DNA of 64,000 nt from an uncultured SAR86 cluster bacterium (GTDB lineage: Bacteria > Pseudomonadota > Gammaproteobacteria > Magnimaribacterales > TMED112), in NCBI GenBank assembly GCA_902619265.1, contig CACNDL010000001.1, positions 186,001-250,000 of the forward strand, given 5' to 3'. Position 1 is the first letter of the stretch; each line of letters opens with the position of its first letter. The position numbers and the translations under genes are program-made. Below the pieces are notes generated by a model that had not been told where the DNA came from, made no database searches, and saw only the letters and a program-made list of their open reading frames with translations. Of this stretch, positions 1-64,000 are shown piece by piece.

Positions 1-636
1 GAAACCAAAAAAGAATTCAAAAAACCAATAAGAGTGGAAGGAAATAAGATTGTTTATAATGAGGACCCCTTTATTTATGTAATTGAAGATTTCATCTCAG
101 ATGCGGAATGTGATCATTTTGTAAAGGCCTCAGATTCTAAGCTTGAAAGAGCTAAAACTATTGGCGGCAAGGATGGCATATATCATGAAAACAGAACAGG
201 TAGTAATTGCTGGTTGCCACACAGCCACTCTTCAGTCACTCAAGAAGTTGGCCAAAGAATTGCAGATTTAGTAGGTTTTCCCTTAAAAAATGCTGAATCT
301 TATCAAATAGTTTATTACACCGGTGGCACTCAGTATAACGATCATCATGATGCTTTTAATGACCAAACAGAAGAAGGTAGGAAACACCTTAAAAGAGGCG
401 GGCAGAGAATATATACAGCTATTGCTTATTTAAATGATGTTGAAGAAGGAGGGGCAACTGAATTTAGGGATTTAAATATTTCTGTTGCACCAAAAAAAGG
501 ATCAATATTAGTTTGGAAAAATGTACTGCCAGGAACAACAAAAGTTCATCCGTTGTCATTGCACGCCGGAAGACCTGTCACTGGAGGTGAAAAATACGCC
601 TTCAATCTTTGGTTCAGGGAAAATAAGTTTGTTTAA
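1..636 (+). CDS. 2OG-Fe(II) oxygenase, prolyl 4-hydroxylase (P4Hc) family
   Basis: Predicted Fe(II)/2-oxoglutarate dioxygenase of the P4Hc fold. Numbered from the GTG at position 34, the facial triad is H104-x-D106 (in NDHHDAF) and H177 (in LHAGRPV), and K187 (GEKY) should bind the 2OG carboxylate, as in collagen-type prolyl hydroxylases. The frame is open back to base 1 and the GTG at 34 has no Shine-Dalgarno sequence, so the true start may lie upstream of the window and the gene may be 5'-partial here. It ends 3 bases before uvrD. The substrate is unknown; bacterial P4H proteins act on proteins (for example EF-Tu) or small molecules. Family call is secure, start is not. Confidence 0.85.
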   Translation, partial: ETKKEFKKPIRVEGNKIVYNEDPFIYVIEDFISDAECDHFVKASDSKLERAKTIGGKDGIYHENRTGSNCWLPHSHSSVTQEVGQRIADLVGFPLKNAESYQIVYYTGGTQYNDHHDAFNDQTEEGRKHLKRGGQRIYTAIAYLNDVEEGGATEFRDLNISVAPKKGSILVWKNVLPGTTKVHPLSLHAGRPVTGGEKYAFNLWFRENKFV

Positions 637-639
637 TCA

Positions 640-2811
640 ATGGATGTATCCTATATCCTTGACGATCTCAATGATGCTCAGCGTCAAGCAGTAACTTCAG
701 AATCAAAAAAGCTTTTAGTTTTAGCTGGAGCAGGTTCTGGTAAAACAAAAGTGCTTGTGCACAGAATTGCATGGCTTATAAAAGCTTTGTCTAATTCAAC
801 TCACAGCATTCTTTCAGTAACCTTCACCAATAAAGCTGCAAATGAGATGACTGGTAGAATTGAGCAAATTTTAGATCAGCCAATTCCTGAAATGTGGTGT
901 GGGACATTTCATTCGATCTCGAACAGACTTCTGAGAAGACATTACAAGGAAGCTGGGCTTGAAAAAGACTTCAGCATACTCGACAGCGATGATCAGCTGC
1001 GAGTAATCAAGAGAAACCTAAAAGAATTAGATATTGATGAAGATCAATGGCCTGCTGAAAAAGTAAGATGGCAAATAAATAACTGGAAAGATGAAGCGTT
1101 AAGACCAAGGGATGTTGATGATAAAGGCGACTTTAATCTTGAAACACTTAAAAAAATATACACCCACTACGAAAGTTATATGCAGAAGGAAAATCTCATA
1201 GATTTTGCTGAGTTGATTTTGAGATCATATGAATTAATTAGAGACAACCCAAAAGTTAAAGAGCTATATGGTAATAAGTTTAAAAATATTTTGATCGACG
1301 AGTTTCAAGATACAAATGAAATTCAATTTAAATGGATAAAGAATCTTACTGGAACCAATACTACTGTCACTGCAGTTGGTGATGACGATCAATCTATATA
1401 TGGTTGGCGGGGAGCAAAAATTGAAAACATAAATAAATTTTCAAAAGAAAAAGAGACCTCAATTGTAAGACTTGAACAGAACTACCGCTCTACGCAAAAG
1501 ATTCTGAATGCAGCAAATGCTGTGATTGGCAAGAATTCAAACAGGTTGGGTAAAAAACTTTGGACCGAAGGGAATGAAGGAGAATGTATTGAAGTTTATG
1601 AAGCCTACAATGAGCAAGAAGAAGCTAACTACGTCGCTGAAAATGTTCACAAGATCTTTTCCGGCGGTGACTATTATAAAGATATAGCGGTTTTATATAG
1701 ATCAAATGCACAGTCAAGAACAATTGAAGAGTATTTGTTAAGACAAAACCTCCCTTATGTAATTTATGGAGGCGTTAGATTCTATGAAAGGTTAGAGATA
1801 AAAAATGTTCTAGCTTATCTAAGGTTAATAGTTAATAGAAATGATAATGCTGCGTTTGAAAGATCAATAGGTGCACCTACAAGAGGTATAGGTGAAAAAA
1901 CTCTTGAGTTAATTAGAGCGTACTCTCAAGAAAATAATTCATCTTTATTTCACTCATGCAAAGGACTGGTTAAAGATGGAGCATTGAAAGGTAAAGCGGC
2001 AAAATCATTGAATTCATTTTGTGATTTTATTGAGACATGTGCAGAAACAATTCATGAGCTAGCTTCAGATGAATTCGTTGAAAAAGTTATAAATCAAAGC
2101 GGCTTGATTGAGCATCATATGAAGGAAAAAGGAGAAAAAGGTCGAATAAGGATTGAGAATATTAACGAATTAATTTCTGCAGTTAAGTCTTTCGAAATAA
2201 TAAATAAAAACGAGGACTTATCGGATTATGATTCTTTTATTGCAGCTTTTTTAAGTTCGGTTTCACTTGATATGGGTGAAACTCAAGCATCAAAAACAGA
2301 TGATGCTGTTCAATTAATGACAATGCATTCTGCTAAAGGCCTAGAGTATAAATATGTTTTTCTTGTGGGTATGGAGGAATCACTTTTTCCTCATTCAAGG
2401 TCAATGGACAACATTAACGAATTAGAAGAAGAGAGACGCTTGTGTTATGTGGGAATTACAAGAGCGCGCAATAAACTATTTTTAACATATACAGAGTTTA
2501 GACGACTATATGGACAAGATTCATATAACCCGCCCTCAAGATTTATTAATGAAATACCTCAAGAATGTTTGGAATTTGTCAGACCTAAACAGACTTATAA
2601 AAATTCATTTTATGGATCAGTAGTTTCAGAAAGTTTAAAGCAAGATGGTAATGAATATGGCTTGGGCGATAGGGTTCTTCATAAAAGCTTCGGAGAAGGT
2701 GTGATTCTGAGTATTGAGGGCCAAGGAGATTCAGCTCGTATTCAAATTCATTTTGATGCTGTAGGAACTAAATGGCTTGTAATGTCATACGCCAATCTAG
2801 AAAAAATATGA
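640..2811 (+). CDS. uvrD: DNA helicase II UvrD
   Basis: Superfamily 1A 3'-to-5' helicase of 723 aa, the usual UvrD length, acting in nucleotide excision and mismatch repair. The Walker A motif GAGSGKT sits at residues 30-36. The DEFQDT Walker B motif, the DDDQSIYGWRGA motif, the QNYRS motif and the C-terminal TMHSAKGLE and VGITRAR motifs follow in order. The extreme C-terminus (GDRVLHKSFGEG, then KWLVMSYANLE) matches the UvrD tail, which separates it from Rep. The ATG at 640 lies 3 bases after the hydroxylase stop, and the stop overlaps the lipB start (ATGA), so the genes are probably co-transcribed. Confidence 0.95.
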   Translation: MDVSYILDDLNDAQRQAVTSESKKLLVLAGAGSGKTKVLVHRIAWLIKALSNSTHSILSVTFTNKAANEMTGRIEQILDQPIPEMWCGTFHSISNRLLRRHYKEAGLEKDFSILDSDDQLRVIKRNLKELDIDEDQWPAEKVRWQINNWKDEALRPRDVDDKGDFNLETLKKIYTHYESYMQKENLIDFAELILRSYELIRDNPKVKELYGNKFKNILIDEFQDTNEIQFKWIKNLTGTNTTVTAVGDDDQSIYGWRGAKIENINKFSKEKETSIVRLEQNYRSTQKILNAANAVIGKNSNRLGKKLWTEGNEGECIEVYEAYNEQEEANYVAENVHKIFSGGDYYKDIAVLYRSNAQSRTIEEYLLRQNLPYVIYGGVRFYERLEIKNVLAYLRLIVNRNDNAAFERSIGAPTRGIGEKTLELIRAYSQENNSSLFHSCKGLVKDGALKGKAAKSLNSFCDFIETCAETIHELASDEFVEKVINQSGLIEHHMKEKGEKGRIRIENINELISAVKSFEIINKNEDLSDYDSFIAAFLSSVSLDMGETQASKTDDAVQLMTMHSAKGLEYKYVFLVGMEESLFPHSRSMDNINELEEERRLCYVGITRARNKLFLTYTEFRRLYGQDSYNPPSRFINEIPQECLEFVRPKQTYKNSFYGSVVSESLKQDGNEYGLGDRVLHKSFGEGVILSIEGQGDSARIQIHFDAVGTKWLVMSYANLEKI

Positions 2812-3407
2812 CAGAGATTCGTTTTAAAGAACTAGGGCTAGTTGAATACTCAGAAACGTATGAGGCCATGATGCTGTTGATTGAATCTCAACCCGGTTTC
2901 CATTCTATCTGGTCGCTTGAACATTTTCCTGTATTTACAATTGGCATAAGTGAAAAGGAGATAACTGAGGATAAATCAAAAACACCACCCTTCATAAAGA
3001 CAGATAGAGGAGGTAAAACAACTTTTCATGCTCCAGGGCAACAGGTATTTTATTTTATTTTAAACATGAAGAAATTGCCTTTTCCTCCAACAGACCTTAC
3101 AAAAAAGATTCTAGAAACTACATCTTCGGTTTTGGCATCATATGATTTAAAGCACAATATCAATGTCCATGACCCTGGAATATTCATAGAAAAGCAAAAA
3201 GTAGCCTCTATAGGAATGAGAATTAAAAAAAATTACTCGTATCATGGCCTCAGCATCAACATAGAAACAGATTTAGACACTTTTAATTCAATTAAGCCTT
3301 GCGGATTGGATGTTCAGGCTTGTAATCTTAAGGATTATATAGATATTAGTGTTGTTAATTTAAAAAAAGAACTTTTAACCAATTTTCAGCAAATGCTAAC
3401 AAAATGA
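2808..3407 (+). CDS. lipB: Octanoyl-[ACP]:protein N-octanoyltransferase LipB
   Basis: Transfers octanoate from acyl carrier protein to lipoyl domains, the first step of de novo lipoylation. The RGGKTTFHAPGQ motif (residues 67-78) and the likely catalytic pair K131 (KVASIG) and C165 (KPCGL) are visible. I place the start at the ATG at 2808, overlapping the uvrD stop in an ATGA quartet. An in-frame upstream start at 2772 would overlap uvrD by 40 bases and add 12 residues with no family similarity. At 199 aa it is of normal length. The stop overlaps lipA by ATGA, so the two lipoylation genes are translationally coupled. Confidence 0.94.
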   Translation: MTEIRFKELGLVEYSETYEAMMLLIESQPGFHSIWSLEHFPVFTIGISEKEITEDKSKTPPFIKTDRGGKTTFHAPGQQVFYFILNMKKLPFPPTDLTKKILETTSSVLASYDLKHNINVHDPGIFIEKQKVASIGMRIKKNYSYHGLSINIETDLDTFNSIKPCGLDVQACNLKDYIDISVVNLKKELLTNFQQMLTK

Positions 3408-4378
3408 AAGATTTAATACCTACAGTAAAAATTACAAATTTTGCAGGAGTGAGTTCCATCAAAGATGGTATGAAAAGTAATGCTTATTCAAAAGTAGAAA
3501 GAGAAAAAAAACCAAGCTGGATAAGAATGACTGCAAACCAAGCAAACCAAAACTACAGCTTGATAAAAAATAAGGTCAAGAATTTAAATCTCAGCACAGT
3601 TTGTGAAGAGGCTAAATGCCCAAATTTATCAGAATGTTGGTCTAGAGGAACTGCTACTTTCATGCTTATGGGTGATACTTGCACAAGGGCATGTCAATTC
3701 TGTTCTGTTAATACAGGAAATCCAAAAGGGTGGCTTGATAAAGAAGAGCCAAGAAAAATAGCAGAAACCATTTCTTTAATGAATCTCAAATATATAGTTT
3801 TAACTTGTGTCAACCGAGATGACATATCAGATGGAGGTGCTAAACATTTTGCTGATACGGTCGAAGCTATTAAACAACTTAGCCCTCAAACAGAAGTTGA
3901 GGTTCTTACCTCTGATTTCAATGGTGCTTACGATTCTATAAAAACTGTCGTGAATTCTCCAATTAAAGTTTTCGCCCAAAACATTGAGACCGTTGAAAGA
4001 CTTACTCATCCAATCAGAGACCCAAGAGCTGGATATTCAAAGACACTGAAAGTCCTGAAAACTGCTAAGGAAATAAATCCTAGCATGATTACTAAGTCCA
4101 GCATTATTTTAGGCTTAGGTGAAAAAGAGGAAGAAATTTATAAGACTTTTGAAGATTTAAGAAGTCACGATGTCGATATTGTAACTTTAGGACAATATCT
4201 AAGACCTACATTAAACCATCACCCTATCGACAGATGGGTTACACCGGAAGAGTTTGATCTTTATAGAAAAGTAGGTCTAAAATATGGATTCCTTGAAGTA
4301 ATCTCTAGTCCAATGGCAAGATCAAGTTATAGAGCAGAGAGAGCTTTAGATTTTAATAACGCAGGTATAAAAATATGA
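3404..4378 (+). CDS. lipA: Lipoyl synthase LipA
   Basis: Radical SAM enzyme that inserts two sulfurs into protein-bound octanoyl groups. It has the auxiliary Fe-S ligands C67, C72 and C78 (CEEAKCPNLSEC) and the radical-SAM cluster ligands C93, C97 and C100 (CTRACQFC). The C-terminal RSSY motif supplies the unusual serine ligand of the auxiliary cluster. Length 324 aa is normal. The usual VLTSVDRDD segment reads VLTCVNRDD here, a small deviation next to the active site. The gene overlaps lipB upstream and yaaA downstream by 4 bases each. Confidence 0.95.
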   Translation: MKDLIPTVKITNFAGVSSIKDGMKSNAYSKVEREKKPSWIRMTANQANQNYSLIKNKVKNLNLSTVCEEAKCPNLSECWSRGTATFMLMGDTCTRACQFCSVNTGNPKGWLDKEEPRKIAETISLMNLKYIVLTCVNRDDISDGGAKHFADTVEAIKQLSPQTEVEVLTSDFNGAYDSIKTVVNSPIKVFAQNIETVERLTHPIRDPRAGYSKTLKVLKTAKEINPSMITKSSIILGLGEKEEEIYKTFEDLRSHDVDIVTLGQYLRPTLNHHPIDRWVTPEEFDLYRKVGLKYGFLEVISSPMARSSYRAERALDFNNAGIKI

Positions 4379-5118
4379 TAGTTATCTCACCAGCAAAAAG
4401 GCTAGCAGAAAGAGTTAATGATCACTCTCTAGCACCCACTACCCCTTATTTTAAAAAAGAGGCTAATCAGCTTGCAAAAGAATTGGCACTAATGAGTTCT
4501 CAAGAACTTGCATCTATGATGCACGTAAGCAAAGGAATAGCAGAACTTAATTCCAATAGATTTAAAAATTGGAATAAAGATTCTGGGACAGAAAAAAGAG
4601 CAATTTTTCAATTTGAAGGAGATGTCTTTAAACATCTCAATGCCGCGCAATTTGATGATAAACAGATTAATTATATGAATAAAAATCTAATTATTCTGTC
4701 AGGGATCTATGGTCTTTTAAAACCATCTGATGAGATGAATCCATACAGACTTGAGATGGGCACAAAACATAACTTTAATGGCTCAAAAAACTTATATGAA
4801 TTTTGGGGCGATAAGATAGCTAAAAAAATTAATGAAGAATTAGGAGACTCTCTTTTATTTAACTTGGCGTCTGAAGAATATTTCTCAGCTGTTTCAAAAT
4901 ACATAGACGCCAAAAATACCATTAACTTTAGATTTTTATCTTCATCAGGTGGAAAAGAAAGAGTTGTCGGTGTTATCGCTAAACGCGCAAGAGGAGAGAT
5001 GGCAAGATTTTTAATAGAGAATGAAATTCAAACCACAAAAGGCATAGAAAAATTTTCTAGCATGGGCTTCAAGTTTAGAGATTTTAGCAACAACTGCTTT
5101 ACTTTTATTAGCTCTTAG
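4375..5118 (+). CDS. yaaA: Peroxide stress protein YaaA (DUF328)
   Basis: 247 aa member of the YaaA family, which in E. coli lowers free intracellular iron under peroxide stress and whose fold binds DNA. The N-terminal MIVISPAKR, the central LSGIYGLLKPSDEMNPYRLEMG and the LASEEY and C-terminal FSSMGFKF motifs are all diagnostic. It starts inside the lipA stop (ATGA), so it is the last gene of the uvrD-lipB-lipA-yaaA run. Its last 11 bases overlap a convergent small ORF on the reverse strand. Confidence 0.92.
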   Translation: MIVISPAKRLAERVNDHSLAPTTPYFKKEANQLAKELALMSSQELASMMHVSKGIAELNSNRFKNWNKDSGTEKRAIFQFEGDVFKHLNAAQFDDKQINYMNKNLIILSGIYGLLKPSDEMNPYRLEMGTKHNFNGSKNLYEFWGDKIAKKINEELGDSLLFNLASEEYFSAVSKYIDAKNTINFRFLSSSGGKERVVGVIAKRARGEMARFLIENEIQTTKGIEKFSSMGFKFRDFSNNCFTFISS

Positions 5119-5263
5119 ATTCTTGTTCTATTAAATCATCGACAATTTCAAGCAATTCATCGACCATATGAAATGTCTCATGAAATGAAAGAACCACTTC
5201 TCTTTCTCGGCTCAAAAGAACGAGTCCTTCACGAATTTTTTTAAGCTTTTCAGATTTGTTCAT
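5108..5263 (-). CDS. Possible 51-aa helical small protein
   Basis: An ATG-to-TAA frame of 51 codons on the reverse strand fills most of the gap between yaaA and rpoH. The predicted product begins MNKSEKLKKIREGL and ends in an acidic stretch (VDELLEIVDDLIEQES), so it looks like one long charged amphipathic helix. It has no cysteines and no signal peptide. It overlaps the yaaA 3' end by 11 bases, which fits the tail-to-tail packing seen elsewhere in this window. No clear Shine-Dalgarno precedes the ATG, and I recognise no family. It could be spurious. Confidence 0.4.
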   Translation of the reverse strand: MNKSEKLKKIREGLVLLSREREVVLSFHETFHMVDELLEIVDDLIEQESKS

Positions 5264-5315
5264 AACAAGCTGTTTATTCTAATGAACTTTCACATCAAAG
5301 CAATGTCAAAAAATG

Positions 5316-5345
5316 TTGAAAACATGACAAATTTAGTGCTAATAT
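5316..5345 (+). promoter_or_regulatory. Putative sigma-70 promoter for rpoH
   Basis: TTGAAA at 5316-5321 and TAATAT at 5340-5345 are separated by 18 bases, about 55 bases before the rpoH ATG. Two further TATAAT hexamers (5378-5383 and 5388-5393) lie close to the ATG. This is pattern matching only; no Shine-Dalgarno is visible before rpoH. Confidence 0.4.
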
Positions 5346-5401
5346 AGCCATCCATTCGTTAAAAGATAAACAATGGTTATAATGTGTTATAATAATTTAT
5401 T

Positions 5402-6250
5402 ATGAGTTACGCACTTGCATTAGCAAATCCTGGCTCAGATATAGATAAATATCTGTCTCAGGTTTACTCAATACCTGTTCTCACTAGAGAAGAGGAACTC
5501 GACCTTACGCGTGAGTTTTATGAGACAGAAGACATTAAAGTTGCGCACAAACTTGTCATTTCACATCTGAGATTTGTAGTCCACATAGCAAAGTCTTACG
5601 CAGGATATGGTTTGCCGCTTGCTGACATAATTCAAGAAGGGAACTTGGGATTGCTTAAAGCAGTTAAAAAGTTTGATCCAGATAAAGGAGTTCGACTTGT
5701 TTCATTTGCGGTGCATTGGATTAAAGCTGAAATTCATGAGTTCATTCTTAAGAACTGGAGAATAGTAAAAATTGCGACCACAAAAGCACAAAGAAAACTC
5801 TTTTTTAACCTCAGAAGCAAAAAGAAAAGCACTGGCTGGTTGACTGATAAAGAAGCTAAAAAAATAGCAGCCGATCTTGATGTCTCATATAAAGAAGTAA
5901 TGCATATGGAAAATAGATTAAATTCTGCTGATTCAGCTTTTGACATGCCATGCGATGAAGAAGACGATGAAAAAGCTTTTTCACCAAGCCAATATCTCGA
6001 AGATCACTCATTCAGTCCTGAGCAAATAGTTGAAAAACAAAATTATGAAAGCGTTAACCATACCGCATTAATGAAAAATATCTCAGGCTTAGATAGAAGA
6101 GCCCAAGATATAATTAGAGCTAGATGGCTTGATGATCATAAACTTACCCTAAATGAATTAGCTGATAAGTATTCTGTTTCAGCTGAAAGAATCAGACAAA
6201 TAGAAGCCTCAGCCTTCAAAAAACTCAAAACATCTCTAGTAAACGTTTAA
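5402..6250 (+). CDS. rpoH: RNA polymerase sigma-32 factor RpoH
   Basis: Heat-shock sigma factor, 282 aa, normal length. The sigma-70 region 2 segment (VVHIAKSYAGYGLPLADIIQ, then EGNLGLLKAVKKFD) is intact. The RpoH box QRKLFFNLR at residues 130-138, which distinguishes sigma-32 from RpoD and RpoS, is exact. Region 4 ends in a DNA-binding helix (SAERIRQIEASAFKKL). The gene stands alone in a 138-base upstream gap with promoter-like hexamers, which is consistent with its own transcript. It directs chaperone and protease expression. Confidence 0.96.
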   Translation: MSYALALANPGSDIDKYLSQVYSIPVLTREEELDLTREFYETEDIKVAHKLVISHLRFVVHIAKSYAGYGLPLADIIQEGNLGLLKAVKKFDPDKGVRLVSFAVHWIKAEIHEFILKNWRIVKIATTKAQRKLFFNLRSKKKSTGWLTDKEAKKIAADLDVSYKEVMHMENRLNSADSAFDMPCDEEDDEKAFSPSQYLEDHSFSPEQIVEKQNYESVNHTALMKNISGLDRRAQDIIRARWLDDHKLTLNELADKYSVSAERIRQIEASAFKKLKTSLVNV

Positions 6251-6298
6251 GTTTATTTGTAATCAACATACCTAAATTAAAATACAATAGCCTTTATT

Positions 6299-6913
6299 GT
6301 GATTAAAACATTTAGTTCCAGGGCCGGAAGGCTTTCAGACACAAATAAAAAATTTTTAGAGTTGCAGTCGACATGTTTAATAAAACATGAAACAAAACCA
6401 CAGACAAAACTCCCAATTGTCATAGACATTGGTTTTGGTGATGCACAATCCTTTACAAAAGATGTTGTTAACAATAAAAACCATTGTTTCATTGGAATAG
6501 AGCCATACAAAAAAGGCTTTGCTAAAGCAGTTGAATTTTATGAAAAAGAGAAACCAAAAAACCTTTATTTATATAATGGAGATGCAAGAGAGTTTTTGGA
6601 AGCAATAGAATATAAAGCATCATTTGTAAGAATTCATTTTCCCGATCCATGGCCTAAAAAGAAACATATTAAAAGGAGGCTAATTTCTCTTTCATTTCTA
6701 CACCTTTTGAATCAAAAAATTTTAGAGACAGGAAAAATTGAAATTATCACAGACTCAAAAACCTACCAAAATCATATAGAAGATGTTTTGAAAGAACAAA
6801 AACTATTCAAGCAAATTGATAATTTTGAAATTTCATATGAAGTTTCAACCTTTCATAACAAAGGCTTAAAAAAGGGGCATGAAATTAGAAGGTATGTCTT
6901 AGCTAAGGCTTAA
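6299..6913 (+). CDS. trmB: tRNA (guanine-N7-)-methyltransferase TrmB
   Basis: SAM-dependent enzyme forming m7G46 in tRNA variable loops. The SAM-binding motif VIDIGFGDAQSF, the GIEPYKKG segment, the diagnostic FPDPWPKKKHIKRR motif and the ITDSKTY segment are present. The N-terminus (FSSRAGRLSDTNKK) aligns with the family start, which supports the GTG at 6299 as initiator. At 204 aa it is slightly short. It overlaps the convergent yggT gene by 4 bases. Confidence 0.92.
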   Translation: MIKTFSSRAGRLSDTNKKFLELQSTCLIKHETKPQTKLPIVIDIGFGDAQSFTKDVVNNKNHCFIGIEPYKKGFAKAVEFYEKEKPKNLYLYNGDAREFLEAIEYKASFVRIHFPDPWPKKKHIKRRLISLSFLHLLNQKILETGKIEIITDSKTYQNHIEDVLKEQKLFKQIDNFEISYEVSTFHNKGLKKGHEIRRYVLAKA

Positions 6914-7455
6914 ACCATATATTCGAACATTAAGATCTCAAGTATTCTTTCTGCTAACTGAAATACAAAAAAAGCAATTAGCGGTGATAAGTCAAACCCT
7001 GCTGTTGGCGGGATAATATTTCTAAATATAGATACAGTTGTCTCATACACTTCTTGAATTAATGATGTAGCTGAATTATAGAAGTTTGCACCAAAAGCAT
7101 AAAACCAGCTCAAAACTACACCAATAATCACAACAAACTTTAATAAACCAATGAGCATTTTAGCTGTTTGAAAAATAGAGAAATTCACCAAAGTGCCAAG
7201 ATCATATCCTGGTAGTAAGATGTAGAAAGATATGAAATTGATAAGTAAGGCAGCGAATAAAAGGCCTATATTGATTTTTTTGTAATGCACGTTGAATAGT
7301 AGCAATAAAGGAAAAAGCAAAATCTTTATAATTCTCGCGATTTTGTTGTAAGAGTCGGCTTTTGCAAGATCAATTAGAAATAAAACCAATATTAAATAGA
7401 CGACAATCGTCTTTATTGTTAATAGCATCCCAAACATTACTGTAGAGTCCATCAT
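6910..7455 (-). CDS. YggT family integral membrane protein
   Basis: 181 aa, with several hydrophobic segments arranged as two YggT repeats. The N-terminal half contains TIKTIVVYLILVLFLIDLA and the C-terminal half ends in FRNIIPPTAGFDLSPLIAFF, the typical signature of YggT repeats. Function is not firmly known; the family is linked to osmotic tolerance and cell division/envelope organisation. It follows yggS with a 4-base overlap, the classic yggS-yggT order of gammaproteobacteria. Confidence 0.85.
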   Translation of the reverse strand: MMDSTVMFGMLLTIKTIVVYLILVLFLIDLAKADSYNKIARIIKILLFPLLLLFNVHYKKINIGLLFAALLINFISFYILLPGYDLGTLVNFSIFQTAKMLIGLLKFVVIIGVVLSWFYAFGANFYNSATSLIQEVYETTVSIFRNIIPPTAGFDLSPLIAFFVFQLAERILEILMFEYMV

Positions 7456-8090
7456 TTAGTTCGTGCTCCAAAAATTGATGTACCAATTCTCACCATATTG
7501 CTTCCATAAGCTAAAGCTAATTCATAATCATTAGACATTCCCATCGATAGATATTCAACATCTTTTTTCATCGTTTTCATTTTGTTAAAAACATTAGCAG
7601 CTTGTAAAAATTGCGCTTTTAATTTTTCTTCCTCAATTCTACCCTCGCCGATTACCATCAAGCCTTTTATGGTTATATTTTTAAACTGATTTTGTTCCAT
7701 AATCTCATATATTTCTATTTCACTAAAACCAGATTTAGTTTGTTCTTCACCAAGCTTTAGCTGTAATAAAATCTCAATATTTTTTTTAACATCAAGTTGA
7801 GAAATTTTATCTAAAACTTTTAACCTGCTAACTGAGTGAACTAAATCTGAGCATGCGACTATGTCTTTTACCTTATTGCTTTGAATGTTACCCAAAAAAT
7901 GCCAAGTAATGTCCTTGGGCAGCATATCTTTTTTCTCTTTAAGCTCTTGCAAAAAATTTTCGCCGAAATCCCTGTGTCCAATATCATAAAGATGCTTAAT
8001 CTTATCTATATCTTGCCCTTTTGAAACTGCAATCAGCTTTTGGTGTGATTTAAGTGCATTAGAAATATTATGAAATTTATCTAGATTCAT
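7452..8090 (-). CDS. PLP homeostasis protein YggS/PROSC family
   Basis: Pyridoxal-phosphate-binding protein of the YBL036C/PROSC family, 212 aa, a non-catalytic TIM-barrel protein controlling PLP and amino-acid homeostasis. The PLP lysine lies in the LIAVSKGQ motif near the N-terminus. RDFGENFLQELKEK, WHFLGNIQSNKVK and the C-terminal SMGMSNDYELALAYGSNMVR, RIGTSIFGAR motifs are clear. It sits between a SPOR-domain gene (14-base overlap) and yggT. Confidence 0.92.
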   Translation of the reverse strand: MNLDKFHNISNALKSHQKLIAVSKGQDIDKIKHLYDIGHRDFGENFLQELKEKKDMLPKDITWHFLGNIQSNKVKDIVACSDLVHSVSRLKVLDKISQLDVKKNIEILLQLKLGEEQTKSGFSEIEIYEIMEQNQFKNITIKGLMVIGEGRIEEEKLKAQFLQAANVFNKMKTMKKDVEYLSMGMSNDYELALAYGSNMVRIGTSIFGARTK

Positions 8091-8571
8091 TGGTTAATTT
8101 GATACAACTTCTAATCTCTAAAGAGTCCATATTTAACCTTCTAAGATTTTCCCTAGCATTGTTAGTTTGCGACCTATTAGCAAATGGCCCCACAATTACT
8201 TTGAAATTAAAACCATTTTGGCTCGTTACATTTTCAATTACAGGTGTATAGCCTATTTTTTGGAGCTCTTCTAATTGACTGGATGCTGCTGCAAACGTAC
8301 GGAAACTTCCAGATTGAGCAAAATATTGACATTCTTCTTGCTCATCGTTTGCAATTACTGCTATTTCATCAAACGAACTATTCTCCAAGAGAGTTTGGAA
8401 TTCATATTCAATATCTTCGACATCGTAGTCATTTAAATCTAAAAATCGTTTGGCATCTTGTAAAAAAATAATCGAGAAGAATGACATTAGAAATGAAACA
8501 GAAATTGCCAGCAGAAAAGTTGGCGCAGCTTTGATTGGAAATTTCTTATTTTTAAAAGAGAAGTTGGACAT
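8077..8571 (-). CDS. SPOR-domain inner-membrane protein (FtsN-like position)
   Basis: 164 aa with a short basic cytoplasmic N-terminus, one transmembrane helix around residues 18-37 (FLLAISVSFLMSFFSIIFL), a short acidic linker, and a C-terminal SPOR domain from about residue 82 (YFAQSGSFRTFAAASSQLEEL, then FKVIVGPFANRSQTNNAR). SPOR domains bind denuded glycan strands at the division septum. The position directly after argS matches FtsN-like genes in other gammaproteobacteria. It is much shorter than FtsN, so orthology is not certain. Confidence 0.8.
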   Translation of the reverse strand: MSNFSFKNKKFPIKAAPTFLLAISVSFLMSFFSIIFLQDAKRFLDLNDYDVEDIEYEFQTLLENSSFDEIAVIANDEQEECQYFAQSGSFRTFAAASSQLEELQKIGYTPVIENVTSQNGFNFKVIVGPFANRSQTNNARENLRRLNMDSLEIRSCIKLTNESR

Positions 8572-8572
8572 A

Positions 8573-10282
8573 TTACATTTTTTCTAATGGTTCAACATTC
8601 AGAATTTTAAAACTATTTTTTAGTATTTGTTTAGTAATGCTTGTGATTAAAAGTCTTGAATTTGATGTTACTTTGTCTTCGCATAACACGGGATTTTGTT
8701 CATAAAATGAGTGGAATGTAGCCGAAAAATCTTTTACGAAATGAACCAATGAATGAGGTGATCTTTCTAGCGCATATTCTTTTAAAACCAGAGGATAATT
8801 TATAGTTTTTGACACAATCTCAAAACAATTTTCTATTTCTTTAAGATCTATTTCGGAATTTGGGTCAAAAGTTGCTTTGCTTAGGATAGAGCAACACCTG
8901 ACGTATGCATACTGAGCATAAAAATATGGATTGTTTTTGCTTTCATCTTTTGCAAGATCCATATCAAAATCCATTGGGTGGTCCGATTTTTTTTCTAAAA
9001 AGAAAAACTTAATAACATCAGGACCTAGGTCTTCCCTTAACTCACTTAGAGAAAAGTATTCCCCCCTTCTTGTCGACATAGTTTTTTTAACACCTTGTTC
9101 ATACAGATTTACTAACTGATACAAAAGGAACTCGATGTTTTGATGGTCTTTTTTCATAACATCAAAAGCTGCTGTTAGCCTAGGAATATACCCGTGGTGA
9201 TCGGCACCAAAAATATTTATACAGGCATCAAAATTTCTATCAATTTTATTTTTATGGTAGCCAACATCTGTTAAATAATAAGTTGGCTCTCCATTTTCTC
9301 GCAACAACACTCTATCTTTGTCATCTCCAAACTCAGTAGTTTTAAACCATTCAGCGCCATCTTTATTGTATGTATGTTCTCGGTCTTTTATGATCTTTAA
9401 AGCTTTTGATAAATCTGATTTATCATCCTCAACTACACCTAAAGAGCTTTCGTGAAACCAGTGATCATGAACGATATTAAATTTTTGAAGGTCCTTTTTA
9501 ATAAGATTTAATATTTCGCTTACAGAAAATTCGTTGGCCTCCTCCCATGCCTGCTTAAACTCAGATTTAAAGTAAGCAGAAATAGTATCTAACCTGATAT
9601 CTTTATCTTCATCTAGAGATCCGAAATCAACTTCTTTATCAAGAGCTCCAAATTTTGATTTAAATCGTTCAGCTAGCTCTTTGACATATGTGCCTTCATA
9701 GGTGCCATCTGGATCAAAATCTTCTACATACGCATTAAGCAGCACACTACTTGTTAAAATTGATATTTGTCTACCGGCATCATTCACATAGTATTCTTTA
9801 GTTACTTCATAACCGATATTTTCTAAAAGATTCGCTATCGCCATGCCGAGCACTGCGCCTCTTCCATGCCCAACATGCAATGGTCCAGTTGGATTTGAAG
9901 AAACAAACTCTAATAATATTTTGCCTGTACAATCTTTGGTGGCGCCCCAACTGTCACCATGAGTAAGTATGTCTTTTAATAAAGCCCCTTTTGTTTCTGG
10001 CGTGATAAATACGTTAATAAAACCTGGGCCTTCGATTCGAATCTCACTAATCATTGAGTCGTCTAAATTGGCAGCCACATGTTCTGCTATTTCGACCGGT
10101 TTTTTATTGAAGTGTTTTGCCAGCTTAAGACAACAGCTTGATGCATAATCACCTCTAAGTTGTTCAGCGCTAATTTCAAACTCAACTTGTTCTAATAGTT
10201 TTTGTTCAAACGTTAAAGCATTTTTAGTTGCAACTTTAGCCACTGATTCTTTAAGCAGTTGATTTAACTCATTTAATATCAT
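8573..10282 (-). CDS. argS: Arginyl-tRNA synthetase
   Basis: Class I aminoacyl-tRNA synthetase charging tRNA-Arg, 569 aa, normal length. The N-terminal additional domain is followed by the HIGH-type signature SSNPTGPLHVGHGRGA at about residues 128-143. The FGADHHGYIPRL segment and the KMSKS-equivalent TMSTRRGEYF follow, and the DALR anticodon-binding domain closes the protein. It overlaps efp by 4 bases (ATGA) upstream and is 1 base from the SPOR gene downstream, so efp-argS-SPOR-yggS-yggT forms one run. Confidence 0.96.
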   Translation of the reverse strand: MILNELNQLLKESVAKVATKNALTFEQKLLEQVEFEISAEQLRGDYASSCCLKLAKHFNKKPVEIAEHVAANLDDSMISEIRIEGPGFINVFITPETKGALLKDILTHGDSWGATKDCTGKILLEFVSSNPTGPLHVGHGRGAVLGMAIANLLENIGYEVTKEYYVNDAGRQISILTSSVLLNAYVEDFDPDGTYEGTYVKELAERFKSKFGALDKEVDFGSLDEDKDIRLDTISAYFKSEFKQAWEEANEFSVSEILNLIKKDLQKFNIVHDHWFHESSLGVVEDDKSDLSKALKIIKDREHTYNKDGAEWFKTTEFGDDKDRVLLRENGEPTYYLTDVGYHKNKIDRNFDACINIFGADHHGYIPRLTAAFDVMKKDHQNIEFLLYQLVNLYEQGVKKTMSTRRGEYFSLSELREDLGPDVIKFFFLEKKSDHPMDFDMDLAKDESKNNPYFYAQYAYVRCCSILSKATFDPNSEIDLKEIENCFEIVSKTINYPLVLKEYALERSPHSLVHFVKDFSATFHSFYEQNPVLCEDKVTSNSRLLITSITKQILKNSFKILNVEPLEKM

Positions 10283-10845
10283 TCTTTGCTTCGTCCAACG
10301 TATGTGCCATCTCTAGTATCAATTTTAATTTGTTCGCCTTCATTTATAAAAATTGGAACTTGTACCTCTATTCCCGATGAAAGTTTTGCAGGCTTTAAAG
10401 TATTAGAAACTGTATCTCCCTTTAGGCCTGGTTCAGTCTCTGAAACAGTTTTCGTAACAAATGTAGGCAGTTCAACATTTAAAATATCTCCATCCCAAAA
10501 GAGAATTTTGCATTCCTCCTCTCCATCTAACCAAAGTTTAATTGACTCAATTTTATGCACTGGAATTTCAATTTGTTCATAAGTATCTTTATCCATAAAT
10601 ACGTAATTCTGGCCTTCTGCATATAAAAACTGAAAGTCTCTTTCTACAATGTCTGCGCTCTCTACTGATTCTCCAGATTTAAAGGTTCTTTCCCATACTT
10701 TCTGTGTTCTTAAGTTATAAAGTTTTGTTCGCATTACAGCTTGCCCTTTCCCTGGTTTATGAAACTCATAAGAAAGAATTGAACACGGTTCTTTTTCAAT
10801 CAAGACCTTAAGACCTGCTTTAAATTGATTGGTAGAATATTTCAT
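10279..10845 (-). CDS. efp: Translation elongation factor P
   Basis: EF-P, 188 aa, rescues ribosomes stalled at polyproline. Three beta-barrel domains are recognisable: the KOW-like N-domain (MKYSTNQFKAGLKVLIEKEP), the central domain (QFLYAEGQNYVFMDKDTYEQ), and the C-terminal OB domain ending IKIDTRDGTYVGR. The modification loop HKPGKGQA places the candidate beta-lysylated residue at K33. No modification enzyme gene (epmA/epmB) is in this window. First gene of the reverse run, divergent from the DUF1295 gene with a 52-base gap. Confidence 0.95.
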   Translation of the reverse strand: MKYSTNQFKAGLKVLIEKEPCSILSYEFHKPGKGQAVMRTKLYNLRTQKVWERTFKSGESVESADIVERDFQFLYAEGQNYVFMDKDTYEQIEIPVHKIESIKLWLDGEEECKILFWDGDILNVELPTFVTKTVSETEPGLKGDTVSNTLKPAKLSSGIEVQVPIFINEGEQIKIDTRDGTYVGRSKE

Positions 10846-10897
10846 TTTATGTCACATTATCCTTTTTCTTGTATGATACTTATAGCAAAAGCAAATT

Positions 10898-11791
10898 ATG
10901 GCTAAGACTATTTTACAACCTTTAGTATTTCTTGCTATCACAGTAGTGACTTTTTTAGTCTGTTACCTTCTGGCCATCACAGTTTCAGTTGGAACAATCG
11001 AATCAGACGGCTTGTCACTTATTATGGTAGCTATGGCCTTATCCTTTGCCATTCACTGGATTCTTTTTATTCCATCTTATATTTTTCAGACTGAAAAATT
11101 TTACGATCTAACTGGAACTCTTACTTACATCACGGTTCTGTCATTTGTAGTTTTCATTAAAAAGACCACTGTTCACGAAATGTTAGACCTAAGATCTTTA
11201 TTGATCTATGGCTGTATTATGATTTGGACAATAAGACTCGGTGGATTTTTATTTTGGCGTGTTCTGAAGGATGGCCATGATAAAAGGTTTAAAACAATCT
11301 TACCAAGTTTTACTCAACTGCTCATGACATGGACACTCTCTGCAGCTTGGGTATTTATTCAATCACTTTCTGCGCTAGTTGCCCTCACAGTAATCACCAG
11401 TGTGGAAATGGGTTTGATTGGTTGGTTTGGCTTAACATTATGGATTTTCGGATTTGGATTTGAGGTATTGGCTGATCATCAAAAAACAAAATTTAAAGCC
11501 GATGCTGCAAACGAGGGAAAATTTATAACTGGAGGCTTATGGGACATTTCAAGACATCCAAACTATTTCGGTGAAATTGTACTGTGGTTGGGTATTACTG
11601 TGATGGCTGTACCAGTTATGTCAGGCTTACAGTTTGTCTCTCTAATATCTCCAGTCTTTGGATTTTTGCTTATTTACTACGTCAGTGGGGTAAGAATGTT
11701 AGAAGCCAGATCGGACAAAAAATGGGGCAATAACCCTGAATATCAGGAATACAAAAGAAATACTCCCGTATTCTTCCCAAAACTGTTTTAA
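10898..11791 (+). CDS. DUF1295 steroid-5-alpha-reductase-like membrane protein
   Basis: 297 aa polytopic membrane protein with about seven hydrophobic segments. The C-terminal part carries the conserved DUF1295/steroid reductase signature (TGGLWDISRHPNYFGEI, then LEARSDKKWGNNPEYQEYKR), which binds NADPH in related enzymes. Eukaryotic relatives reduce enones or methylate phospholipids; the bacterial substrate is not established. It is divergent from efp and precedes the TonB cluster by 86 bases, and is probably not part of that operon. Confidence 0.82.
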   Translation: MAKTILQPLVFLAITVVTFLVCYLLAITVSVGTIESDGLSLIMVAMALSFAIHWILFIPSYIFQTEKFYDLTGTLTYITVLSFVVFIKKTTVHEMLDLRSLLIYGCIMIWTIRLGGFLFWRVLKDGHDKRFKTILPSFTQLLMTWTLSAAWVFIQSLSALVALTVITSVEMGLIGWFGLTLWIFGFGFEVLADHQKTKFKADAANEGKFITGGLWDISRHPNYFGEIVLWLGITVMAVPVMSGLQFVSLISPVFGFLLIYYVSGVRMLEARSDKKWGNNPEYQEYKRNTPVFFPKLF

Positions 11792-11877
11792 AATGCGGTT
11801 TTTCCTTAAAAAATAGTTGTAAAATAACAGTAATTTGATAATTTTAACGATCAAGTTTTAAAAAAGGGTAAAAGAAC

Positions 11878-12621
11878 ATGAAAAGATACGTATTTTTACT
11901 GTACATATTGGCAATTTTCGCATCTGCAAATAATGCTGATATAGACCAGATACTAGAGGAAAACCAAACAAGTATTTCTCAATCTGAAACTTCTCAAGAA
12001 AAAGTTGACAACCTATCAACTGAAAAAGATTCACTCTTAGCTGAGTGGAAAGTCGTAGTTAAACAAGTTGAAGGTTTAAAGATCTACAACGCACAGAAAA
12101 GACAACAGATTAAGGCACAAGAAGAAAGACTTGTAACTTTAGCTGAACAAACCAAACAGGTAGTTGTTATTCAAAGACAAATTCCACCTTTAATGGAAAG
12201 AATGGCAAATAGTTTGGAGCAGTTTGTATCACTTGATGCTCCATTCTCTTTGGATGAAAGATATAAGCGTATCAACCAAGTTAGAAATACCCTTTCAGAT
12301 CCAAAAGTTACTGCCTCAGAACAAGTAAGACAAGTTTTAGAAGCCTATAACATTGAGAGAGAATATGGCAGAACAATTGAAACCTATGAAGATGCAATTG
12401 TGTTAGATGGTGAAGAAAAAGTTGTAAATATCCTAAGAATTGGAAGGCTTGCATTGATGTATCAACTCAAGGACCAAAGTGAAGCAGGTATTTGGAATGG
12501 AAGTGGCTGGGAAAAAGTCAGCGGCTACAGAATACCAGTAAGAGATGGTATTAGAATGGCAAATAAAACTGCACCACTAGACCTTCTACCACTACCAGTC
12601 AAATTTGAGGAGGAAGAGTAA
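11878..12621 (+). CDS. DUF3450 periplasmic coiled-coil protein of TonB cluster
   Basis: 247 aa with a signal peptide (MKRYVFLLYILAIFASANNA), a long coiled-coil region (about residues 25-100, rich in Glu, Gln and Lys) and a C-terminal globular part. DUF3450 proteins are regularly the first gene of TtpC-ExbB2-ExbD2-TonB2 clusters; their exact job in energising outer-membrane receptors is unclear. The stop overlaps the TtpC-like ATG by one base (TAATG), and GGAGGAAGAG upstream of that start is a strong Shine-Dalgarno. First gene of a six-gene operon. Confidence 0.85.
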   Translation: MKRYVFLLYILAIFASANNADIDQILEENQTSISQSETSQEKVDNLSTEKDSLLAEWKVVVKQVEGLKIYNAQKRQQIKAQEERLVTLAEQTKQVVVIQRQIPPLMERMANSLEQFVSLDAPFSLDERYKRINQVRNTLSDPKVTASEQVRQVLEAYNIEREYGRTIETYEDAIVLDGEEKVVNILRIGRLALMYQLKDQSEAGIWNGSGWEKVSGYRIPVRDGIRMANKTAPLDLLPLPVKFEEEE

Positions 12622-13997
12622 TGAAATATATAAAAATATTATTGCTAAGTTTTTTCGTTATCTCTTCATTTTCTTATGCACAAGAAACTGAGGTTGAAGC
12701 ACCAACAAATCTTGATAAATTACTGGAACTTGTAAAAGAAGGTAAATCTAAAGAGCAAGGTGAAAATAGACAAAGAGAAGCAGAATTTAAGGCCGCTAGA
12801 GATAAGCAGGACCAAATCCTTAAAGCTGAGCAAAGAGAGCTGGCAAGACAGGAAAGAATAGCTGATCAGCTTGAAGAGGAATTTAGACAGAACCAAGAAA
12901 AACTCAGAGTAGCTGAAGAAGCATATCTTAAACAATTAGGTTCATTGAATGAACTTTTTGGACATATGCAAAGTATTACTACAGACTCCCGAGTAACTTT
13001 TGAGTCTTCATTAACAGCTGCAGAGTTCGGAAAGGATAGAGAAAAATTCTTGGGTGATCTTACTCAAAAAATGGGTGAATCGACTGAATTGCCAACAATC
13101 GAAGAAATTGAAAGAGTTTGGTACGAGATAATGCGTGAAATGAAAGCAACTGGAGAAGTCAGTCGTTTCTCAGCGACTGTTATTAATGTTGATGGCACTC
13201 AAACTGAATGTAGTGTGGTAAGAATAGGTGTTTATAACGCTGTCTGTGGAAATAGTTATTTAGAGTATGTACCTACTAAAGGACAATATCAGTTCTTGGC
13301 AAGACAGCCTGCCGGAAGGTATACAAGCTCAGCTGGAAGAGTATCAGATGCTGATGCATCTAGTGGCTATGTAAGCTTTTCTGTGGATCCAAGTGGTCCA
13401 TCAGGTGGCGCATTGCTGGCTAACCTTGTTCAAAATCCTTCTTTAGTTGAAAGAATTAATCAAGGTGGAATCATTGGTTATATTATTTTAGCAATTGGTG
13501 GAATCACACTTCTGTATGCAATATATAAATACGTGATGTTATGGATGATGGGAAGAGAAGTACAAGCACAGCTAGCTTCTTCAACACCAAATTCAAATAA
13601 TCCACTGGGAAGAGTACTGAAAGTAGGTGCTTCTCACATGAAAGAAACTATTGATCGACTTGAGTTGAAATTAGCAGAGGCAATTATGGCTGAGAGACCT
13701 TCTATTGAGAGAGGCATAAGTTTTGTAAAAATTGTTTCAGTAGTAGCGCCATTGGCAGGACTGCTTGGAACAGTTACAGGTATGATTGTTACTTTCCAAC
13801 AAATTACATTGTTTGGTACAGGTGATCCTAAGATAATGGCTGGTGGTATTTCACAAGCATTGGTTACAACTGTACTAGGACTCGTTGTTGCTATACCAAC
13901 AACATTAGCTCATTCGTTCTTGCAATCTTCTGCGAGATCAGTTGTTGATGTTTTAGAGGAACAAGCCACTGGTATAGTGGCTGAAAAAGCTAAGTAA
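12621..13997 (+). CDS. TtpC-like MotA/TolQ/ExbB proton-channel protein
   Basis: 458 aa: signal peptide (residues 1-20, ending SSFSYA), a long charged coiled coil (about 35-110), a periplasmic domain (about 110-270), then a C-terminal ExbB-type membrane domain. The GIIGYIILAIGGITLLYAIYK helix and the LAGLLGTVTGMIVTF and ALVTTVLGLVVAIPTTLAH segments are typical MotA/TolQ/ExbB. The architecture matches TtpC of the Vibrio TonB2 system, an additional channel-like protein needed together with ExbB2/ExbD2. Overlaps DUF3450 by one base and is 2 bases from exbB. Confidence 0.88.
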   Translation: MKYIKILLLSFFVISSFSYAQETEVEAPTNLDKLLELVKEGKSKEQGENRQREAEFKAARDKQDQILKAEQRELARQERIADQLEEEFRQNQEKLRVAEEAYLKQLGSLNELFGHMQSITTDSRVTFESSLTAAEFGKDREKFLGDLTQKMGESTELPTIEEIERVWYEIMREMKATGEVSRFSATVINVDGTQTECSVVRIGVYNAVCGNSYLEYVPTKGQYQFLARQPAGRYTSSAGRVSDADASSGYVSFSVDPSGPSGGALLANLVQNPSLVERINQGGIIGYIILAIGGITLLYAIYKYVMLWMMGREVQAQLASSTPNSNNPLGRVLKVGASHMKETIDRLELKLAEAIMAERPSIERGISFVKIVSVVAPLAGLLGTVTGMIVTFQQITLFGTGDPKIMAGGISQALVTTVLGLVVAIPTTLAHSFLQSSARSVVDVLEEQATGIVAEKAK

Positions 13998-13999
13998 AT

Positions 14000-14545
14000 A
14001 TGATCTGGCTTACTGAGCTTTACATATCTCTACGTGACTTCATGGAGTCGGGTGGACCAGTATTGTGGTATATCGCATTACTTGTAACGTTCATGTGGGC
14101 TTTGATTTTTGAGAGAATCTATTACTTCCTTTTTATTCATGATGATTTCGCTTCATCTATTAATAAAAGATATTTAGCTATGAGCTTTAAAACGCCTTGG
14201 CATAAGAACATGACAAAAGGTAGATTGATATCTGAAGGAAGAATAGCAATTAATAGAAACGTGCAATTGATACAAGTGTGTATCGCTTTGTGTCCACTAT
14301 TTGGTTTAATGGGGACAGTAACAGGAATGATAGAAGTATTCCAAGTTATGGCTTTTAACGGTGGCGGTGATGCAAGATCTATGGCTGGCGGCGTATCAAA
14401 AGCTACACTGCCAACTATGGCAGGAATGGTTTCAGCATTATCTGGTGTTTTAGCAATGATCTGGGTTAAAAACCAAGTTGAAACAAATGAACTATTAATG
14501 GGAGAATATGTATCAGGACACAGTAAACAAGGAGCTAAGAAATGA
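14000..14545 (+). CDS. exbB: ExbB-type proton channel subunit (TonB2 system)
   Basis: 181 aa inner-membrane protein with an N-terminal transmembrane helix (LWYIALLVTFMWALIFERIYYF) and the conserved pair of C-terminal helices around LFGLMGTVTGMIEVF and TLPTMAGMVSALSGVLAMIW. With ExbD it forms the proton-motive-force motor driving TonB. It is shorter than E. coli ExbB, like ExbB2 proteins. It ends in an ATGA overlap with exbD. Confidence 0.9.
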   Translation: MIWLTELYISLRDFMESGGPVLWYIALLVTFMWALIFERIYYFLFIHDDFASSINKRYLAMSFKTPWHKNMTKGRLISEGRIAINRNVQLIQVCIALCPLFGLMGTVTGMIEVFQVMAFNGGGDARSMAGGVSKATLPTMAGMVSALSGVLAMIWVKNQVETNELLMGEYVSGHSKQGAKK

Positions 14546-14952
14546 GAAGAAGTGCAATTTCGTCTGCAGCAAGAGAAGAAGAAAGTGAAATTAATTTGAC
14601 ACCTATGCTTGATGTGGTTTTCATCATGCTTATATTCTTTATTGTTACAGCTAATTTTATTAAAGAGCCAGGCCTAGAAGTTAATAGACCCGACTCTGAC
14701 ACATCCGAAATTCAAGAAAATGCTGCAATACTTATAGCAGTAGGTGGAAATGATGAAATTTACATGGATGGCAGAAGAATAGATGTCAGACAGGTTAAAG
14801 CTAATGTACTAAAACTATTGGCAGACAACCCGCAAGGCACAGTAGTAATTCAAGCTGATGAAACAGCAAGCGCAGATGCAATTATTCAAGTTATGGATGG
14901 TGCAAGAGATGCTGGGGTTTTTGACATTTCATTGGCAGCTGAACCAAATTAA
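14542..14952 (+). CDS. exbD: ExbD-type biopolymer transport protein
   Basis: 136 aa with a short cytoplasmic N-terminus, one transmembrane helix (LTPMLDVVFIMLIFFIV) and a periplasmic domain. The aspartate in LTPMLDVVF is the essential protonatable residue of the ExbD/TolR family. It starts inside the exbB stop and is 2 bases from tonB, so the motor subunits are translated together. Confidence 0.92.
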   Translation: MRRSAISSAAREEESEINLTPMLDVVFIMLIFFIVTANFIKEPGLEVNRPDSDTSEIQENAAILIAVGGNDEIYMDGRRIDVRQVKANVLKLLADNPQGTVVIQADETASADAIIQVMDGARDAGVFDISLAAEPN

Positions 14953-14954
14953 AT

Positions 14955-15587
14955 ATGGCAGATACTAAAAGATACACATTTTTAGCAATGGCACCATTAG
15001 TCGCCTTTATGCTATTTGTATTTATGGTTCTTTTAGTGAGTACTGGCGACTCTGGTGATGTGGTAAAAGGAAGAAAAATTGGTGATGTGATTATGCCTGA
15101 TAGAGAAATTGAAACTATTACTTCTGAAGAGGTTGAGCCTCCTGAAGAGCCTGAAATTGCGCCTCCAGACATTGCGCCTCCACAATTAGATGTAACACCT
15201 ATTGCAGTTAGTGCAGCAGCCTCAAAACCCGATATTAATTTTTCACAAGGCACAGGAGCCCTCTTTAGAGATGGTGATTACATACCACTATTTAAAGTAC
15301 AACCGGTATATCCAAGAAGAGCACAAGAAAGAAATATGGAGGGTTATGTAATAGTTGCTTTCACAATAACTGAGTCAGGAACAATTGAAGAACCTTATGT
15401 AATAGAAGGTATGTGTCGTTCAGCAGGCAACAGAGAGGGCGAATTTAGAGAATGCTCAATGTTTAACTCTGCAACCATAAGAGCAGCATCAAAACTTAAA
15501 TATAAACCAACCGTAAGAGATGGACGTGCGGTTTCCGTACCGGATGTGCCTCATAAATTTACCTTTGAATTAGAACAAGAAAGCTAA
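14955..15587 (+). CDS. tonB: TonB family energy-transducer protein
   Basis: 210 aa with an N-terminal membrane anchor (about residues 9-30), a short acidic and proline-containing periplasmic spacer (EEVEPPEEPEIAPPDIAPP, about residues 57-75) and a C-terminal TonB domain (YPRRAQERNMEGYVIVAFTI, then ATIRAASKLKYKPTVRDGR). The spacer is short compared with E. coli TonB, as in TonB2 proteins. It links the ExbB/ExbD motor to outer-membrane receptors, for which the receptor at 25533-27728 is a candidate client. The stop overlaps the TPR gene start. Confidence 0.9.
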   Translation: MADTKRYTFLAMAPLVAFMLFVFMVLLVSTGDSGDVVKGRKIGDVIMPDREIETITSEEVEPPEEPEIAPPDIAPPQLDVTPIAVSAAASKPDINFSQGTGALFRDGDYIPLFKVQPVYPRRAQERNMEGYVIVAFTITESGTIEEPYVIEGMCRSAGNREGEFRECSMFNSATIRAASKLKYKPTVRDGRAVSVPDVPHKFTFELEQES

Positions 15588-17200
15588 TGAGATATTTATT
15601 ATTACTACTGCTAACCTTTACCTTTAGTGCCTTTTCTGAGGTGCCTGACCCTAGCTATGGACTTCCTGAATTAGCTTCTGAAGAAAGAATAAGAGAGCTC
15701 AATACAAAGAAAAGAGCTAAAGTAATGTCCCCATCAGTAGCTAGGAAAGTTCAAAAGGTTATAGAAGCACTTGATGAAGCTAGTATTTTAGAAGAGGAGC
15801 AAAGACTTCTAAAAAAAGAGAAAAAAGAAAAAGAAGCAAATGCTAAAGATCTAGAAATTAAGAGAGCTGTAGCAAAAGGCCAACAAGAACTAGATGAATT
15901 AAAACCAAGAATGGCATCTTTAAAAAGTTACGACAGGTCAATGATTTATTATTACCAATCTTACTTTAACCTTGCTTATCAAAACAAAATTCCTGAGGCT
16001 ATTTCAAACTATTTGAAGGTGGTAGATGAAGAAGATACCAATGACAAGCTTAGAGTTGAAGCATATTATGTTCTTGCACAACTTTACCTTTCAGAATCAA
16101 ACTTTGATGCCGGCGTTGAATATCTTATCAAGTGGTTTAAAAATGCTCCTGATGTTAAACCTGATGCGTATGTCCTTCTTGGTCAAGCATATTACTTACT
16201 AGCAGATCAAGAAACATCGAAATCAAGGACATTAGCCAGCAAGCAAAAAGCTTTTAACAATGTTTTGAAAGCTAAAAGTCTCGCTGACGAGAAACAAATT
16301 AGATTTAGAGAGAATTGGTATTCACTTCTTCTAGCTTCAATGAGTGATCTTGAACTCAAGGAAGAGCAAGTCCCTCTCTACGAGGAAATTCTTGAACTTT
16401 ACCCAAAGAAAAAATACTTTGTGAATCTAGCTGGCTTATATAATGATCTTGAAAGACCTCGAGATTATACTAGTCTTCTCAAAACGGCTTATACAAAACA
16501 ACTTTTAAATAAAAAAGGTGAATTCCAGTCTTTGTCACAAATGTTAATGGCAGCGGGTAATCCTTATTGGGCAGCAGAAGTCATGCTAACAGGAATGACG
16601 TCTGTGCCTGGTACTAGAGTAGTTGATCAAGAATGTTTGATGAGTAAAGTTCTAGATGAAGACGGCAACCTGAAAACTGATAATAAAGGCATTGCAATAG
16701 AAGAGTTGGTATGCACGGATATATATGGCCCTGCATTTGTAAAAGCTGGATCAGTAAACGCGCTTGATCAAAAAGCAAAACCTGTACTTGCAGAAGATAA
16801 ACAAAATTTAACTATTTTAGCTGGAGCCCTTAGAGCCGCTCAAGAAAGACAAGCAGCAATTGATGTTTTCGAAAAACTAACAAAAGTAACCTCAGACGGA
16901 GAGGCCTATATAGCAATGGGAAATTTGTATTATCAAGAAGACCAAATAGACAAAGCTATCGAGGCTATTAACAAAGGATTGGATAAGGGAAAATTGAAGA
17001 ATCCAGGTTTTGCTCAGCTTACACTTGGCCAGGCCTTGTTCGAACTACAAAGATTTAATGAAGCTAGAGATGTCTTTACAAAAGCTTCAAAAAGCGAAAA
17101 AGATGCTGTAAAAAAATCAGCTAGAGCTTGGTTGAAATATACAGATAACGAACAGGAAAGAGTAAGAAATCTTAATTTAAGAAAAGAGTCTATTTCTTAA
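15587..17200 (+). CDS. TPR-repeat periplasmic protein of TonB cluster
   Basis: 537 aa with a signal peptide (MRYLLLLLLTFTFSAFS), an N-terminal charged coiled coil and multiple tetratricopeptide-like repeats (for example AYYVLAQLYLSESNFDAGVEYL, AYIAMGNLYYQEDQIDKAIEA and LTLGQALFELQRFNEARDVF). Vibrio TonB2 clusters carry a comparable TPR gene next to tonB2. Probably a scaffold in the periplasm; the mechanism is not known. Last gene of the six-gene operon; its 3' end overlaps the convergent folA by 11 bases. Confidence 0.85.
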   Translation: MRYLLLLLLTFTFSAFSEVPDPSYGLPELASEERIRELNTKKRAKVMSPSVARKVQKVIEALDEASILEEEQRLLKKEKKEKEANAKDLEIKRAVAKGQQELDELKPRMASLKSYDRSMIYYYQSYFNLAYQNKIPEAISNYLKVVDEEDTNDKLRVEAYYVLAQLYLSESNFDAGVEYLIKWFKNAPDVKPDAYVLLGQAYYLLADQETSKSRTLASKQKAFNNVLKAKSLADEKQIRFRENWYSLLLASMSDLELKEEQVPLYEEILELYPKKKYFVNLAGLYNDLERPRDYTSLLKTAYTKQLLNKKGEFQSLSQMLMAAGNPYWAAEVMLTGMTSVPGTRVVDQECLMSKVLDEDGNLKTDNKGIAIEELVCTDIYGPAFVKAGSVNALDQKAKPVLAEDKQNLTILAGALRAAQERQAAIDVFEKLTKVTSDGEAYIAMGNLYYQEDQIDKAIEAINKGLDKGKLKNPGFAQLTLGQALFELQRFNEARDVFTKASKSEKDAVKKSARAWLKYTDNEQERVRNLNLRKESIS

Positions 17201-17681
17201 CATACTCTTTTATTACAAAAGAAAATTCATTTTGATCTGATTTGCTATGGTGCTCACTTGATACTTCAAGCCAATCATTTGCATTGAACTCGGGAAAGTA
17301 AATATCGCCTTTTAAATGGTTTGCATCAACCCATGAAATGACTAATTTATTAATTTTTTGCATGCCTTCCTCAAAAATCCTTGAACCACCAATTAAAATA
17401 ATTTCGTCGTTTGTATATTTCATGCCAAGCTGAATAGCTTCATCAAGAGATTTGCATATATGGCAACCTTCAACTTGTTTCATCTTGTTTGAAACAATGA
17501 TATTTATTCTATTGGGTAAAGGTCTTCCAATTGAGTCGAATGTATTTCGTCCCATAATTATGGGTTTATTCATAGAATAATTTTTAAAATGTTCTAGATC
17601 ATCTCTGAGCTTCCATGGTAAATCATTATTTACTCCAATTAGTCTGTTGCTATTCATTGCAACTAAAGAAGAAATAATCAT
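17190..17681 (-). CDS. folA: Dihydrofolate reductase
   Basis: 163 aa, type I DHFR length. It has the N-terminal [24 protein letters not shown] motif, with the catalytic acidic residue in the helix containing DDLEHFKNY, and the [19 protein letters not shown] and [17 protein letters not shown]-binding segments. It regenerates tetrahydrofolate oxidised by thymidylate synthase. It overlaps thyA by 4 bases (ATGA), the functional partner, and its 3' end overlaps the TPR gene from the other strand. Confidence 0.94.
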
Positions 17682-18466
17682 ATAGCTACTACAGCAGGTA
17701 TATGGGTATGATGTTGGTAATCAATTAGCTCAAAGTCTTCATACTCATACTCATCAATAGAGCCTTTTTTTACAACTTTTATTTGAGGAGGTTCTAAAGG
17801 AGATCTGGAGAGCTGTTCTTCAGCTTGTGCTAAATGGTTATTATACAAATGAGCATCACCTAAAGTATGAATAAAATCACCAACCTTTAAATCACATACA
17901 TTTGCAATCATATGAGTTAGTAAGGCATAAGATGCAATATTAAATGGAACACCCAAAAAAACGTCAGCACTTCTTTGGTATAACTGACATGATAATTTTC
18001 CGTCTTGTACATAAAATTGGAATAGTATGTGGCAGGGAGCAAGAGCCATCCTTGGAATCTCTGCAACATTCCATGCGCTAACAATATGCCTTCTGCTATT
18101 GGGATTGTCTTTAATTTGCTGAATAACACTTGATATTTGATCATGAAAACCATCAGCACCTTTCCAATTACGCCATTGTTTGCCATAAACTGGGCCTAAG
18201 TCTCCATTTTCATCAGCCCATTCATCCCAAATTGATACTCCATTATCTTTCAAATATTTGATATTAGTATCGCCTTTTAAAAACCACAGCAATTCATATG
18301 CCACTGACTTAAAATGTATTTTTTTTGTTGTTAAAAGAGGAAATGATTCTTGTAGATCAAATCTCATCTGGTGTCCAAAAATTGATATGGTACCTGTGCC
18401 TGTTCTGTCACCCTTAGGCTTACCGGAATCTTTAACTTTTTTAAGTAAATCTAGGTATTCTTGCAT
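17678..18466 (-). CDS. thyA: Thymidylate synthase ThyA
   Basis: 262 aa, converts dUMP to dTMP using methylene-tetrahydrofolate. The [19 protein letters not shown]-terminal segment, the nucleophilic cysteine in [13 protein letters not shown], and [22 protein letters not shown] and HLYNNHLAQ are all conserved. The length matches the short E. coli-type enzyme. It lies directly after lgt (adjacent codons) and overlaps folA, giving the lgt-thyA-folA order common in gammaproteobacteria. Confidence 0.96.
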
Positions 18467-19282
18467 TTATTTTTTTGAAAGTATGAACATCCCTAATATT
18501 ATCATAGGTATTGATAATAATTGCCCCTGAGTTAAAAAACTAAATAATAAAAAGTCGTTGCCCCAAACAGTATCCGGTGTTTTGTAAAATTCAACTATAG
18601 ATCTAGCAATACCATAGCCAATTAGAAAATATGCTGAGTGTCTACCAACCTTATTCTTTTTAGAAATAACAAAATTTAGGAATAGGAATAGTAAAATTCC
18701 TTCAAGAAAAGCCTCATAGAGCTGTGAAGGGTGTCTTACAAGACCTAGAGGATCCGTAGGAAACACCATGCCCCATGAAACATCAGTGGGTCTTCCGTAT
18801 AATTCTGCATTGATAAAGTTTGCAACCCTGCCTAGAAAAAGCGCTATTGGAACTTGTGGAGCTATCCAGTCAGTTACTTGAAAAAATGTAAAATTCTTTT
18901 TGTTGGCGTAAAACCACATAGCCACCATTACTCCAATCAAGCCGCCATGAAATGACATACCACCTTGCCAGATTTTTAAGAAATATATAGGGTCTTGCAA
19001 TTGAATGTGAAAGTCATAAAACAGAACGTGTCCAAGCCTTCCACCTACTATCGCCCCAAAAAATAAACCATATGTAAATACAACGTCACTAACCTCTTCT
19101 CTAGAGATATTAATGTCAAACTTTTCTCTAGTTGCAGCCATTCGCAAATAAATAAAGTACGCTCCCAAAACATATGCAAGACCATACCAATGAATATTTA
19201 GCGCAGGCCCCAAAACAGAATGTAAAAATTCAGGTAGTGGTATTGATAATGCTACTGGATCTATTTCGGGATATTTAATCAT
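18467..19282 (-). CDS. lgt: Phosphatidylglycerol:prolipoprotein diacylglyceryl transferase
   Basis: 271 aa polytopic inner-membrane enzyme that adds diacylglycerol to the lipobox cysteine of prolipoproteins. The Lgt signature GRVANFINAELYGRPTD and the GGMSFHGGLIGV and HPSQLYEAFLEG motifs are intact. Several lipoproteins in this window are predicted clients (29363-31432, 52627-54009, 57719-58741). It shares a one-base junction with the TSUP gene upstream and abuts thyA downstream. Confidence 0.95.
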   Translation of the reverse strand: MIKYPEIDPVALSIPLPEFLHSVLGPALNIHWYGLAYVLGAYFIYLRMAATREKFDINISREEVSDVVFTYGLFFGAIVGGRLGHVLFYDFHIQLQDPIYFLKIWQGGMSFHGGLIGVMVAMWFYANKKNFTFFQVTDWIAPQVPIALFLGRVANFINAELYGRPTDVSWGMVFPTDPLGLVRHPSQLYEAFLEGILLFLFLNFVISKKNKVGRHSAYFLIGYGIARSIVEFYKTPDTVWGNDFLLFSFLTQGQLLSIPMIILGMFILSKK

Positions 19283-20073
19283 TATGCTAAAACCCAGTAT
19301 ATAAAGATAGGAACTAATTGTAGAGCATACAATGTCTGAAAAACCCTTTCGTTAACTCTTTGGGTAAGCCATGCTCCAAATCTTGATGAAAAAGAGCTAA
19401 AAATTATTATGAAAAATAGACTTAGATAATTGACGTAGCCGAAAGAGTATTCAGGTAAGCCTTCTATGTTATAGCCAAGATAAATATATGTAATTGCACC
19501 AACAAAACCTACTGGTAAAGTGCATGCTACTGAAGTGCCAACTGCTTTTTTCATAGTTTCTCCCATCAGCCTGAGAAATGGACCTATAAAAATTCCTCCT
19601 CCTATGGCAAAAGTTGTAGATACAGTTCCAACAAATGACCCAAAAGGAACTGTGATGAAAGGACTTATATCGTTTGATGTCGCTCTATCCTTGATTTTAA
19701 AAAACATCCTTAGAGAAACTAATAAGATAAAAAAAGCAAATATATTTTTAAAAAGTTCTTTTTCTGCATTTACAGAAATAAAAGCACCTACAACTCCACC
19801 TAGACAAATACCAAACAATAATTTGGTAAAATTTCTCCAAGACACATTCTTATTTGCATTATGTACCGGAATTGCGGATATAGAATTAAATACAATACAA
19901 CTTAAAGCCGTTCCTAATGACAAGGGTATACTTATATCGTCTGAGTAACCCAAGCTTGAATACATAAAATGGAGAGACGGAACAATTACCAGACCTCCTC
20001 CAACACCAAAAAAACCAGCTAAAAACCCTGATACTATGCCTATCAAGGGATAGAGAATAAACTCAATCGTCAT
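19282..20073 (-). CDS. TSUP family (TauE/SafE) sulfite/sulfonate exporter-like permease
   Basis: 263 aa with about eight hydrophobic segments and the duplicated TSUP motif: GFLAGFFGVGGGLVIVPSL near the N-terminus, and GSFVGTVSTTFAIGGGIFIGP in the second half. TSUP proteins move sulfite, sulfoacetate or related organosulfur anions; the exact substrate cannot be read from sequence. It starts inside the rmuC 3' end (11-base overlap) and precedes lgt, so it is part of the same reverse run. Confidence 0.85.
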   Translation of the reverse strand: MTIEFILYPLIGIVSGFLAGFFGVGGGLVIVPSLHFMYSSLGYSDDISIPLSLGTALSCIVFNSISAIPVHNANKNVSWRNFTKLLFGICLGGVVGAFISVNAEKELFKNIFAFFILLVSLRMFFKIKDRATSNDISPFITVPFGSFVGTVSTTFAIGGGIFIGPFLRLMGETMKKAVGTSVACTLPVGFVGAITYIYLGYNIEGLPEYSFGYVNYLSLFFIIIFSSFSSRFGAWLTQRVNERVFQTLYALQLVPIFIYWVLA

Positions 20074-21175
20074 TTGTTAATTTCTTTTTTTCTTTGGAAC
20101 CCAGTGCAACTAAACCTTCTATTTTTGATGACATAGAACCTTTGCCGTCAATTAACTTACTTCTTGCATCATCATATTTTTTCTGAGACTGTGCTATTGA
20201 AGTGCCCAGACTATCCATGACATTGGTAAAACCATGCAACTTGTCGACTAATTTCTGAGCCTCTTCATAAACTTTTATGACACTTTCTCTTTGCCCATCA
20301 AGCCGCCATAAATTTTCCACCATCTTGATTGAGATATGTAGGATAGAGGGACTCACTAAGGCAATTCTTTTTTTGTCAGCAAAGGACACTAATTCAGAAT
20401 CGTATTTAAGCGCTACGCTTAATGAATCATCTATTCCTAGAAACATAAATATAATATCTGGAGTATTTAATTCTTCAATCTGGCTGTATTTTGTTGAACT
20501 TAAATCATTTATTCGTTCTCTGATATTTTTTGTCAAACTTTTGCCGTGCTTTTCCTTCTCTTCTTTTACATCTGTATTGCAATAGTCGTTATATGCAGTG
20601 AATGAAAACTTTGAATCAATAATAATATTCCTGTTTTGTGGCAAATATATAACAGCATCAGGTATTTCTCTTGAGACATCCCCTTCTATTTTTACGGTAA
20701 AACTTTTTTGGAGTTTATAGTGTATGTTCTCTTCTAGACCAGAATTTTCTAATAACATTTGAAGTTTAAGCTCGCCATAATCACCTTGAGTTTTGCTCTC
20801 TCCCGATAACGCCTTGGTCAATTTATTCGCATCGGATGTAATTTGATTAGTTTGCTCAATTAAACTATCTATTGTTACTTTAGTTTTGGTATGAAATTCA
20901 TGCTGTTGTGTGGTATTTTTTCTAACTTCCTCCTCAAATTCTTTGATTCTTTTTTTAAATGGATCAATTACATTTTCAATGTTTTCTTTTGAGGCTTTTT
21001 TAAAATCATCTTCTCTCTTCTCGTATATTGATTCAATTGAACTCGTTATTTTTCTTTCAAGCTCATCGCCTAATTTAGAAGATTCATGTTTTGTTCTGCG
21101 ATCATTAATTAAAAAGACAATTACTCCTAAAGAAATTACTGAAAAAATTGATAGAATTACAACTATTGAATCCAT
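20063..21175 (-). CDS. rmuC: DNA recombination protein RmuC
   Basis: 370 aa with an N-terminal membrane anchor (about residues 4-24), a long coiled coil (about 30-130), and the RmuC nuclease-like domain (TQGDYGELKLQMLLENSGL, PDAVIYLPQNRNIIIDSKFS, FMFLGIDDSLSVAL, ALVSPSIL). RmuC limits inversions at short inverted repeats. The start codon is only two bases from the divergent aminotransferase start, so its promoter must lie inside the neighbouring coding sequence. Confidence 0.92.
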   Translation of the reverse strand: MDSIVVILSIFSVISLGVIVFLINDRRTKHESSKLGDELERKITSSIESIYEKREDDFKKASKENIENVIDPFKKRIKEFEEEVRKNTTQQHEFHTKTKVTIDSLIEQTNQITSDANKLTKALSGESKTQGDYGELKLQMLLENSGLEENIHYKLQKSFTVKIEGDVSREIPDAVIYLPQNRNIIIDSKFSFTAYNDYCNTDVKEEKEKHGKSLTKNIRERINDLSSTKYSQIEELNTPDIIFMFLGIDDSLSVALKYDSELVSFADKKRIALVSPSILHISIKMVENLWRLDGQRESVIKVYEEAQKLVDKLHGFTNVMDSLGTSIAQSQKKYDDARSKLIDGKGSMSSKIEGLVALGSKEKKKLTNDD

Positions 21176-21177
21176 AG

Positions 21178-22374
21178 ATGAATATTTTAGAACATATTAA
21201 GCAAGAACTCCCTTGGTTAGACGGTAATACAGTATACGATTTAACGAGAGGCAAGCCAGCACCAGAACAATTAGACATTACAGAAAATTATTATTCTAAA
21301 TTAAGTACACCGTATGAGTTGGATGGCATTGATTTAAGAAATTATGGCAATCCAGAGGGTCTTCCATCTGCAAGAGAGTTAGGGTCAAAAATTTTAAAAA
21401 CAAATTTCGATGAGACCCATGCTTTGGATAACTCATCCTTAACTTTAATGCATCAAATAATTAGTTGCGCATTCTTTCTCGGCTTTAAAAGCGCAAAACT
21501 TTACGGACATAGCAAAATAATTTGCCCTGTGCCTGGATATGACAGACATTTTAAGCTTTTAGAAAATTTTGGTATTGAAATGATAACTGTGCCTTTTCAG
21601 AAAGATGGGCCTGATCTCAATGCTATAGAAGATCTCATTAACTTCGAAAGCAATATTCACGGGATAGTTTGTGTGCCTCGACACTCAAATCCAACTGGAC
21701 ATACTTTTTCTGATGATAACGTGGAACAATTATTTAAATTAATTGAGCCACTCAAAGAGAATTTTTCTATTTTTTGGGATAATGCTTATGCTTGTCATGA
21801 TATTGAAGATACTATTCAGCAAACACCAGCAGATCAAATAGCAAAAAAAATCGGCTTAGAAAATAATTTATTTCAAGTTGGTTCAACATCAAAGATAACT
21901 CTGGCAGGAAGTGGAATCTCTTTTATTTCTAGCTCAGCAGACAACTTATCTAAATTTATTGATTTTAGAAATGCCATTACTCCAGGCCCAAATAAAATGA
22001 ACCAAGGCATGCATGTTAAGTATTTTGAATTGGTGAGCATTGAAAAGCAGATGAGTGAATTAAAGAAAATAATCAAACCTAAGTTTGAACTAGTTGACCA
22101 TATTCTTGAACCTATAAAAGATACAGGCCTTTGTTTTTATGAAAAACCAACTGGAGGATATTTTTATTCAATCGATTCTGCAAAAAGTAATGCTGATGAA
22201 GTTGTGCAAACATGTTCACAGCTGGGCTTAAAACTTCTTCCCATGGGTTCGTGTTTTCCGTATGGAGTTGATCCAGACAAAAAGAATATCAGACTAGCTC
22301 CAACATTCCCTGATTTGGCATCTCTAGAACGCTGTGTCACTATCTTTAAAAATGTTCTTAAATATTTGAACTAA
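21178..22374 (+). CDS. AspT-type PLP aminotransferase
   Basis: 398 aa fold-type I aminotransferase of the subgroup that includes the aspartate aminotransferase of Corynebacterium (PF12897). The family-typical N-terminus (YDLTRGKPAPEQLD and NYGNPEGLPSAREL) is present, with D201 (WDNAYA) for the pyridine nitrogen and K239 in GSTSKITLAGSG as the PLP lysine. The predicted reaction is aspartate/2-oxoglutarate transamination; alanine-type activity is also known in relatives. Divergent from rmuC with start codons 2 bases apart; followed 36 bases later by a small secreted protein gene. Confidence 0.85.
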   Translation: MNILEHIKQELPWLDGNTVYDLTRGKPAPEQLDITENYYSKLSTPYELDGIDLRNYGNPEGLPSARELGSKILKTNFDETHALDNSSLTLMHQIISCAFFLGFKSAKLYGHSKIICPVPGYDRHFKLLENFGIEMITVPFQKDGPDLNAIEDLINFESNIHGIVCVPRHSNPTGHTFSDDNVEQLFKLIEPLKENFSIFWDNAYACHDIEDTIQQTPADQIAKKIGLENNLFQVGSTSKITLAGSGISFISSSADNLSKFIDFRNAITPGPNKMNQGMHVKYFELVSIEKQMSELKKIIKPKFELVDHILEPIKDTGLCFYEKPTGGYFYSIDSAKSNADEVVQTCSQLGLKLLPMGSCFPYGVDPDKKNIRLAPTFPDLASLERCVTIFKNVLKYLN

Positions 22375-22410
22375 TCAGTTATTTATTAATCAAAAGAAAT
22401 AGGTGAAAAA

Positions 22411-22857
22411 ATGAAATATTTAATACTTCTTACAGCTTTAATCTCATTTAGTGTCATTGTTGCTGATGAACGTGGTCCAGATCGTGCTATGTGGACAGCA
22501 AAAATGAAATTAGATTTAGCAGAACTTAAAGGTCCTCCATCACTTGCTGATTTAAAAGCAAAAAAGGCTGATAGGATTGCAAATTTAGATCTGTTAATAG
22601 ATTCAGGGAAATATGAAGGCCCAGCGCTAGAAAGACTTTCTCTTATGCGAGAAAAAGTTCTAAATACCGAACTTCCATCACAAGATCAAATTAATCTCAG
22701 ACATGAAAGAAAGATCAAAATGATGAAAAATAGATTGAAAAGTAGAGTAAAAATGATGGATAGAAGATTTAGAGACCCAAGAAGAGATCAAATAATGCGT
22801 GACAGAGAACGCTGGGAGTTAAGGAAACAAAAAAATAGAAGAACAAAAAAGGACTAG
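22411..22857 (+). CDS. Secreted, highly basic protein of unknown function
   Basis: 148 aa with a clear signal peptide (MKYLILLTALISFSVIVA, cleavage near residue 18). The mature part is helical and charged, and the C-terminal third is very rich in Lys, Arg and Met (repeats such as RKIKMMKNRLKSRVKMMDRR). An AGGTGAAA Shine-Dalgarno precedes the ATG. It resembles a small periplasmic stress-type protein in composition only; I assign no family. Convergent with the AlkA-like gene, with 5 bases between. Confidence 0.75.
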   Translation: MKYLILLTALISFSVIVADERGPDRAMWTAKMKLDLAELKGPPSLADLKAKKADRIANLDLLIDSGKYEGPALERLSLMREKVLNTELPSQDQINLRHERKIKMMKNRLKSRVKMMDRRFRDPRRDQIMRDRERWELRKQKNRRTKKD

Positions 22858-22862
22858 TCATA

Positions 22863-23459
22863 TTAGTCGTAATCTGCCCATAACAGATTTGCGGCAACCG
22901 ACCTGAAGGGACGCCACTCTCTTGCTAAACAAGTCATATCCTCAACGTTAGGGCGCTCTTTCAGGTCTTTTAATCTCCTTACTCCTTCTTGAAGACCAAT
23001 ATCTCCTACTGGCCAAATATCTTGTCTGCCTAAACAAGCCATCAAATAGCAGTCAGCAGTCCAACTTCCAATTCCCTTCATGCTTTCTAAAGATTTTCTT
23101 GCATCTTCATCTGACATTTTTTCAAGATCAGCAAAGCTAAATTGCTCTGAGCTTTCCTGTTCAGCAACACCTGTTAAATAATTAATTTTTGGTCTACTCA
23201 AACCAGCTTCTCTTAGAAGATTTTTATTTAGCTGAAGAAAGCTCTCTGCATTGACGCTTTCCATTAAATTAAAGACCCTTTTTTTAATAGACTCCGCTGC
23301 CTTAACTGAAATCTGTTGTTCAATTACAAGTGCACAAATACCTTTAAATCCCTTTGGCCTCAAAAAAAATTCAATCTGATGATCTGGAACAAAGCGTTCA
23401 AAATTTGGCTCAACAGAGACAAGGTGTTTTATGCCCTCATTTAGAATTTGCTGATTCAT
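22863..23459 (-). CDS. DNA-3-methyladenine glycosylase II (AlkA-like, HhH-GPD)
   Basis: 198 aa base-excision glycosylase removing alkylated bases. The helix-hairpin-helix lies at about residues 125-140 (ESMKGIGSWTADCYLM) and the catalytic aspartate is D153 (WPVGDIGLQEG), the hallmark of the HhH-GPD family without an iron-sulfur cluster. It lacks the AlkA N-terminal domain, so it is of the shorter MAG type. It overlaps the DsbA-fold isomerase gene by 4 bases. Confidence 0.88.
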   Translation of the reverse strand: MNQQILNEGIKHLVSVEPNFERFVPDHQIEFFLRPKGFKGICALVIEQQISVKAAESIKKRVFNLMESVNAESFLQLNKNLLREAGLSRPKINYLTGVAEQESSEQFSFADLEKMSDEDARKSLESMKGIGSWTADCYLMACLGRQDIWPVGDIGLQEGVRRLKDLKERPNVEDMTCLAREWRPFRSVAANLLWADYD

Positions 23460-24094
23460 GCTTTTAATAAATTGTCATTTATTAAAGCTTGTTTAAATTC
23501 ATTAAATTTATCTTGCCCAAAATAATAATGATCTTTATAGACTAAGCCTGGGACACCATGATGACCTGCTTCTCTTTGATCGCGCTGATTTTGTTCTATT
23601 TGTTTTACAAGATCTTTTTCATTCATTTTGGCGTTTTTTGAAAGCTCTAAATAATCTAAACCCACATTTTTACATGCTTTAATTAGGTTTTGTTCTTCAT
23701 TCCAACCTTTTTTGGTTCCAAATATCATACTGGAAATTTCATAGGCAAGTTCAATGCCAACACCTTCATTGTGTCCTTGTTGGCCCAAATGGCAAAGATC
23801 ATAAATATAAGGCTGATGTTCATTAACCTTGCCCGTGAAAATATTTTGTTTTATTGGGTCTGGTTTTGGTATGAAAAAAGGCATTCCTTGTTGCTTAGCT
23901 ACCGATCTCATATCAAGAATTTTATGTGAAAAATAAGTAATAAAATTTTTGCCTTTAAAAAAACTTGGTTGACGAATTGCAAGTGGATATACAAGTTTAA
24001 AATTTATCGTAATTCCTTGAGCCTTTAAATTTATTACACGTGGCAATATAAAGTACGAATATGGACTACGATAAGAAAAGTAAAAATCAACCAT
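23456..24094 (-). CDS. DsbA-fold 2-hydroxychromene-2-carboxylate isomerase-like protein
   Basis: 212 aa thioredoxin-fold protein of the kappa-class GST/HCCA isomerase group. The N-terminal FYFSYRSPYSYFILPRV carries the serine (S-P-Y-S) where DsbA has its CxxC, the C-terminal GHHGVPGLVYKDHYYFGQDKF is typical, and a central helical insertion spans about residues 85-165. These enzymes are glutathione-dependent isomerases in aromatic degradation, but many homologues have unknown substrates. No aromatic pathway genes are nearby. Confidence 0.75.
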   Translation of the reverse strand: MVDFYFSYRSPYSYFILPRVINLKAQGITINFKLVYPLAIRQPSFFKGKNFITYFSHKILDMRSVAKQQGMPFFIPKPDPIKQNIFTGKVNEHQPYIYDLCHLGQQGHNEGVGIELAYEISSMIFGTKKGWNEEQNLIKACKNVGLDYLELSKNAKMNEKDLVKQIEQNQRDQREAGHHGVPGLVYKDHYYFGQDKFNEFKQALINDNLLKA

Positions 24095-24137
24095 GACTAA
24101 TTATTATAATGTAAGATAAAAATCAGGGAATATTATT

Positions 24138-24452
24138 ATGAATAGTAAAGCATACGTGGTCGCAAATCTTGAAGTAATCCATGACAGAGATAAATTTAGA
24201 GATTATGAAAGAGGTCTCGTAAAATCTCTCAGTAGACATGGGGGCCATCTACTTACATTTAGTGATAATGTTGATTGTCTTGAGGGAGATAATCCGCCAA
24301 ATGGCAGGTTGGTTGTCATGGAGTTTCCATCAATGGAGCACGTTGACAATTGGTGGGCAGACGAGGAGTATCAAGCTGCATCCAATATTCGAAGAGAATA
24401 CTCTATAACTAACTTTATTTGTAAGCTTGAAGCTCTTCCGCCTAGAACTTAA
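24138..24452 (+). CDS. DUF1330 family protein
   Basis: 104 aa dimeric alpha/beta ferredoxin-like protein (DUF1330/dabb fold). The signature spans the whole protein: YVVANLEVIHDRDKFRDYER, then GGHLLTFSDNVDCLEG, RLVVMEFPSMEHVDNWW and EYQAASNIRREYS. Function is unknown. It is 9 bases from the epoxide-hydrolase-like gene and divergent from the isomerase, so the pair may form a small operon. Confidence 0.82.
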   Translation: MNSKAYVVANLEVIHDRDKFRDYERGLVKSLSRHGGHLLTFSDNVDCLEGDNPPNGRLVVMEFPSMEHVDNWWADEEYQAASNIRREYSITNFICKLEALPPRT

Positions 24453-24461
24453 ATCAAAGTT

Positions 24462-25493
24462 ATGAAAATAACTGAACATTATTTTAAATCATCAAGACAT
24501 GAAACATTTTATTTAGCTGCAGGCAATTTAGATGACCCATTAATTTATCTCTTACATGGGTGGCCAGATTTATCTATAGGGTGGATGAAACAAATAAGCT
24601 ATCTTGCAAATTTAGGGTATCGGGTAATAGCACCAGATATGCGAGGTTATGGTAGATCGACTATTTACCAAAATCATAGTGATTATTGTCAGAAAGAGAT
24701 TGTCAAAGATATGCTAGAACTGCATTCAAGCTTCAAAAAAGAAAAAGCAATCTGGATAGGACATGACTGGGGCTCAGTGGTTGTTTGGAATATAGGACTA
24801 CACCATCAAGACAAGGTTGAGGCTTTAGGCAGTTTATGTGTTCCATTTGGTTGGGGTGGTCATCCAGATAGTTATTTGGACCATATTGATAGAACGCTTT
24901 ATCCAGAGGATAAATATCCATATGGCCAATGGGATTATATGTATTTCTATTACGAGAATTTTGACTTAGCTTGCAAACAAATGGCAGAGGATCCACATAA
25001 AATGATTAAATTGAACTTCACTAAACCATCAGAAGAATTCAAAGGGTGTTTTAATGGCGGTATTGGTGCTAAGTCAATGACTGCTTCAATCAGATCAAAC
25101 GGCGGATGGTTTAAACACTATGGTTTTGATGGTTTGAATTCAATTCCTGATGTGTCCGTCGATAAAGATTTAATTAGTGAAGATGAAGCAGAAACATACG
25201 GTAGCTTTTTAGAAAAAAATGGATTCTTTGGCCCAAATTCTTGGTATGTAAATGGTCATTTAAACGACCAATACGCTAAAGAGCTACAACAATTCACGAC
25301 TATTGATTGCTCTGTCCTTTTTATACAAGCAACTTACGACAGCGTATTGACTAAGAACTTTAATACGCATAACAAGATGGTATGTACGAACCTTACTGAA
25401 AGAGAGGTCGAATCAGGACATTGGATGGCCAGAGAAAAGCCAAACGAAACAAATCAGATTATTAAAGAGTGGCTTGAGGAATTAAAAAAGTAG
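24462..25493 (+). CDS. Alpha/beta hydrolase, epoxide hydrolase-like
   Basis: 343 aa alpha/beta hydrolase. The oxyanion motif HGWP is at residues 32-35, the nucleophile is D102 in GHDWGSVVVW (an aspartate, as in epoxide hydrolases and haloalkane dehalogenases rather than esterases), the acid is probably the D of ATYDSVLT, and the base is H320 in ESGHWMAREKP. The cap domain is about residues 130-270. Epoxide hydrolase is the better fit because of the HGWP motif. The stop codon overlaps the first base of a long palindrome. Confidence 0.82.
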   Translation: MKITEHYFKSSRHETFYLAAGNLDDPLIYLLHGWPDLSIGWMKQISYLANLGYRVIAPDMRGYGRSTIYQNHSDYCQKEIVKDMLELHSSFKKEKAIWIGHDWGSVVVWNIGLHHQDKVEALGSLCVPFGWGGHPDSYLDHIDRTLYPEDKYPYGQWDYMYFYYENFDLACKQMAEDPHKMIKLNFTKPSEEFKGCFNGGIGAKSMTASIRSNGGWFKHYGFDGLNSIPDVSVDKDLISEDEAETYGSFLEKNGFFGPNSWYVNGHLNDQYAKELQQFTTIDCSVLFIQATYDSVLTKNFNTHNKMVCTNLTEREVESGHWMAREKPNETNQIIKEWLEELKK

Positions 25494-25522
25494 ACAGGAA
25501 ATGGTTAAAACCATTTCCTGTC
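25493..25522. terminator. Bidirectional hairpin terminator (14-bp perfect stem)
   Basis: GACAGGAAATGGTT (25493-25506) is exactly complementary to AACCATTTCCTGTC (25509-25522) with a 2-base centre. It lies between the convergent hydrolase and TonB-receptor genes. Reading left, the hairpin is followed by TACTTTTTT, a usable U-tract; reading right, it is followed by AATAAAAG, a weaker one. It is the most convincing terminator in the window. Confidence 0.8.
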
Positions 25523-25532
25523 AATAAAAGAA

Positions 25533-27728
25533 TTAGTAGCTAAACCTTAGGCTTAAACCAATATTTCTTCCTGGAAGTGGAACTGCGTCCTTAACAAAAG
25601 AAGTTGAGTTTCTCGCAACTTGGTCCAAAGCATTATTTGCAAAAGCTGATACTTTTAAGTTAGCACCTGCAATTGTATAATCCTTTGTCAGCCTTAAGTT
25701 CAACATTTTATAGCCTTCTGTCATAGTTTCATTTTCATCCGCAACATCCTCATGATCTGCAACATCTTTCAGAACAGCTGATAAATTATAGTCCGCAGAA
25801 GTGTATGAAGCTGAAATAAAGTTTCTTGAAGGAGCCATTCTAGGAATGAAGCCTCCAGCATCAAGAGTACCTTCAACGACATCTCTACCAAAAGAAAGAT
25901 CTAGGGTTCCATTTAAAAGTTGATAAGTTGTACCAACTTCAAATTCGTAACCTTCAAGCGATGCATCTTCTTGGACAAATTCTGCATGCATTAAGCCCTC
26001 ATGCTCTTCTTCACCTTCACTGTCATGATGATCTTCGTCATGTTCTTCATCTTTTAAGTAAATATAGTTAGAGACACTATTTTGATAATAAGCAAATGTG
26101 GCATACATATTATCTTTTTGATAATTGAACGTAAGATCCACATTATTTGATGTTTCAGTATCGAGATTTGGATTTCCAACTTCAAATCTGCCAGTTGCTA
26201 AGTGTGGGCCGTTCATGAATAACTCAACCACATCTGGCGCCCTTTCGAAACTTGATAATCCGAGGTTTACACTAAGATTTTCTGAAAAGTCTTGATCAAA
26301 ATTTAAAGCAACACTCAAGGTGCTTATATCTTGGTTATAGAATTCAATTTCACCTTCTTCATCCTCAGCGTGATCTTCATCATGATGAGCTACAGAACCA
26401 GATCTTGAAATCTCATCAGCTCTTATACCTAAATCGTATCTATAGTTCCCAAAATCTCTGCTAACAAAATAGCCAAAAGTCGTTTCGTCAGTTGAAACAG
26501 GCCTCATAAAAGCTTCCTCACCAATAATTGATGAATCTTGTTCAGCTTTGTTAAAGACAATCTTTCTAGTGAGATCTCCAGAGCTTACATCAAAGATTAA
26601 ACCAAACTCCGTTGCATCTGTTTCAAATAGAGTTGGCTCTTCATGGCCATGTCCATCTTCTTCACTTTCGGAATGATCATCATCATGATGTCCTTCTTCT
26701 TCAGCATGACCCTCAAGGTGCTCATAACTGCTATCTCTGAAAGAAAAATCAATTTTATTTACCAATGCATAACCATCAGTATTTATAGAACCTTTGATAT
26801 CAAATTTATTTGAATCAATTTGGGAGAAAATTCTTTCTTCTTCGTGCTCGTCGTGCTCATCTTCACTTTCAGAATGATCATCATCTTCATGACCATGAGC
26901 CTCAACATGGAATGGTACTCCCATTACACCTTCATTATCAGAAAATGAAACACCAACGTAGCCCCAATCACCTGTTCTTGAGATTCCTACTTTACTGTAA
27001 GAGTTTTCAACGTCTGAATTTGCAAGCATTTTCATGCTTTCACCTTCGTGTTCCTCATCACCTTCACTGTCATGATGATCTTCGTCATGATGTTCTTCTG
27101 GGTACAAAGCACCGGCTGGTAACTCATAGTTTTCAAAGAATGAATCTGAGGTTACAAAAGTTACATTGAAGCCAGAAAGATTTTGTGCATAGCTAAAATC
27201 TGCTACTTCACCATTATTTACTGATTGAACTTCTGCACCAACGGCTACCATCGGGAATGAAGATAAATCTGTTGTTGCAATGCTATTGTCAACAATATTG
27301 ATTACACCACCAGCACCACCATTAGCATAAAGTAAGGATGATGGGCCTTTAACAACTTCTATTTGTTGTGTGTTCAACAAATTTACGTCATTTATGTGGT
27401 CTGGTCCTAATGCTGCAACATCTCGAACAACTACGCCATTTTCAAGCACTCTGACTCTTGAACCAGACATACCTCTAACAACTGGTTGTCCCACAGCTGC
27501 ACCGAAATCTGCTGAATGTACGCCAAGCAACTCATCAAGTGTGTCACCTAAGCTTTGCACTCCTCCTGCATCAACGTCATCGCCGTCCAAAACATGAAGT
27601 GGATCTTTAAGATCACTTACAGTTTGATTCGTTAAAGATGCTGTTACAACAACCTCTTCAACTTCTTCAGCGTATATACTTATCGTTAGTAGTGCACTTA
27701 TTATTAGTGCTAAATTATAATTTTTCAT
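25533..27728 (-). CDS. TonB-dependent outer-membrane receptor with His/Asp-rich loops (probable zinc receptor)
   Basis: 731 aa: signal peptide (residues 1-20), plug domain (about 25-150; EEVVVTASL, QPVVRGMSGSRVRVLENG, IEVVKGPSSLLYANGGAGGVINI), then a beta-barrel ending in a C-terminal aromatic (RFSY). At least five clusters rich in His, Asp and Glu interrupt the barrel, near residues 210-230, 280-300, 340-365, 445-460 and 555-580. Such loops are a feature of the ZnuD zinc receptors of Neisseria, so zinc or a similar metal is the likely substrate (inference). AAGGAGG lies just before the ATG, a very strong ribosome binding site. Expected client of the TonB cluster at 11878-17200. Confidence 0.88.
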   Translation of the reverse strand: MKNYNLALIISALLTISIYAEEVEEVVVTASLTNQTVSDLKDPLHVLDGDDVDAGGVQSLGDTLDELLGVHSADFGAAVGQPVVRGMSGSRVRVLENGVVVRDVAALGPDHINDVNLLNTQQIEVVKGPSSLLYANGGAGGVINIVDNSIATTDLSSFPMVAVGAEVQSVNNGEVADFSYAQNLSGFNVTFVTSDSFFENYELPAGALYPEEHHDEDHHDSEGDEEHEGESMKMLANSDVENSYSKVGISRTGDWGYVGVSFSDNEGVMGVPFHVEAHGHEDDDHSESEDEHDEHEEERIFSQIDSNKFDIKGSINTDGYALVNKIDFSFRDSSYEHLEGHAEEEGHHDDDHSESEEDGHGHEEPTLFETDATEFGLIFDVSSGDLTRKIVFNKAEQDSSIIGEEAFMRPVSTDETTFGYFVSRDFGNYRYDLGIRADEISRSGSVAHHDEDHAEDEEGEIEFYNQDISTLSVALNFDQDFSENLSVNLGLSSFERAPDVVELFMNGPHLATGRFEVGNPNLDTETSNNVDLTFNYQKDNMYATFAYYQNSVSNYIYLKDEEHDEDHHDSEGEEEHEGLMHAEFVQEDASLEGYEFEVGTTYQLLNGTLDLSFGRDVVEGTLDAGGFIPRMAPSRNFISASYTSADYNLSAVLKDVADHEDVADENETMTEGYKMLNLRLTKDYTIAGANLKVSAFANNALDQVARNSTSFVKDAVPLPGRNIGLSLRFSY
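26011..26042 (-). repeat. 32-base internal repeat of the TonB receptor, copy 1
   Basis: This stretch is identical to 27058-27089. Both encode the same His/Asp-rich loop segment (HDEDHHDSEG type) in the same reading frame, near residues 563-573 and 214-224 of the receptor. The two loops are about 350 residues apart. Confidence 0.8.
27058..27089 (-). repeat. 32-base internal repeat of the TonB receptor, copy 2
   Basis: Second copy of the repeat at 26011-26042. Exact identity at nucleotide level, not only protein level, suggests recent duplication or gene conversion between loop-coding segments. Confidence 0.8.
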
Positions 27729-27752
27729 TTAAAACCTCCTTGCAAAATTAAA

Positions 27753-27772
27753 ATTGTAGTTAATTGTAGTTA
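27753..27772. repeat. 10-bp exact tandem repeat upstream of the TonB receptor
   Basis: ATTGTAGTTA occurs twice in direct tandem between the small secreted protein gene and the receptor ATG, about one helical turn apart, roughly 25-45 bases upstream of the start. The position and spacing would suit a regulator binding site, but no known consensus is matched. Confidence 0.6.
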
Positions 27773-27780
27773 GTAAAGTC

Positions 27781-28056
27781 TTAGGACTTGGGCGGAGCCC
27801 TACTGTCAAAGCTTTTTTCTAGTAGAGTAATGTGAATATTTAGGTTAAAAAGGTAAAAAATCTCTACAGGAAAACTAAGAATAAAATGTTCATTTACTAT
27901 AAGTTTAGGGGTCTTGAAATTTTCAGTATATTCGCACTCAAATGCATAGGCTTCATCATGATTATGAGAAGATGCATGATTAAGGTGCTCGGTGCTTGTC
28001 AATATAGAAAAGCAAAGACCAAGTAAAAGTGCTAAAACCCCTTTTTTAATAAACAT
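27781..28056 (-). CDS. Small His-containing secreted protein, possible zinc chaperone
   Basis: 91 aa with a signal-peptide-like N-terminus (FIKKGVLALLLGLCFSILTS), followed by a HLNHASSHNHDEAYAFECEY segment with four His and a Cys. I choose the ATG at 28056 because GGAG lies 5 bases upstream; the longer frame starting at 28095 has no such site. Small His-rich secreted proteins next to zinc TonB receptors are sometimes annotated as zinc chaperones, and the gene is co-directional and 52 bases from the receptor. The function is inferred from composition and neighbourhood only. Confidence 0.6.
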   Translation of the reverse strand: MFIKKGVLALLLGLCFSILTSTEHLNHASSHNHDEAYAFECEYTENFKTPKLIVNEHFILSFPVEIFYLFNLNIHITLLEKSFDSRAPPKS

Positions 28057-28078
28057 TGTCTCCAATATTAATGTCTTA

Positions 28079-28092
28079 TTTACCATTGTAAA
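28079..28092. promoter_or_regulatory. Short inverted repeat before the metal-receptor operon
   Basis: TTTAC-CATT-GTAAA, a 5-bp-arm inverted repeat, lies 22-36 bases upstream of the small secreted protein ATG, where an operator would sit over the promoter. It does not match the E. coli Zur or Fur box well. Low confidence. Confidence 0.3.
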
Positions 28093-28146
28093 CAAACTTT
28101 ATAAATAAAATGATGGTCATATTTGGGTTAAAACAACGTAATTTTT

Positions 28147-29163
28147 CTAAATTTCTATGATTTGTTTACCAAAGTTTCTACCGCTGAGCACATCTCTCAA
28201 CGCCTGAGGTGCATTTTCAAAGCCTTTAGTCATTGTCTCTTTGTATAATATGTCACCATTTTTTATGTGGTTATGCAGTATTTCTGTAGTCCTTTCAAAC
28301 TGATTTAACCACTCAGTTACCACAAAAAATCTATGCTGAGGTTTCGGATTTAAGGAGCCTAGAACATGAAAAGGAGTTTCTTCTGCTGCAATATTTGGTG
28401 AATTGTACTTAGAAATAAAACCACATATTGGCACGCGAGCACCTTTGTTTAATAGTTTGGATACATCTTTTGTTATCTCGCCACCGACATTTTCAAAATA
28501 TATATCGATACCTTCTGGACAATAATCTCTTAGTTTTACACTAAGATCTTCATTTTTATAATCAATGCACTGATCAAATTTAAGAATATCAGTCACATAT
28601 TCTGATTTTTCTGGCCCTCCAGCAATGCCAATAACCCTACATCCAAGCAATTTGCCTAACTGACCAACAACACTTCCAACTGCCCCTGAGGCTGCTGACA
28701 CCACCAAAGTTTCTCCCGCTTTCGGTTTGCCCACATAATTGAGCCCATAATATGCCGTTCTGCCAGGCATACCTATGGCCCCTAGGAAAACACTGCTTTG
28801 CAGTTTGCTTTCTGGAACTTTAATAATTGATGCGTCTGAATCTTTTGCTCGTATATGAGTCTGCCAGCCCTGATGCACAGTTACTAAGTCACCAATTTTA
28901 AAATTTTTAGATTTCGTCTCTACTATCCTACCTACACTTTCACCTACCATTACCTCTCCTATTTTGAGCGGAGGTGTGTAAGATAAGCCATCGTTCATCT
29001 TGCCTCTCATATAAGGATCTATCGAGAGGTATTCTGTTTGAATTAGAATCTCATTATTCTTTAAATCAGTAATTTCCTGTGAATCGAGCAACCAACAGTC
29101 ATCCTCAGGCATACCTTTAGGTCTTTTATTCAGTAAAAAACGTAAATTTTTATAATTCATCAA
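28147..29163 (-). CDS. MDR-family NADP-dependent oxidoreductase (CurA/leukotriene B4 dehydrogenase-like)
   Basis: 338 aa zinc-independent medium-chain dehydrogenase/reductase. Family features are LSIDPYMRGKMND near the N-terminus, VVSAASGAVGSVVGQLGKLLG as the nucleotide-binding motif, the DQCIDYKNED segment and the IDIYFENVGGE motif. Relatives reduce alpha,beta-unsaturated ketones or curcumin with NADPH. Physiological substrate unknown. It stands between tRNA-Phe and the metal-receptor pair, all on the reverse strand. Confidence 0.87.
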   Translation of the reverse strand: MMNYKNLRFLLNKRPKGMPEDDCWLLDSQEITDLKNNEILIQTEYLSIDPYMRGKMNDGLSYTPPLKIGEVMVGESVGRIVETKSKNFKIGDLVTVHQGWQTHIRAKDSDASIIKVPESKLQSSVFLGAIGMPGRTAYYGLNYVGKPKAGETLVVSAASGAVGSVVGQLGKLLGCRVIGIAGGPEKSEYVTDILKFDQCIDYKNEDLSVKLRDYCPEGIDIYFENVGGEITKDVSKLLNKGARVPICGFISKYNSPNIAAEETPFHVLGSLNPKPQHRFFVVTEWLNQFERTTEILHNHIKNGDILYKETMTKGFENAPQALRDVLSGRNFGKQIIEI

Positions 29164-29271
29164 CTTTTAGCCTTTTTTGCCTTATGTTTCATATACATAT
29201 TCATGAGAAAGACCACGAGCTTTGAGGCGTATGTTGCAATGTGGATTTTTAACGTCTTCATAGCACTTTAA

Positions 29272-29347
29272 TGGTGCCCAGAGGTAGAATCGAACTACCG
29301 ACACAAGGATTTTCAGTCCTTTGCTCTACCAACTGAGCTATCTGGGC
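29272..29347 (-). tRNA. tRNA-Phe (GAA anticodon)
   Basis: 76 nt on the reverse strand with encoded 3' CCA. The acceptor GCCCAGA pairs with TCTGGGC, the D-loop has GCTCAGTTGGTAGAGC, the anticodon arm reads GGACTGAAAATCC with GAA as anticodon, and the T-arm has GGTAGTTCGATTCTACC with the TTCGA loop. It lies 15 bases after the prolyl oligopeptidase stop. The 108 bases following it (29164-29271) hold no gene or clear terminator that I can see. Confidence 0.97.
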
Positions 29348-29362
29348 ACAAGATGAAATATA

Positions 29363-31432
29363 TTAACTGCTAACATGCTTCAAAGCAAAGGCTTGTTCGG
29401 ACGTAAAGAGCTCAATTCTTTTCCATTTTGGCATGGCTGCTCCTCCGCCAGAACCATGTCCAGCTCTAACGGTATCGAGTAGCATTACTGGGTTATTACA
29501 ATTCTGATATTCTTGTATTCTCGCTACAAATTTATATGAATGCGAAGGCACAACTCTATCATCTCTTCGTCCTGTAGTTACAAGTGTGGGTGAATAGCAT
29601 TCCCCCTCCTTAAGCTGATGATATGGTGAGATGTCAAAATTAAAATCAAAATCTTCTTTACTTAACAAAGGACTGCCGTAGTCTCCACGCCATCCCCAAC
29701 CTTCAGTAAATTCTGTAAATCTCAGCATATCTAAGACTCCTACCGCAGGTAACGTTGCTCCAAAATAGTTTGGATTTTGAACCAAAGATGTTCCAACCAG
29801 AAGACCACCATTAGATCTACCACTTATTACAGTTGATTTACGGTTCCCAACTCCTTGAGTTTCTAGGTACTTTGAAGCATATAAGAAGTCATCAAAAACA
29901 TTTTGCTTCTCTTTTAAGCGTCCTGCATTATGCCATTTTTTGCCAAGTTCACCGCCACCACGTAGGTTTGCTATAGCTACCACACCTCCAAGTTCAAGCC
30001 AGCCAACGTATTTTCGGCTGAAGGAGGGTCTGATCGAAATGTTATACCCACCATAACCATAAAGGAAAACAGGTGTTTTAGCATTGAGTTCCAAGTCTTT
30101 CCTGTGGAAATAAGTGAGTGGCACCATTGTTCCATCTTTGCTCTCATAATATGTAAAGGTTTTCTTATATTCAGATGGATTAAAGTTTTTAACCTTATCT
30201 TGCCAGATGATAGAAATGTCTAAGCTTTCAAGATCAAGGTCAATATATCGAGTTGGCTCAATAAAACTGGAAACAGAGAATCTGAGCTTCTGGTCTTGCA
30301 TGCTGAAAGATCCGAGTGTACCGCTAATTTCATCAGGTATCTTGTAATCTAAAATTTCTCCTTCCTTTGAATAAAATTCAATTAGTGAATTCATATCAAT
30401 ATCAATTGAATTGGCAATAATGAAATCATCCAGAAAGCTAACACTTTTTAGCGCAAGTTTTTTTTCTGGAATAATTTCGATAATTTCACCACTAAACAGA
30501 ACTTTCACTAATCGATAATTTGGCGCTTCATAATTAGTTAAAAAGAATAAGCCTTCCTCATCATTCTCTTGATAATCAAAACTGGCGATGTTTTTTGGTG
30601 TAGCTAGCTCCCATGAGTCATTTCTTTTTATAATGTAGTGGTTTTCTTCTTCAGAACCATTTATAACTCTGATTAACGGAGCATTTTCATCTCCAATGAA
30701 GCTTAAAGAATAGTTTTCTTCGGGATTTTTTTCTCCATAAAAAAGTGAATTTTCTCCCGAATCAATATCAAAATAATAGATAGCTGCATTTAGACTAGGT
30801 TCGCATAATCTGTTCTTTTCCTCCGGCTTTGGATATTTGTTGTAGTAAAAGCCTTGGGAATCCTGATCCCAGTCTATTGATGAGAATTTTACTTCTGTTA
30901 CTGCAGCCTCAAGTTTTTCCATTGTTTGAAGGTTAATTAGATATATTGTTCTCCAATCAACCCCACCATCAGAGACGCTGTAAGCAAGATATTTTTCATC
31001 TGGGCTCAGTGAGACATTTGCAAGATTTAAAGTTTGATCCTTAGACCACTCATCAGGGTTAAGAATTACTTGGTTGCCCTCTTTTTTTATGTATTGATTA
31101 TGTTGGTTTGCACCTGAGTTGTAATAGTAATAATCACTCTCTTCATCAAAATAATCCATAGAGTAGTATTCAGACGAATAAGCTTCTGAGATTTGTTCAA
31201 AGAGTTCATCGTATTCTGGACCGTTTAAGTAATTATTAGTGAATGCATTTTGTTCGTCAGACCATTCAATCACTTCTAAATTTTGGCAGTCCTCCATATA
31301 TAAATATGGATCATTAATTTTTTCGCCATGCGCGTCATAAGATAGAGGTTTTTGTTCTGATTTAGGATAATTAAAATTTGTGTCAGTGCATCCCAAAATA
31401 AGAAGCGGTAGTACTAAATAAATTTTTTTCAT
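29363..31432 (-). CDS. Prolyl oligopeptidase family serine peptidase, lipoprotein
   Basis: 689 aa S9A peptidase. The N-terminus has a lipoprotein signal (lipobox LILGC, Cys15), so it is probably anchored in the envelope. A seven-bladed propeller domain (about residues 70-400) is followed by the alpha/beta hydrolase domain: S540 in GRSNGG, an aspartate in GRRDDRV (about residue 624) and H659 in RAGHGSG complete the triad. It cleaves proline-containing peptides and likely serves nutrient acquisition. Divergent from the fusion gene, with 35 bases between. Confidence 0.92.
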   Translation of the reverse strand: MKKIYLVLPLLILGCTDTNFNYPKSEQKPLSYDAHGEKINDPYLYMEDCQNLEVIEWSDEQNAFTNNYLNGPEYDELFEQISEAYSSEYYSMDYFDEESDYYYYNSGANQHNQYIKKEGNQVILNPDEWSKDQTLNLANVSLSPDEKYLAYSVSDGGVDWRTIYLINLQTMEKLEAAVTEVKFSSIDWDQDSQGFYYNKYPKPEEKNRLCEPSLNAAIYYFDIDSGENSLFYGEKNPEENYSLSFIGDENAPLIRVINGSEEENHYIIKRNDSWELATPKNIASFDYQENDEEGLFFLTNYEAPNYRLVKVLFSGEIIEIIPEKKLALKSVSFLDDFIIANSIDIDMNSLIEFYSKEGEILDYKIPDEISGTLGSFSMQDQKLRFSVSSFIEPTRYIDLDLESLDISIIWQDKVKNFNPSEYKKTFTYYESKDGTMVPLTYFHRKDLELNAKTPVFLYGYGGYNISIRPSFSRKYVGWLELGGVVAIANLRGGGELGKKWHNAGRLKEKQNVFDDFLYASKYLETQGVGNRKSTVISGRSNGGLLVGTSLVQNPNYFGATLPAVGVLDMLRFTEFTEGWGWRGDYGSPLLSKEDFDFNFDISPYHQLKEGECYSPTLVTTGRRDDRVVPSHSYKFVARIQEYQNCNNPVMLLDTVRAGHGSGGGAAMPKWKRIELFTSEQAFALKHVSS

Positions 31433-31467
31433 TATGAGATTTTAATATATTATGGTGGCTTGAAAAG

Positions 31468-32589
31468 ATGGATTTATTAGAACTAAGAAAAAAAACCATA
31501 TCAAATATTCACGAATCTAAATTTAAATTCGTAATTGTTTCCAGTGGCGGGGGAAGTAACGCTATTGGCAGCCTTCTGAAAGTCCCCGGAGCTAGTAATT
31601 CCATATTGGAGGCATACATTCCATACGCTAAAGAATCTTTGGATTTTTACCTTATGAAGAAGCCTGAGTCATATTGTTCTTTAGATACTACGACCAGAAT
31701 GGCTGCTCGAGCTTACAGTGCTGCCAAGAAAATTGACCAAAAAACAGATATAAAACAACTTTTCGGTGTAGCTATATCCGCTACCTTGAGTACAAATTAT
31801 GAAAAAAAAGGAGAACACAGATTTCATATAGCCGTCCAAACAAGAGATTTTTCACAATCAATTTCTTGTATTTTAAATAAAGGGCAAAGAACGAGAGAAC
31901 AAGAGGAAGAGTTAGTAACTGAGTTTGTAATCGCTTTAATCTCTGATTGTTGTGGCCTAGATTTTACATATCCTGAAATAAAAGAAAGTGTAGAGCACGA
32001 TAAAATTGCCGCTCAAGACGGTTGGGCAGACTTAATGTCGGAACAAATAGAATTTGTAACTTCACGCAATCAACAACCTAGATTAATTTTCCCTGGAGCT
32101 TTCAATCCAATGCATGATGGACATATTGCAATGAGTGAATTGGCACAAAAAGAATTAAATGAAAAAGTGTTTTTTGAAATTTGTATACAAAATGTTGATA
32201 AGCCACCTTTAAGCTATCACCAAATTAAAAAAACCTTAGATCAGTTTAATAGTTCTCAAAATTGGGTTTTAACTAAAGCAGGAAAATTCTCTGACAAAGC
32301 AAGATTATTTCCCAACAGTACTTTTATTATTGGTGCAGATACATTAGTGAGAATTTTTGATGAAAGATTTTATGCAAGCAGAAGAGAAATGATGAAAGAG
32401 TTTGAAATCTTTAATACAAATAACAATAATTTTTTAGTTTTCGGCAGAGAATATAAAAAAAGATTTATTGAGCTGAACGATATTCAAGTTCCTGATTCAA
32501 TAAAAAGTCGATTTAGAGGTTTTGGTGAAAATATCTTTAGAAAAGATGTATCATCTTCCACAATTAGGGCTCAAAATACAGAAGAATAG
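31468..32589 (+). CDS. CinA-C-like / nucleotidyltransferase (NMNAT-like) fusion protein
   Basis: 373 aa in two parts. Residues 1-170 resemble the CinA C-terminal/PncC (NMN amidase) fold, with a SSGGGSNAIGSLLKVPGAS start and a GVAISATLSTN stretch. Residues 205-373 are a HxGH-type nucleotidyltransferase: LIFPGAFNPMHDGHIAM (H216, H219) and SSSTIRAQ near the C-terminus as the ISSTxxR motif. The combination suggests pyridine-nucleotide salvage (NMN deamidation plus adenylylation), but neither activity is proven here. I recall plant proteins with a similar arrangement; that is memory, not a search. Confidence 0.75.
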   Translation: MDLLELRKKTISNIHESKFKFVIVSSGGGSNAIGSLLKVPGASNSILEAYIPYAKESLDFYLMKKPESYCSLDTTTRMAARAYSAAKKIDQKTDIKQLFGVAISATLSTNYEKKGEHRFHIAVQTRDFSQSISCILNKGQRTREQEEELVTEFVIALISDCCGLDFTYPEIKESVEHDKIAAQDGWADLMSEQIEFVTSRNQQPRLIFPGAFNPMHDGHIAMSELAQKELNEKVFFEICIQNVDKPPLSYHQIKKTLDQFNSSQNWVLTKAGKFSDKARLFPNSTFIIGADTLVRIFDERFYASRREMMKEFEIFNTNNNNFLVFGREYKKRFIELNDIQVPDSIKSRFRGFGENIFRKDVSSSTIRAQNTEE

Positions 32590-32590
32590 A

Positions 32591-32857
32591 TCATTCTTCT
32601 GGAATATAGCCTGATGGTTTTGCGTAATTTTCGTTATTGAGGAATAGATCCATTTGATTGTTAAGCCAAACCCTATTTTCTTTTACAGATAAATCTAAAT
32701 GTCTCTCATTAATTAACATTGTTTGCAGTGATACCCACTCATTCCATGCTTTTTGTGAAAAATTGTCTTTAATATGTTCGCCTTTAGGGCCGGGAATAGG
32801 TGGAATTATAAGTGCATCAAGCTCTTCATTAAATTTTTTGCAAAAAACTTTAACCAT
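32591..32857 (-). CDS. yggX: Probable Fe(2+)-trafficking protein YggX
   Basis: 88 aa, full length for the family. The N-terminal VFCKKFNEELDAL, PPIPGPKGEHI, SQKAWNEWVSLQTMLINE and C-terminal segments match YggX, which protects Fe-S proteins and DNA during oxidative stress. It overlaps mutY by 8 bases; mutY-yggX is the usual gammaproteobacterial order and fits, since MutY is itself an Fe-S enzyme. Confidence 0.94.
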   Translation of the reverse strand: MVKVFCKKFNEELDALIIPPIPGPKGEHIKDNFSQKAWNEWVSLQTMLINERHLDLSVKENRVWLNNQMDLFLNNENYAKPSGYIPEE

Positions 32858-33809
32858 CTATTAATAATCTATTAAAAATAGGTTTTGGTATAGCAATTAA
32901 TGCTAATTCTTTCTTATGAAACCATTTTCCTTGTATATTTTTTGGTTTTTTATTTGAATTTTTAAAGTTTATGTTTAATTCTCTATGCGAAAGCTTATGA
33001 ATAATTTCAGCTTTTTGATGGTTTGCTGTTAACACTGGTGGCATCCATAAATTTGCCCAGTACCCCAATTTATTCTCCTTAGTCATAAAGTATTTTTGAT
33101 TTTTTTGAATTAACTGAAATTCAAGAAATTCCTTTTTCCTTTTGACAGATTTTTTTGAGAGTAAAGGAAATTCACCCCTTAAGTTTGATTGGCAATCAGA
33201 ACTCACTGGACACAAATTGCATCTTGGATTTTTAGGTAAGCATAATTGCGAACCTACATCCATGACCCCCTGTTGAAAATTAAAAATATTTTTTGTATCT
33301 AAAAGATCTTCAGATAAATTCCAAAACATCTTTTCCTCGAAATTTTTTTTGAAGAAAATTCTGCTAATTACCTTTTTTACATTAGCATCAAGAATTGGGT
33401 ATGGCTTATTAAAGGCGATTGAAAGAATTGCTCCTGCAGTTGATTTTCCTACACCTGGTAAGCTCATAAGGTCATCATAATTATTAGGCATTTCTCCTTT
33501 GAACTTGGTATGTATTAGTTCTTTAGCCTGAAAAATGAAACTTGCTCTTCTGTAATAACCTAATCCACTCCACATGCTATAAATATCATCTTCTGTTGCT
33601 TTTTTTATTGTTTGTAAATCAGGATACTTAGCCATAAATCTTTCAAAATAAGCTATGGCTGTATTAACTTGAGTTTGTTGGAGCATGATCTCTGAAATCC
33701 AGACTCTATAAGGAGAGATACCATATCGCCACGGAAGGTTTTGACGACCATTTTTAACGTACCAGTTTGATATTTTTTCTCCTAATTTATTGCTTTGTAT
33801 AACTTCCAT
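32850..33809 (-). CDS. mutY: A/G-specific adenine glycosylase MutY
   Basis: 319 aa, removes adenine mispaired with 8-oxoguanine. The N-terminus (WYVKNGRQNLPWR), the EIMLQQTQVNT segment, the helix-hairpin-helix LPGVGKSTAGAIL, the catalytic aspartate in PILDANVKKV, and the [4Fe-4S] ligands in C-x6-C-x2-C-x5-C spacing (CLPKNPRCNLCPVSSDC) are intact. The C-terminal NUDIX-like domain is shorter than in E. coli. It overlaps gpmA by 23 bases at its start. Confidence 0.94.
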   Translation of the reverse strand: MEVIQSNKLGEKISNWYVKNGRQNLPWRYGISPYRVWISEIMLQQTQVNTAIAYFERFMAKYPDLQTIKKATEDDIYSMWSGLGYYRRASFIFQAKELIHTKFKGEMPNNYDDLMSLPGVGKSTAGAILSIAFNKPYPILDANVKKVISRIFFKKNFEEKMFWNLSEDLLDTKNIFNFQQGVMDVGSQLCLPKNPRCNLCPVSSDCQSNLRGEFPLLSKKSVKRKKEFLEFQLIQKNQKYFMTKENKLGYWANLWMPPVLTANHQKAEIIHKLSHRELNINFKNSNKKPKNIQGKWFHKKELALIAIPKPIFNRLLIDG

Positions 33810-34389
33810 CTGAAAACTTATAAATAATTGGAACTCCAGTAGCTATTTCAAGCTGTACTATCTCTTGCTCAGAAATATTCTCTAAATGTTTCACAAGCGC
33901 TCTAAGTGAATTACCATGCGCTGCGATAAGGACATTTTTTGAGGTGATTTCAGGCTCTATATTTTCCTTAAAAAAAGGGATAACTCTATCATGAGTATCT
34001 TTTAAACTTTCACCACCTGGCGGACTTATGTCATAAGATCTTCTCCAAATATGAACTTGATCGTTACCAAACTTAGCTCTTGCTTCATCTTTATCCATAC
34101 CAGTCAAATCACCGTAAGCTCTTTCATTTAAGCTTTTATCTTTTATAGTTTCTGTTTTCGCCTGGTCCATTTCTTTAAGTATTATTTCACCCGTTAATTG
34201 CGCTCTGATTAAATCAGAAGTGAACATCAAATCAAAAATTATCTTTTTTTTCTTTAAAGCTTCACCTGCAGCTTGGGCTTCATGCACTCCTTTTGCTGTC
34301 AAACCTGGATCACGCCATCCAGTGAAAAGGTTTTTTTCATTCCATTCACTTTGACCATGACGAACTAGGACTAAATAATTTGAATTCAT
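33787..34389 (-). CDS. gpmA: 2,3-bisphosphoglycerate-dependent phosphoglycerate mutase GpmA
   Basis: Interconverts 2- and 3-phosphoglycerate in glycolysis. The phosphohistidine motif LVLVRHGQSEWNEKNLFTGW is at the N-terminus, the ERAYGDLTGMDK and GESLKDTHDRV segments are central, and AAHGNSLRALVKHLE carries the second histidine. I start it at the ATG at 34389 (200 aa). A longer open frame reaches 34593 but its extra 68 residues lack family similarity and would overlap the divergent rhodanese-like gene. The C-terminus is shorter than in E. coli GpmA. Confidence 0.93.
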   Translation of the reverse strand: MNSNYLVLVRHGQSEWNEKNLFTGWRDPGLTAKGVHEAQAAGEALKKKKIIFDLMFTSDLIRAQLTGEIILKEMDQAKTETIKDKSLNERAYGDLTGMDKDEARAKFGNDQVHIWRRSYDISPPGGESLKDTHDRVIPFFKENIEPEITSKNVLIAAHGNSLRALVKHLENISEQEIVQLEIATGVPIIYKFSDGSYTKQ

Positions 34390-34441
34390 AATATCTTTAA
34401 AATAATCTTTATATTGTATAAGCTTAGAACAATTTTTTGAT

Positions 34442-34846
34442 ATGGATTTCTTCGATTTTCTCATAAGTAGATGGTATTTATCACTACCATTGCTCATTAC
34501 ATTAATTTTTTGGTACATGTATGAGACTAGCAAAGGAGGTAAAAGAATTACGCCTTCACAGGCTGTGGATCTTATTAATAACAAAGACGCCATCTTTGTA
34601 GATATACGAGAAAAAGATAATTTTGATTCTGGACATATACATGGATCAATAAATGTTCAAAAAGATTCATTTGAAAAACAAGAACATTTGCTCAACAAAG
34701 GTAAGCCTATAGTTGTTATTACAGAAAATGGATTAGATGCTGGTAGTGCTGGAGTTGAATTATTAAAACTAGGTATTGAAGAAGTTTATTTGCTCAAAGA
34801 TGGACTAATTTCTTGGCAGGAAGAGAGCCTCCCACTAGTTAAATGA
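34442..34846 (+). CDS. Membrane-anchored rhodanese-fold protein without catalytic cysteine (YibN-like)
   Basis: 134 aa with an N-terminal transmembrane helix (about residues 11-26) followed by a rhodanese domain (ITPSQAVDLINNKDAIFVDIRE, FDSGHIHGSINV). The active-site loop reads VVITENGLDAGSAG, where active rhodaneses have a cysteine, and the whole protein contains no cysteine. It therefore cannot act as a sulfurtransferase by the normal mechanism. YibN of enterobacteria has the same anchor-plus-rhodanese layout. Divergent from gpmA with 52 bases between. Confidence 0.82.
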   Translation: MDFFDFLISRWYLSLPLLITLIFWYMYETSKGGKRITPSQAVDLINNKDAIFVDIREKDNFDSGHIHGSINVQKDSFEKQEHLLNKGKPIVVITENGLDAGSAGVELLKLGIEEVYLLKDGLISWQEESLPLVK

Positions 34847-34867
34847 GAGGCTAAATAAATTTATTTA
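34826..34867. terminator. Possible terminator between rhodanese-like gene and glnA
   Basis: AGCCTC (34826-34831) pairs with GAGGCT (34847-34852) over a long 15-base loop, and is followed by the perfect palindrome TAAATAAATTTATTTA (34852-34867). The hairpin includes the rhodanese stop codon. It could stop transcription from either side, but the stem is short. Confidence 0.35.
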
Positions 34868-35841
34868 GTTAAAGTGCCTACAATGTGAGCAATAATTTTG
34901 TATGGGTCTGCATTAGAAGCTGGTCGTCTGTCTTCTAGGTAACCATTCCAATCATGCTCCACTGTATAAACAGGTATTCTTATACTTGCACCACGATCAC
35001 TGACTCCATATGAGAATTCAGTAATTTTTTGTGTTTCATGAAGTCCTGTTAATCTTTGGTCATTATCTGATCCATATGCTGCAATCCCTTCAGCATGAAC
35101 TTCACCAAGCTTGTCACACATAGATGAAAAAAGTTCTTCAGAACCTGCAGTTCTCATTGCTTCATTGGAGAAGTTAGTATGCATACCGGATCCATTCCAA
35201 TCACCTTTTTTTGGTTTCGGGTGAATATTTACGCCAACACCATACTCTTCTGCAACTTTATAAAGTAAGTATCTACTTACCCATAAATCATCAGCAGCTT
35301 TGATACCTTTACCGAAGCACTGATACTCCCATTGTCCCAATGCTACTTCAGCATTAGTACCAGTTAGGTTTATGCCGGCTGCTAGACAAGCATCCAAATG
35401 AGCTTCAGAAACTTCTCTTCCTGAAACATTATCAGCTCCAACACCACAATAGTAATCTCCCTGAGGTCTTGGTTCACCTTCTTCCCAACCTAATGGAGAG
35501 CCATCTTTGTTAGTAAAGAAATACTCCTGTTCAAAACCGAACCACCACTCATCAGAAACAACTGCATCAGCTGCTGCTCTGGTATTAGAGGGATGAGTTT
35601 TGTGATCTGCCGAATGCACTTGTGTCATTACCAGAAAGTCGGAATACATTGGACTTTCATAGGTTTGCACAGGCAACAGCAAACAGTCAGAACTATCTCC
35701 TTCCGCTTGTTGCGTAGAAGATCCGTCAAAAGACCACTCAGGTGGAGTGTCTTCATCAGTTACTTTAATTTTACTTCTCATAGAAGGCTCTGGTTGAAAT
35801 CCATCAAGCCAGATATATTCGTATTTTTTTAAATCACCCAT
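34861..35841 (-). CDS. glnA: Glutamine synthetase type II (GSII)
   Basis: 326 aa, far shorter than the roughly 470 aa GSI usual in gammaproteobacteria and close to eukaryotic GSII. GSII signatures are WSFDGSSTQQAEGDSSD, FGFEQEYFF (metal ligand glutamate), NAEVALGQWEYQ, GDWNGSGMHTNFS and SDRGASIRIPVYT. It makes glutamine from glutamate, ammonia and ATP. GSII has no adenylylation site, so GlnE-type control should not apply. The 5' leader holds a glutamine-riboswitch-like RNA and a possible helix covering the AGGAG ribosome binding site. Confidence 0.95.
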   Translation of the reverse strand: MGDLKKYEYIWLDGFQPEPSMRSKIKVTDEDTPPEWSFDGSSTQQAEGDSSDCLLLPVQTYESPMYSDFLVMTQVHSADHKTHPSNTRAAADAVVSDEWWFGFEQEYFFTNKDGSPLGWEEGEPRPQGDYYCGVGADNVSGREVSEAHLDACLAAGINLTGTNAEVALGQWEYQCFGKGIKAADDLWVSRYLLYKVAEEYGVGVNIHPKPKKGDWNGSGMHTNFSNEAMRTAGSEELFSSMCDKLGEVHAEGIAAYGSDNDQRLTGLHETQKITEFSYGVSDRGASIRIPVYTVEHDWNGYLEDRRPASNADPYKIIAHIVGTLTK

Positions 35842-35845
35842 TTTG

Positions 35846-35899
35846 GCTCCTAAAATTTTAAAGTTATTAAATGCATCAGTATCTGCAGGATTTAGAAGC
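35846..35899 (-). promoter_or_regulatory. Candidate expression platform: helix covering the glnA ribosome binding site
   Basis: On the RNA, GCUUCUAAA (from 35899 to 35891) can pair with UUUAGGAGC (35854 to 35846), 9 pairs including one G-U, with a 36-base loop. The second strand contains the AGGAG Shine-Dalgarno just before the glnA ATG at 35841. This would suit a translational riboswitch. I worked it out by hand; alternative folds were not scored. Confidence 0.5.
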
Positions 35900-35923
35900 T
35901 AAACTCGACCGGGTTTAACGCTC

Positions 35924-35971
35924 GCGTTCCTTCGGTTTTCACCTACTTCCGTCTTTTTTCAAAGATGAACG
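35924..35971 (-). ncRNA. Glutamine riboswitch (glnA RNA aptamer)
   Basis: The reverse-strand RNA reads CGUUC at the 5' side, a UCUUU-GAAA-AAAGA hairpin, the highly conserved CGGAAGUAGG segment, a GG-UGAAAA-CC hairpin, then CCGAAGGAACGC closing helix P1 (CGUUC 35971-35967 with GAACG 35929-35925). This order and these conserved stretches match the published glnA-motif/glutamine riboswitch, known mostly from cyanobacteria and marine metagenomes. It lies 82 bases upstream of the glnA start codon. Whether glutamine turns expression up or down cannot be told from sequence. Confidence 0.88.
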
Positions 35972-35988
35972 ATTTTAACTACTTCCCT

Positions 35989-36003
35989 AAAAGGGCCCCT
36001 TTT
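35989..36003. other. 15-base palindrome upstream of the glutamine aptamer
   Basis: AAAAGGG-C-CCCTTTT, symmetric about 35996. In the glnA direction it directly precedes AGGGAAGTAG, which shares the 8-base GGAAGTAG word with the aptamer core. It may be the yqiA transcript terminator or part of the leader fold. The rest of 36004-36074 holds nothing I recognise. Confidence 0.4.
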
Positions 36004-36074
36004 TAACCATGGAGTATGGTGCAAATGTAATGCAATTCTAATTTAGTATTTTTAATTTAAATTGGCAATTAGAA

Positions 36075-36650
36075 TCAAGAAAAATGAAGAAGAATTTGAG
36101 GAATTTTTTGTTCAAGCCCATCAAAACTATGAGAGCCTCCTTCATCAATTGCAATTCTTGCTCCTGAAAAATATTTTTCTGCGTATTTGTAGTCCAAAGT
36201 CTCATCACCAGTTTGCAGTAGAACTAAATATCTATCTGGAGTGGGATTCTCAATAAATATATCTTCTAAGCTATCAATCCAAGCCTGATCAATGAAATAT
36301 TTTTCACCAGTATTGAGGTTTTCAACATCCCCTCGATCATTTTCAAAAATTTTATATGCCCAAACTGCTGGATTAATCATAGCTGCTTTCAAATTTAAAT
36401 TTTCAGCAAGAAAAACGGAGTAATATCCACCTAGAGAACTACCTACTAAATGAACATTATATTTACTCTGCTTTTCTGAAATGAATTCTGTTAACTGCTT
36501 AATAGCTTCTCTTGGATGATTTTTGAGTGTTAGAGAGGCTGTATCAAAAATTTCATGATTTTTAAGCTCATGTTCAATAAGCTGTGCTTTTCTTGCATTT
36601 GCGTGTGAGTTCCAACCATGCACGTAAAGAATTAAATCTCTTTTATTCAT
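36075..36650 (-). CDS. yqiA: YqiA family esterase (UPF0227)
   Basis: 191 aa small alpha/beta hydrolase. LILYVHGWNSHANARKAQ gives the oxyanion region, HLVGSSLGGYYSVFLAE the nucleophile elbow (GSSLGG), QTGDETLDYKYA the acid and GGSHSFDGLE the histidine. YqiA of E. coli hydrolyses short acyl esters. I use the ATG at 36650, preceded by AGGTGG; a GTG three codons earlier is also in frame. It overlaps yqiB by 8 bases, the same partner as in enterobacteria. Confidence 0.88.
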   Translation of the reverse strand: MNKRDLILYVHGWNSHANARKAQLIEHELKNHEIFDTASLTLKNHPREAIKQLTEFISEKQSKYNVHLVGSSLGGYYSVFLAENLNLKAAMINPAVWAYKIFENDRGDVENLNTGEKYFIDQAWIDSLEDIFIENPTPDRYLVLLQTGDETLDYKYAEKYFSGARIAIDEGGSHSFDGLEQKIPQILLHFS

Positions 36651-37053
36651 AAAATCCACCTGTGAGAATCATATCAAGAACCTCAGTAAAAAAACGATTT
36701 TGTTGTGACTTTTCATCCGAGGATTTAGGTTGTTTTTCAAATTGAAAAGGAAATTTATTAGGCGCATATCCATTGAAAGAAGCTACCTCCACCAATTCAA
36801 CATCATGATAAACATTTGAGATAAAGTTAAAGGAGTGAAGGATCTTGGATTCTAAATTAGAAAACTCTAAATAAAGTTCAGCAGTGTGTTTAGAAATGGT
36901 TGAATATTTAATATCTGCAATGAAGTTTTTATTTGCATCATTTTTTTTCAATCTCTGAGTCTTTTTTTTAAAATTTAGCATGATTTTTTTTAAACGCAGA
37001 TAATTTGCAGAGCATATAGTTAGGTGGTGATTTGTTTTTATATATTCAGACAT
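36643..37053 (-). CDS. yqiB: DUF1249 protein YqiB
   Basis: 136 aa. The family pattern is visible: an N-terminal segment ICSANYLRLKKIM, a central KYSTISKHTAELYLEF, the FISNVYHDVELVEVASF motif and the C-terminal QQNRFFTEVLDMIL. Function unknown. The ATG at 37053 is preferred over an in-frame TTG at 37086 because the shorter start aligns with the family N-terminus. It overlaps the FemAB-like gene by 8 bases. Confidence 0.85.
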   Translation of the reverse strand: MSEYIKTNHHLTICSANYLRLKKIMLNFKKKTQRLKKNDANKNFIADIKYSTISKHTAELYLEFSNLESKILHSFNFISNVYHDVELVEVASFNGYAPNKFPFQFEKQPKSSDEKSQQNRFFTEVLDMILTGGFYE

Positions 37054-38134
37054 TCTTAAATGGCAAATAATCTTTTGATTGCTCAAAATATTCTTTTATA
37101 TGTCGAGATTCAGTCTCACAATAATTGCTTATAGCGCTTCTGAATCTTTCATCAACTATCCAATGATATGAAGTATTGATTACAGGCTCAAACCCTCTCT
37201 TGAGTTTATGATGTCCTTGTATTCCTGGATCAAATTCTACACATTTATTCTTAATAGCAATTTCAATCCCTTGATAATAACAACATTCAAAATGTAGAAA
37301 ATTAATAGGTTCTTTTGTACCCCAATACCTTCCATAAAGTTTGTTTTCATATTGAAAGAATAAGGCTGCAGCAATTCTTTGGCCTTGTTTATGAGCAAAT
37401 ACAATAATTGGTTTAAGGTTATTCAGTTCTTCAAAAAATTTAGCTGTTAAATAAGGTCTTTGTCCTCGAACGGCATAAGTCATTGCATAAAATAAGTAGA
37501 AGTCTTGCCAGTCCTTTTTAGTAATTTTAGTGAGATATTCAAACTCAATGTTCAGTTTTCGAATATAAGCTCTTTCTTTCTTAATATTTTTCCTATGTCG
37601 TGAAGTGAGTTCAAACAGAAAGCTATCGAAGTCCTCATACGATCTATTGATCCACTTATAATTACAATCTAACCTCTCGATAAAATTTTTGGATTTAAAA
37701 ATTTCTCTTTGTGATTTATCAACGTAAAGTGCGTGTAATGAAGAATAACTCTGTTCATTCGTGTAGGAAATTAAACTACTCAAGGCTTCAGAGTTAGATT
37801 TATAGTCTGGACCGATTATTCTTTCTCCATCAACAGGAGTGAAAGGCACGCTCATTACAAGTTTTGGATAATAAGGTTGTCCATAACGAAAATAAGTATT
37901 CGCCCAAGCATAATCAAATACAAATTCACCTTGGCTATTAAGCTTCTCATAAAAAGGTATTACCGATCCATTTTTATGATTCAGACATTTTGAATTCCAT
38001 CCAGAATCACTATCAAGGCAGTTTGCCTTATCTAAGGCATTTAAAAAATCAAAAGAAGAAAAAGGATCTTTTGACGGAAATGATCTAAATGCTTGTTCAG
38101 CACACTGGATGCTATTTTCAACTGAAAAGCTCAT
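37046..38134 (-). CDS. FemAB-like GNAT protein (DUF482, peptidoglycan-related)
   Basis: 362 aa GNAT-fold protein of the FemAB_like/DUF482 family. Landmarks are FSSFDFLNALDKANCLDSDSGW, WANTYFRYGQPYYPKLVMSVPFTP, SSLHALYVD, LTSRHRKNIKKERAYI and the C-terminal FECCYYQGIEIAIKNKCVEFDPGIQGHHKLKRGF. Members are labelled as peptidoglycan biosynthesis/recognition proteins by homology to Fem ligases, but no reaction has been shown. It overlaps ubiA by 17 bases. Confidence 0.82.
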   Translation of the reverse strand: MSFSVENSIQCAEQAFRSFPSKDPFSSFDFLNALDKANCLDSDSGWNSKCLNHKNGSVIPFYEKLNSQGEFVFDYAWANTYFRYGQPYYPKLVMSVPFTPVDGERIIGPDYKSNSEALSSLISYTNEQSYSSLHALYVDKSQREIFKSKNFIERLDCNYKWINRSYEDFDSFLFELTSRHRKNIKKERAYIRKLNIEFEYLTKITKKDWQDFYLFYAMTYAVRGQRPYLTAKFFEELNNLKPIIVFAHKQGQRIAAALFFQYENKLYGRYWGTKEPINFLHFECCYYQGIEIAIKNKCVEFDPGIQGHHKLKRGFEPVINTSYHWIVDERFRSAISNYCETESRHIKEYFEQSKDYLPFKNV

Positions 38135-38966
38135 TCTGATTTTCTATAAATAATAAAATTGCTATTACTAAACCTATATGGCTATTAGCTTTGAATGCAT
38201 CAAGGTTTTTATTGGCTTTAGAGAGTTGATTTTGAAGATATATTTGATAAAAAAGAAATATTACTCCTGCTCCTAGAATCAATGAATAATTTTTTACGGC
38301 AAAAATTATAATTACCCCTAAAAACAACATTGAAAACAAAATAATTGCCTTTTGAGTGTCGTTTCCAAAGAAAATTGCTGAAGAATTCAAGTTTAATTTT
38401 TTATCATCATCTAAATCACACAAAGCATAATAAGTGTCATAGGCAATGATCCAAAATATGCACCCAATATATAGAAAAATGACTTCAAGACTCAATGTTG
38501 ACTCTGCAATGGAATAAGAAATTGGTAAAGATAATCCAAAAGTCGCACCCAAGAATAATTGAGGCATCGCTAAAAATCTTTTCATTAAGGGGTATAAAAT
38601 AATCATTGGTATTGCAACGTAGGAAACCAGTTTTATGGTGTATGGATTTGTTTGCATCAGCAAAATTATGCAAACACTTGCAAGTAAGATTGTAAAAATT
38701 CCTGCTTCTGATGGAGATAGTTCATTACTAGCTATCGGTCGATTTTTGGTTCTTTCAACACTTTTATCAAAGTCTCTATCTAAAAAGTCATTTATTGCAC
38801 AGCCGAGGGATCTTGTCAGAAAAGAACCTAGCACTACTATTGTAAAATTCTCAATATTAAAATTGTCAGATAAAAATAACCCCCACAAGCCAGGCCAAAG
38901 CAATAACCAGAATCCAATAGGATTATAAAACCTTATAAGACTTAGATAAGAATTGAGTTTAGTCAT
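38118..38966 (-). CDS. ubiA: 4-hydroxybenzoate octaprenyltransferase UbiA
   Basis: 282 aa integral membrane prenyltransferase, second step of ubiquinone synthesis. The first aspartate-rich motif is NDFLDRDFDKSVERTKNRP (about residues 58-76), the second is in YALCDLDDDKKLN; both bind the Mg-diphosphate of the polyprenyl donor. About eight hydrophobic segments are seen. It overlaps ubiC by 8 bases, giving the ubiC-ubiA order of gammaproteobacteria. Confidence 0.94.
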   Translation of the reverse strand: MTKLNSYLSLIRFYNPIGFWLLLWPGLWGLFLSDNFNIENFTIVVLGSFLTRSLGCAINDFLDRDFDKSVERTKNRPIASNELSPSEAGIFTILLASVCIILLMQTNPYTIKLVSYVAIPMIILYPLMKRFLAMPQLFLGATFGLSLPISYSIAESTLSLEVIFLYIGCIFWIIAYDTYYALCDLDDDKKLNLNSSAIFFGNDTQKAIILFSMLFLGVIIIFAVKNYSLILGAGVIFLFYQIYLQNQLSKANKNLDAFKANSHIGLVIAILLFIENQNELFS

Positions 38967-39435
38967 TAAATAAGAATACTTCTATCACAGAAAACTTTGT
39001 ACCTGCAAAATCATAAATGCATTTTCTGCCTTGATACACGTCATTGCCTAAGGAATAAGTCGCAACATAAGTCTCGTGTTTCGTTATGTTTGGATCAGAG
39101 AATAAAAACTTCCCAAGAGGTTCATTTTCTAGTTTTCCGAATTTAGAAAATTTTTCTATTACTTCGCTGCAAAAAAATGATTCTGCAAAAACAATATGTG
39201 AGCTACCTGTAAGAAAAATTTTTCTTAAATTGCCCGTTGCATTAACTAAGTTAAGTTCTGATTCATTATGAGTGCAGATTTCCTCAGACAGAACATTTAA
39301 TACTATCTCTTGCTTTTCACCATTGAGCCTTTCCATCAAAGAATTACTTTCTTCCACCCAACTTTTCATGGCACTATTAAATAAATCATCACTGGATTTA
39401 TAAAGTTGCCAATTTGTTTTCTGTTCTGGTGCCAT
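38959..39435 (-). CDS. ubiC: Chorismate lyase UbiC
   Basis: 158 aa, releases pyruvate from chorismate to give 4-hydroxybenzoate for UbiA. The weakly conserved family is recognised by WVEESNSLMERLNG near the N-terminus, LRKIFLTGSSHIVFAESFF, and KLENEPLGKFLFSDPNIT, where the final glutamate and arginine-region residues contact substrate. Genomic linkage to ubiA supports the call. Divergent from rubredoxin, 47 bases apart. Confidence 0.88.
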   Translation of the reverse strand: MAPEQKTNWQLYKSSDDLFNSAMKSWVEESNSLMERLNGEKQEIVLNVLSEEICTHNESELNLVNATGNLRKIFLTGSSHIVFAESFFCSEVIEKFSKFGKLENEPLGKFLFSDPNITKHETYVATYSLGNDVYQGRKCIYDFAGTKFSVIEVFLFND

Positions 39436-39482
39436 AATTTAATGAGGATTGATTATAATACTTCAGTTAAGAAACTCATAAA

Positions 39483-39653
39483 ATGGAATATAAGAAATGG
39501 GAATGTATCGTATGTGGTTGGATCTACGATGAGGAAAAAGGAAATCCTGAGGAAGGCATAGAGCCGGGTACTAGATGGGAAGATGTGCCTGATGACTGGG
39601 TGTGTCCAGAATGTGGCGTCGGTAAAGAAGATTTTGATATGATGGAAATATGA
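39483..39653 (+). CDS. Rubredoxin
   Basis: 56 aa one-iron electron carrier. The four ligands are C8 and C11 (CIVC) and C41 and C44 (CPEC), with the usual GWIYDEEKGNPEEGIEPGT and PDDWVCPECGVGKEDF sequence between and after. The electron partner (for example an alkane hydroxylase or oxygen/peroxide reductase) is not in this window. The stop overlaps the next ATG (ATGA) of the symporter, an unusual neighbour for a rubredoxin. Confidence 0.95.
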   Translation: MEYKKWECIVCGWIYDEEKGNPEEGIEPGTRWEDVPDDWVCPECGVGKEDFDMMEI

Positions 39654-40906
39654 GCGTACTTTCACCACCAAAAAACCTCACAAAAAATGTTTTACTCGGT
39701 ATGGCCGCTGGTGTTCTGATAGCGTCCGTATTTTACTATACCCAAGATTCAATTCCTGCAGGCCTGTATCTAGCAATTGAAAAATATGTTTTTAATTTAG
39801 GAGGCCAAATATTTAAGAATCTTCTAATGCTTGTTGTTGTTCCATTGGTTTTCTTTTCACTAGTCTCAGGTATTTCATCTTTATCAAACATGGTGAAATT
39901 AGGATCAATTGCAATAAAAACTATAGGGCTTTATCTAATGACTACAGGTATTGCCGTAAGTATGGCTTTGATTTTTGGATATATCTCTAATCTTTCTGGT
40001 TATGAAGGAGATGTTGAGGCATTTACTCCAACGACAGGCGACTCAAGTCTGTATGGGACTGTTATGCGCATATTTCCTAATAATATTTTTGGTGCATTCG
40101 TTGAGAATAATATGCTTGGCATTGTGTTTATCAGCATACTATTTGGCATTGCACTCAACCTTACTGATGAGCTTACAGGCGGCTTGTCAAAAACTTTCGA
40201 AAAGCTTAATACGGTATTTTTGAAAATAGTTCTGCTCATAATGAGTTTTGCTCCTGTTGGAGTATTTTGTTTAATGGGTAGCTACGTAATGGCTAAAGGT
40301 TTGAATGTTTTTGGTGATCTTGCTCAATATGTAGCCTTATTAATATTTGTTTTAGCTTTCCACTTATTTTTTACTTACTCTTTAATACTTAAAGTTTTTG
40401 CAAACTTAAACCCTTTAATTTTTTATAGAAAAATGAAAGATGTTGCACTTTTTGCATTTTCAACATCTTCCAGCGCAGCGACTATTCCGGTCACTCTAAA
40501 AACTGTGACAGATGAACTTGGAGTTAAAAAAGATGTCTCTGCATTCGTCGTACCAGTTGGAGCAACCATCAATATGGATGGTACGGCAATCATGCAAGGA
40601 TTGGCTACTATGTTTATTGCAAGCACAGTAGGAGTTGATTTAACTCTAGTTCAATACGGACAAATCGTCTTGTTAGCTATAGTGACTTCAATTGGTACCG
40701 CAGCAGTACCATCAGCTGGAACAGTTACTTTAGCTCTAATACTCGGATCACTTGGATTGCCGCTTGATGCCATAGGCCTGATACTGGCAGTTGATAGAAT
40801 TTTAGACATGATTAGAACAGCAGTAAATGTTTGCGGAGATGCAGCTGTGTCATGTATAGTAGCTAAATCTGAAAATGAATTAGATGAGAAAATATTTAAC
40901 GGATAA
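39650..40906 (+). CDS. Dicarboxylate/amino acid:cation symporter (DAACS family)
   Basis: 418 aa member of the GltP/DctA/SLC1 family with about eight transmembrane helices and two re-entrant hairpins. The serine-rich hairpin 1 motif (FAFSTSSSAATIPVT), the NMDGTAIMQG motif that binds sodium, and the hairpin 2 / helix 8 motif (GTAAVPSAGTVTLALIL, then DRILDMIRTAVNVCGD) are intact. It imports C4-dicarboxylates or acidic amino acids with Na+ or H+; the substrate is not resolved. Followed by hppA after 6 bases. Confidence 0.9.
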   Translation: MSVLSPPKNLTKNVLLGMAAGVLIASVFYYTQDSIPAGLYLAIEKYVFNLGGQIFKNLLMLVVVPLVFFSLVSGISSLSNMVKLGSIAIKTIGLYLMTTGIAVSMALIFGYISNLSGYEGDVEAFTPTTGDSSLYGTVMRIFPNNIFGAFVENNMLGIVFISILFGIALNLTDELTGGLSKTFEKLNTVFLKIVLLIMSFAPVGVFCLMGSYVMAKGLNVFGDLAQYVALLIFVLAFHLFFTYSLILKVFANLNPLIFYRKMKDVALFAFSTSSSAATIPVTLKTVTDELGVKKDVSAFVVPVGATINMDGTAIMQGLATMFIASTVGVDLTLVQYGQIVLLAIVTSIGTAAVPSAGTVTLALILGSLGLPLDAIGLILAVDRILDMIRTAVNVCGDAAVSCIVAKSENELDEKIFNG

Positions 40907-40912
40907 ATAATT

Positions 40913-42925
40913 ATGGAAAACTTTATTATAGGACCAATGACACCATGGGGCCCATTTGCAACAGGCTTCGTAGGATTATTATGTGCCTTTGTATTGTATG
41001 GATTAATCATGAAATATCCTGCAGGAAAGGGTGACGTTGTAAAAATTGGTGATCAGATTCACTTAGGAGCAAAAGTCTTCATGATTACTGAGTACAAAAT
41101 CCTTACTCCAGTTGTTATTGCTCTTGTCATCGCATGTGGTCTTTCCCCTCTGGGATGGTACACAGCAACGGCTATTGCAGTAGGAGCCCTATCATCAGCT
41201 ATTGCTGGTTTTATTGGAATGTACTCCGCAACTCAAGCTAATGTGAGGACAGCAACGGCAGCAGAGAACTCCGGCCAAGAACAAGCTCTATCTATTTCAT
41301 TTTTTGGTGGATCAATTATGGGTCTGTGTGTTGCATCTATGGGGCTAGTTGGTTTAGGCGGCTTATATTTTTACTTTAGCGGCGCTATGGACGATCCAGA
41401 CAAGATAGCAAAATCCCTAGAGGGCTTTGGTGTTGGTGCATCTGCAGTAGCACTTTTCTCTAGAGTAGGCGGTGGTATTTTCACAAAAAGTGCAGACGTA
41501 GGTGCTGATTTAGTTGGAAAGATTGAAGCAGGCATACCAGAAGACGACCCAAGAAACCCAGGAGTTATTGCTGATAATGTAGGTGACAATGTTGGTGATA
41601 TAGCTGGCATGGGTTCTGATATATTCGAATCTTACTGTGGAGCAATGATCGCCTCAATGGCTATTGCAGCTACCTATGGCAATACAGATCTAATGTTTCT
41701 GCCCCTATGGCTAGCGGCAGCAGGACTTTTCTGCTCTTTGCTGGGAATCCTTATTGTACGAACACAAGTTTCTAAATCTCCTGCTGTAGCTTTAAGATTT
41801 GGGACATTCCTCTCACCAGTTATATTTTTGGTGTTCGCAGGATTAAGTATTTACTATTCACCTAATATCGAATTGTCTGTGTTCTACTCTGTGCTCACTG
41901 GTGCATTCGGTGGAATTTTAATCGGTCTGATTACTGAATATTACACAGGGGGCGATACAGAAGATTCTCCTGTTGGCAAAATTGCTAAGTCTGGGGAAAC
42001 TGGACCTGCTACAGTAATGATTACAGGCTTGAGCGTTGGTATGCAATCTGTCGTTCTGCCTCTGTTTGTTATTGCAGCAATTATTGGTATTTCTACATAC
42101 TTTTCTGGGTTATATGGCGTTGGAATTGCAGCGGTAGGTATGTTGGCCACAGTGGGTATAACTATGGCTATTGATGCTTACGGACCTGTAGCTGACAATG
42201 CTGGAGGCATAGCAGAGATGAGTGGAATGAAACCAGAAGTAAGAGAAATTACTGACTCATTAGATGAATTAGGAAATACAACTGCGGCAATAGGTAAAGG
42301 ATTTGCAATTGGTGCAGCAGCTTTAGCAGCACTAGCAATTATTGCAGCTTATATGCTTGCAACAGGGCTTGAATCTCTTTCACTGAATGATCCGAGAGTG
42401 CTCATGGGCATGTTCATTGGTGGGACAATACCATTCTTAGTTTCATCCATCACAATGACGGCTGTGGGAGATGCAGCATTTGAAATGATAGAAGAGATTA
42501 GAAGACAATTTAGAGAAATACCAGGCTTGCTGGAAGGTAAAGCAGAACCAGATAATGCTAAGTGTGTTGATATAGCAACTAAGGCAGCGCTGAACAAAAT
42601 GCTTCTACCAGGAGCAATTGCTATTGGTTCGCCAGTCGTAGTTGGATTTGCTTTAGGGCCAGTCCATCTTGGCGGTATGCTTGCAGGAGCACTATTAGGC
42701 TGTGTGCTTATGGCATTAATGATGGCAAATGCAGGTGGAGCATGGGATAACGCTAAAAAGTTCGTTGAGAAAGGAAACTTTGGTGGTAAAGGCACAGATA
42801 CTCATTCAGCAACAGTAGTTGGTGATACTGTTGGTGATCCATTCAAGGATACCTCTGGGCCTGCTATGAACATTTTAATTAATGTGATGGCTATTGTTAG
42901 CTTGGTGATAGCGCCACTCTTATAA
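40913..42925 (+). CDS. hppA: Membrane-bound K+-dependent cation-translocating pyrophosphatase
   Basis: 670 aa, about sixteen transmembrane helices. The catalytic loop KSADVGADLVGKIEAG, then EDDPRNPGVIADNVGDNVGD and the C-terminal DTHSATVVGDTVGDPFKDTSGP bind Mg-pyrophosphate. The GNTTAAIG motif (alanine near residue 458) is of the K+-dependent subclass; K+-independent enzymes have lysine there. Whether it pumps H+ or Na+ I cannot decide by eye. It recovers energy from pyrophosphate to build ion gradients, useful to the sodium-coupled symporter just upstream. Confidence 0.94.
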   Translation: MENFIIGPMTPWGPFATGFVGLLCAFVLYGLIMKYPAGKGDVVKIGDQIHLGAKVFMITEYKILTPVVIALVIACGLSPLGWYTATAIAVGALSSAIAGFIGMYSATQANVRTATAAENSGQEQALSISFFGGSIMGLCVASMGLVGLGGLYFYFSGAMDDPDKIAKSLEGFGVGASAVALFSRVGGGIFTKSADVGADLVGKIEAGIPEDDPRNPGVIADNVGDNVGDIAGMGSDIFESYCGAMIASMAIAATYGNTDLMFLPLWLAAAGLFCSLLGILIVRTQVSKSPAVALRFGTFLSPVIFLVFAGLSIYYSPNIELSVFYSVLTGAFGGILIGLITEYYTGGDTEDSPVGKIAKSGETGPATVMITGLSVGMQSVVLPLFVIAAIIGISTYFSGLYGVGIAAVGMLATVGITMAIDAYGPVADNAGGIAEMSGMKPEVREITDSLDELGNTTAAIGKGFAIGAAALAALAIIAAYMLATGLESLSLNDPRVLMGMFIGGTIPFLVSSITMTAVGDAAFEMIEEIRRQFREIPGLLEGKAEPDNAKCVDIATKAALNKMLLPGAIAIGSPVVVGFALGPVHLGGMLAGALLGCVLMALMMANAGGAWDNAKKFVEKGNFGGKGTDTHSATVVGDTVGDPFKDTSGPAMNILINVMAIVSLVIAPLL

Positions 42926-42941
42926 GAAAATAATTTTCAAC

Positions 42942-43109
42942 ATGGAATTTATTTTGACTGTCTTAGCTTGGGCATGTATAGCTATTGGGGGTTGGTACTT
43001 TACTCAAGCAAATCCGAAAGTAAAAGAAAAGTTTCAAAAGAGTTTTCACATCATCTTATTGGTTGCATTAGTCTCTGTGATATTTGTACTGATCCAACAC
43101 TACCTATAG
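42942..43109 (+). CDS. Two-transmembrane-helix mini-protein downstream of hppA
   Basis: 55 aa ending at TAG (43107-43109). It has two hydrophobic segments (about residues 3-20, ILTVLAWACIAIGGWYF, and 36-52, HIILLVALVSVIFVLIQ) joined by a short basic loop (NPKVKEKFQK). It begins 16 bases after the hppA stop on the same strand, so it may be co-transcribed and could be a small membrane partner. No family recognised; no strong Shine-Dalgarno is visible. Confidence 0.6.
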   Translation: MEFILTVLAWACIAIGGWYFTQANPKVKEKFQKSFHIILLVALVSVIFVLIQHYL

Positions 43110-43137
43110 GCTCTTTTACTAGTCAATTATCAGAGAA

Positions 43138-45195
43138 TTAAACGTCAGAGAGTTCAAGATGAGCTGGGAACCATCTCTCAACAATTTTTCTTTGTTGTTC
43201 AACAGGCAATTTGATAACTTCTTGAGCAAGTCGTTCTGCTTCTCCTTGTAATTCTTCATTCGCCAGTAAGTCAAAAAAAGTAAAGCTAGGCTGACCTGTC
43301 TGGGACAGCCCAAGAATATCTCCAGGCCCTCTTAACTTTAGATCCTCCTCAGCTATGACAAAACCATCATTTGTTTCAGTGATTATCTCGAGACGCTTTT
43401 CAGATAACTCTGTGAGAGAATCGCTATGCATTAAGATACAAAAGCTTTCCTTTTCTCCTCTACCCACTCTACCTCTAAGTTGGTGTAGTTGAGCAAGTCC
43501 AAAGCGTTCAGAGTTTTCTATCACCATAATATTGGCATCTGGCACATCAATACCGACTTCAATTACTGTAGTAGCCAGAAGTATTTTGGTTTTCTTTTCT
43601 TTGAAGTCAGATAAAATCTTTTGCTTATCCATATCTTTCATTTTGCCGTGAATAATTTCATAGTCTTGAGAATCAAATTCCTTCTTTAGTATTCTCTCTA
43701 AATCTTCAATGCCAATGAGTTCACTTTCACTTTCATCTATGAGAGGACAGACCCAATAAACTTGTGAGTTTTTATTAATAGCGCTTTTAATCCTGTTTAT
43801 GAGAGCATCTCTTCTATTATTAGAAAGTGTTGTGGTGACTATTGGAGTTCTGTTTGGTGGCAGAGACTTAATGGTAGATATATCTAAACCCGATAGGACG
43901 CCCATTGCCATAGTTCTTGGTATTGGTGTTGCAGATAAAAGTAATTGGTGTGGATAATCTTCTGCCTTTTCTTTTAACTTAAGTCTTTGACTCACACCAA
44001 ACCTATGTTGCTCATCATATATGACTAGAGATAAATCTTTATAAGTGACACCTTCTTGGAAGACAGCATGAGTGCCAATAATTATTTTTGTTTTTCCTTC
44101 AGCAATATTCTGATAAATTAATCTTTTTTCTTTTACAGGAATTTTCGATGTAAGTAATTGAACTTCTTCTTCACCAAACCACTGGATAAAATTCTGATAA
44201 TGCTGATTTGCTAAAATGGTTGTTGGCGCAAGAATAGCAACTTGTTTTTTGTCCTCTACAACATGCGCTGCAACCAAACCTGCAACAATGGTCTTGCCTG
44301 AGCCTACATCTCCTTGAAGCAACCTTAACATTGGAGTCTGAGTGGCTATATCAGCACTTATTTCTTCATAAGCTGAGACCTGATCATCCGTTAATTTGAA
44401 GGCTAAACCTGCATTAATCTCTTTTGCCAATTTATTGGTTTTGAATGCGCTAGTTGTTCTATTTTTATTTTGTTCTCTAATGGATAAATAGCTAATTTTG
44501 TTTGCAACCATTTCTTCAAGACCTATTCTCTTTCGAGCTTCTGATTTTCCACCCACTAGAAAATCGTCAATATCACTTTTTGGGTCAGGAGCATGAACAT
44601 TAATAATGGACTCATTTAGATTCGAAAAATTATGTGCGGGCATTAAGTCAGTGACTTCGATTTTGTCTTCTTTGATTAATTCAATAGCTTCTGATATTAG
44701 TTTTCTCATCTTTTGATGAGTTATGCCTTTGGTAAGTGGATATTTTGCGAGGATTTGTGGTTTAAATTCATCGTTTTTTACGATTTCGTATTCTGGATGA
44801 ACAGTTTCAAGCCCATACCTACCTAAACGAGATGATCCAGAGACTTGAATTGATGTTCCTTCTTTAAAGACATTTCTTAGGCCAGGAAAATAGTAAAAGA
44901 ATCTTAAATATAAATGTCCAGTATTGTCTTTTATTTTGACCAGAAGCATTTTTCTTGGGACAAATGTTTGTGAAACTTTTTCTATGACACCCTGTACTAC
45001 AAAATCTTGGTTCGGCTCCAGTTCAGCAATTTTTTTGAGGACTGTTCTATCCTGATAGCCAATAGGAAAGTGAAAAAGTAGATCCTCAACTGTTTTTATT
45101 CCGAGTTTTGATAATGTGGATGATAATTTTTCACCCACGCCTTTAATCGTTGAAACTAATAACGAAGATGCTTTAATCTTTTGATCTGTCGACAT
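43138..45195 (-). CDS. recG: ATP-dependent DNA helicase RecG
   Basis: 685 aa, branch-migration helicase that remodels stalled forks. Wedge/OB domain at the N-terminus (FHFPIGYQDRT), Walker A GDVGSGKTIVA, DEQH box (IYDEQHRFGVSQR), SATPIPRTMAMG, and the RecG-specific C-terminal ERFGLAQLHQLRGRVGRG and EEDLKLRGPGDILGLSQTG motifs. Placed divergently from the SDR-yicC-gmk-rpoZ-spoT run; in enterobacteria recG is downstream of spoT, so the neighbourhood is conserved but rearranged. Confidence 0.96.
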   Translation of the reverse strand: MSTDQKIKASSLLVSTIKGVGEKLSSTLSKLGIKTVEDLLFHFPIGYQDRTVLKKIAELEPNQDFVVQGVIEKVSQTFVPRKMLLVKIKDNTGHLYLRFFYYFPGLRNVFKEGTSIQVSGSSRLGRYGLETVHPEYEIVKNDEFKPQILAKYPLTKGITHQKMRKLISEAIELIKEDKIEVTDLMPAHNFSNLNESIINVHAPDPKSDIDDFLVGGKSEARKRIGLEEMVANKISYLSIREQNKNRTTSAFKTNKLAKEINAGLAFKLTDDQVSAYEEISADIATQTPMLRLLQGDVGSGKTIVAGLVAAHVVEDKKQVAILAPTTILANQHYQNFIQWFGEEEVQLLTSKIPVKEKRLIYQNIAEGKTKIIIGTHAVFQEGVTYKDLSLVIYDEQHRFGVSQRLKLKEKAEDYPHQLLLSATPIPRTMAMGVLSGLDISTIKSLPPNRTPIVTTTLSNNRRDALINRIKSAINKNSQVYWVCPLIDESESELIGIEDLERILKKEFDSQDYEIIHGKMKDMDKQKILSDFKEKKTKILLATTVIEVGIDVPDANIMVIENSERFGLAQLHQLRGRVGRGEKESFCILMHSDSLTELSEKRLEIITETNDGFVIAEEDLKLRGPGDILGLSQTGQPSFTFFDLLANEELQGEAERLAQEVIKLPVEQQRKIVERWFPAHLELSDV

Positions 45196-45226
45196 ATCTA
45201 TTTATTATTATGTTTTAGAGAAAAAA

Positions 45227-45958
45227 ATGAAAATTTTAGTTATAGGTTACGGTGAGTTAGCAGAAGAATTTGCAAAAGTAAGATCTGATTTTGATTTTGT
45301 TGGTATTAAAAGATCAGGTTGTTCACAATTGGCAAACGTAAATATGGTTAATTGTGATTATTCACTAGGGTTGCCTGAGCAAGTTACAAAAGATGACTAT
45401 GATTGGATTATTTTCTTTCCAAAAACTTCAGGAAAGAGTTCTGATGATTATAAAATTGGATATCTTTCTCAAATGACTGCTATAAACGATCATTTTCTCT
45501 CAGCGAAAAAGATATTTATCTCATCGACCAGAATTTATTCCGGCTATTCCAATATAATTGTAGATGAAAGCACCCCTCCAAAACCTAGTGATGAGCAAGG
45601 AGAAATAATAGAGCTATATGAAAGCGAAGCACTCAAGCATGGCAATAACTATGTACTTAGATTAGGTGGTCTAATTACTAACAAATCAAATTTTGTGAAG
45701 TTAGTGCTCGATAAACAACTTTTTTTAGATAACAAATATATAAATGGAATTTTTATTTCAGATGTCATAAATCTGATGGTAAAAATTATGCAAGAAGGCA
45801 TAGGTCAACAGCTCATAAATGTAATCATGCCAAAATATATGAAATATTCAGATTTTGATTCAGCATTTAAGGGCGAGCCTATAAACGCTGCAGTAAAATC
45901 TATACACTACAATGATGCAGCAAAATTTAAAATTAAAAGCATCAAAGAGATAATATGA
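45227..45958 (+). CDS. NAD-dependent epimerase/dehydratase-like SDR protein
   Basis: 243 aa Rossmann protein with a short N-terminal nucleotide-binding turn (ILVIGYGELAEEFAKV), then IFFPKTSG, FISSTRIYSGYSNIIVDEST (with the Ser and Tyr of an extended SDR active site) and LRLGGLI. It resembles the YeeZ-like group of reduced SDRs. The canonical YxxxK pair is not evident, so catalysis is uncertain. It overlaps yicC by 4 bases, first in the run. Confidence 0.75.
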   Translation: MKILVIGYGELAEEFAKVRSDFDFVGIKRSGCSQLANVNMVNCDYSLGLPEQVTKDDYDWIIFFPKTSGKSSDDYKIGYLSQMTAINDHFLSAKKIFISSTRIYSGYSNIIVDESTPPKPSDEQGEIIELYESEALKHGNNYVLRLGGLITNKSNFVKLVLDKQLFLDNKYINGIFISDVINLMVKIMQEGIGQQLINVIMPKYMKYSDFDSAFKGEPINAAVKSIHYNDAAKFKIKSIKEII

Positions 45959-46800
45959 AAAGCATGACAGGCTTCAGTGAAGCGAGTTTAAATAAAGATG
46001 GTATTCAATTTAAATGTTTTGTTAAATCATTAAATAGTCGCTTTATCGAAGTAAATATCCGGCTTCCAAATAACCTTAAAAAACATGAAGGCTGGATTAG
46101 AGATTTAGTAAAAAAGAATTTTGCTCGCGGTAAAATTGACCTTGATTTACATTACACATCCCCACCCAAAGAACATTTGAAAATGTCAGATAATTTTTTA
46201 AAACTGGTAAAGCAAAATGAAAAGAAGGCTAGATTAAAAGGACTTAAATTAGTTGATTCTTCCTACCTTGATCTTTTGAAATTAAGAGACTCTATTCAAA
46301 GCGATTATGTACTAAGTGAGACATCCTTAAAAACATTAATAAAAAAATCGTTATTCAATTTGCAGAAAAATCGTTTTGAAGATGGAAAGTCAACGAAAAA
46401 AGATATGAGCAGATTGCTCGCAAAGATGCTGAAATCAGTAGGTAAAATTGAAAGAATGGAAAAACAAAACACAAAACATGTTCAAAAAAAATTCGAGAGG
46501 CTGAAAAAGGAATTCCACATTAAGAATAAAGAAATAAACATGAATGAAATTATTTCATCTTTCAGCAAAGCTGATATAAATGAGGAGCTTGTGCGATTTA
46601 AATCACACTTAGATTTGGTTTTAAAATTAATAAACTCCAAAGATTTAATTGGTAAAAAATTAGATTTTTATTCCCAAGAGATGCTTAGAGAGATCAATAC
46701 ACTTAGTTCAAAAGCAATGATTGCTGATATTAAAAATGAAGCGATAGAATTAAAAAGCCACATTGAAAAAATGAAGGAGCATGCACAGAATGTCGAGTAA
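45955..46800 (+). CDS. yicC: YicC family endoribonuclease-like protein
   Basis: 281 aa. The N-terminal MKSMTGFSEA, KSLNSRFIEVNIRLP, RGKIDLDLHY and the C-terminal DINEELVRFKSHLDLVLKLI and KKLDFYSQEMLREINTLSSK motifs are diagnostic. E. coli YicC is an endoribonuclease reported to target the sRNA RyhB. In E. coli it sits beside rph; here it is upstream of gmk, another common arrangement. Its 3' end overlaps gmk by 11 bases. Confidence 0.93.
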   Translation: MKSMTGFSEASLNKDGIQFKCFVKSLNSRFIEVNIRLPNNLKKHEGWIRDLVKKNFARGKIDLDLHYTSPPKEHLKMSDNFLKLVKQNEKKARLKGLKLVDSSYLDLLKLRDSIQSDYVLSETSLKTLIKKSLFNLQKNRFEDGKSTKKDMSRLLAKMLKSVGKIERMEKQNTKHVQKKFERLKKEFHIKNKEINMNEIISSFSKADINEELVRFKSHLDLVLKLINSKDLIGKKLDFYSQEMLREINTLSSKAMIADIKNEAIELKSHIEKMKEHAQNVE

Positions 46801-47362
46801 TTTATTTATTATTACGGCACCCTCAGGAGCTGGTAAGACTACACTCATAAAAAAAGTTCTTGAGTATGCCCAAAGTCATGATGAAAAGGTTTTATTATCG
46901 GTTTCGCATACTACAAGATCACCTCGTGATGGAGAAAAACATGGTAAAGACTATCTTTTTATTTCAGAAAATGAATTTCAGAAGAATATTGAGAATGGCG
47001 AGTATATTGAGTATGCCAATGTCCATGGTAATTACTATGGAACACCAAAGTCTGAAATAGATAGAGACGAAAATAAAAATTTTAAAATATTGTTGGAGAT
47101 TGATTGGCAAGGAGCATTGCAAATAATGGATCACTATCCAGATGCAGAAAGTGTTTTCATCTCACCGCCTTCAGTTGATGAATTGCGAAAGAGACTCATG
47201 GAACGAGGTCTTGATTCAGAAGACGTTATTAATCGTAGAATAGAGGGAGCACAATTAGAAATGGATAAATCAATTCATTTTAAGCATCAAATAACCAATA
47301 TTTCACTAGACATAGCAACTAAAAACCTTTTAAATATCATGTTCAGAGAAAACCATGGCTAG
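46790..47362 (+). CDS. gmk: Guanylate kinase
   Basis: 190 aa, phosphorylates GMP to GDP. The P-loop is at the N-terminus ([13 protein letters not shown]), followed by [21 protein letters not shown] for GMP binding and [13 protein letters not shown] choose the ATG at 46790 because AAGGAGC (46773-46779) is then at proper spacing; the ATG at 46781 would be 1 base from it. Overlaps rpoZ by 8 bases. Confidence 0.95.
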
Positions 47363-47612
47363 AATTACAGTAGAAGATTGTTTAGAAAAGGTCGAAAGTA
47401 GATTCGATCTAGTTCTAAAAGCGTCAGAAAGAGCTAGAGATTTAATCTCAACTAGTGCTGAGCCCTTAGTTGAACCTGAAAATGATAAGCCTACTATCAT
47501 TGCATTAAGAGAGATTGCCGAGGGTGTGCTAGACGAAGACTATGTTCCACCAAGTGACACTGAAGAAGGTGACACTGAAGAAGAATTTCTTGATAATGTT
47601 GATGAGGAGTAG
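47355..47612 (+). CDS. rpoZ: RNA polymerase omega subunit
   Basis: 85 aa, near E. coli length. [30 protein letters not shown] and [13 protein letters not shown] are the conserved omega core that clamps the beta-prime subunit. The acidic tail holds a small tandem repeat ([11 protein letters not shown]), reflected by a near-perfect 15-base DNA duplication. It sits between gmk and spoT, as in E. coli, and omega is needed for ppGpp binding site 1. Confidence 0.95.
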
Positions 47613-47620
47613 AAAAATCA

Positions 47621-49768
47621 TTGTTCGAATCAATAAGTCTCTTTAATAAACCAAAAACTTCGCGCTTAAGTGGAGAGCTCGATCAATTATCTAAATTATA
47701 TTTAAACCCTCTGTCTAATCAGAAGATAAAGAAAGCTGTTGATTTTGCTGATAAAGCTCATGAAGGACAATTTCGTAAAAGTGGTGAGCCTTTTCTTATA
47801 CATCCTATTAATGTTGGTCTAATACTCGCTTCGTTAAAAATGGATGCTGACACAATTATTGCTGGGTTGTTACATGATGTAGTTGAAGATTGCGAAATTT
47901 CTTTAAAAACAGTGAAAAAAGAGTTTGGTACAAATGTAGCGAAGTTAGTTGATGGGATGACCAAATTGCTACAGCTCGACGATAAGCTGAAAGACCAAAG
48001 CCAAGCAGAATATTTTCAAAAAATGGCACTGGCTACTGCAGAAGATGTTCGTGTTGTGATTATAAAACTTGCTGATCGTTTACATAATCTTCAAACCATT
48101 GAGCATTTGCCCAGAGATAAACAAATAAAAAAAGCTAAAGAAACATTAGAGTTATATGCTCCTTTAGCACATCAAATTGGCATGCATAAAATGGCAACTG
48201 ATTTAGAGGACCATTCTTTTAAAACAATTCATCCCTTTCGACATAATCTTATTGAACAAGCTTTAAAGAAAAATGAGCTAAACAGAAAAACTTTAATTTC
48301 TAAAGTGAAAAAAACACTTAAAGCGAAATTTAAGAAAAATAAATTGGAAGCAGGTACCAAAGGTAGAAGAAAAAGAATTTATAGCATTTATCAAAAGATG
48401 AAGTCGAAACATAGGTCTTTTGGAGATATATATGATGTCTTTGCTTTTAGGGTCACCGTTGAGAAAGTTGAAGAGTGCTATAAAGTTTTAGGAATTATTC
48501 ACAATGTTTTCTCGCCAATATCTGGTAAATTTAAGGATTATATCGCTGTGCCAAAAATGAATGGTTATCAAGCTCTTCATACTGTAGTAATGACTTTCGA
48601 TGGTGTGCCTATGGAGGTTCAAATCCAAACCTCTGCGATGGAAACTTTTGCAAACTATGGAATTGCTTCGCATGGTTTATATAAGACGAAAGTAAATGAT
48701 GACCAAGTAAAAGCAAAATCAAGACAATTAGTTCAAAGACTTACTGATATGAGTAAAAGAAGCTCATCTTCAATTGAGTTTTTGGAAAGTCTTAAGACTG
48801 ACATGAAGGGAAAAGAGGTGTATGTCTTTTCTCCGAACGGCAGAATATTTTCTTTAAAGCAAGGCTCCACCAGTATTGATTTTGCTTACGCAGTTCATAG
48901 TAGCCTCGGAAATTATTGCCTTTCGTGTGAGATAGATAAGAAGCTTTCTCCTTTATCAACAGTCTTAAAGAGCGGTCAAACTGTCGAGATTATTAAAGGG
49001 AAAAAGAAAACCGTTAATCCAGCTTGGTTAAATTTTGTCATTACTTCCAAGGCAATAACAGAAATAAAAAAAGAGCTTAAAAAAGTAAAAATAAGTGATG
49101 CAAGAGTTTTAGGTAAAGATCTGCTTGAGGATAGCTTGCAAGATGCTGGTATTGAGTTAAGTGAATATCCAAACGAGCAATTGAAAGGAGTATTTAACCT
49201 TCTGGGCGTTAGATCACTCAACCAATTACTTGTAGATATTGGATCGGGCAGAAAAAGGAGTAACTTGGTATCCCAAAGTTTTGCTGAAGGTTTAAGAGGT
49301 TCTTCAAAATCCAAAGAAGTTGCCTCTGAACTAAAAATTGGGTCTTCCAAAAAATATGGAGCAATTAAGTTTCCAGAATGTTGTTATCCTGTGCATGGCG
49401 ATCCATGTCTAGCAGTTCACAATGAACTTGGCATAACAATACATAGAGAAAATTGTGAAAATTTAAAAGGATTCTTAAATACACCAGGCAGGTGTTCAAA
49501 TATCAATTGGGAAAAAAATGATGACTCTGAGTATCTAGCAGCTTTAACAATGACTCTTGTGAATGAACCAGGAGCTTTAGCTGATGTGTCAAAAATAATT
49601 TCTAGCAATGAATCAAATATACAAAGCGTTTTGACTAAAACACTTGATGAAAATTTTATTGAGCTTACTGTAAAAATCTTAGTTAGAGATATTGAGCATT
49701 TAGATACAATCAACTCGAAATTAATGAAAAATAAAACTGTAACAAACATTGAGAGAAAATTAACTTGA
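47621..49768 (+). CDS. spoT: Bifunctional (p)ppGpp synthetase/hydrolase SpoT
   Basis: 715 aa RelA/SpoT homologue. The HD hydrolase domain is intact (FLIHPINVGLIL, GLLHDVVEDCEI, KLADRLHNLQT), followed by the synthetase domain (KRIYSIYQKMKSK, YDVFAFRV, NGYQALHTVV), a TGS domain (VYVFSPNGRIFSLKQGSTSIDFAYAVH) and a C-terminal ACT domain (LVNEPGALADVSKIISS). The start is a TTG 8 bases after rpoZ. The intact HD domain is what separates it from RelA. No second synthetase is in this window. Confidence 0.95.
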   Translation: MFESISLFNKPKTSRLSGELDQLSKLYLNPLSNQKIKKAVDFADKAHEGQFRKSGEPFLIHPINVGLILASLKMDADTIIAGLLHDVVEDCEISLKTVKKEFGTNVAKLVDGMTKLLQLDDKLKDQSQAEYFQKMALATAEDVRVVIIKLADRLHNLQTIEHLPRDKQIKKAKETLELYAPLAHQIGMHKMATDLEDHSFKTIHPFRHNLIEQALKKNELNRKTLISKVKKTLKAKFKKNKLEAGTKGRRKRIYSIYQKMKSKHRSFGDIYDVFAFRVTVEKVEECYKVLGIIHNVFSPISGKFKDYIAVPKMNGYQALHTVVMTFDGVPMEVQIQTSAMETFANYGIASHGLYKTKVNDDQVKAKSRQLVQRLTDMSKRSSSSIEFLESLKTDMKGKEVYVFSPNGRIFSLKQGSTSIDFAYAVHSSLGNYCLSCEIDKKLSPLSTVLKSGQTVEIIKGKKKTVNPAWLNFVITSKAITEIKKELKKVKISDARVLGKDLLEDSLQDAGIELSEYPNEQLKGVFNLLGVRSLNQLLVDIGSGRKRSNLVSQSFAEGLRGSSKSKEVASELKIGSSKKYGAIKFPECCYPVHGDPCLAVHNELGITIHRENCENLKGFLNTPGRCSNINWEKNDDSEYLAALTMTLVNEPGALADVSKIISSNESNIQSVLTKTLDENFIELTVKILVRDIEHLDTINSKLMKNKTVTNIERKLT

Positions 49769-50655
49769 ACAAGATTTCTGATATAGCCAGTCTAGAAAAA
49801 GATTTTATAGATAATATTTTTGATCTTACTTCTAATATACGTAATAAGTGGCCGAAAATTGAGCAAGTTGGAGTTGGAAAAACAATTTGTCTTTTGTTTT
49901 GGGAACCAAGCACTAGAACTAAATTATCATTCGAGCACGCAGCAAAAAAATTAGGTTTTGATGTTTTAGATTTCTCTCCTGAATGTTCCTCAATAAAAAA
50001 AGGAGAATCATTTGAAGACACGATACAAACTTTACTTGCAATGAAAGTTGATGGTTTCGTCATAAGACATCCTGAAGATCAAATTTCAAAGAAAATTATA
50101 TCTATGCTTCCAGAAGATGTTTTCTACATCAACGCTGGAGATGGCAATCACGCTCATCCCACACAAGCAATGTTGGATGTATATACGATGAAAGAAAAGT
50201 TTGATGACTTATCTACTATGAAGCTAACAATACTAGGAGATGTAAATCATTCAAGAGTAATTCCATCGCAGATTGAGCTCTTAAAAAAATACTCATGTGC
50301 CAGCATTAATTTTGTTGGACCCGAATCGCTTATATCAAAAAAATTCTCACCATCTTTTTCAGAAATTTCAAAAGATTCCCTGGCAGATAGGGATATTTTA
50401 TTTATTCTCAGAGTTCAGAAAGAGAGATTTAAAGATGATGATGGTCTGGATGAAGCAGGCTTCATTAAAAATTTCCAAGTTAATAACGAATTTCTTAAAA
50501 ATTCTGGTTTCAAAGGTTTTTTGATGCATCCAGGCCCTATGAATATAGACGCAGAGATAACTAGAGAGGCAGCTAATAGTGAAAATTCATTAGTTTTAGA
50601 ACAAGTGGAGAATGGACTGTACCTTAGAACAGCTTTGTTAAGTCTTATTCTTTAA
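49765..50655 (+). CDS. pyrB: Aspartate carbamoyltransferase catalytic subunit
   Basis: 296 aa, first committed step of pyrimidine synthesis. EPSTRTKLSFEHAA binds carbamoyl phosphate, DGNHAHPTQAMLDVYT is the catalytic segment, and HPGPMN is near the C-terminus. It starts with a TTG overlapping the spoT stop (TTGA). No regulatory pyrI follows, so this is probably a pyrI-less enzyme. The 3' end overlaps the convergent ribE by 18 bases. Confidence 0.93.
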   Translation: MNKISDIASLEKDFIDNIFDLTSNIRNKWPKIEQVGVGKTICLLFWEPSTRTKLSFEHAAKKLGFDVLDFSPECSSIKKGESFEDTIQTLLAMKVDGFVIRHPEDQISKKIISMLPEDVFYINAGDGNHAHPTQAMLDVYTMKEKFDDLSTMKLTILGDVNHSRVIPSQIELLKKYSCASINFVGPESLISKKFSPSFSEISKDSLADRDILFILRVQKERFKDDDGLDEAGFIKNFQVNNEFLKNSGFKGFLMHPGPMNIDAEITREAANSENSLVLEQVENGLYLRTALLSLIL

Positions 50656-51246
50656 AATTCTTTCGGTGGTATCAACAATAGCTATTGTTGACTGATCAAT
50701 TTCTAAGTTAATTTCATCACCAAAAACTAAATTATCTAGATTAGTAGTTTTTAGTGTTTCAGGTATTAAATGTATTTGAAATCTGGAATCATGTATTTTT
50801 CCAATTGTAATGCTGCAACCATTTATACCTATATAGCCCTTCTCAGAAAGATATTTTGACCACTCTGGTAATGTGTCAATGACTATATCTTTTGAATCTC
50901 CAACAATCAGCACTTCTTTGACTATACCTTTTAAGTGAATATGACCTGACATTAAATGGCCTCCAACTGATCCACCAAAAGACAAAGAAGATTCTATATT
51001 TACATATGAACCTTTAGCATAATTTTTTATTATGGTTCTCTCTAAAGTTTCTTTTACCGCGTCAAATGTTAAAGAACTATTAGTTTTTTTTGTTATGGTT
51101 AAACAAACACCGTCTACCGAAACACTATCACCAACTTTTTTATCTTTAGCGAAAACCATAGAACAGCTAACCGTGATAGTTAAATGCTCATTTCCTTCTA
51201 CCAAAGAGTCAATTATTCCTATTTCTTGAACAATTCCACTAAACAT
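50638..51246 (-). CDS. ribE: Riboflavin synthase alpha subunit
   Basis: 202 aa, dismutates two 6,7-dimethyl-8-ribityllumazines to riboflavin. Two homologous barrels are visible: MFSGIVQEIG, VGDSVSVDGVCLTI and GGHLMSGHIHLKG, then a second copy of the pattern (GYIGINGCSITIG, IHLIPETLKTTN). I start at the ATG at 51246, where the family N-terminus begins, rather than two codons earlier. Overlaps pyrE by 8 bases; no FMN riboswitch is seen upstream. Confidence 0.93.
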   Translation of the reverse strand: MFSGIVQEIGIIDSLVEGNEHLTITVSCSMVFAKDKKVGDSVSVDGVCLTITKKTNSSLTFDAVKETLERTIIKNYAKGSYVNIESSLSFGGSVGGHLMSGHIHLKGIVKEVLIVGDSKDIVIDTLPEWSKYLSEKGYIGINGCSITIGKIHDSRFQIHLIPETLKTTNLDNLVFGDEINLEIDQSTIAIVDTTERILKNKT

Positions 51247-51877
51247 CTTCACCTCTGAATTTATCTCTATAGTTTCTTATGCTCTCAAGGACACTTTCAT
51301 CAATCATTTCATTAGCATCTAATAAGTCATCCAGAGAAATTATTGAAAGAATATCAAGACCCTCATCTATTAGCTCTGAGGATGCCATTAGTTTTGTATT
51401 TTGGCCTTGTTCTTGACGGTCTAAGGTAACCAATGCGCCTGCAACATTTACATCATATTTTCTCAGATAATCTAGAGCCTCTCTTATTGCTAAGCCAGAA
51501 GAGATAACATCATCAATTATTAGTACATTGCCTTTTGGTAGAGCTCCAATAAGTGAACCTCCTTCCCCATGATCTTTAACCTCTTTTCTGTTGAAACATA
51601 TTGGCATATTTCGTTCTTTACTAAGTTTAGTAGCTAAGATTGATCCAAGAAAAATACCTTTGTAAGCTGGTCCGAAAATCATATCAAACTCCAAGTTCGA
51701 GTCTTTAACTTTTGCTGCCAAAATTTCTCCTAATTTATCCAAGGAGCCATGTTCAATTAGGGCAGAAGCATTGAAAAAGTAAGGACTTTTTCTACCAGAC
51801 TTTAGGGTAAATTCACCAAATTTTAGAGCATTAGACTCTAAAGCAAGTGTTAGAAAGTTTTTTTGATAATCTTTCAC
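51239..51877 (-). CDS. pyrE: Orotate phosphoribosyltransferase
   Basis: 212 aa, makes OMP from orotate and PRPP. ALKFGEFTLKSGRKSPYFFNA is the N-terminal signature, FGPAYKGIFLGSILA and the FNRKEVKDHGEGG loop are catalytic, and NVLIIDDVISSGLAIREALD is the PRPP-binding motif. It is directly adjacent to rph (the next codon), matching the rph-pyrE pair of E. coli, where pyrE is attenuated through rph translation. Confidence 0.95.
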   Translation of the reverse strand: MKDYQKNFLTLALESNALKFGEFTLKSGRKSPYFFNASALIEHGSLDKLGEILAAKVKDSNLEFDMIFGPAYKGIFLGSILATKLSKERNMPICFNRKEVKDHGEGGSLIGALPKGNVLIIDDVISSGLAIREALDYLRKYDVNVAGALVTLDRQEQGQNTKLMASSELIDEGLDILSIISLDDLLDANEMIDESVLESIRNYRDKFRGEDV

Positions 51878-52582
51878 TTAAGGTTTAATAATTTCTTTTT
51901 GTAATTTAAATAGGTCTTTGATTCCACTTTCAGCTAAATCAATAAGGCCATTAAATTGCTCTTTGGTAAATGCTTTTTCTTCACCTGTTCCTTGGATTTC
52001 AATAAAGTCTAAGTTATCGTTCATAACAATATTTACATCACACTCAGCATTACTGTCTTCTTCATAATTTAAATCAAGTATCAATTCATCTTTATAAACA
52101 CCAACACTAATTGCAGCAACTAGGTTATCAATAGCATTTTCTTTGCCAATTTTCTTCAAAGCTTTACATAGAGCGATCGTTCCACCTGTTATTGATGCTG
52201 TTCTAGTACCACCATCAGCCTGAATTACGTCACAATCAATAGTAATCGTATAGCCTGTTAGTTGATCTAGATCTACTACTTGTCTTAATGACCTTCCAAT
52301 CAATCTTTGTATTTCCATCGTTCTACCAGATTGCTTTCCTCTTTGAGCTTCACGATTCATTCTTTCGTTTGTTGAGCGGGGTAACATGCCATATTCTGCT
52401 GTTACCCATCCAGTTTTTTTATCTTGCATCCACCTTGGTACAGCTTTCTCTATACTTGCATTACAAATTACTTGCGTGTCTCCAAATTTTATTAAAGCAG
52501 AGCCCTCAGCATGTTTATTAAACTCAGAAATAATGCTGACTTCTCTCATTTGATCATTTTTACGTTTGTCTAATCTATGCAT
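51878..52582 (-). CDS. rph: RNase PH
   Basis: 234 aa phosphorolytic 3'-to-5' exoribonuclease maturing tRNA 3' ends. KHAEGSALIKFGDTQVICNAS, RWMQDKKTGWVTAEYGMLPRSTNERMNREA and CDVIQADGGTRTASITGG are all conserved. First gene of the rph-pyrE-ribE run. Divergent from the amidohydrolase gene with a 44-base gap holding an AT-rich promoter-like region. Confidence 0.95.
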   Translation of the reverse strand: MHRLDKRKNDQMREVSIISEFNKHAEGSALIKFGDTQVICNASIEKAVPRWMQDKKTGWVTAEYGMLPRSTNERMNREAQRGKQSGRTMEIQRLIGRSLRQVVDLDQLTGYTITIDCDVIQADGGTRTASITGGTIALCKALKKIGKENAIDNLVAAISVGVYKDELILDLNYEEDSNAECDVNIVMNDNLDFIEIQGTGEEKAFTKEQFNGLIDLAESGIKDLFKLQKEIIKP

Positions 52583-52626
52583 AGCTAATTTTGTTGTTTA
52601 CTATTATACAGTCAAGGAATAAATAG

Positions 52627-54009
52627 ATGATAAAGAAATTACTACTACCATTTTTTACAGTATTTCTTCTTGGATGTAGCGACCAAACAGTCTCAATTTT
52701 CCAGAATGAGGCGGAAGGCTCTTTCACAAACTTTGAAGAAAATTTACACGGAACATATGCATCAACTTATAAGCCACTTGCACCAGAAAATATTGTCATA
52801 AGAAATGCGACCGTTTTTGATGGAAACGGAAATAAATTTCAAAACTTTGATGTACATTTTTCTGACGGAAAAATTCAGGCTATAGGTTTGAGACTAGTCG
52901 CTGATGGAGCACAAGAGATAGATGGCACTGGAAAATTTGTTACCCCAGGAATTATAGATAATCACTCACATATGGGTGTATATCCTGCTCCAAGTGTCAG
53001 AACAAGCAGTGACGGTAATGAAGCAACTAATCCTGTTACCTCAGAAGTTTGGGCAGAGCATAGTGTTTGGACACAAGACCCACAATATAAGTTGGCATTA
53101 GCTGGAGGGATTACAACTTTTCATGTCTTACCAGGGTCGGCAAATCTTTTTGGAGGTAGAGGCGTAACTCTTAAAAATGTTTCGGCAAATACTGTTCCAG
53201 AAATGAAATTTCCTGATGCCCCTCACTCTTTAAAAATGGCATGTGGTGAAAATCCGAAACGGGTCTACAGTTCAAGAGGACCCTCGACAAGAATGGGTAA
53301 TGTTGCTGGCTATAGAAATGCCTGGATTGGTGCAGAGAATTATAAAGAACAACTGGAACGTGATCCAAACCATAGAGATATAAGAAATGAGACTTTGGCA
53401 GGTGTGCTTGACGGAGAAATTTTAGTTCATAATCATTGCTACAGGGCAGATGAAATGGCCACAATGATTAATATTGGAGAAGAATTCGGATATAAAATTT
53501 CCACTTTTCATCATGGGGTAGAGGCTTACAAAATAGCAGATCTTCTTGCTGACGAGGGAATTTGTGCAGCTCTTTGGGCAGACTGGTGGGGTTTCAAACA
53601 TGAGGCATATGACATGACCATTGCAAACATAGCTATAGTTGATCAAGCAAGAGACGGTACTGGATGTGCAATAGTTCATTCAGATGATGAAAGTGGTATT
53701 CAAAGACTTAATCAAGAGGCTGCAAAAGCTCTGGCAGCTGGAAGACGTGCTGGTTTTGAAATCTCAGAGGGAAGAGCCATGACCTGGTTAACAAAAAATC
53801 CAGCAAAGTCTTTAGGCATTCTAGAACAAACTGGAACCTTGGACATAGGAAAAGATGCTGATGTTGTTATTTGGAGTGGAAATCCTTTTAGCATCTATAC
53901 AAAAGCAGAACAAGTTTATATTGATGGTGCTCTTGCTTTTGATAAAGCAACTAACTTTATGCCTCATACTGATTTTGATCTTGGTGTGAAAGAATGGGAG
54001 GACAAATAA
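52627..54009 (+). CDS. Amidohydrolase family lipoprotein (metal-binding)
   Basis: 460 aa. The signal peptide ends in the lipobox LLGC, so the mature protein is a lipoprotein. The amidohydrolase core is intact: VTPGIIDNHSHMGVYPAP provides the first HxH metal pair, and NHCYRADEM, STFHHGVEAYK and IVHSDDES supply later ligands, the last an aspartate. The C-terminus (ADVVIWSGNPFSIYTKAEQVYIDG) is typical of imidazolonepropionase/dihydroorotase-like members. Substrate unknown. It overlaps the next gene in TAATG. Confidence 0.85.
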   Translation: MIKKLLLPFFTVFLLGCSDQTVSIFQNEAEGSFTNFEENLHGTYASTYKPLAPENIVIRNATVFDGNGNKFQNFDVHFSDGKIQAIGLRLVADGAQEIDGTGKFVTPGIIDNHSHMGVYPAPSVRTSSDGNEATNPVTSEVWAEHSVWTQDPQYKLALAGGITTFHVLPGSANLFGGRGVTLKNVSANTVPEMKFPDAPHSLKMACGENPKRVYSSRGPSTRMGNVAGYRNAWIGAENYKEQLERDPNHRDIRNETLAGVLDGEILVHNHCYRADEMATMINIGEEFGYKISTFHHGVEAYKIADLLADEGICAALWADWWGFKHEAYDMTIANIAIVDQARDGTGCAIVHSDDESGIQRLNQEAAKALAAGRRAGFEISEGRAMTWLTKNPAKSLGILEQTGTLDIGKDADVVIWSGNPFSIYTKAEQVYIDGALAFDKATNFMPHTDFDLGVKEWEDK

Positions 54010-55268
54010 TGAAATTTATAAAAATTTTGGCTCTTATACCTCTCTTAGTATTTTCTCATGCTGAAGATATGTATCTGATTAAGGGTGGAATAACTTTTTT
54101 ACCTGATGGTAGTTTCGCTAAAAAAGATATCTTAGTAGATGAGGGCTTAATAATTTTAGTAGAAGACAATATTGGTGATGTGGGTGCTGAAAATATTATA
54201 GATGCTAACGGCAAATACGTTACACCTGGTTTGATTGTTTTTTCATCTCTTGGATTGCTAGAATTAAGTTCTCTGCCAGAAACTAATGATACTTCTTCTA
54301 ATATCTATAATGCTGGTTTTGATCCTAGCAAAGCTTACAACCCTTTTTCACAAGCAGTAAGACTCAATAGAGCCAAAGGTGTTTCATCAACTGTTCATGT
54401 GCCTCAAGCATCTGGTTATTTTTCAGGATTATTAACATACACAAAGATAAACGAGGGCTACAAACAAAAGAAACAGGGGCCACTGGGACTGGTTACAAGT
54501 TTTGGTCAATCATATGATGACTCAAGAGCTGCAAATTTATTATTCATGGAAGACCTTTTTAATTATGTACGTACAAATAAAGATGATAATTATGCAGATA
54601 TGACACAATTTATGCTTGGAACGGCAAATGATTACAAATTTACGAGCAGAGATTTCAAAGCATTATTAAAAGTTCTGAATGGTGAAATACCACTAGTAGT
54701 TAAAGTTAGCAGAGCAACAGATATTTTAAATGTTTTGAAGTTTGCTGAAAGTCAGCAAATTGATCTTATTTTATGGGGAGCTGCCGAGGCACATATGGTT
54801 GCAGATGAGATAGCCAAAGCAGATGTGCCAGTAGTATTAGATCCTTTAGATAATGTACCAAGAACATTTGATTCATTAAATTCAACTTACGAAAATGCTA
54901 TTCGATTAGATCAAGCAGGTGTAAAAATGGCATTTTACTACTCACAAGGAGCCGGATCTCATAATGCATATCTCGCTACTCAATCGGCTGGTAATTCTGT
55001 TGCAATGGGTCTTGATTACGCTACAGCAATGAGATCAATAACTTCTAATCTTGCAGAAATTTTTGGGTTGGTAGGTGTGGGCTCTCTAGCGCCTGGTTAC
55101 GATGCAGATTTAGTGGTGTGGGATGATGATCCGTTAGAGTTAATGACTAATGTAGAAAATCTTCTGGTAGACGGAATGGATCAAGATTTATCTAATAGGT
55201 ATGAAGAGCTTACTGAAAGATATATGAAGGAAAAAGAACTCCCTAATTCTTATAGGTCAAGAGAGTAA
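54009..55268 (+). CDS. Degenerate amidohydrolase-like secreted protein (metal motif lost)
   Basis: 419 aa with a cleavable signal peptide (FIKILALIPLLVFSHA), starting at the ATG at 54009, which overlaps the upstream stop and is preceded by GGGAGGAC. It is clearly amidohydrolase-like (ENIIDANGKYVTPGLIVFSSLG; ADLVVWDDDPLELMTNVENLLVDG) but the HxH after VTPGLI is replaced by F-S-S, and few other histidines remain. It is therefore unlikely to hold a normal binuclear centre. Possibly a non-catalytic partner of the preceding paralogue. Confidence 0.8.
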   Translation: MKFIKILALIPLLVFSHAEDMYLIKGGITFLPDGSFAKKDILVDEGLIILVEDNIGDVGAENIIDANGKYVTPGLIVFSSLGLLELSSLPETNDTSSNIYNAGFDPSKAYNPFSQAVRLNRAKGVSSTVHVPQASGYFSGLLTYTKINEGYKQKKQGPLGLVTSFGQSYDDSRAANLLFMEDLFNYVRTNKDDNYADMTQFMLGTANDYKFTSRDFKALLKVLNGEIPLVVKVSRATDILNVLKFAESQQIDLILWGAAEAHMVADEIAKADVPVVLDPLDNVPRTFDSLNSTYENAIRLDQAGVKMAFYYSQGAGSHNAYLATQSAGNSVAMGLDYATAMRSITSNLAEIFGLVGVGSLAPGYDADLVVWDDDPLELMTNVENLLVDGMDQDLSNRYEELTERYMKEKELPNSYRSRE

Positions 55269-55700
55269 CTCTTTAACAAAAGAACTAGCTTCAGACATCT
55301 CTGCATTTGGATGTTTTGTTTTAAGCTCCTTCATTACATTACCCATTTCTTGCATGCCATTAAAGCCTTTTTCAGAAATTATTTCACTTATAGCTTCTCT
55401 CAATGCATCACCAGCTAAAGCTTGTGGTAAATATGTCGCAAGCAAATCAAGTTCTTTTTGTTCGATTTCCTCTAAATCAGGCCTTCCACCATCTTTATAT
55501 TGCTGAATAGAATCTTTTCTTTGTTTTGCCATTCTTTTTAAAATAGCAACAATATCTTCATCAGCAGGATCTTTCCTATTATCAACTTCAAATCTTTTGA
55601 TCTCAGATGTAACTAATCTCAATGTGTCTCTGACAAACACATCTTTGTTGAGCATTGCTTGTTTCAGCTCAGCATTTATTTGATCTTTTAAGACAGACAA
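55257..55700 (-). CDS. yqeY: YqeY/GatB-domain protein
   Basis: 147 aa. The whole protein is the YqeY domain (LKDQINAELKQAMLNKDVFVRDTLRLV, then DIVAILKRMAKQRKDSIQQYKDGGRPDL, DLLATYLPQAL). Homologous to the tail domain of GatB and suggested to bind tRNA; cellular role unclear. It follows rpsU with 2 bases between, the usual rpsU-yqeY order, and overlaps the convergent amidohydrolase by 12 bases. Confidence 0.92.
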   Translation of the reverse strand: MSVLKDQINAELKQAMLNKDVFVRDTLRLVTSEIKRFEVDNRKDPADEDIVAILKRMAKQRKDSIQQYKDGGRPDLEEIEQKELDLLATYLPQALAGDALREAISEIISEKGFNGMQEMGNVMKELKTKHPNAEMSEASSFVKELLS

Positions 55701-55702
55701 CT

Positions 55703-55912
55703 TTACTTAAGTTTTGAGAAAGAGTCTTTCATAACTCTTTTATAGTTTCTTTTAACTGCTGCAGCAGCTTTTCTTTTTCTTTCTTCAGTAGGCTTCTCAA
55801 AAAATTCTCTTTTTCGAACTTCAGTAACAATACCTGCTCTCTCACAAGCTCTTCTGAATTTTCGTAAACCTACATCAAAAGATTCAGTTTCTTTAATTTT
55901 TATACTTGGCAT
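55703..55912 (-). CDS. rpsU: 30S ribosomal protein S21
   Basis: 69 aa, basic, helical. [46 protein letters not shown]-type sequence covers the full family (quoted in part across residues 3-48). It helps mRNA binding on the 30S. Divergent from tsaD, as in E. coli, with a 42-base gap to the chosen tsaD start. Confidence 0.97.
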
Positions 55913-55954
55913 AATGTAGTGTGTATTTTAAGGATAAATATAAAAGAATCAACA

Positions 55955-56959
55955 ATGTTAATCTTAGGTATTGAAAGTTCTTGTGATGAAACTGGTCTAG
56001 CTCTATATTCAGAGGACGAAGGTCTCCTCGCACATATGGTCAATTCTCAAGTTGAATTATTTACAGAATACGGCGGTGTCATCCCTGAAATAGCTGCACG
56101 AGACCATAGCGTAAAAATAATTAACATCCTCAAGACTTTACTAAAAAAAGCTGATAAAAATTTGCATGATATAAATCTAGTAGCATACACAGCTGGGCCA
56201 GGCCTTATAGGCTCTCTAATGGTTGGTGAAACTGTAGCTAAAACTATTTCTAATATTTTAGATATAGAGTTGCTTCCAATTAATCATCTTGAAGGACATA
56301 TTCTTGCACCTGGTCTGGAGGATGATAACTTACAAACACCATATTTATGCTTACTGGTCTCTGGTGGCCATACACAAATAATTAAATGTTCGGAGTATGG
56401 AAATTATCGAATACTTGGAGAGACTATCGATGACGCTTGTGGTGAGGCTTTTGACAAAGTGGGCAAGTTATTAAATTTAGAGTATCCCGGCGGCCCTAAA
56501 GTATCAAAACTTGCAGAAGGTGGTGATCCTACAAGATTTAATTTCCCAAGAGCATTAATGAAAGATAGAAACTTGAATTTTAGTTTTAGTGGGCTAAAGA
56601 CAGCAGTTTTATATGCTTTGGACGATCTTGAAGAAAAAGATTATCCAGATGTAGCTGCATCTTTTCAAGAAGCTGTCATCGATGTCCTTATTAAAAAATT
56701 AGCTTATGCTATTGAGGAAACAGGTATTAAAAAACTTGTTTGTTCTGGAGGTGTTGCAGCAAATAGACTTCTGAGAGAGAGATTAACAGATATGTGCAAA
56801 ACATCAGAGCTTGAAGTGAGTTATCCTAAGATGGAATTTTGCACAGATAATGCTGCTATGATTGCATATGCAGGATTTATTAGAAAGAAATATAATCTTA
56901 AAGAGTATCCAACAAAATATGCGAGACCTAGATGGCCATTAGGAGAGTTATATGATTAA
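55955..56959 (+). CDS. tsaD: tRNA N6-threonylcarbamoyladenosine synthase subunit TsaD
   Basis: 334 aa ASKHA ATPase making t6A37 with TsaB/C/E. LGIESSCDETGLALY, the metal-binding HLEGHILA histidines, LLVSGGHTQI, GEAFDKVGKLL and the C-terminal ARPRWPLGEL are all present. I use the ATG at 55955, where the family N-terminus begins, instead of a GTG at 55919 that would add 12 residues. It overlaps folB by 8 bases. Confidence 0.95.
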   Translation: MLILGIESSCDETGLALYSEDEGLLAHMVNSQVELFTEYGGVIPEIAARDHSVKIINILKTLLKKADKNLHDINLVAYTAGPGLIGSLMVGETVAKTISNILDIELLPINHLEGHILAPGLEDDNLQTPYLCLLVSGGHTQIIKCSEYGNYRILGETIDDACGEAFDKVGKLLNLEYPGGPKVSKLAEGGDPTRFNFPRALMKDRNLNFSFSGLKTAVLYALDDLEEKDYPDVAASFQEAVIDVLIKKLAYAIEETGIKKLVCSGGVAANRLLRERLTDMCKTSELEVSYPKMEFCTDNAAMIAYAGFIRKKYNLKEYPTKYARPRWPLGELYD

Positions 56960-57323
56960 AAAAGATCGAATATATGTAGAAGATCTTCGTGTCAAAGGAA
57001 CAATTGGCATCTTTGATTGGGAAAAAAAGATTAAACAGGAAATTAGTCTTTCTTATGAAATAGATCACGATAATTTATCAGCTTCAAAAGAAGATAAGAT
57101 TGAGGCAACAACTAATTACAAAACAATTACAAAAAAAATTATTTCCTTTATTGAAGAAAATAAATTTGAGCTTGTTGAAACCTTTGCAGAAAAAATTGCT
57201 GAAATGGTTATCAAAGATTTTGATGTAAATTGGATTAAGCTTAGAGTTTCAAAGCCTGGTGCACTTAGATTCTCCAAAGACGTGGGGGTAATAATAGAAC
57301 GAACCTCAAAAGACTATGAATAA
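56952..57323 (+). CDS. folB: Dihydroneopterin aldolase
   Basis: 123 aa tunnel-fold enzyme of folate synthesis, normal length. VEDLRVKGTIGIFDWEKKIKQE is the conserved N-terminal strand, NYKTITKKI and LVETFAEKIAEMV are the substrate-binding region, and RVSKPGALRFSKDVGVIIER closes the domain. Overlaps tsaD and folK by 8 bases each, giving tsaD-folB-folK. Confidence 0.92.
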   Translation: MIKKDRIYVEDLRVKGTIGIFDWEKKIKQEISLSYEIDHDNLSASKEDKIEATTNYKTITKKIISFIEENKFELVETFAEKIAEMVIKDFDVNWIKLRVSKPGALRFSKDVGVIIERTSKDYE

Positions 57324-57717
57324 GTTTTATGTTCTTGTTGGTTCTAACATCAATCCTCATGAGAATGTTAATAAAGGCCTAGATCTCATAAAAAAAAATA
57401 ATGAAATCGTTCTGGAAGCTGTAAGTAGTGAGTATATCTCCAAAGCTGTGGGAATGGATGGCAATGATTTTTTAAATTTAGCACTAAGATGTGCTACAGA
57501 GCTAAGTTTTAAAAATAGCCTTAAGTTACTCAAAGACATTGAAGCCTCTTGTGGCAGAGAAAGAGATCCTAATAATAAATTTACCCCTCGCACCCTCGAC
57601 TTAGATATCATTGTATGGAACGATTTTGAAGGAGTCATTGATGGTTATGAATTACCAGATCCTGATATAAAAAAATACGATTTTATTCAGATACCTTTAG
57701 CAGAAATCTTGAACTAA
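57316..57717 (+). CDS. folK: 2-amino-4-hydroxy-6-hydroxymethyldihydropteridine pyrophosphokinase
   Basis: 133 aa HPPK, pyrophosphorylates the pterin made by FolB. VLVGSNINPHENVNKGL, DFLNLALRCAT, LKDIEASCGRERDPNNKFTPRTLDLDI (metal-binding DLD) are the three conserved blocks, and the C-terminus PDPDIKKYDFIQIPLAE matches. At 133 aa it is shorter than E. coli FolK. Convergent with the unknown lipoprotein, 1 base apart. Confidence 0.92.
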   Translation: MNKFYVLVGSNINPHENVNKGLDLIKKNNEIVLEAVSSEYISKAVGMDGNDFLNLALRCATELSFKNSLKLLKDIEASCGRERDPNNKFTPRTLDLDIIVWNDFEGVIDGYELPDPDIKKYDFIQIPLAEILN

Positions 57718-57718
57718 A

Positions 57719-58741
57719 TTATTCAAGTGTTGCTCTTATTCTTTGCTGCTCTGTAAAAATGAATCTTTGACTTAGGGGATCCCAGAAGACAAAAGCTTCT
57801 TGTTGTGCAATTTTGCTTGCTTCTAATGCAACATCTTTATTCATTACTCTTAGAGGCTGATTATTTTCTTTTAAATAATTTAGATAAGCTTTCAAAGATA
57901 TTTTTTCATACTCACTCATCGTATAGTAGTAATCACTTTCCAAGGTTATATAAGGGTCTATATCATTAACAATTGTTTCATATTCGGTAACTGCTAAGTC
58001 TCCATAAATTTCAAAAAATTGAATGGCTTGCTCTTCATTCACTAAATTAATATTCGCTCCGTTTGAAAGCACCAAAGATGCATAAATATCAAATGAATAT
58101 CCCTTTTCAGTTAAACACTTTATAACTGATGACTTAAGTACAAAAGCTTTAATGCTGCTGTCTGCTGTTACATTTTCCTCTATTGAAGCTCTTTCACTTT
58201 CTGCTGTTATAGCGCCCAGTAAAACTATTGGACCAATAGTTGCAGCTAAAGAACTTGCCACACCTGCGGCGGCTGTTGTGCCCAGTCCAGCTATTGCTCC
58301 ACCTGAAGCTCCAAGAGAACCTGCAATTGGTCCCAAGATTGCGATTGCTAGAATACCAGCTGCTAGAGCACCTACTCCTACAGCAGCGGCGCCACTTGCC
58401 ACGACTTCTTCCGCCCCGCCAGCCTCAAGTTCTTTTTGCGCAATATACTCTCGAACAAACTGATTATGATTAACGTCGTATGTTAATCCAAAGTCAACAC
58501 ACTCCTTGATATCTTGGCCAATACCATTTTTTTCGGTACTGAATACAACTCCCTCAAAACTTGGTAATAACTCAATAATATATGGAGTAGAAAGTAAAAG
58601 TTGGCGTTGTTCCCTTGGTGTAAGATTTTCTCTATATGCTATATCTTCTGCTTCAGCTATTGAGTTTGTTGGTGTTCTATTAATTGGTGTCGGCGCGCAA
58701 GCAGTGAGAAATATTACAAGAAAAGTGCAAAAATAACGCAT
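57719..58741 (-). CDS. Unknown lipoprotein with Gly/Ala-rich hydrophobic core
   Basis: 340 aa. The signal peptide ends in the lipobox LTAC (Cys15). Residues about 108-185 are a Gly/Ala-rich hydrophobic stretch with several small-residue motifs (GAAAVGVGALAAGILAIAILG, ASLGASGGAIAG types), resembling a glycine-zipper membrane segment. The flanks are soluble and acidic (a C-terminal part around 235-330 rich in Tyr and Glu). I recognise no family. Four cysteines are spread outside the core. A lipoprotein that can also insert into a membrane is an inference from composition. Confidence 0.75.
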   Translation of the reverse strand: MRYFCTFLVIFLTACAPTPINRTPTNSIAEAEDIAYRENLTPREQRQLLLSTPYIIELLPSFEGVVFSTEKNGIGQDIKECVDFGLTYDVNHNQFVREYIAQKELEAGGAEEVVASGAAAVGVGALAAGILAIAILGPIAGSLGASGGAIAGLGTTAAAGVASSLAATIGPIVLLGAITAESERASIEENVTADSSIKAFVLKSSVIKCLTEKGYSFDIYASLVLSNGANINLVNEEQAIQFFEIYGDLAVTEYETIVNDIDPYITLESDYYYTMSEYEKISLKAYLNYLKENNQPLRVMNKDVALEASKIAQQEAFVFWDPLSQRFIFTEQQRIRATLE

Positions 58742-58793
58742 ATTTATTTGATTATACTTACACAGAAAAGTTCAAATTTGTATAAGTTGAGAA

Positions 58794-59570
58794 TTATTTA
58801 TTTGTGCTCTCAAATATCTTATCTGCTGAAGCAGTCACAAAGCCTTGATATATTTCTCCTGATTTATCTGCATAACGTTTAGCAAATTCGTAATAACAAC
58901 TAGGCACAATTTCATCAATTGATCCAAATTTAACTTTTATTTTGTCTGCCATGATCGACGATTGCTCTAAAAGCTCTTCCTTTGTACCTTTAATTTCTCC
59001 TCCTGAGCTATTCATAGTGAAGCCATTCTCCTTAATCATTGCATTAACATCAAAAATATCTTGGTATTTAGTTAAGTGATTTATTGACACAGTAAAATGA
59101 TTTGGACAAAAGCCCCACACATATAGCCACGAGGCATATTCACTTTCTTGAGCAAGTTTTTTGTAAATTTCATAATCTAATTTCCAAGATCTGCCTCCCA
59201 TAAATAAATCTTTTTCAGAGAGGTGAATTTTACTAAAAAGATTCACAAAAAATTCTTTTAACTCTGAAGAAAATTCTTCAAGAATAAGTTCAGATAGAAA
59301 AATTTTAGGAAGTTTTTCGTCTATATTTTCTAAATGTATTGCATTTAATTTTTTTTGTTCAAAATGATAATCACCTGAGACTTTGTAACCAAACTGTTGT
59401 AAATAGTCAGCTTGTTTAAATATGTTGCACTGCTCTAAATCTAATGTTCTAAAAGCAATATGATCATTTACCACTTTTTCATCAAAAAGCTTGGATATTT
59501 TTTCAGCTGAGGGGGTATATGAAATATAATTCTCCCATAGTTCATTTAAAAATGTATCGATATTTCTCAT
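58794..59570 (-). CDS. DUF1338 (HglS-like) 2-oxoadipate dioxygenase/decarboxylase family protein
   Basis: 258 aa. Family motifs are NDHIAFRTLD near residue 37 (metal-ligand histidine), the PKIFLSELILEEFS strand, YASWLYVWGFCPNHFTVSIN, GGEIKGTKEELLEQSSIMADKI and PSCYYEFAKRYAD. HglS converts 2-oxoadipate to D-2-hydroxyglutarate in D-lysine breakdown. I use the ATG at 59570, which overlaps the upstream stop in ATGA; a longer frame starts 8 codons earlier. No other lysine-degradation gene is adjacent. Confidence 0.8.
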   Translation of the reverse strand: MRNIDTFLNELWENYISYTPSAEKISKLFDEKVVNDHIAFRTLDLEQCNIFKQADYLQQFGYKVSGDYHFEQKKLNAIHLENIDEKLPKIFLSELILEEFSSELKEFFVNLFSKIHLSEKDLFMGGRSWKLDYEIYKKLAQESEYASWLYVWGFCPNHFTVSINHLTKYQDIFDVNAMIKENGFTMNSSGGEIKGTKEELLEQSSIMADKIKVKFGSIDEIVPSCYYEFAKRYADKSGEIYQGFVTASADKIFESTNK

Positions 59571-60601
59571 GATATTTTTTTTGCTTTCTCCCAACCTAAA
59601 TCTGCAAACATCTTGGCACGCTTCCCCATCTGAATAGCAAACTCACTTGCTGCTGTCCCATCTCTTACTCTTCCCAAAATGCCTTGGCATATGCCTGCCA
59701 CCTTAAAAAGTGAAAAAATAATGTAAAAATCCCATTCACTATCTAGCTCCATTTTAGTTCTTTTCAAATAAAGATCTAAATACTCCTTTTCAGTATGAAT
59801 TCCAAGTTTTTTAGCAGCGTCATCATCGATATTTCCAATATGCCAAAGCAAACAGTGGTAACCAAAATCTGCCAGCGGATCACCTATAGTAGAAAGTTCC
59901 CAGTCAAGCATTGCCATATTTTTATCATCGCTTGTCATAACAACATTATCTAATCGATAATCGCCATGAACTACGGTTGTGTACTTTTGTTTCGGTGTTT
60001 TGCTTGGCAGCCAGTCAATTAATTTATGCATTGAGTCAATAACATCAGTTTCGGAATCAAAATATTGTTTCGACCATCTAGAGATTTGCCTTTCTATGTA
60101 GTTTCCTTCCTTACCAAAGTCTGCCAAACCTAGTTCCTTATAGTTTTCTGCATGAAGAGCACTAATGCCAAAATTTAATTGATCAAAAATACCTTTTCGT
60201 CTTTCGGTATTGACTTCAGAAGCTACCGGATCCCAATAAATAATACCGTCACAATATTCCATAATATAAAAGTCAGTACCAATAATTTTTGGGTCTTCAC
60301 AAAGATGATAAGTTTTAGGAGTTGGTACAGGGGTATCCTTTAATGCAGTAATTACCCTATATTCTCTGTCAACTGCATGCGCACTTTTAAGAAGTTTGCC
60401 AGGCGGCTTTCTTCTAAGTACATAATTTTTCCCATTGCCAGTTAATAAATATGTTGGATTTGATTGTCCGCCTTTAAATTGTTTGTACTTTGATATTGAA
60501 GGAATATTGATTTCCTTCTCCTGTATGTATTTATTTAAATCATCTAGGTTAAAAGCAAGATTTTCTGCGACTTCTTTAGTTCCTGAAAACTGGTTACTCA
60601 C
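59567..60601 (-). CDS. APH-fold phosphotransferase (ACAD10/11-like)
   Basis: 344 aa aminoglycoside-phosphotransferase-fold protein. FKGGQSNPTYLLTGNGKNYVLRRKPPGKLL gives the nucleotide-binding start, VVHGDYRLDNVVM the catalytic loop, and LDWELSTIGDPLADFGY the metal-binding aspartate. Human ACAD10/11 contain such a kinase domain that phosphorylates 4-hydroxyacyl-CoAs, so an acyl-CoA role is possible but not shown here. It overlaps the downstream DUF1338 gene (ATGA) and the upstream small coiled-coil gene by 8 bases. Confidence 0.85.
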   Translation of the reverse strand: MSNQFSGTKEVAENLAFNLDDLNKYIQEKEINIPSISKYKQFKGGQSNPTYLLTGNGKNYVLRRKPPGKLLKSAHAVDREYRVITALKDTPVPTPKTYHLCEDPKIIGTDFYIMEYCDGIIYWDPVASEVNTERRKGIFDQLNFGISALHAENYKELGLADFGKEGNYIERQISRWSKQYFDSETDVIDSMHKLIDWLPSKTPKQKYTTVVHGDYRLDNVVMTSDDKNMAMLDWELSTIGDPLADFGYHCLLWHIGNIDDDAAKKLGIHTEKEYLDLYLKRTKMELDSEWDFYIIFSLFKVAGICQGILGRVRDGTAASEFAIQMGKRAKMFADLGWEKAKKIS

Positions 60602-60779
60602 TGTTATTATTCTCTGAAGATTTAATGACTAATGATTGATTCTCACTTTCGAGGTGTTCAATTTTACGTTGCAACTCTTCAATTTTATTACGCATAGATT
60701 TAGATTCCGTTTTTAATTTGAAATTTTGTTCTATAAGTTTATCTACTAAGGCTGATAACTTTTTTATTTTTTCGTGCAT
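60594..60779 (-). CDS. TIGR02449-type small coiled-coil protein
   Basis: 61 aa, almost entirely coiled coil, with heptads of Leu and Ile from about residue 5 to 50 (LSALVDKLIEQNFKLKTESKSM, RNKIEELQRKIEHLE). It is like the small TIGR02449 proteins that sit near zapA and pepP/ubiH in gammaproteobacteria and resembles ZapB in general form. A division role is inference. Divergent from pepP, 11 bases apart. Confidence 0.8.
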   Translation of the reverse strand: MHEKIKKLSALVDKLIEQNFKLKTESKSMRNKIEELQRKIEHLESENQSLVIKSSENNNSE

Positions 60780-60790
60780 AATATGCGTCT

Positions 60791-62089
60791 ATGTCAGATT
60801 TAAATGTAAATACTTTTAAAGCTAGAAGAGCTGAAATTGTAAAAAGGATGGATAAAAATTCCGTTCTATTAATTAGTTCAGCAAAACTAGTATCAAGAAA
60901 TAATGATACTACATTTCCTTTTAGACAAGACAGTAACTTCTATTACTGCACAGGCTTCCAGGAGCCTAATTCTGTAATGTTGTTGCATAGCAATGGCCAT
61001 TCAACATTGTTTTGTAGGCAAAAGAATCCAGAACTTGAAAAATGGGATGGTTTTATGTGGGGCCCAGAAGCAGCAAAAGACTCTTTCGGTTTTGATGAAG
61101 CTTATGACATTAATAATATAGATGACATTTTGCCTGAGTTAATTAGAGGTAATGAAACTCTATATGCGCTTGTTGGTAAGAATATAGATTTTGACTCAAA
61201 AATTACTAATTGGATTAATTCAGCTAATTCTAAGGAAAGACATCAAGGCAACATTGATTTGAAAAACTTTTCCAATATTTTGGGTAGCATGAGACTTGTC
61301 AAAGATGATAAAGAAATTAGTTTAATAAGAAAATCATGCGAAATAGCAGCTATATCTCATAGAAATGTAATGCAAAAAGTTGAAGTTGGTATGACTGAAT
61401 ATGATCTTGAATGCATGTATCTAAATGAATTTAAAATTAATGGTTCTCGAGAAGCCTCATACACACCAATTGTTGCCGGTGGTGCCAGAGCTTGCATATT
61501 GCATTACATCAATAACAATCAACAAATTAAAGACGGTGAATTGGTTCTGGTAGATGCAGGTTGTGAATATGGCATGTATGCTTCTGATATTACGCGAACA
61601 TATCCAATCAATGGAAAATTTTCTGGTGAACAAAAAGCTGTTTATGATGTTGTTTTGGCAGCTCATAATGCAGCCTGTGATGCAGCTAAAACAGGAGCTT
61701 CCTGTACAAATCCACAAAAAACCTCAGAAAAAGTTCTTTCAGAGGGCTTGCTTGATATTGGGTTCTTAACAGGAAGTTTAGACGAGGTTTTAGAAAATAA
61801 GCTCTTTAGAGAATTTTATTACCATAAAATTGGGCATTGGATGGGTCTAGATGTTCATGATGATTGTCCTTATTCTTTAGATGCTGAAGAGGTAAAATTT
61901 GAAAAAGGTATGGTTATGACAATTGAACCTGGAATTTATGTTAATGACACCGCTGATGTTGATGATAAGTGGAAGGGAATTGGAATCAGAATTGAAAATG
62001 ACATTCTCATAACTGACGATGGCTACGAAAATCTTACGTCTAAGGTGCCTGTTGAAATAAATGACATTGAAAATTTAATGAAGTCATAA
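60791..62089 (+). CDS. pepP: Xaa-Pro aminopeptidase PepP
   Basis: 432 aa M24B dinuclear metal peptidase removing N-terminal residues before proline. N-terminal domain to about 170 (SAKLVSRNNDTTFPFRQDSNFYYCTGF), catalytic pita-bread domain after. The metal ligands are in LVDAGCEYGMYASDITRTYP (two Asp), HKIGHWMGLDVHD (His), EPGIYV and ENDILIT (two Glu). It ends in TAATG overlap with the UbiH-family gene, the usual neighbour. Confidence 0.93.
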   Translation: MSDLNVNTFKARRAEIVKRMDKNSVLLISSAKLVSRNNDTTFPFRQDSNFYYCTGFQEPNSVMLLHSNGHSTLFCRQKNPELEKWDGFMWGPEAAKDSFGFDEAYDINNIDDILPELIRGNETLYALVGKNIDFDSKITNWINSANSKERHQGNIDLKNFSNILGSMRLVKDDKEISLIRKSCEIAAISHRNVMQKVEVGMTEYDLECMYLNEFKINGSREASYTPIVAGGARACILHYINNNQQIKDGELVLVDAGCEYGMYASDITRTYPINGKFSGEQKAVYDVVLAAHNAACDAAKTGASCTNPQKTSEKVLSEGLLDIGFLTGSLDEVLENKLFREFYYHKIGHWMGLDVHDDCPYSLDAEEVKFEKGMVMTIEPGIYVNDTADVDDKWKGIGIRIENDILITDDGYENLTSKVPVEINDIENLMKS

Positions 62090-63177
62090 TGTCAAAACCA
62101 ATTGTTATTGCAGGTGCTGGGATAATAGGCTGTCTTCTGGGCATGATCCTTAAAAAAAGAGACATACCCTTCGTAATACTCGAAAAAAATAAAGAACTTA
62201 AAAAAATTCCCTTCAGAACCGTTGCTTTGACAAAAGATACAATTTTATTCCTTAATTCTCTGGATAAAAAAATTGACATAAATAGATGGGCCACTCCTGT
62301 CAGAAAAATGGAACTATACCAAAATCATGATTTAACAATGACTTTAGATAAGAACGATAAAGATAAAGTTACATCAATTTGTTTGCTTTACGATCTGCAT
62401 GAAAAACTAATTAAAAATGTTGAAAAGAATATTAAATGGGATGAAGAAATAATAGATTTAAAGACTCCTGATAATCCAATAGTTCAAACGAACAAAAATA
62501 AGATTGAAGCTGAATTTTTGTTTGCTACCGATGGAATGAATTCGATGGTAAGGCAATTACTAGATTTTGAAAGTGATGAATGGTTCTATGGGCAAAAAGC
62601 CTATGTAACATGTGTAAAAGCAAAACATAATAATGTAGCAAAACAGTATTTCTTAAATTCAGGGACTCTAGCATTGCTGCCTTTAAATGATAAAGAAGAG
62701 CAGTATTCTATTATTTTTTGCACAAATTCGACTGGTGTTGTCAGTGAGGAGCTTCAAGAATTGAATTTGAAGTTTAAACTGGGATTAGATTTTAGTAGCT
62801 TAAAGCTAGGCAATGGTTTTGAATTAAAACATTCTAGAGCAAAAACTCTATATATAGGAAAAACCGTACTATGTGGGGATGCTGCAAATACTTTTCACCC
62901 AATGGCTGGACAGGGTTTGAACTTAGGTATTGGTGATATTATGGAGCTGGATGAAAATCTAGATCAACTTATCTCAGGAGATATGAAAGTACTGAGTCAA
63001 TATAACAAAAAAAGAAATAATAAAAATATCCAAATGACATGGATAATTCAAAGTATTTTCGGTGCTTTTGGAAATGTGGAAGGCCTATCAGAAAAGATAC
63101 TTAACTCTGGGATGAAATTCCTAAATAAAATTCCAGATTTGAAAGAAAAGATAGTAGATTACGCAAATAAAAATTAA
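62089..63177 (+). CDS. UbiH/UbiF/VisC family FAD monooxygenase
   Basis: 362 aa flavoprotein of ubiquinone synthesis. The GAGIIGCLLGMIL dinucleotide fold, the EFLFATDGMNSMVRQL segment and the GDAANTFHPMAGQGLNLGIGD motif, hallmark of UbiH/UbiF/VisC, are present. Which ring position it hydroxylates cannot be decided; the location after pepP favours UbiH. At 362 aa it is a little short. Its 3' end overlaps the convergent maf by 4 bases. Confidence 0.88.
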   Translation: MSKPIVIAGAGIIGCLLGMILKKRDIPFVILEKNKELKKIPFRTVALTKDTILFLNSLDKKIDINRWATPVRKMELYQNHDLTMTLDKNDKDKVTSICLLYDLHEKLIKNVEKNIKWDEEIIDLKTPDNPIVQTNKNKIEAEFLFATDGMNSMVRQLLDFESDEWFYGQKAYVTCVKAKHNNVAKQYFLNSGTLALLPLNDKEEQYSIIFCTNSTGVVSEELQELNLKFKLGLDFSSLKLGNGFELKHSRAKTLYIGKTVLCGDAANTFHPMAGQGLNLGIGDIMELDENLDQLISGDMKVLSQYNKKRNNKNIQMTWIIQSIFGAFGNVEGLSEKILNSGMKFLNKIPDLKEKIVDYANKN

Positions 63178-63746
63178 AGGATATTTAACTCTTTTAAAAT
63201 TTCATAGGTTTCATGTACTGGTAGACCTACTACATTTGTATAACTACCCTCTATATTTGTAATATATTTGCCTGCTGGACCATGTATACCATAAGCTCCT
63301 GCTTTACCAACTCCTTCTTCAGATAAAACGTATTCTTCAATTTCTTCTTTTGTCATATTTTTAAAAGAAACTTTTGTTTCACAGGTTTTTAACATTGATT
63401 GTTCAGTTGTGCTAATCATTACTGTTGAGAATACACTATGAGTTGCGCCTGAGAACTCTCGAAGAAGCTCCCTTGAATGCTCATGATTTTCAGGCTTTCC
63501 AACAATTTTTCTGGAAGGTGTAAAGACTAATGTATCTGCTGTTAAAACTGGAAAACTTTTATCCGTTGTTGATAATAAAGCTCGCGCACTTTTATTTTTT
63601 CCTTCAACAATTAATTTGGAACACATTACAGGATCTGTCTCGTTTACTGAGTCCTCGTCGAATTTTTGATCAATAACTTTATGATTTATGCCCATTAAGT
63701 CGAGCAATTCTGTACGTCTTTGGGATGCTGAAGCAAGTAAAAGCAA
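63174..63746 (-). CDS. Maf/YhdE family nucleoside triphosphate pyrophosphatase
   Basis: 190 aa house-cleaning pyrophosphatase (dTTP/UTP or 7-methyl-GTP). LLLASASQRRTELLDLMG is the N-terminal substrate loop, VLTADTLVF the metal-binding aspartate, GKPENHEHSRELLREFSGATHSV the central motif, and GKAGAYGIHGPAGKYITNIEGSYTNVVGLP the C-terminal one (quoted over residues 148-177). Substrate class not resolved by eye. It follows rpmB with 2 bases between. Confidence 0.92.
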   Translation of the reverse strand: MLLLASASQRRTELLDLMGINHKVIDQKFDEDSVNETDPVMCSKLIVEGKNKSARALLSTTDKSFPVLTADTLVFTPSRKIVGKPENHEHSRELLREFSGATHSVFSTVMISTTEQSMLKTCETKVSFKNMTKEEIEEYVLSEEGVGKAGAYGIHGPAGKYITNIEGSYTNVVGLPVHETYEILKELNIL

Positions 63747-63748
63747 GA

Positions 63749-63985
63749 TTAAACTTTTATGCCTCTTGATCTTATATCTTTAAGAACAGCATCAATACCA
63801 TTCTTATCAATGATTCTCATTCCTTTAGTTGATAAAGTGAGGGTTATAAATTTTTTCTCGGATTCTACCCAGAATTTATGTTTGTGAAGATTAGGCTTAA
63901 ATAAACGTTTCACACGGTTTTTTGCATGGGAGACGTGATTCCCTACCATAGCTTTTTTACCTGTTACTTGACACACCTTACTCAT
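63749..63985 (-). CDS. rpmB: 50S ribosomal protein L28
   Basis: 78 aa, full length, basic. [22 protein letters not shown] and [17 protein letters not shown] match the family, and the C-terminal [18 protein letters not shown] is conserved. The first CxxC pair is reduced to a single cysteine. The usual partner rpmG (L33) is not between it and maf, so it must be elsewhere. The ATG lies 15 bases from the window end. Confidence 0.96.
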
Positions 63986-64000
63986 AAGAACGGATGATAA

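Follow-up and report, generated by a model that had tools for sequence, protein, structure and literature searches.

What senses nitrogen sufficiency in a marine gammaproteobacterium whose glutamine synthetase gene, glnA, is preceded by what looks like a glutamine-binding RNA? The question is raised by a 64,000-nucleotide stretch of DNA from an uncultured SAR86 bacterium, analysed here in full and called the window. A first-pass annotation had proposed that a glutamine riboswitch controls a type II glutamine synthetase (GSII) on a gammaproteobacterial chromosome, that the RNA may be the main feedback on an enzyme free of adenylylation control, and that RNA and enzyme may have been acquired together. 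The chromosome is indeed gammaproteobacterial, as it belongs to SAR86, a group that is among the most abundant bacteria of the surface ocean and is uncultured. According to PMC11582366, TMED112 of GTDB corresponds to the CHAB-I-7 family within SAR86, and the host genus (g1) most probably falls within it.

The glutamine-I aptamer and its distribution in SAR86

A scan of the whole window with cmscan matched the RF01739 model over its full length (positions 1-53 of 53) at 69.2 bits and E 2.8e-13, where the gathering score is 35. The match lies 80 nt upstream of the GSII gene, and the coordinates given before, 35924-35971, were right but 2-3 nt short at each end. All conserved blocks are present in order, namely the P1 strands CGUUC/GAACG, a hairpin, CGGAAGUAGG, a short hairpin and CCGAAGGAACGC. 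The 34 distinct aptamers of SAR86 align without conflict to a three-helix structure with an invariant core (CGUUC, GGAAGUA and GAAGGAACG), and standard pairs fill 97.7% of their paired cells. Two-sided changes occur at 7 of the 13 pairs, in 73 cells against 21.9 in shuffles; P2 and P3 are both rich in them and covary, and the signal is abolished in a control in which the pairing partners are slid. The riboswitch identification thus stands, and the aptamer is a genuine member of the RF01739 family, which would imply, by family membership, that it binds L-glutamine. The Downstream-peptide model (RF01704, glutamine-II), the other covariance model that had been suggested, gave no match in 35840-36100 under permissive thresholds up to E 5, and no Rfam family besides RF01739 was found in this leader at permissive thresholds.

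Across SAR86, the aptamer exceeds the cut-off in 81 of 203 genomes (95 at E 0.001), frequently in tandem as two or three copies, and 20 of 21 host-genus genomes carry it. Among 369 evenly sampled gammaproteobacterial genomes, it was found outside SAR86 only in one 1.1-Mb genome (G486), where the two aptamers (L159, L162) precede two ORFs that resemble gltB and gltD by sequence. The two leaders of that genome have the hairpin CACCAAACUUUAAACCUAGAGUUUGGUG in common. As is typical of the family, the aptamers of the host genome lie in the 5' UTR of nitrogen-metabolism genes: a second one precedes a Gcw_chp/TorF-family porin followed by amtB, so that the host genome holds a small glutamine regulon. 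The targets in SAR86 form a nitrogen-centred regulon, which includes GSII, type I glutamine synthetase (GSI), porin-amtB (with a PII gene in between in G048) and gltB, and further an ATP-grasp/Alpha-E pair, a TonB receptor, a DUF4177 protein with an amino-acid permease, DUF4278 small proteins and uncharacterised proteins of about 50 aa.

Several of these targets were noted at individual loci. The glutamate synthase gene gltB follows aptamers in genus g3 (L147, L148), the circularly permuted ATP-grasp/Alpha-E pair at L024 and L140-L143, the TonB-dependent receptor at L128 and L129, and the DUF4177 protein with its permease at L133 and L135. DUF4278-like small proteins lie behind aptamers at L134, L139 and L160, the last of which has a long insertion in the P3 loop. 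The proteins of about 50 aa stand directly behind tandem aptamers in several genera (L131, L137, L144, L145, L149); several end in DxFFPYYL, and a longer ORF overlaps the aptamer. Near amtB in genus g7, IMES-1 RNA (RF02034) was matched with 190-200 bits (L127 2820-3008, L130 3094-3284), which gives a host to this orphan RNA known from marine sequences.

Marine metagenomes had already revealed the aptamer family itself, its occurrence in tandem and its association with glutamine synthetase genes (Weinberg 2010, PMC2864571), and the genes listed there comprise glutamine synthetase, PII, glutamate synthase and the ammonium transporter. A 2018 review describes glutamine riboswitches as restricted to cyanobacteria, with the links to glutamine synthetase, PII and the ammonium transporter coming only from environmental samples (PMC6316151), while a 2024 comparative study of SAR86 mentions glnA and amtB and no riboswitch (PMC11582366). 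The literature search found no paper that assigns glutamine riboswitches to SAR86. What is new is therefore the owner and the genomic context. The metagenomic RNAs share their genes and tandem copies with those described here but came with no organism, whereas closed and single-cell SAR86 genomes add the owner, the regulon, the synteny and the missing NtrC and PII; many of the metagenomic RNAs are probably from SAR86. The restriction to cyanobacteria and marine metagenomic DNA named in the first-pass annotation reflects unassigned metagenome sequence and not biology. Phage glutamine riboswitches (Melnitz, Mosig; PMC9004378) have the same aptamer family and also belong to marine streamlined systems, but they are linked to phage tmRNA or other phage genes and not to a chromosomal glutamine synthetase.

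Protein circuit and RNA at the glnA locus

Aptamers in glnA leaders, located by comparing aptamer and glnA coordinates and by reading the downstream genes, were found only in the host genus and in genus g7, which belongs to another family. These are the lineages from which the protein circuit is absent. NtrC (TIGR01818) is above cut-off in 138 of 203 SAR86 genomes, but in 0/21 of the host genus and 0/10 of g7; PII is present in 165 of 203, with 0/21 in the host genus and 1/10 in g7 (G048). All 11 genomes sampled from the two genera lack GlnD and RpoN, which the five sampled control genomes of families f3 and f4 have. The adenylylating enzyme GlnE is absent from the whole order (0/203), which supports the proposed lack of adenylylation control. 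Since the set of g1 and g7 includes single-contig genomes (G191, G196) and one of 97% completeness (G192), the absence of the circuit genes is more than missing sequence. The aptamer-glnA cases represent at most two evolutionary events and not 31 independent ones, and statistics for independent samples are therefore not attached to them.

NtrC-positive SAR86 genomes have the order DUF1249-YqiA-glnA, then 2-2.7 kb with ntrBC, then rhodanese-like-gpmA-mutY, and the ntrBC block is missing from behind glnA in g1 and g7. The gap from glnA to the next gene is 20-52 bp in most aptamer loci versus 1984-2682 bp elsewhere, where it contains ntrBC; in two loci of the host genus the gap is 1.3 kb and amtB then follows glnA. 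The NtrC-type operator TGCAC-N7-GTGCA, allowing at most one mismatch, occurs in 40 of the 60 glnA leaders that lack an aptamer, in 0/18 aptamer leaders and in none of the shuffles. Neither the regulator (0/21 in the genus) nor the operator of an NtrC-controlled glnA was thus found. The patterns of ntrBC and operator indicate that protein circuit and RNA are alternatives at the same locus, and the restriction of the glnA switch to lineages without NtrC, GlnD and PII (with the one PII exception) suggests that the RNA sensor is a replacement, this substitution probably being causal and not a mere correlation. Because NtrC, PII, GlnD and RpoN are missing too, it is plausible, as the first-pass annotation had proposed, that the RNA is the main feedback on glutamine synthetase expression. 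The glnA genes under NtrBC and PII, of the enterobacterial type and in most other SAR86, have the locus order DUF1249-YqiA-glnA in common with this one, and probably also the lowering of glutamine synthetase expression by glutamine; they differ in that the sensor here is the mRNA, instead of a uridylyltransferase/PII/two-component chain, and that ntrBC is gone from the locus.

Partial losses were seen elsewhere in the order. In G008-G016 (family f2, genus g3), where the aptamer controls gltB, NtrC is reduced to its receiver part (model positions 1-154), and G006 keeps NtrC without GlnD and with only a fragment of RpoN.

The composite leader and its proposed switching

The glnA mRNA leader is proposed to consist of a promoter, a 5' pseudoknot-like element, one glutamine-I aptamer and an expression platform acting on translation (Table 1). 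The sigma70-type promoter comes from a consensus scan in which about 0.8 matches are expected by chance, and the arrangement TTGCNN-N17/18-TA(A/C)A(T/A)T recurs in relatives that bear the aptamer. A sigma54 promoter with an NtrC site upstream of the leader was rejected, as spacing and half-sites do not fit and RpoN is absent.

Table 1. Features of the glnA leader and its surroundings; positions refer to the window unless another locus is named
Feature	Position	Strand	Basis or remark
Sigma70-type promoter of the glnA transcript	36040..36068	-	-35 TTGCCA, 17 nt, -10 TAAATT; consensus scan
Conserved 5' element, candidate H-type pseudoknot	35996..36020	-	pair conservation in relatives
Small hairpin CCC-UUUUA-GGG	35985..35995	-	between 5' element and aptamer
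Glutamine-I riboswitch aptamer (RF01739)	35921..35973	-	cmscan; SAR86 covariation
Candidate anti-aptamer strand GUUUAGCUUC	35895..35904	-	pairs with aptamer GAAGGAAC; conserved in glnA leaders
Anti-Shine-Dalgarno strand GCUUCUAAA	35891..35899	-	9-bp duplex with 35846-35854
glnA Shine-Dalgarno region UUUAGGAGC	35846..35854	-	anti-SD target; sequence and duplex test
glnA, type II glutamine synthetase, 326 aa	34861..35841	-	NF041605, PF00120, PF03951
Small rhodanese-like gene (first-sight name)	34442..34846	+	tail to tail with glnA; synteny, gap lengths
Second aptamer region	L002 1390-1551 (G000:C2:237981-238031)		two 5' pseudoknot-like copies precede the aptamer

Directly 3' of the predicted start site, near 36033, ACCAUACUCCAUGGUUAAAAAGGAG or a variant of it is found in the aptamer leaders of both g1 and g7. 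In the window, stem 1 would be formed by ACCAU/AUGGU (36020-36016 with 36010-36006) and stem 2 by CUCC/GGGG (36014-36011 with 35999-35996), with an A-rich loop. Standard pairs make up 98.7% in 25 distinct relatives, but the variants were chosen by a pattern that fixes part of the bases, so that only the outer pair of stem 1 is an unbiased test; this pair varies as A-U, C-G and G-U, and one pair of stem 2 as C-G and U-A. In the amtB leaders, repeated CCCAU/AUGGG strands would also allow a nested pairing instead, and in some genomes the outer pair is broken in the second amtB copies; a plain CUCC..GGAG hairpin takes the place of the pseudoknot in two genomes. The element has no Rfam match, permissive thresholds included, and is a candidate for a previously undescribed leader component with a predicted fold. 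A free-standing regulon of this element was rejected, as its only three convincing copies in the host genome each adjoin an aptamer. The small hairpin that follows has equivalents of other sequence in relatives (CCCAU..AUGGG, CUCAA..UUGAG). The stretch GGGAAGTAG (about 35979-35987) was considered as a decayed second aptamer and rejected, since relatives show it to be the 3' arm of this hairpin plus linker.

Downstream of the aptamer, GCUUCUAAA and UUUAGGAGC can form a 9-bp duplex of -10.5 kcal/mol (shuffle p 0.006) over the Shine-Dalgarno (SD) region. In L058 the 9 bp are kept with a different sequence (CUUCUAUAG/CUAUAGGAG), whereas L114 has a long interrupted helix and L035 and L039 use CUCCU. 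The conserved strand GUUUARCUUC is complementary to GAAGGAAC of the aptamer and is used in many of the predicted ligand-free folds, while in single-sequence shuffles this anti-aptamer helix does not reach significance. An intrinsic terminator was rejected as the output, none being found between aptamer and AUG.

The current model proposes that, at low glutamine, the 3' half of the aptamer (GAAGGAAC) would pair with the downstream GUUUARCUUC strand, whose CUUC part would thereby be kept from masking the ribosome-binding site, so that GSII is made. At high glutamine, the aptamer would close around its ligand and free CUUCUAAA, which would pair with UUUAGGAG at the Shine-Dalgarno and lower GSII synthesis. 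This negative feedback would substitute for the NtrBC-PII-GlnD-GlnE circuit missing from the lineage. The conserved 9-bp helix suggests that glutamine shuts off glnA translation, and the OFF direction is a best guess from modelled folds, because forcing the aptamer lowers the unpaired probability of the SD from about 0.3 to 0.01-0.12 in L058, L059 and L047 but hardly in the RNA of the window (0.12 versus 0.11, Vienna constrained folds) and acts in the opposite direction in L041, where accessibility rises. Taken as a whole, a composite leader exerting glutamine-OFF translational control of GSII in place of the NtrBC-PII-GlnD-GlnE circuit is the probable reading.

It could be argued that the same aptamer has another output, glutamine turning glnA on or acting on transcription or RNA stability instead of ribosome binding. 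Cyanobacterial glutamine riboswitches do activate expression (PMC6698751, PMC6316151), the folding of the window's leader fails to tell the two states apart, and a conserved 5' pseudoknot-like element is present as well. However, the characterised ON cases drive a glutamine synthetase inhibitor (IF17) or DUF4278 proteins, activation of glutamine synthetase by its own product would be positive feedback, and different sequences preserve the anti-SD helix while no terminator is seen; such an output is rather improbable. The gifB-type RNAs of cyanobacteria share the aptamer consensus, and DUF4278 small proteins also follow some SAR86 aptamers, but here the aptamer precedes GSII itself in a gammaproteobacterium, with an anti-SD platform, a presumably OFF direction and an additional 5' pseudoknot-like element. 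Less probable still is a dominant protein regulator with the aptamer in a secondary role, for which TTTGCACC, just upstream of the 5' element, would be the site left after NtrC loss. Aptamer-bearing glnA leaders do conserve this stretch, which looks like one half of the NtrC-type operator seen in aptamer-free leaders, but the genus lacks NtrC, RpoN, GlnD and PII, none of the 18 aptamer leaders has the full operator, and the site would sit downstream of the -10 box.

Leader and enzyme as separate histories

The window's GlnA is a type II enzyme, as had been annotated: the GSII model NF041605 scores 386.5 bits (E 1e-115), short of the strict cut-off of 500 set for that model, compared with only 50.5 bits for the GSI model. 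Its nearest named relatives (100%, 99% and 98%) come from SAR86 genomes obtained from single cells and metagenomes, the TMED112 lineage among them.

The proposal that riboswitch and GSII arrived as one transferred cassette, for instance from cyanobacteria, can draw on the DUF4278 proteins behind some SAR86 aptamers, typical cyanobacterial targets that make it plausible that the RNA was exchanged with cyanobacteria or their phages. As to the enzyme, GSII is widespread in SAR86 at the syntenic locus DUF1249-YqiA-glnA, and most of these glnA genes have no aptamer. In the GSII tree the aptamer-bearing genes are scattered over several clades, namely the main g1 group, a g7 group among family f3, and G200. 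The GSII of G200 (L088) lies inside another SAR86 clade, although the gene has a g1 leader and g1 synteny; G187 (L114) has the same N-terminus and locus, and L087 shows the reverse situation. At the corresponding locus of G192 and G194, between the same flanking genes, the g1 leader has tandem aptamers and stands in front of a GSI (637 bits); a search of G192 found no GSII. The leader of the host genus thus drives a native GSII, a foreign SAR86-type GSII or a GSI at one locus, the enzymes having been exchanged beneath a retained control RNA. This contradicts the joint acquisition that the first-pass annotation had considered, and the cassette is very unlikely. GSI and GSII genes stand side by side, with ntrC, in G017:C12 and G024:C8, a possible source of the GSI swap.

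A wider reading goes beyond the preferred composite leader with OFF control. It holds both that the mRNA sensor wholly replaced NtrBC/PII/GlnD/GlnE in two SAR86 lineages, by way of a leader that predates the enzyme under its control (GSII, replaced GSII or GSI), and that the 5' element forms an additional sensor or regulatory module, of a class not described before, cooperating with the aptamer; as a joint claim it is speculative and rather unlikely.

These results provide an owner for glutamine riboswitches from anonymous ocean DNA and contradict the cyanobacteria-only statement (PMC6316151). GSII, foreign GSII and GSI under one kept leader show plainly how a control RNA can outlive its enzyme. 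The glnA switch, together with the loss of NtrBC, PII, GlnD and RpoN, leads to the testable idea that streamlining replaces protein circuits by cis-acting RNA sensors.
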